From the NCBI GenBank assembly GCA_900754955.1, contig CAAEEV010000211.1:1-11479 (forward strand): DNA of 11,479 nucleotides, in the 5' to 3' direction. This stretch comes from Eggerthellaceae bacterium (GTDB lineage: Bacteria; Actinomycetota; Coriobacteriia; Coriobacteriales; Eggerthellaceae). The position numbers and the translations under genes were made by a program. Positions within the stretch are counted from its first letter, which is position 1. Each line of letters begins with the position of its first letter. Positions 1 to 11,479 of the stretch are shown in pieces. The notes under the pieces are model-generated. The model was not told where the DNA came from, made no database searches, and was given only the letters and a program-made list of their open reading frames with translations.

Positions 1-329
1 CACACGGCGTGAATAAACGGGAAAAAGGACGTTTTCGCCTGTAGATTGATTATTAAGGAAGAGAATATAGAGAGACGTGAATAATGCGCGATGACAAGCG
101 AACAGGTCGTTCGTCATCAAGAAGCTCGCAGGTTGAACCGTGTCAACAGTGGAAAACCCACCAGCGGAACCCCAGTCAGCGAGAAGCGCTGCGGCCCCCG
201 AGATTGCCCCGCCGCAGGGTCAAGCCGCCTTCGCGCGGCGCAGCACCCTGCACAAGGGGCAAGGTCGGGTGCCGCAGCGCTTCGCAGCGTCGGCCGGTTC
301 CGTCAGCGCGCAAGCGCTGGCGGAATCCC
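1..329. other. Noncoding region downstream of polA
   Basis: I see no convincing gene here. Bases 1-85 are noticeably AT-rich compared with the rest of the window and could hold the promoter of a minus-strand gene lying left of the window, but no -35/-10 pair with good spacing stands out. A 9-bp direct repeat CGTGAATAA occurs at 8-16 and 76-84. Bases 189-325 hold four inverted repeats in a row: 189-195 with 211-217, 224-228 with 235-239, 243-248 with 267-272, and 298-309 with 314-325. No tRNA cloverleaf, SRP RNA or other known RNA core motif was recognised. The short open frames here lack ribosome binding sites and look like GC-rich chance frames. Confidence 0.6.
298..325 (-). terminator. Hairpin directly after the polA stop, no T-tract
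   Basis: A 12-bp inverted repeat (298-309 with 314-325) has one mispaired position and a 4-base loop. Its near edge is 4 bases past the polA stop codon at 330-332. In the minus-strand transcript the loop is UUGC and the imperfect pair is C-A. No run of U follows, so it is not a classical intrinsic terminator. It may protect the 3' end of the polA mRNA, or terminate imperfectly together with the hairpins further left. Confidence 0.4.
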
Positions 330-2960
330 CTAATGAGCTTCGGCCCAATTCGCCCCGCTCGACACGTCGACGATGAGCGGCACCTTGAGCTCAACGACGC
401 CACTCATGACCTCGCTCACCATGGCGGTGAGGCGCTCCACCTCGTGCACCGGAACCGAGAAGTCGAGTTCGTCGTGCACCTGCACCATGAGCTTCGCCTC
501 GAAGTCCTCCTCACGCAGACGCCGCATCACCTCGTTCATCGCGATCTTGATGATGTCGGCCGCACTCCCCTGCATGGGATGGTTCATGGCCGTGCGCTCC
601 CCGAAGCCGCGCTGCTGGGCGTTCTTCGACTTGAGCTCGGGGATGTGGCGCTTGCGGCCGAACATGGTCGTCGCGTACCCGCACTCCTTCGCGTGCGCCA
701 CCGTGTCGTCAAGGTACGCCCGCACACCCGGATACGCCTCGAAGTAGCGGTCGATCATCTCCTTGGCCTCGCCGAAGGGGATGTCGAGGCTCTGGGAGAG
801 CCCGTAGGCCTGCTGGCCGTACACGATGCCGAAGTTCACCGCCTTCGCACGGCTGCGCAGCTCCGGCGTCACCTCCTCGACGGGAAGCCCGAACACGCGT
901 GCGGCGGTTGAGGCGTGGAAGTCGGCGCCGGAGTTGAACGCCGCCACGAGGTGCTCGTCGCCCGAAAGATGCGCGAGCAGACGCAGCTCGATCTGGGAGT
1001 AGTCGGCCGAGAGGAACAGCGAACCTTCCTCAAGCGGCACGAAGCACGTGCGGATGCGACGTCCGAAATCGGTGCGCACGGGGATGTTCTGCAGGTTGGG
1101 ATCAGATGACGACAAACGGCCTGTCGTGGTGACCGTCTCGTGGAACTGGGTGTGCACGCGGCCGTCGCCGGCGCGCATGCGCGGCAGGGCGTCGATGTAG
1201 GTCGATTTGATCTTCGCGAGCTCGCGGTAGCGCAGCACGAGCGCGGGAAGCTCGTGCACCTTCGACAGCTCCTTGAGCACGCTCGCATCGGTGGAGTAGC
1301 CACGCTGGTTCTTCTTGAGCGGCGTGAGGCCGATCACCTCGAAGAGGATGTGCGCGAGCTGCTTGGGGGAATCGAGGTTGAATGTCTCCCCCGCCAGCTC
1401 GTAGATCTGCGCGGAGATCGCGTCGAGGTCGGTCTGGGTGCTCGCACCGAGCTCCGAAAGACGGGGCGCGTCGAGCGCGGCGCCGGTGCGCTCCATCACG
1501 CAGAGCGTCGCCACGAGCGGCAGATCGATCTCGTAGTACACCCGCGCGCTGCCGTCCTTCTCGAGCGCGTCGGCGAGCACCGCGGGCAGCTCGCGCGCCA
1601 CAGCCGCATGGACCGCCGCGCGCTCAGCGTCGGTCTTCGCCTCGGGCACCGCGCCGCCGAGGTACATCTCGGCAAGCCCCTCGTAGGTGTAGGCCGCGGT
1701 GGACGAGTTGAGCACGTACGCCGCAAGCGCCACGTCGAAGGCATCCATCGCGGCAAGCTCGGCGTCGGCCACGAGGGCCTCCTGCGCGGTGTCGGCGGGA
1801 TACACCCGGTGGACCACATCCTTCACGTCGAGCGCCGCAAACGCGCCCGCGCGCACGATGCGCGCCATGACGTCGAGCGCGCAGGCACCCTCGAGCACAG
1901 CCGTGCCCTTCGAAGTGGCGAAGGCTCCCGTGGCGCCCTCGGTGAACAGCGACGCCTGCTCGGGTTCCTCGAACGCCACGCCGATGCGCTCACCCGCCGC
2001 CAGCGCCTCCTCGACGAGCGCGCGCGCCGCCGCCTCGTCGGTCACGAGCGGCTCGTAGCCGATCTCGGCCTCGGCAGCGGTGGCCTGCGCCCCCACGAGC
2101 GCGAGCACGCGGGCGAGCGCATGGGAGAGCGCGTACTTGCCGAACGCCGCCTCGACGTCGGCCGGCTCGAAGGCGGGAAACGCCAGCTCGTCGACGTCGA
2201 GCGGGAAATCGAGGTCGGTCACGATCGTGGCGATGCGCCGCGACAGGCGCGCCATATCCTCGTTGTTCTGAAGGTTCTCGAGCTGCTTGCCCTTGAGCTC
2301 GGAGAGGTTGTCGTAGATGCCCTGCATCGAACCGAACCGCTGCAGCAGCTTCGCCGCGGTCTTCGCGCCGATGCCCGGCACGCCGGGGATGTTGTCGGAG
2401 GAATCGCCCATAAGCCCGAGGAAGTCGGGGAACTGCTCGGGCGTGACGCCGTACTTCTCGAACACCTCGGCCGGCCCGTAGATCACCACGTCGGTGATGC
2501 CGCGCTTAGTGGTGACGATGCGCGTGAGGTCGGTGGCGAGCTGGCAGGCGTCCTTGTCGCCCGTGACGAGCAGCGTCTCGAAGCCGTGCGCCTCGTCGCG
2601 CGCGGCGATGGTGCCGAGGATGTCGTCGCCCTCCCAGCCGGGAACCTTCACCACGGGCACACCCATCGATGTAAGCAGCTCTTCGATCACGGGGAACTGC
2701 ACGCGCAGCTCCTCGTCCATCGGCGGGCGCTGCGCCTTGTACGTCCCGAGCTCCTCGATGCGGAACTTGGGCTTGCCCGCGTCGAATGCGCAGATCACGG
2801 CATCGGGGTTCGACAGCTCGATGAACTTGAGGAACATCGACATGAAGCCGAACACCGCGTTGGTGGGCGTGCCGTCGGGCGCGCTCATCGGCGTCTGGAT
2901 GGCGTGGTAGGCGCGGTGCATGAGCGAGTTGCCGTCGATGACGGCGATCTTCTTGGGCAT
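330..2960 (-). CDS. polA: DNA polymerase I
   Basis: This 876-aa protein is full length for PolA, which fills gaps and removes RNA primers during lagging-strand synthesis and excision repair. The N-terminal 5'-3' nuclease domain (about 1-290) shows the metal-binding acidic clusters, including D9, D60, GDD at 111-113, GDKD at 134-137 and the helix-hairpin-helix segment GVPGIGAKTA. The polymerase domain (about 480-876) has motif A with catalytic D653, motif B with R702, K706, F710 and Y714, and motif C HDE at 829-831. The intervening 3'-5' exonuclease domain (about 300-470) has lost the paired acidic residues: AFEEPE stands where DxE is expected, so proofreading is probably absent, as in other actinobacterial PolA enzymes. 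The start is supported by an AAGGGA ribosome binding site about 6 bases upstream. The stop is TAG. It appears to be its own transcription unit. Confidence 0.97.
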   Translation of the reverse strand: MPKKIAVIDGNSLMHRAYHAIQTPMSAPDGTPTNAVFGFMSMFLKFIELSNPDAVICAFDAGKPKFRIEELGTYKAQRPPMDEELRVQFPVIEELLTSMGVPVVKVPGWEGDDILGTIAARDEAHGFETLLVTGDKDACQLATDLTRIVTTKRGITDVVIYGPAEVFEKYGVTPEQFPDFLGLMGDSSDNIPGVPGIGAKTAAKLLQRFGSMQGIYDNLSELKGKQLENLQNNEDMARLSRRIATIVTDLDFPLDVDELAFPAFEPADVEAAFGKYALSHALARVLALVGAQATAAEAEIGYEPLVTDEAAARALVEEALAAGERIGVAFEEPEQASLFTEGATGAFATSKGTAVLEGACALDVMARIVRAGAFAALDVKDVVHRVYPADTAQEALVADAELAAMDAFDVALAAYVLNSSTAAYTYEGLAEMYLGGAVPEAKTDAERAAVHAAVARELPAVLADALEKDGSARVYYEIDLPLVATLCVMERTGAALDAPRLSELGASTQTDLDAISAQIYELAGETFNLDSPKQLAHILFEVIGLTPLKKNQRGYSTDASVLKELSKVHELPALVLRYRELAKIKSTYIDALPRMRAGDGRVHTQFHETVTTTGRLSSSDPNLQNIPVRTDFGRRIRTCFVPLEEGSLFLSADYSQIELRLLAHLSGDEHLVAAFNSGADFHASTAARVFGLPVEEVTPELRSRAKAVNFGIVYGQQAYGLSQSLDIPFGEAKEMIDRYFEAYPGVRAYLDDTVAHAKECGYATTMFGRKRHIPELKSKNAQQRGFGERTAMNHPMQGSAADIIKIAMNEVMRRLREEDFEAKLMVQVHDELDFSVPVHEVERLTAMVSEVMSGVVELKVPLIVDVSSGANWAEAH

Positions 2961-2996
2961 GGGGGTTCCCTTCGAGGAGGCAGTGTGTCAGCGGCT

Positions 2997-3002
2997 AGTA
3001 TA
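2997..3002 (-). promoter_or_regulatory. Candidate -10 box for polA
   Basis: TATACT on the minus strand matches five of six consensus positions and lies 36 bases before the polA start. No good -35 hexamer is visible 16-18 bases upstream, where the sequence is extremely GC-rich. The preceding regulator gene ends at 3138, so an independent promoter in this gap is plausible but not proven. Confidence 0.4.
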
Positions 3003-3112
3003 GCGCAAGCGCCCCCGCCCGCAGCAGCGCCGCGCGCGCAGAGGCCGCCGGCGCGATACGCCCCGGAGCAGAAGCACGCCGATTACGCACGCGCTGCTCA
3101 CGCGCAGACCCA

Positions 3113-3130
3113 GCGGGCGCCGTCGCCCGC
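3113..3130 (-). terminator. GC-rich hairpin after the regulator gene
   Basis: A perfect 7-bp inverted repeat, GCGGGCG and CGCCCGC, with a 4-base loop begins 7 bases after the stop codon of the glnA-linked regulator. No T-tract follows on the minus strand. It may mark the end of the glnA-regulator transcript, but as an intrinsic terminator it is incomplete. Confidence 0.35.
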
Positions 3131-3137
3131 CCCGATA

Positions 3138-3815
3138 TCACACGCTCCAGAGGTAGCCGACGCCGCGCACGGTCTCGAGGTGCTGCGCAAGCTCGGGGCC
3201 GAGCTTGGCGCGCACGCGACGCACGTGCACGTCGACCGTGCGGCTGCCGCCGTAGTAATCGAAGCCCCACACGCGCCGCAGGAGCGCGTCGCGCGAGTAG
3301 GTGCGGCCGGGGTGCGTGACGAGGAACGACAGCAGCGCGTACTCGAGGTACGTGAGGTCGAGCGGCTCGCCGGCGATCTTCACCTGGTAAGTCGCCAGGT
3401 TGATCGTCATGTTGTCGACGGTGATGAAGTCGCTCGTGGAGTTTTCGTTGCCCGGCCACAGCAGCTGGCGGATGCGCGCCGAGCACTCCTCGAACGACGC
3501 ACCGTGCACCACGAAGTCGGCCTTCACCTGGACGGGCAGGCGGAAGTCGGAGAGTTGGTCCTCGTTCACGATCACGAGCATGGCCGTCGAGCCGTCCTCC
3601 ACGAGCATCGACTCAACCTGGGACACGTTCTCGAGGGCGTCGCCGCGCGCCTCGTAGATCACGAGGTCGCGGTCGGGATGCTGTGCAAGGAGCTTCTTGA
3701 ACTGCATCGACGAACCCGGCGCCACGTTGACGTCGAGCGCGGAGAGCACCTGCTGGAACTTGTGCGCGTTGTCGAGGCTGTCGGCGATGAAGAGTACCGT
3801 TTTGCGCTGCTGCAT
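3138..3815 (-). CDS. OmpR/PhoB-type regulator with degenerate receiver, GlnR-like
   Basis: A 225-aa DNA-binding regulator. Residues 1-120 have the length and strand pattern of a response-regulator receiver, but the signature residues are missing: the usual acidic pair near the N-terminus is reduced to D12, the phospho-acceptor aspartate position appears to be E55 (LVIYEA), and the conserved lysine position reads VVHGA near 102-106. Residues 128-225 form a typical winged helix-turn-helix: LTYLEYALL, then SRDALLRRVWGF, the recognition helix around SRTVDVHVRRVRAKL, and the C-terminal hairpin VRGVGYLW. The start codon is one base after the glnA stop, so the two are translationally coupled and no strong independent Shine-Dalgarno is seen. 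Actinobacterial GlnR is also an OmpR-type regulator that works without conventional phosphorylation, so a role in nitrogen control is a reasonable inference. Orthology to GlnR is not shown. Confidence 0.85.
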   Translation of the reverse strand: MQQRKTVLFIADSLDNAHKFQQVLSALDVNVAPGSSMQFKKLLAQHPDRDLVIYEARGDALENVSQVESMLVEDGSTAMLVIVNEDQLSDFRLPVQVKADFVVHGASFEECSARIRQLLWPGNENSTSDFITVDNMTINLATYQVKIAGEPLDLTYLEYALLSFLVTHPGRTYSRDALLRRVWGFDYYGGSRTVDVHVRRVRAKLGPELAQHLETVRGVGYLWSV

Positions 3816-3816
3816 G

Positions 3817-5160
3817 TTACAACACCGCCAAATGACGTTCGAGCTCCCACGGCGTCACAACGCCCTGGTACTCGTTCCACTCCGCCCGCTTCGCCTTCAC
3901 GAGGTACGTGTGGATGTGCTCGCCGAGCGTCTCGCGCATGAGCTTGCTCCCGGCGAACAGCTCCACCGCCTCGCCGAGCGTCTCGGGCAACGTGCGGATG
4001 CCGCGGTCGCGCAGCTCCTGACGCGAGAGGTTGAACAGGTCCTGATCCTCAGTCGGCGGCTGGAGCTCGAGCTCCTCCTCGATGCCCGCCAGACCAGCTG
4101 CGAGCATGACGGCGAACGCAAGGTAGGGGTTCGCCGCCGCATCGGGGCTGCGCAGCTCCACGCGGCATGCCTCCTCGCGGCTGGGACGGTATCCCGGCAC
4201 GCGCACGAGCGTGGCGCGGTTGTGCTTCGCCCACGAGATGAACGTCGGCGCCTCGCTGCCGCTCGTGAGGCGCTTGTACGAATTCACGTACTGGTTCGTG
4301 ACGAGGCAGAACTCGGGCGCGTACTTGAGCAGGCCCGCGATGTAGTGCTTGGCGATGTCGGAGAGGTTGTAGCCCCACGGGTCGTCCTCGTCGAAGAAGG
4401 CGTTGTTGCCGTCGAGGTCGAAGAGACTCTGGTGCACGTGCATGCCGCTGCCCGGCGCATCCGCGAGCGGCTTGGGCATGAACGATGCGTACACGCCGTG
4501 CTTGAGCGCGATCTCCTTCACGACGAGCTTGTAGGTCATGACCGCATCGGCCATCGAGAGCGCATCGGCGTAGCGCAGGTCGATCTCGTGCTGCGAGGGG
4601 CCCATCTCGTGATGGGAGTACTCCACGGGAATGCCCATCTTCTCGAGCGTGAGCACGGTGTCGCGGCGCAGATCGCTCGCCGAGTCGAGCGAGGTGAGGT
4701 CGAAGTAGCTGCCGCGGTCGAGCACCTCGGTGCCCTCGGCGCTCTTGAAGTAGAAGAACTCGAGCTCGGGGCCCACGTTGTAGTTGAAGCCCGCGTCGGT
4801 CGCCTTCTGCACCACACGCTCGAGCACGTGGCGCGGGTCGCCCTCGAACGGCGTGCCGTCGGGCATCTTGATGTCGCAGAACATGCGCCCCACCGCGTTG
4901 GACTCGGGGCGCCACGGCAGCACCTGGAACGTGGAGGGGTCGGGATACGCGAGCATGTCGGACTCCTGGCGCTTCGAGAAACCCTCGATGCAGCTGCCGT
5001 CGAAGCCCATGCCGTCGGCGAAGGCCCCGTAGAGCTCGTTGGGCACCACGGCGAACGATTTCATGTTCCCGAGCACGTCGGTGAACCAGAAGCGCACGAA
5101 GTGCACGTCACGGCTCTTGACCGTTTTGAGAACGAAATCCTGCTGCGGGTTGGCAACCAT
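3817..5160 (-). CDS. glnA: Glutamine synthetase, type I
   Basis: This 447-aa enzyme makes glutamine from glutamate, ammonia and ATP as a cytoplasmic dodecamer. Visible family features are the D54 loop (GFDGSCIEGF, 52-61), metal ligands in GPELEF (130-135) and HHEMGPSQHEIDL (183-195), GSGMHVHQS (237-245) with the active-site histidine, the Glu flap at E303 (GSEAP), and RVELRSPD at 333-340. The length of about 447 and the absence of the adenylylation-site region of the longer enterobacterial type suggest the GSI-alpha group, which is controlled by feedback rather than adenylylation. In the segment after IEGF, lysine K63 appears to sit where the Bacillus enzyme has feedback-sensing arginine R62; this alignment is by eye. 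A perfect AGGAGG lies 6 bases before the ATG and a consensus -10 box lies upstream. The stop is one base before the regulator start. Confidence 0.97.
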   Translation of the reverse strand: MVANPQQDFVLKTVKSRDVHFVRFWFTDVLGNMKSFAVVPNELYGAFADGMGFDGSCIEGFSKRQESDMLAYPDPSTFQVLPWRPESNAVGRMFCDIKMPDGTPFEGDPRHVLERVVQKATDAGFNYNVGPELEFFYFKSAEGTEVLDRGSYFDLTSLDSASDLRRDTVLTLEKMGIPVEYSHHEMGPSQHEIDLRYADALSMADAVMTYKLVVKEIALKHGVYASFMPKPLADAPGSGMHVHQSLFDLDGNNAFFDEDDPWGYNLSDIAKHYIAGLLKYAPEFCLVTNQYVNSYKRLTSGSEAPTFISWAKHNRATLVRVPGYRPSREEACRVELRSPDAAANPYLAFAVMLAAGLAGIEEELELQPPTEDQDLFNLSRQELRDRGIRTLPETLGEAVELFAGSKLMRETLGEHIHTYLVKAKRAEWNEYQGVVTPWELERHLAVL

Positions 5161-5192
5161 CGTGAACCTCCTGCTCGCGAACTTGACACTTC

Positions 5193-5198
5193 ATTATA
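5193..5198 (-). promoter_or_regulatory. glnA promoter -10 box
   Basis: TATAAT on the minus strand is a perfect -10 hexamer, 32 bases before the glnA start. The -35 region is not recognisable at standard spacing. A CACGTG palindrome at 5203-5208 lies just upstream and could be a protein site. The rpmE terminator ends further upstream, so glnA begins a new transcription unit here. The bases TATAATGAAG are shared exactly with the presumed murA promoter at the right end of the window. Confidence 0.6.
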
Positions 5199-5239
5199 TC
5201 GTCACGTGTTTCGGCAGCGTTAACGGATGCCTCCCCCTG

Positions 5240-5273
5240 AAAACAAAACGACCCGCCCCGAAGGGCGGGTCGT
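5240..5273 (-). terminator. Intrinsic terminator of rpmE
   Basis: A perfect 11-bp stem (5248-5258 with 5263-5273) closes on a TTCG loop in the minus-strand transcript and is followed by TTTTGTTTT. This is a textbook rho-independent terminator about 30 bases after the rpmE stop codon. Confidence 0.93.
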
Positions 5274-5304
5274 CGACCGAACGGCGTAAACGCGCGATGC
5301 GGCT

Positions 5305-5772
5305 TTAGGCCTCGGCGTTCTCCTCGGCAGCCGGCTCAGCGGTCTCAGCCTCGGCAACCTCGGCGGTCTCCTCGACGGCCTCAGCAGCGGCGGCCTCAGC
5401 GGCAGCAGCCTCAGCCTCGGCCTTCTTGGCGGCCTCAGCCTCGAACTTCGCCTTGCGCTCGGCCTTAGCGGCGGCCTTCGCCTCGCGTTCGGCCTTCTTG
5501 GCGGCCTCGAGCTCGGCGGCCTTCGCAGCCTTCGCGGCCTTCTTGGCTGCCTCACGCTCAGCGACCTTCTCCTTGGCGGAGCCGAAACGATCGGCGAAGC
5601 GCTGGACGCGTCCGCCGGTGTCGATCAGCTTCTGGGTGCCGGTGTAGAACGGATGGCACTTGTTGCAGATGTCGATCTTGAGCTCGGGCTTCGTGGAGCG
5701 CGTGACAAACGTGTTGCCGCAGCTGCACTTCACGGTGCACTCGACGTAATCCGGATGGATGCCTTGCTTCAT
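5305..5772 (-). CDS. rpmE: 50S ribosomal protein L31 with long Ala/Lys/Glu-rich tail
   Basis: Residues 1-68 are a standard zinc-containing (C+) L31: IHPDY near the start, CSC at 16-18, [10 protein letters not shown] at 36-45 and the GGRVQRF segment. C16, C18, C36 and C39 are the presumed zinc ligands. L31 normally ends near residue 70, but this protein runs to 155. Residues 69-155 are almost entirely Ala, Lys, Glu and Arg, basic up to about residue 118 and acidic after it, predicted helical or coiled-coil and of low complexity. The start at 5772 is supported by AGAGGAG 8-10 bases upstream and by homology; longer upstream frames are not credible because they would cross the leader repeats. The gene has its own promoter, a twin-hairpin leader and a strong terminator, so it is monocistronic. 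Confidence 0.95.
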
Positions 5773-5795
5773 GGGTTCTCTCCTCTTGGGTTCGT

Positions 5796-5842
5796 CCTTG
5801 GTTTCCGACCAAGGAAATTCATGCCTTGGTTTCCGACCAAGG
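5796..5842 (-). promoter_or_regulatory. Twin identical hairpins in the rpmE leader
   Basis: CCTTGGTTTCCGACCAAGG occurs at 5796-5814 and again, base for base, at 5824-5842, separated by 9 bases. Each copy is itself an inverted repeat: a perfect 7-bp stem CCTTGGT/ACCAAGG around a 5-base loop that reads CGGAA in the minus-strand RNA. Both copies lie between the predicted start of transcription (about 5852) and the ribosome binding site, so the rpmE mRNA would begin with two consecutive identical hairpins. An RNA site for autoregulation by L31 is the leading idea: L31 leader motifs, including one proposed for Coriobacteria, have been described by comparative genomics, but I cannot test the match. 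A tandem DNA operator is the alternative. Confidence 0.75.
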
Positions 5843-5858
5843 CGAGACAAGCTTATCT

Positions 5859-5886
5859 ATAATAGCATGCCGCTTTTCCAATGCAA
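5859..5886 (-). promoter_or_regulatory. rpmE promoter
   Basis: On the minus strand TTGCAT (5881-5886) is separated by 16 bases from TATTAT (5859-5864). The -10 matches five of six consensus positions; the -35 matches only TTG. Transcription would start near 5852, just before the first hairpin of the leader. Confidence 0.5.
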
Positions 5887-5981
5887 GAGCTGTTTTACAG
5901 AAAGACGCCTGTTCAGCGCTTTTCGCTGCGCGGTGCACTGCGTGGTGCAACCCCGCGAACGCCGAACGTCGCTTCGGGCAC

Positions 5982-6019
5982 AAAAAACGGGCAGGAGGGA
6001 GATCCCGTCCTGCCCGTTT
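5982..6019 (-). terminator. Intrinsic terminator of the desulfoferrodoxin gene
   Basis: A long stem with arms AACGGGCAGGA (5986-5996) and TCCTGCCCGTT (6008-6018) is followed on the minus strand by TTTTTT. It lies about 80 bases after the dfx stop and is a strong rho-independent terminator. The opposite strand also has a short TTT after the stem, but no plus-strand gene needs it. Confidence 0.92.
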
Positions 6020-6099
6020 CAGGTGCGCCGCCCTCGTCGTCTCGCAGGCTCCTTTTGCGCAGCCCGCGCGCGGCGCACCCCATCAGCTGAAACGCAGCC

Positions 6100-6480
6100 C
6101 TACAGCTTGGCGACCCAGAGGCCGTGGAGGTTGCAGTGCTCGTACACCGCCACCGGAGCGTCGCCCTCGGCGACGACGAACTCGGCCTTCGGAGCGTCGG
6201 CCGCCGTCAGCGGGGCGACCTGGTAGCCCTTCTCGGTCACGAGGCAGATGAACTGGATGAGGTGCTCCTCGGTCATCGGGTGCTCGACGCTGCCCACGAC
6301 GACGCTCACCTTGTTGCCGTCGACGGTCACGGCCGGCACGTGCTTCTCAACTGCCGCGTCAACGGAGCCAGCGACGAGCTCGGTCATCTTCTCACCGCAG
6401 CACACCATCGGAACGCCCGCGTCAACGACCTTGAGAGCGATGTTGCCGCAGTGCTCGCACTTGTAGAACTTGACCTCCAT
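6100..6480 (-). CDS. dfx: Desulfoferrodoxin (superoxide reductase)
   Basis: This 126-aa enzyme reduces superoxide to hydrogen peroxide without releasing oxygen, which protects anaerobes. The N-terminal desulforedoxin-like domain (1-36) has the four iron-binding cysteines C8, C11, C27 and C28 (center I). The catalytic center II is complete: the EKH motif with E46 and H47, H67 in VEHPM, H73 in TEEH, and C116 plus H119 in the C-terminal EHCNLHGLW. The length matches two-iron desulfoferrodoxin. I chose the start MEVKFYKCEHCG because it is the family's usual N-terminus and has an AGAGGGG site 6 bases upstream; an in-frame ATG at 6522 lacks one. The gene is a single unit with its own leader and terminator. 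Electron donors such as rubredoxin are not encoded in the window. Confidence 0.97.
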   Translation of the reverse strand: MEVKFYKCEHCGNIALKVVDAGVPMVCCGEKMTELVAGSVDAAVEKHVPAVTVDGNKVSVVVGSVEHPMTEEHLIQFICLVTEKGYQVAPLTAADAPKAEFVVAEGDAPVAVYEHCNLHGLWVAKL

Positions 6481-6510
6481 GGAAAACCCCTCTTTCATGA
6501 TCGGGATGAA

Positions 6511-6530
6511 GCCGCCTCTCATCAGGCGGC
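6511..6530 (-). promoter_or_regulatory. Hairpin in the dfx leader
   Basis: A perfect 7-bp inverted repeat, GCCGCCT and AGGCGGC, with a 6-base loop lies 30 bases before the dfx start codon. It has no T-tract on either strand. If transcription starts after the TACAAT box at 6539-6544, this hairpin sits at the extreme 5' end of the mRNA, where it could stabilise the message or act as a binding site. Confidence 0.5.
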
Positions 6531-6538
6531 GTATCGCT

Positions 6539-6544
6539 ATTGTA
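6539..6544 (-). promoter_or_regulatory. Candidate dfx -10 box
   Basis: TACAAT on the minus strand matches five of six -10 positions. No -35 hexamer matches well at 16-18 bases upstream, so an activator-dependent promoter or a different start further upstream in the AT-rich stretch near 6610-6640 is possible. Confidence 0.35.
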
Positions 6545-6622
6545 CGTTCGTATGCAACGCCATGCGCGAAGGGAAGCGCTTATTCTCCGTTTCCCCATCG
6601 CAGGGCGTGGCTATATGTTACT

Positions 6623-6638
6623 AAATTAGAATCAATTT
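6623..6638. promoter_or_regulatory. AT-rich interrupted palindrome between lgt and dfx
   Basis: AAATT and AATTT flank six bases within an AT-rich island (about 6612-6638) that contrasts with the GC-rich surroundings. It lies in the intergenic region upstream of dfx and could be an operator, for example for a metal- or peroxide-sensing repressor. The match to any known box is not established. Confidence 0.3.
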
Positions 6639-6682
6639 CGGCATTCGTTCAGGCGAGCGGTCGAAAAGGCAGGGCAGAACGA

Positions 6683-6706
6683 GCCTGCAAGATGGGCCTG
6701 CAAGAT
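6683..6706. repeat. 11-bp tandem direct repeat at the lgt 3' end
   Basis: GCCTGCAAGAT occurs at 6683-6693 and 6696-6706 with a 13-bp period. The right copy reaches the last base of the lgt stop codon (6706-6708 on the plus strand). It looks like a small slippage duplication just after the gene and does not change the reading frame. Confidence 0.7.
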
Positions 6707-7551
6707 CAGCGCTCGGATGCGGGCCGCTCCCCCGCTGCCGCGACGCCCTGCTGCGGCAGCCTCTTCCGCAGCGCGTACACAAGCACCACCACGCCCACGA
6801 TGACGAGCGGCACCGAGAGCAGCTGTCCCATCGTGAGCCAGCCGCCCCAGAGGTAGCCGAGCTGCACGTCGGGCTCGCGCACGAACTCGATGAGGAAGCG
6901 GAACGTGCCGTACATGATGAGGAAGATGCCGAGGAACGTCCCCCGCGGACGCGGCGGCACCTTCCGCGACAGCGCGAAGAGCACCGCGAAGATGATGATG
7001 CCCTCGAGCATCGCCTCGTAGAGCTGGGACGGATGACGCGGCATCATGCCCGCCGCGCCGCCGAACACCACGCCCCACGGCGCGTCGGTGGGCGCACCCC
7101 ACAGCTCGCCGTTGATGAAGTTCGCGCAGCGGCCGAAGAACAGGCCCGCCGGCGCCGCGATACAGCCGAGGTCGGCGAGCGTGAGATACGGGATGTGCGT
7201 GAGCTTCGCGGCAACGATGCCCGCCACGAGCGCACCGATGAGACCGCCGTGGAAGCTCATGCCGCCGTGGTTCGTCGCGAAGATCTCGAGCGGATGGCTC
7301 AGGTAGTAGCCGTCTCCGTAGAAGAGCACGTAGCCGGCGCGCGCGCCGACGATGATGCCGATGATCACACACACCATGATGGTGAGCAGCGAATCGACGT
7401 CCACGCTCACCTTCCACCGCCGCGCCGTACGCGCGATGATGAAGGCGGCAAGCAGGAATCCGAGTACGTAGGCCACGCCGTACCAGCGTACGGTGAGGGG
7501 TCCGAGGGAGAACAGCACCGGGTCGATGCTGTGGTATATATCGTTGAGCAT
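6706..7551 (-). CDS. lgt: Prolipoprotein diacylglyceryl transferase
   Basis: This 281-aa integral membrane enzyme transfers diacylglycerol from phosphatidylglycerol to the lipobox cysteine of prolipoproteins, the first step of lipoprotein maturation. Several hydrophobic segments are visible (about 17-40, 55-78, 98-116, 127-142, 180-196, 206-222 and 238-261). Family motifs are present: RWYG with Y24, MSFHGG with H101, the signature GRCANFINGELWG with R141 and N144, and EFVREPD with R225. The glycine usual before N144 is alanine here, a mild change. The length is typical, with a short charged tail. The start is 5 bases past the stop of the zinc-ribbon gene and no strong Shine-Dalgarno precedes it (GTGGAT at best), so translation is probably coupled to that gene. 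Confidence 0.96.
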   Translation of the reverse strand: MLNDIYHSIDPVLFSLGPLTVRWYGVAYVLGFLLAAFIIARTARRWKVSVDVDSLLTIMVCVIIGIIVGARAGYVLFYGDGYYLSHPLEIFATNHGGMSFHGGLIGALVAGIVAAKLTHIPYLTLADLGCIAAPAGLFFGRCANFINGELWGAPTDAPWGVVFGGAAGMMPRHPSQLYEAMLEGIIIFAVLFALSRKVPPRPRGTFLGIFLIMYGTFRFLIEFVREPDVQLGYLWGGWLTMGQLLSVPLVIVGVVVLVYALRKRLPQQGVAAAGERPASER

Positions 7552-7556
7552 ACGGG

Positions 7557-7775
7557 TTATCCACGCCCCATTCCGGCACCGATCTCAATGGCGGCGAACG
7601 CCACCTCTTCGCGCAAGTCGTCAGGGATCGGCTGAAGCGACGAGACGCGGGTGCCGCAGTGCGGGCAGTACAGGGCGAACAGAGCGAGGTCGGCGCGCAG
7701 AACCATCATCGACTCGTAGTCGTGCACGTCGAGATCTTGCGCATTGCATGACGGACACGCCAGCGCACGTGTCAT
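7557..7775 (-). CDS. Small double-CxxC zinc-ribbon protein
   Basis: A 72-aa protein of unknown function. It has two CxxC pairs, C7/C10 (CPSC) and C37/C40 (CPHCG), separated by 26 residues, the layout of a zinc ribbon. The segment between is hydrophobic and helix-forming (MMVLRADLALFALY). The tail (about 50-72) is acidic and then Gly-rich. No membrane segment or signal peptide is evident, so it is probably cytoplasmic. I chose the start at 7775 because AAAGGGG lies about 6 bases upstream; an in-frame ATG at 7829 would add 18 residues but has no ribosome binding site. It ends 5 bases before lgt, suggesting co-transcription and coupling. The function is unknown; a zinc-binding accessory or nucleic-acid-binding role is possible. 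Confidence 0.75.
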   Translation of the reverse strand: MTRALACPSCNAQDLDVHDYESMMVLRADLALFALYCPHCGTRVSSLQPIPDDLREEVAFAAIEIGAGMGRG

Positions 7776-7828
7776 AGAGCACCCCTTTCCGCAGGCGGCA
7801 TCGCACGATCCCCATGGTAGCACAAGCA

Positions 7829-7846
7829 TCCCGCGCGCATGCGGGA
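7829..7846 (-). terminator. Short GC hairpin between the two small cysteine-rich genes
   Basis: A 6-bp inverted repeat, TCCCGC and GCGGGA, with a 6-base loop lies 15 bases after the stop of the 96-aa gene. No T-tract follows, so termination is doubtful and the two small genes could be co-transcribed. Confidence 0.25.
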
Positions 7847-7861
7847 GCCGCCGCGCATCCG

Positions 7862-8152
7862 CTAGAGCAGGAAGCGGTTGGGGTTGCCCTGGCGCTTGAA
7901 GCCAGCGGGGCGCTCGGCCATCGACGGGCCGTAGGTGAGGAAGTGCTCGCAGAAGCGGCAGATCTCCTTGACAGCGGCGTCGTAGTCGCGGTCGGGGTTG
8001 AGCAGCAGGTCGAAATCGTCACACACCACGTGCGTCTTGCGTCCGCAGGCGGCGAAGTGGCAGTCGGCCGGGCACGGCTCGCCCGGGATGTTGTGGGGGC
8101 AGCGTCCCCTCATCTCCTCGTCGCATCCGCGGCGCTCCCAGCACTTTTCCAT
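7862..8152 (-). CDS. Cysteine-rich protein with CW-type motif
   Basis: A 96-aa protein with nine cysteines (C4, C10, C18, C27, C31, C36, C44, C65, C68). The N-terminus MEKCWERRGC followed by RCP and PCPADC resembles the CWE-x3-C...CP pattern of small two-CW-type proteins found in anaerobes, some of which accompany redox or Fe-S systems; the family assignment is by eye. The pair C65xxC68 could bind metal with C44 or the N-terminal group. There is no signal peptide or membrane segment. The start is firm: AAGGGAGG precedes the ATG by about 6 bases. The gene lies directly behind the terminator of the NifU-like gene, so its transcription depends on readthrough or a promoter not recognised here. 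A role binding Zn or an Fe-S cluster is inference only. Confidence 0.8.
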   Translation of the reverse strand: MEKCWERRGCDEEMRGRCPHNIPGEPCPADCHFAACGRKTHVVCDDFDLLLNPDRDYDAAVKEICRFCEHFLTYGPSMAERPAGFKRQGNPNRFLL

Positions 8153-8168
8153 AGAAAGCCTCCCTTGT

Positions 8169-8202
8169 AAAAACGAAGGGGCGAGCCCGAAAGCCCGCCC
8201 CT
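8169..8202 (-). terminator. Intrinsic terminator after the NifU-like gene
   Basis: A stem with arms AGGGGCG (minus strand) and CGCCCCT, extended by a G-T and two G-C pairs, is followed three bases later by TTTTT. It lies about 23 bases after the NifU-like stop codon. The T-tract ends at 8169, immediately before the AAGGGAGG ribosome binding site of the next gene. Confidence 0.85.
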
Positions 8203-8224
8203 CGCGGCAGTGCGAATGCGCAGC

Positions 8225-8467
8225 CTACATCATCTCGAGATCGGCCGGCACGACGCGCGTCACGCCCGGCACGCGCTCCTTGAGGATGCGCTCAACGCCG
8301 TTGGCGAGCGTCATCTGCGACATCGGGCAGCCCTTGCAGGCGCCCTGCAGCTCGACGGAAACCACGCCGTCCTCGGACACGTCGACGAGCTTCACGTCGC
8401 CGCCGTCGGCCTGGAGGCTGGGGCGGATGAGCTCGAGCACAGCAGCCACGTCGGACTTCTCAACCAT
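8225..8467 (-). CDS. NifU-like Fe-S cluster scaffold/carrier protein
   Basis: An 80-aa single-domain protein matching the C-terminal (Nfu) domain of NifU. It has RPSLQADGGDVKLVDV at 15-30, the family's usual N-terminal core, and the cluster-binding pair CKGC at 44-47 followed by PMSQMTLANGVERILKE. Nfu proteins bind a labile 4Fe-4S cluster, often bridging a dimer, and pass it to target apoproteins. The start MVEKSD has AAAGGAG 6 bases upstream; a longer in-frame start at 8530 would run through that site and the promoter. It stands alone with its own promoter and terminator, so it is probably a monocistronic housekeeping carrier. No isc or suf genes are in the window. Confidence 0.95.
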   Translation of the reverse strand: MVEKSDVAAVLELIRPSLQADGGDVKLVDVSEDGVVSVELQGACKGCPMSQMTLANGVERILKERVPGVTRVVPADLEMM

Positions 8468-8504
8468 GTTGTTCTCCTTTTTCTCAGGTGCATGTATCGG
8501 ATGC

Positions 8505-8515
8505 ATTCTAGCATA
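8505..8515 (-). promoter_or_regulatory. Promoter of the NifU-like gene
   Basis: The minus strand reads TATGCTAGAAT. TAGAAT (8505-8510) preceded by TGC gives an extended -10 element; TATGCT (8510-8515) is an alternative. The -35 is weak. Either gives a leader of about 30-40 bases. Confidence 0.5.
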
Positions 8516-8521
8516 GCCCGC

Positions 8522-8536
8522 TCGCGGCACTCGCGA
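8522..8536. promoter_or_regulatory. Interrupted palindrome upstream of the NifU-like promoter
   Basis: TCGCG and CGCGA flank five bases just upstream of the -10, in the place where a -35 or an operator would sit. It is short and GC-rich, so it could be chance; it could also be a repressor site for Fe-S homeostasis. Confidence 0.3.
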
Positions 8537-8578
8537 AACCGCAACTCGTCAGGCAATCGGCACACGCAGGCCGCCGCA

Positions 8579-8591
8579 GGCGCGCGGCGCC
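8579..8591 (-). terminator. Small hairpin abutting the LCP stop codon
   Basis: GGCGC and GCGCC around three bases form a 5-bp stem immediately after the LCP stop. There is no T-tract, so it is a weak candidate for transcript-end structure only. Confidence 0.2.
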
Positions 8592-10097
8592 CTACGACAC
8601 GGGCATCCAGTCCTTGCCGATGATCACGAGCACGTTGGTGTCGAAGGTGTAGAAGTCGCCGCCGTTGACCACGCGCCCGCCGCCGATCGCGGAGACGACC
8701 GCCTTGGCCGCGCCCTCGTTCTCGGCGCCCTTGTAGATCACGAGCGTCTCGGGATACACCGTGCCGTCGTCGACGTTGCCGACCTCGCCCACCTGGTAGC
8801 CCGCCGCCGTGAGCATCTCGCCCAGACGCGCCGCCGCGCCCGTGGCGCCCGCGCCGTTGCGCACCTCGACCGTCACGTCGGCGGGGTTCACCGACGCACC
8901 CGAGCTCTCCACCTGGTTGGGATCCTCGCCCGCCTTGAAGCGCTCGCGCATGGGCTCCCATTCGCTCGAGGAGTACTCGTAGCGCGGGTCGTCGCCATCG
9001 CTCTCGTAGCCAGGCAGCAGGCAGGAGTACACCGTCACTTGGTCGAGCGGACGCAGCGCGTTGCCGAGCGCAAGCAGATCCGAAGACGACCAGTCGGTGT
9101 GCAGGTAGTTGCCCGCCTCGCCGACGAGCGCGGCGAAATCGAGCCCCTCTGTGCTCAGCGCGCGTTGGCAGAGCGTGCGCGTGAAGTCAATCTGGTTTGC
9201 CGCCGTGCGCTCGAGCCCCGTCGTGTAGTTCTTCGCGCGCAGCAGCACGAGCGCCGCCTCGGCGTCGAGCGTCTGCTCGCCAGCGTCGAGCACGAGCGTG
9301 CCGGCGCGCGGGTCGTCGACCTCTTCGGGAATCGTCATGGTGACGCCGCCGACGCGCTCGACCATGCCGGCGATGCCTTCTTCGTCGGTGGTGATGAAAT
9401 GCGCGATGCTCACGTCGGCGAGGCTCGCCACCGAACGGATGAGCTCGGCGTCGCCGCCGGTAGCGCGCGCCTCGCGCAGCGGATGGGTCTGCCCGTCAGA
9501 GAGCTTCACGTTGAGATTCGACGGAATAGCGACGAACGACAGCGAACGCGCGCCCTCGTCGACGCGCACGAGCAGGTAGGCGTCGGAAGATGCACCCTTC
9601 GCCTCGTCGAGCTCGGCGGCGCAGAGCACGTAGAAGGGGGCGTCGGCTTCGGCGACCACGAGCGCCTCGGAGGCGTTCGACGAGGAGAGCGACAGGCGCG
9701 AGTCGGACGTGCCGAAGTACGTGGCGACGCCGACGCCCACCGCGATGGCCGCCACGACGAACACCGCCACGACCGCGACGATGATACGGCGCATGCGCGC
9801 CTTGCGCTGGATCTCCTGCACGTAGCCGCGCCGCGCCACGCGGCGCGCGTAGGCGTTCTCGTTCTCGGCGCTCGTGGTGGCCGCTCCCACGTGGCTCACC
9901 ACGCGGCGGCTTGCCTGGCTCGAGCGGCGCACGTTGGAGAAGTCGACGCTCGAAGCGCCCCGCGGCTCACCGCGACGGGCGCCGCTGCGATGACGGGCCG
10001 AGGGCCGCTCGACGTGCGATCCGATGGTCGAGGACTGCATGCGGCGCGACATGCGCTTTGACTGGGAGGCGGTGAAGCCCTTCTTCCGGCCGAACAT
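8592..10097 (-). CDS. LytR-CpsA-Psr family protein with LytR_C domain, divergent
   Basis: A 501-aa, probably membrane-anchored protein. Residues 1-102 are a long, basic, Ser/Arg-rich cytoplasmic part; 103-127 is a single transmembrane helix; about 155-312 is the LCP domain; 407-496 matches LytR_C (VTVEVRNGAGATGAAARLGEML). LCP enzymes attach teichoic acid-like polymers or other glycans to peptidoglycan from lipid carriers. The LCP core keeps the fold signature (MVERVGGVTMTIPEEV, LDAEAALVLLRAKN, LERTAANQIDF), but key phosphate- and metal-binding positions differ: AIPSN stands at 190-194 for the usual SIPRD, ASSDAYLL for RSDTM-like, and RAK for the R-x-R motif. Transferase activity is therefore uncertain. 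The start follows murA by 7 bases; TAGGAG overlaps the murA TAG stop and serves as ribosome binding site, so the two are coupled. Confidence 0.88.
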   Translation of the reverse strand: MFGRKKGFTASQSKRMSRRMQSSTIGSHVERPSARHRSGARRGEPRGASSVDFSNVRRSSQASRRVVSHVGAATTSAENENAYARRVARRGYVQEIQRKARMRRIIVAVVAVFVVAAIAVGVGVATYFGTSDSRLSLSSSNASEALVVAEADAPFYVLCAAELDEAKGASSDAYLLVRVDEGARSLSFVAIPSNLNVKLSDGQTHPLREARATGGDAELIRSVASLADVSIAHFITTDEEGIAGMVERVGGVTMTIPEEVDDPRAGTLVLDAGEQTLDAEAALVLLRAKNYTTGLERTAANQIDFTRTLCQRALSTEGLDFAALVGEAGNYLHTDWSSSDLLALGNALRPLDQVTVYSCLLPGYESDGDDPRYEYSSSEWEPMRERFKAGEDPNQVESSGASVNPADVTVEVRNGAGATGAAARLGEMLTAAGYQVGEVGNVDDGTVYPETLVIYKGAENEGAAKAVVSAIGGGRVVNGGDFYTFDTNVLVIIGKDWMPVS

Positions 10098-10104
10098 GCC
10101 GCTC

Positions 10105-11385
10105 CTAGCGCGCGTCGTCTTCCGCGGTGCGGATCACATCAGCGCCGAGCGAGACGAGTTTGCCGACGTAGTCCTCGTAGCCACGGTCGATGTGCTCAAT
10201 GCGGTGTACGCGCGTCTCGCCGTCGGCCACGATGCCCGCGAGCACGAGCGCGGCGCCGGCGCGCAGGTCGGTCGACGACACGGGCGCGCCCTGAAGCCGC
10301 TCGACGCCGCGCACGAGCGCGTGATGGTCGTCGAGCGTGATGTCGGCGCCCATGCGCATGAGCTCCGCGGCGAACATGAAGCGGTTCTCGAACACGTTCT
10401 CAGTGATCATCGACGTGCCGTCGGCGAGGGCGGCGAGCAGCATGAACTGCGCCTGGAGGTCGGTCGGGAAGCCGGGATGGGGCAGCGTCTGGATGTCGGT
10501 GCCCGCGAGCGCGCCCGTCCGCTCGACGCGAATCCAGTCATCGCCCTGCTCGACGGTGCAGCCCATGGCCTTGAGCTTCATGATGGCCATGCGCAGGAAG
10601 CTCGGGTTGATGCCGTGCACCGTAACGGGGCCGCCCGTGAGTGCGCCGCCCGCGAGGAACGTGCCGGCCTCGATGCGGTCGCCCACCGTGGTGTGCTCGC
10701 AGGGATGCAGGTCGTCGAGGGAGACGCCGTGCACCTCGATGGTGGAGGTGCCCGCGCCGCTCACGTGCGCGCCCATCGACACGAGCATGTTCGCAAGGTC
10801 CTCGATCTCGGGCTCACATGCGGCGTTCTCGATGTAGGTGGTGCCTTCGGCGACCACGGCGGCCATGAGCAGATTCTCCGTCGCGCCGACGCTCGGGAAC
10901 TCGAGCATGACGTGCGTGCCGTGCAGGCCGTTGGGCGTGTGGGCGAGAAGGATGCCGTGGTCGACCGTGAACGTGACGCCGAGCGCCTCAAGGCCCACGA
11001 GGTGCATGTCGATCTTGCGCGCGCCGATCTGGCAGCCGCCCGGCATGGCAACGTGCGCCTCGCCGAAACGACCGATGAGCGGACCGAGCACCGAGATGCT
11101 CGCGCGCATCTTCGACACGAGCTCGTAGGGCGTCTCGCAGCTGTTCACCGGCGCCGTGTCGATCACCAGGGTGTGGCCGTCGCGCTCGACCGTCGCGCCG
11201 AGGCGCGTGAGCACGCGGCTCATGATCTCGATGTCGGAGATGAGCGGCACGTTGTGAAGGACGGTGCGCCCCCTGCCGAGCAGCGACGCCGCCATGAGCT
11301 TGAGCGCCGAGTTCTTGGCGCCCGACACCTGAACATCGCCGGAGAGCGTGCCGTTGCCGTGCACGATGATGATTTCCTGAGACAT
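10105..11385 (-). CDS. murA: UDP-N-acetylglucosamine 1-carboxyvinyltransferase
   Basis: This 426-aa cytoplasmic enzyme adds enolpyruvate from PEP to UDP-GlcNAc, the first committed step of peptidoglycan synthesis. The repeated inside-out alpha/beta barrel pattern is evident. Key residues are visible: K24 in SGAKN, the catalytic C118 in MPGGCQIG (the residue that fosfomycin alkylates, cysteine rather than the resistant aspartate), D309 in PGFPTD, and R401 in HIDRGYED. The length is standard. AAAGGA lies about 5 bases before the ATG, after a leader of about 90 bases with a GGGCGC/GCGCCC hairpin at 11402-11416. Its stop overlaps the ribosome binding site of the LCP gene, so the two envelope genes form an operon. 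Confidence 0.97.
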
Positions 11386-11401
11386 AGCTATCCTTTGCGT
11401 T

Positions 11402-11416
11402 GGGCGCCGTGCGCCC
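11402..11416 (-). promoter_or_regulatory. Hairpin in the murA leader
   Basis: A perfect 6-bp inverted repeat, GGGCGC and GCGCCC, with a 3-base loop lies 17-31 bases upstream of the murA start. It may fold in the mRNA just 5' of the ribosome binding site and tune translation. There is no T-tract. Confidence 0.35.
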
Positions 11417-11473
11417 GTTTCGAAAGCAGGTAAGCCCGTTGATCAGCAGAAATGCAGAACAACACAACGCTTC

Positions 11474-11479
11474 ATTATA
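11474..11479 (-). promoter_or_regulatory. Probable murA -10 box at the window edge
   Basis: TATAAT on the minus strand is a perfect -10 hexamer followed by GAAG, the same ten bases as at glnA. The -35 would lie beyond the window, so the promoter cannot be confirmed here. Confidence 0.5.

Follow-up and report, generated by a model that had tools for sequence, protein, structure and literature searches.

The window, an 11,479-nt stretch of Eggerthellaceae DNA, carries two identical hairpins upstream of the ribosomal protein L31 gene (rpmE), and the evidence supports their assignment as a doubled form of a known L31 leader family, L31-Coriobacteria (RF03128). Read from its sequence, the doubled leader in the rpmE mRNA probably serves a putative translational autorepression by L31, with the distal copy as a second site; here we infer L31 as the ligand, repression at the level of translation and the role of the second copy. 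What is new is the doubled architecture of an RF03128-type leader, which is absent from the main text of the published description of the family.

A sequence-only reading of this DNA had described a 19-base inverted repeat present twice without a mismatch, 9 bases apart, and this is confirmed. The two identical 19-nt copies occupy 5796-5814 and 5824-5842 (CCTTGGTTTCCGACCAAGG on the plus strand), 28 nt from start to start with a gap of 9 nt, and each reads CCUUGGU-CGGAA-ACCAAGG on the minus (coding) strand. Both stems reach 8 bp, with an outer pair that differs between them (G-C in the distal copy, U-A in the proximal one). The features of the region, in the direction of transcription, are as follows.

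5881..5886, minus strand: possible -35 element TTGCAT, weak, called by eye, 16 nt from the -10 element
5859..5867, minus strand: probable extended -10 element TGCTATTAT, called by eye in the window and relatives
5844..5852, minus strand: 5' segment GCTTGTCTC, called by eye; presumed transcription start near 5852, from the position of the -10 element
5823..5843, minus strand: distal hairpin, 8 bp, loop CGGAA; RF03128 match 5843-5818
5816..5822, minus strand: spacer, 7 nt between the 8-bp stems (9 nt between the 19-mers)
5795..5815, minus strand: proximal hairpin, 8 bp, loop CGGAA; RF03128 match 5815-5780
5780..5784, minus strand: Shine-Dalgarno sequence AGGAG, 7 nt 5' of the start codon and inside the RF03128 match
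5305..5772, minus strand: rpmE, encoding L31 (155 aa), ATG at 5772; PF01197, 113.7 bits, residues 1-64
5247..5274, minus strand: terminator-like hairpin 3' of rpmE, 12 pairs, 9 of them G-C, T-rich tail

The same reading had placed the repeats between the predicted transcription start and the ribosome binding site of rpmE; they lie 3' of the probable extended -10 element and 5' of the Shine-Dalgarno sequence. By eye, TGnTAnnAT-like elements are found in relatives at an equal distance 5' of the hairpin; a consensus promoter scan of 5200-6150 returned no promoter-like site. Many relatives (upstream regions L001-L025) share a GGCTTGTC/GGCTGTC-like stretch that follows the presumed start and precedes the first hairpin.

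The product of rpmE also matches TIGR00105 (113 bits), is an L31 of type A with cysteines CSC..CNKC, and is 91% identical over 70 residues to that of Adlercreutzia sp. ZJ473. Past the Pfam domain it has an Ala/Lys/Glu-rich C-terminal extension of ~90 residues, and most coriobacterial L31 frames listed are similarly long, often 130-170 aa. A desulfoferrodoxin gene (6100-6522, minus strand; PF01880 and PF06397) lies 5' of rpmE. Elsewhere in the window, a regulator with a Trans_reg_C match and a sub-threshold GlnR_1st match adjoins glutamine synthetase (3138-3815 and 3817-5160, minus strand), and the two are likely a nitrogen-control pair. Two small cysteine-rich frames (7557-7829 and 7862-8152, minus strand; 90 and 96 aa) have no Pfam or NCBIfam match, and a comparison of 5300-7600 with a phage collection gave no match.

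The repeat is not explained by chance: when the 327-nt intergenic region was shuffled 20,000 times at mononucleotide level, no shuffle gave an identical repeated hairpin of 7 bp with a 5-nt loop, and 443 gave at least one perfect hairpin of this kind. Both hairpins form in the predicted ensemble, with mid-stem pair probabilities of 0.945 and 0.944, and the 95 nt of leader and gene start give z = -2.43, a fold equalled or bettered by 6 of 200 shuffles. Allowing up to one mismatch, the window contains no other site for the 11-nt hairpin core.

Autoregulation through an L31 leader RNA, possibly of the coriobacterial type, had been put forward as the simplest hypothesis, along with an Rfam scan and an alignment of Coriobacteriia rpmE upstream regions as ways to check it. 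Both analyses support the assignment to an L31 leader of that type, with binding by L31 itself a prediction. In a whole-library Rfam scan the proximal copy scored 35.3 bits with RF03128 (E 0.015) against a gathering score of 33, and the alignment shows covarying stems in both copies. Both hairpins lie 5' of the L31 gene, where an L31 leader is placed. The distal copy scored 28.6 bits, below the gathering score, over model positions 1-27. Its match stops short of the part of the model that holds the Shine-Dalgarno sequence, which makes it another hairpin of this type and not a full second leader.

The family was described by Eckert and Weinberg (2020; PMC7247131), in whose account each of the five L31 motifs is a single hairpin. 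The main text of that paper contains no occurrence of 'tandem' or 'two copies', and it leaves open whether L31 binds the L31 motifs. The window shares with RF03128 the stem, the CGGAA loop, the position before rpmE, the Shine-Dalgarno sequence in the model and, to judge from its L31, the lineage, but it has two hairpins, the distal one below the Rfam cut-off, where the form published in that text has one. Because the model includes the Shine-Dalgarno sequence and distal copies score under the cut-off, doubled leaders are easily overlooked.

The family is widespread in the class. RF03128 is matched over cut-off in 264 of 396 Coriobacteriia genomes and at E <= 2.5 in 351, with no match in 45; among 14 control genomes, 3 match at E <= 2.5 and none over cut-off. 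A more thorough search of 26 genomes found exactly one site over cut-off in 19 and a second in none. The tandem arrangement was found in 51 of the 396 genomes with a strict pattern and in 90 with a relaxed one, or 89 after exclusion of G143, which has a different repeat and in which no L31 was found; a reversed-pattern control of the relaxed search gave one match (G278). In the family to which genome G127 belongs, all 59 genomes have an RF03128 match, over cut-off in 44, and 55 have two matches 7-10 nt apart (counted from tables). Twelve of these tandem genomes are among the 396 but were missed by the relaxed pattern, bringing the tandem count to at least 101.

Tandem leaders occur in Eggerthellaceae (Adlercreutzia; L001, L002, L004) and in Atopobiaceae (Olsenella, Thermophilibacter and Parafannyhessea; L013, L018, L019, L020, L022). 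Carriers of a single hairpin include Slackia, Gordonibacter, Paraeggerthella, Adlercreutzia sp. ZJ141 and Olsenella porci. Among the Eggerthellaceae leaders examined, single hairpins are in the majority, indicating that the second is dispensable, and the L31 nearest to that of the window, at 95% identity, comes from a single-hairpin genome (L105). Mapped onto an L31 tree, the tandem label takes at least 13 changes, 5 of them forced by well-supported branches (shuffled mean 36.8), on a tree whose 66 columns, 115 rows and few supported forks make it a weak basis for gains and losses. As far as the sequences tell, the doubling is neither unique nor one-off, and copies appear to come and go. Two single-hairpin leaders (L021, L023) have GC-rich, unlike sequence at the position of their relatives' distal hairpin.

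The identity of the two copies had been taken as a sign of selection or recent duplication. Recent duplication is only partly right: doubling is common in the class, the copies are mostly unequal, and the tree for gains and losses is weak. Two identical 19-mers were found in just 6 of the 75 tandem leaders examined, the window counted in, and their identity in the window is largely the local clade consensus.

Variation among leaders was followed in a tandem-enriched set of 150 distinct sequences, of which 75 have two hairpins, 67 one and 8 none by the hairpin finder, proportions that are not frequency estimates. The set leaves out 54 non-coriobacterial loci, two loci with no readable L31 start (L144 and L164) and identical leaders, and keeps L203 with only 80 nt upstream. 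The 8-bp stems of the tandems are separated by 4-13 nt, with 7-9 nt in 56 of 75, and the Shine-Dalgarno sequence begins 4-12 nt past the proximal stem. The canonical tip GGUCGGAAACC is present in 57 of the 67 single-hairpin leaders; tandems have canonical tips in both copies in 28 cases, in the proximal copy only in 25 and in the distal copy only in 22. One tip is thus non-canonical in 47 of 75 tandem leaders, so the second copy may face weaker selection. A rule of 'at least one canonical tip' is true of 75/75 tandems and was set aside as independent evidence, since some loci were fetched with a pattern demanding a canonical proximal tip. The most variable position of the loop is its fourth base, which can be A, U, C or G. 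The proximal loop is CGGUA or CGGCA in many G127-family leaders, and Olsenella-type leaders have a distal loop shortened by one base to CGGA.

Of the 8 leaders in which the finder saw no hairpin, seven retain a variant one that contains GGAAACC, its tip being GUAUGGAAACC in L014, L194, L199, L203, L215 and L220 and GCACGGAAACC in L233. These keep the 3' half and have lost the apical pairs of the standard hairpin, and 6 of the 7 group near the Eggerthella-type L31 on the weak tree. The eighth, L218 (G252), is an rpmE leader with no recognisable L31 hairpin.

The stems vary in a way that points to RNA. Over 59 distinct hairpins, 450 of 472 cells are paired and 77 are double-change cells, against maxima of 393 and 35 in 1000 shuffles that ignore relatedness. 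Tested separately, again with relatedness ignored, the distal copies with a 5-nt loop are paired in 109 of 112 cells, where 1000 shuffles reach a mean of 96.0 and a maximum of 102, and show 14 double-change cells (shuffle maximum 9), and the proximal copies have 207 of 216 paired (shuffle maximum 194) and 23 double-change (maximum 14 in 1000 shuffles). Five distinct distal copies with a 4-nt loop have 40 of 40 cells paired but say little, because shuffles also reach 40/40. At the tip, the closing U-A pair and the third pair G-C are present in 59 of 59 and the second pair is standard in 53 of 59; deviant tips change mostly in their 5' half, while GGAAACC stays.

These observations bear on the alternative offered by the sequence-only reading, a dimeric DNA-binding repressor with tandem operators. 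Two identical near-palindromes just 3' of a probable -10 element would suit it. Covariation of the stems in both copies, however, speaks for RNA and not for a DNA operator: changes in the stem compensate each other, G-U intermediates occur, and the asymmetric loop is preserved. Such an operator would have both half-sites conserved as sequence, and what is found is better conservation of the loop and 3' half, GGAAACC, than of the 5' half; the seven non-standard leaders keep GGAAACC with CCAAGG or CCAGGG although the 5' half of the tip has changed. Moreover, one hairpin is enough in most relatives examined, and the 19 genomes with an over-cut-off site have no second one. A conserved tip on compensating stems is more readily understood as RNA that a protein recognises than as a palindromic operator in DNA, and the repressor, disfavoured by the compensating stem changes and by a tip conservation unlike that of a symmetric operator, is in our judgement hardly credible.

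Strong stems near a 5' end could also act as stability or structural hairpins with no specific ligand. This we consider improbable, since the tip is conserved far beyond the needs of pairing, both in the single-hairpin leaders and in the invariant closing U-A pair.

Less probable still is a switch between two states, either by cross-pairing of the identical arms of the two copies or by a 5' end that masks the ribosome-binding site. For the window leader, the fourteen 19-mer pairs taken alone give -19.3 kcal/mol cross-paired and -19.4 kcal/mol as two hairpins, and the predicted fold does pair the 5' end with the Shine-Dalgarno region. With the flanking pairs included, however, the two hairpins dominate (probability about 0.945), and arms as alike as those of the window are rare among tandem leaders (6/75). 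A conserved cross-pairing switch was therefore rejected, being feasible in the window on short stems only. So was a conserved 5'-end clamp on the Shine-Dalgarno sequence, because real partners pair less well than swapped ones: pairing of the tandem 5' segment with the ribosome-binding region amounts to -5.08 kcal/mol, against -5.65 with swapped partners, and 100 of 100 permutations are as low.

Under the preferred reading, a doubled L31 leader, the rpmE mRNA would start near 5852 and each hairpin would display the tip on a covarying stem. L31 in excess over assembling ribosomes would bind the tip of one or both hairpins. As the proximal hairpin ends ~10 nt before the Shine-Dalgarno sequence, the bound protein would hinder 30S loading, and translation of rpmE would fall. 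The distal copy may be a second site that gives higher affinity or a sharper response, or it may be a spare; redundancy would agree with how often one of the two tips is no longer canonical. Transcription attenuation was considered and rejected, there being no terminator-like site between the hairpins and rpmE; a terminator scan gave minus-strand matches at 5274-5247, 6007-5992 and 5919-5905.

Gene content agrees with autogenous control. Of the 376 Coriobacteriia genomes in which L31 was found, 370 carry a single gene for it and six carry two, and all 89 tandem genomes have one each, which rules out a second hairpin serving an L31 paralogue. A paralogue/Zur switch of the E. coli type calls for a second, zinc-free L31 gene, which these 370 genomes do not have. 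A single L31 gene and no second over-cut-off site together favour autogenous control and disfavour the E. coli-type switch.

The conserved tip has a close counterpart in 23S rRNA. A search with the core GGTCGGAAACC of the 16S-23S-5S operon of Adlercreutzia faecimuris (G004) found a sole site on the sense strand with no more than one mismatch, GGACGGTCGGCAACCGTCC. This is a hairpin of 7 bp with the loop CGGCA, in which 1 of 11 tip bases differs from the leader. It aligns with the hairpin at 2299-2315 of the 2903-nt E. coli 23S gene, CCTGGTCGGACATCAGG, which we take, by name and E. coli numbering, to be helix 84. In the E. coli 23S rRNA, too, this is the pentaloop hairpin closest to the leader tip, with 2 mismatches. 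The leader tip and the helix 84 tip (GGUCGGCAACC) thus both have a pentaloop, are in equal register and are one base apart, the sole difference being the fourth loop base. Random tips matched any of 54 operon pentaloop hairpins as well in 139 of 20,000 trials and helix 84 itself in 5; letter-permuted tips did so in 248 and 30 of 20,000.

Helix 84 reads GGTYGGCAAYC in all 47 Coriobacteriia genomes in which it was found and is exactly GGTCGGCAACC in 39 of them. It was found in 17 of 80 genomes and in 31 of 80 (one of the 31 non-coriobacterial, some genomes searched in both); in the remainder the exact flanks or the rRNA were absent. Variation in the leader does not follow that in helix 84: G156 has helix 84 GGTTGGCAATC yet a canonical leader (L210), and G062 and G154 have a canonical helix 84 yet deviant leaders (L215, L199). 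By eye, no tip of this kind was seen in the other L31 leader families, and in Table 1 of PMC7247131 L31 stands without the asterisk for rRNA similarity. Mimicry of rRNA would produce a conserved tip in register with an rRNA hairpin, as is seen here. We propose helix 84 as a candidate rRNA counterpart of the L31-Coriobacteria leader tip; mimicry is plausible, at somewhat less than even chances.

The setting of helix 84 in the ribosome bears on the ligand. In the available texts, bL31 is anchored to 5S rRNA and uL5 (PMC7530986), uL5 contacts helix 84 (PMC10531944), and helix 84 is described as moving together with uL5 and bL31 in the central protuberance, with 5S rRNA. The literature searched on bL31/L31 and helix 84, so far as its text was available, holds no statement of a direct contact between the two. 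A tip that copies helix 84 might have uL5 as its first ligand, alone or with bL31, the leader sensing free central-protuberance proteins and not just L31. These contacts, and the single near match of the tip in the G004 operon, speak for such a ligand. But the motif stands before rpmE, not the uL5 gene, in the 19 over-cut-off sites, and the protein that represses rpmE in E. coli is bL31 (PMC10931766, in the text available), and we hold uL5 as first ligand to be unlikely. We tentatively suggest, with a confidence similar to that for the mimicry itself, that two helix 84-like tips in series, as many lineages carry them, might form a two-site decoy in the mRNA, against which L31, with or without uL5, would count free central-protuberance sites and give a steeper feedback than a single site.

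L31 leaders are among the newest ribosomal-protein leaders. With a helix 84-like tip, and with close relatives that differ naturally in having one site or two, the questions of ligand and second site become directly testable: whether L31 (or uL5) recognises one RNA shape both on the ribosome and on the mRNA, and what benefit a second site brings.

A further comparison is with the rpmE operator of E. coli, where bL31 represses rpmE through a 5'UTR hairpin and the N-terminal segment of bL31, according to the available text of PMC10931766. That operator (Aseev et al. 2020, as cited in PMC10931766 and PMC9825181) is described as an irregular hairpin in which two internal bulges matter, and it is also targeted by an L31 paralogue under Zur control (PMC9825181). 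Autorepression by bL31 through a 5'UTR hairpin is the shared element, its coriobacterial counterpart being putative. In E. coli, as those texts describe it, there is one bulged hairpin and an L31 paralogue, whereas the tandem coriobacterial genomes have one L31 gene; because the hairpin is a different, bulged one, the E. coli mechanism does not transfer by homology. L31-Gammaproteobacteria (RF03157) and L31-Actinobacteria (RF03158) likewise share the gene and the presumed ligand but are different, bulged hairpins, and they were found in 7 of 17 non-coriobacterial loci scanned. The nearest parallel to the proposed mimicry is with the L20 and S15 leaders, described in PMC7247131 as resembling the rRNA site near their protein; the likeness of the coriobacterial L31 leader to helix 84 is proposed here, from comparison of the sequences.
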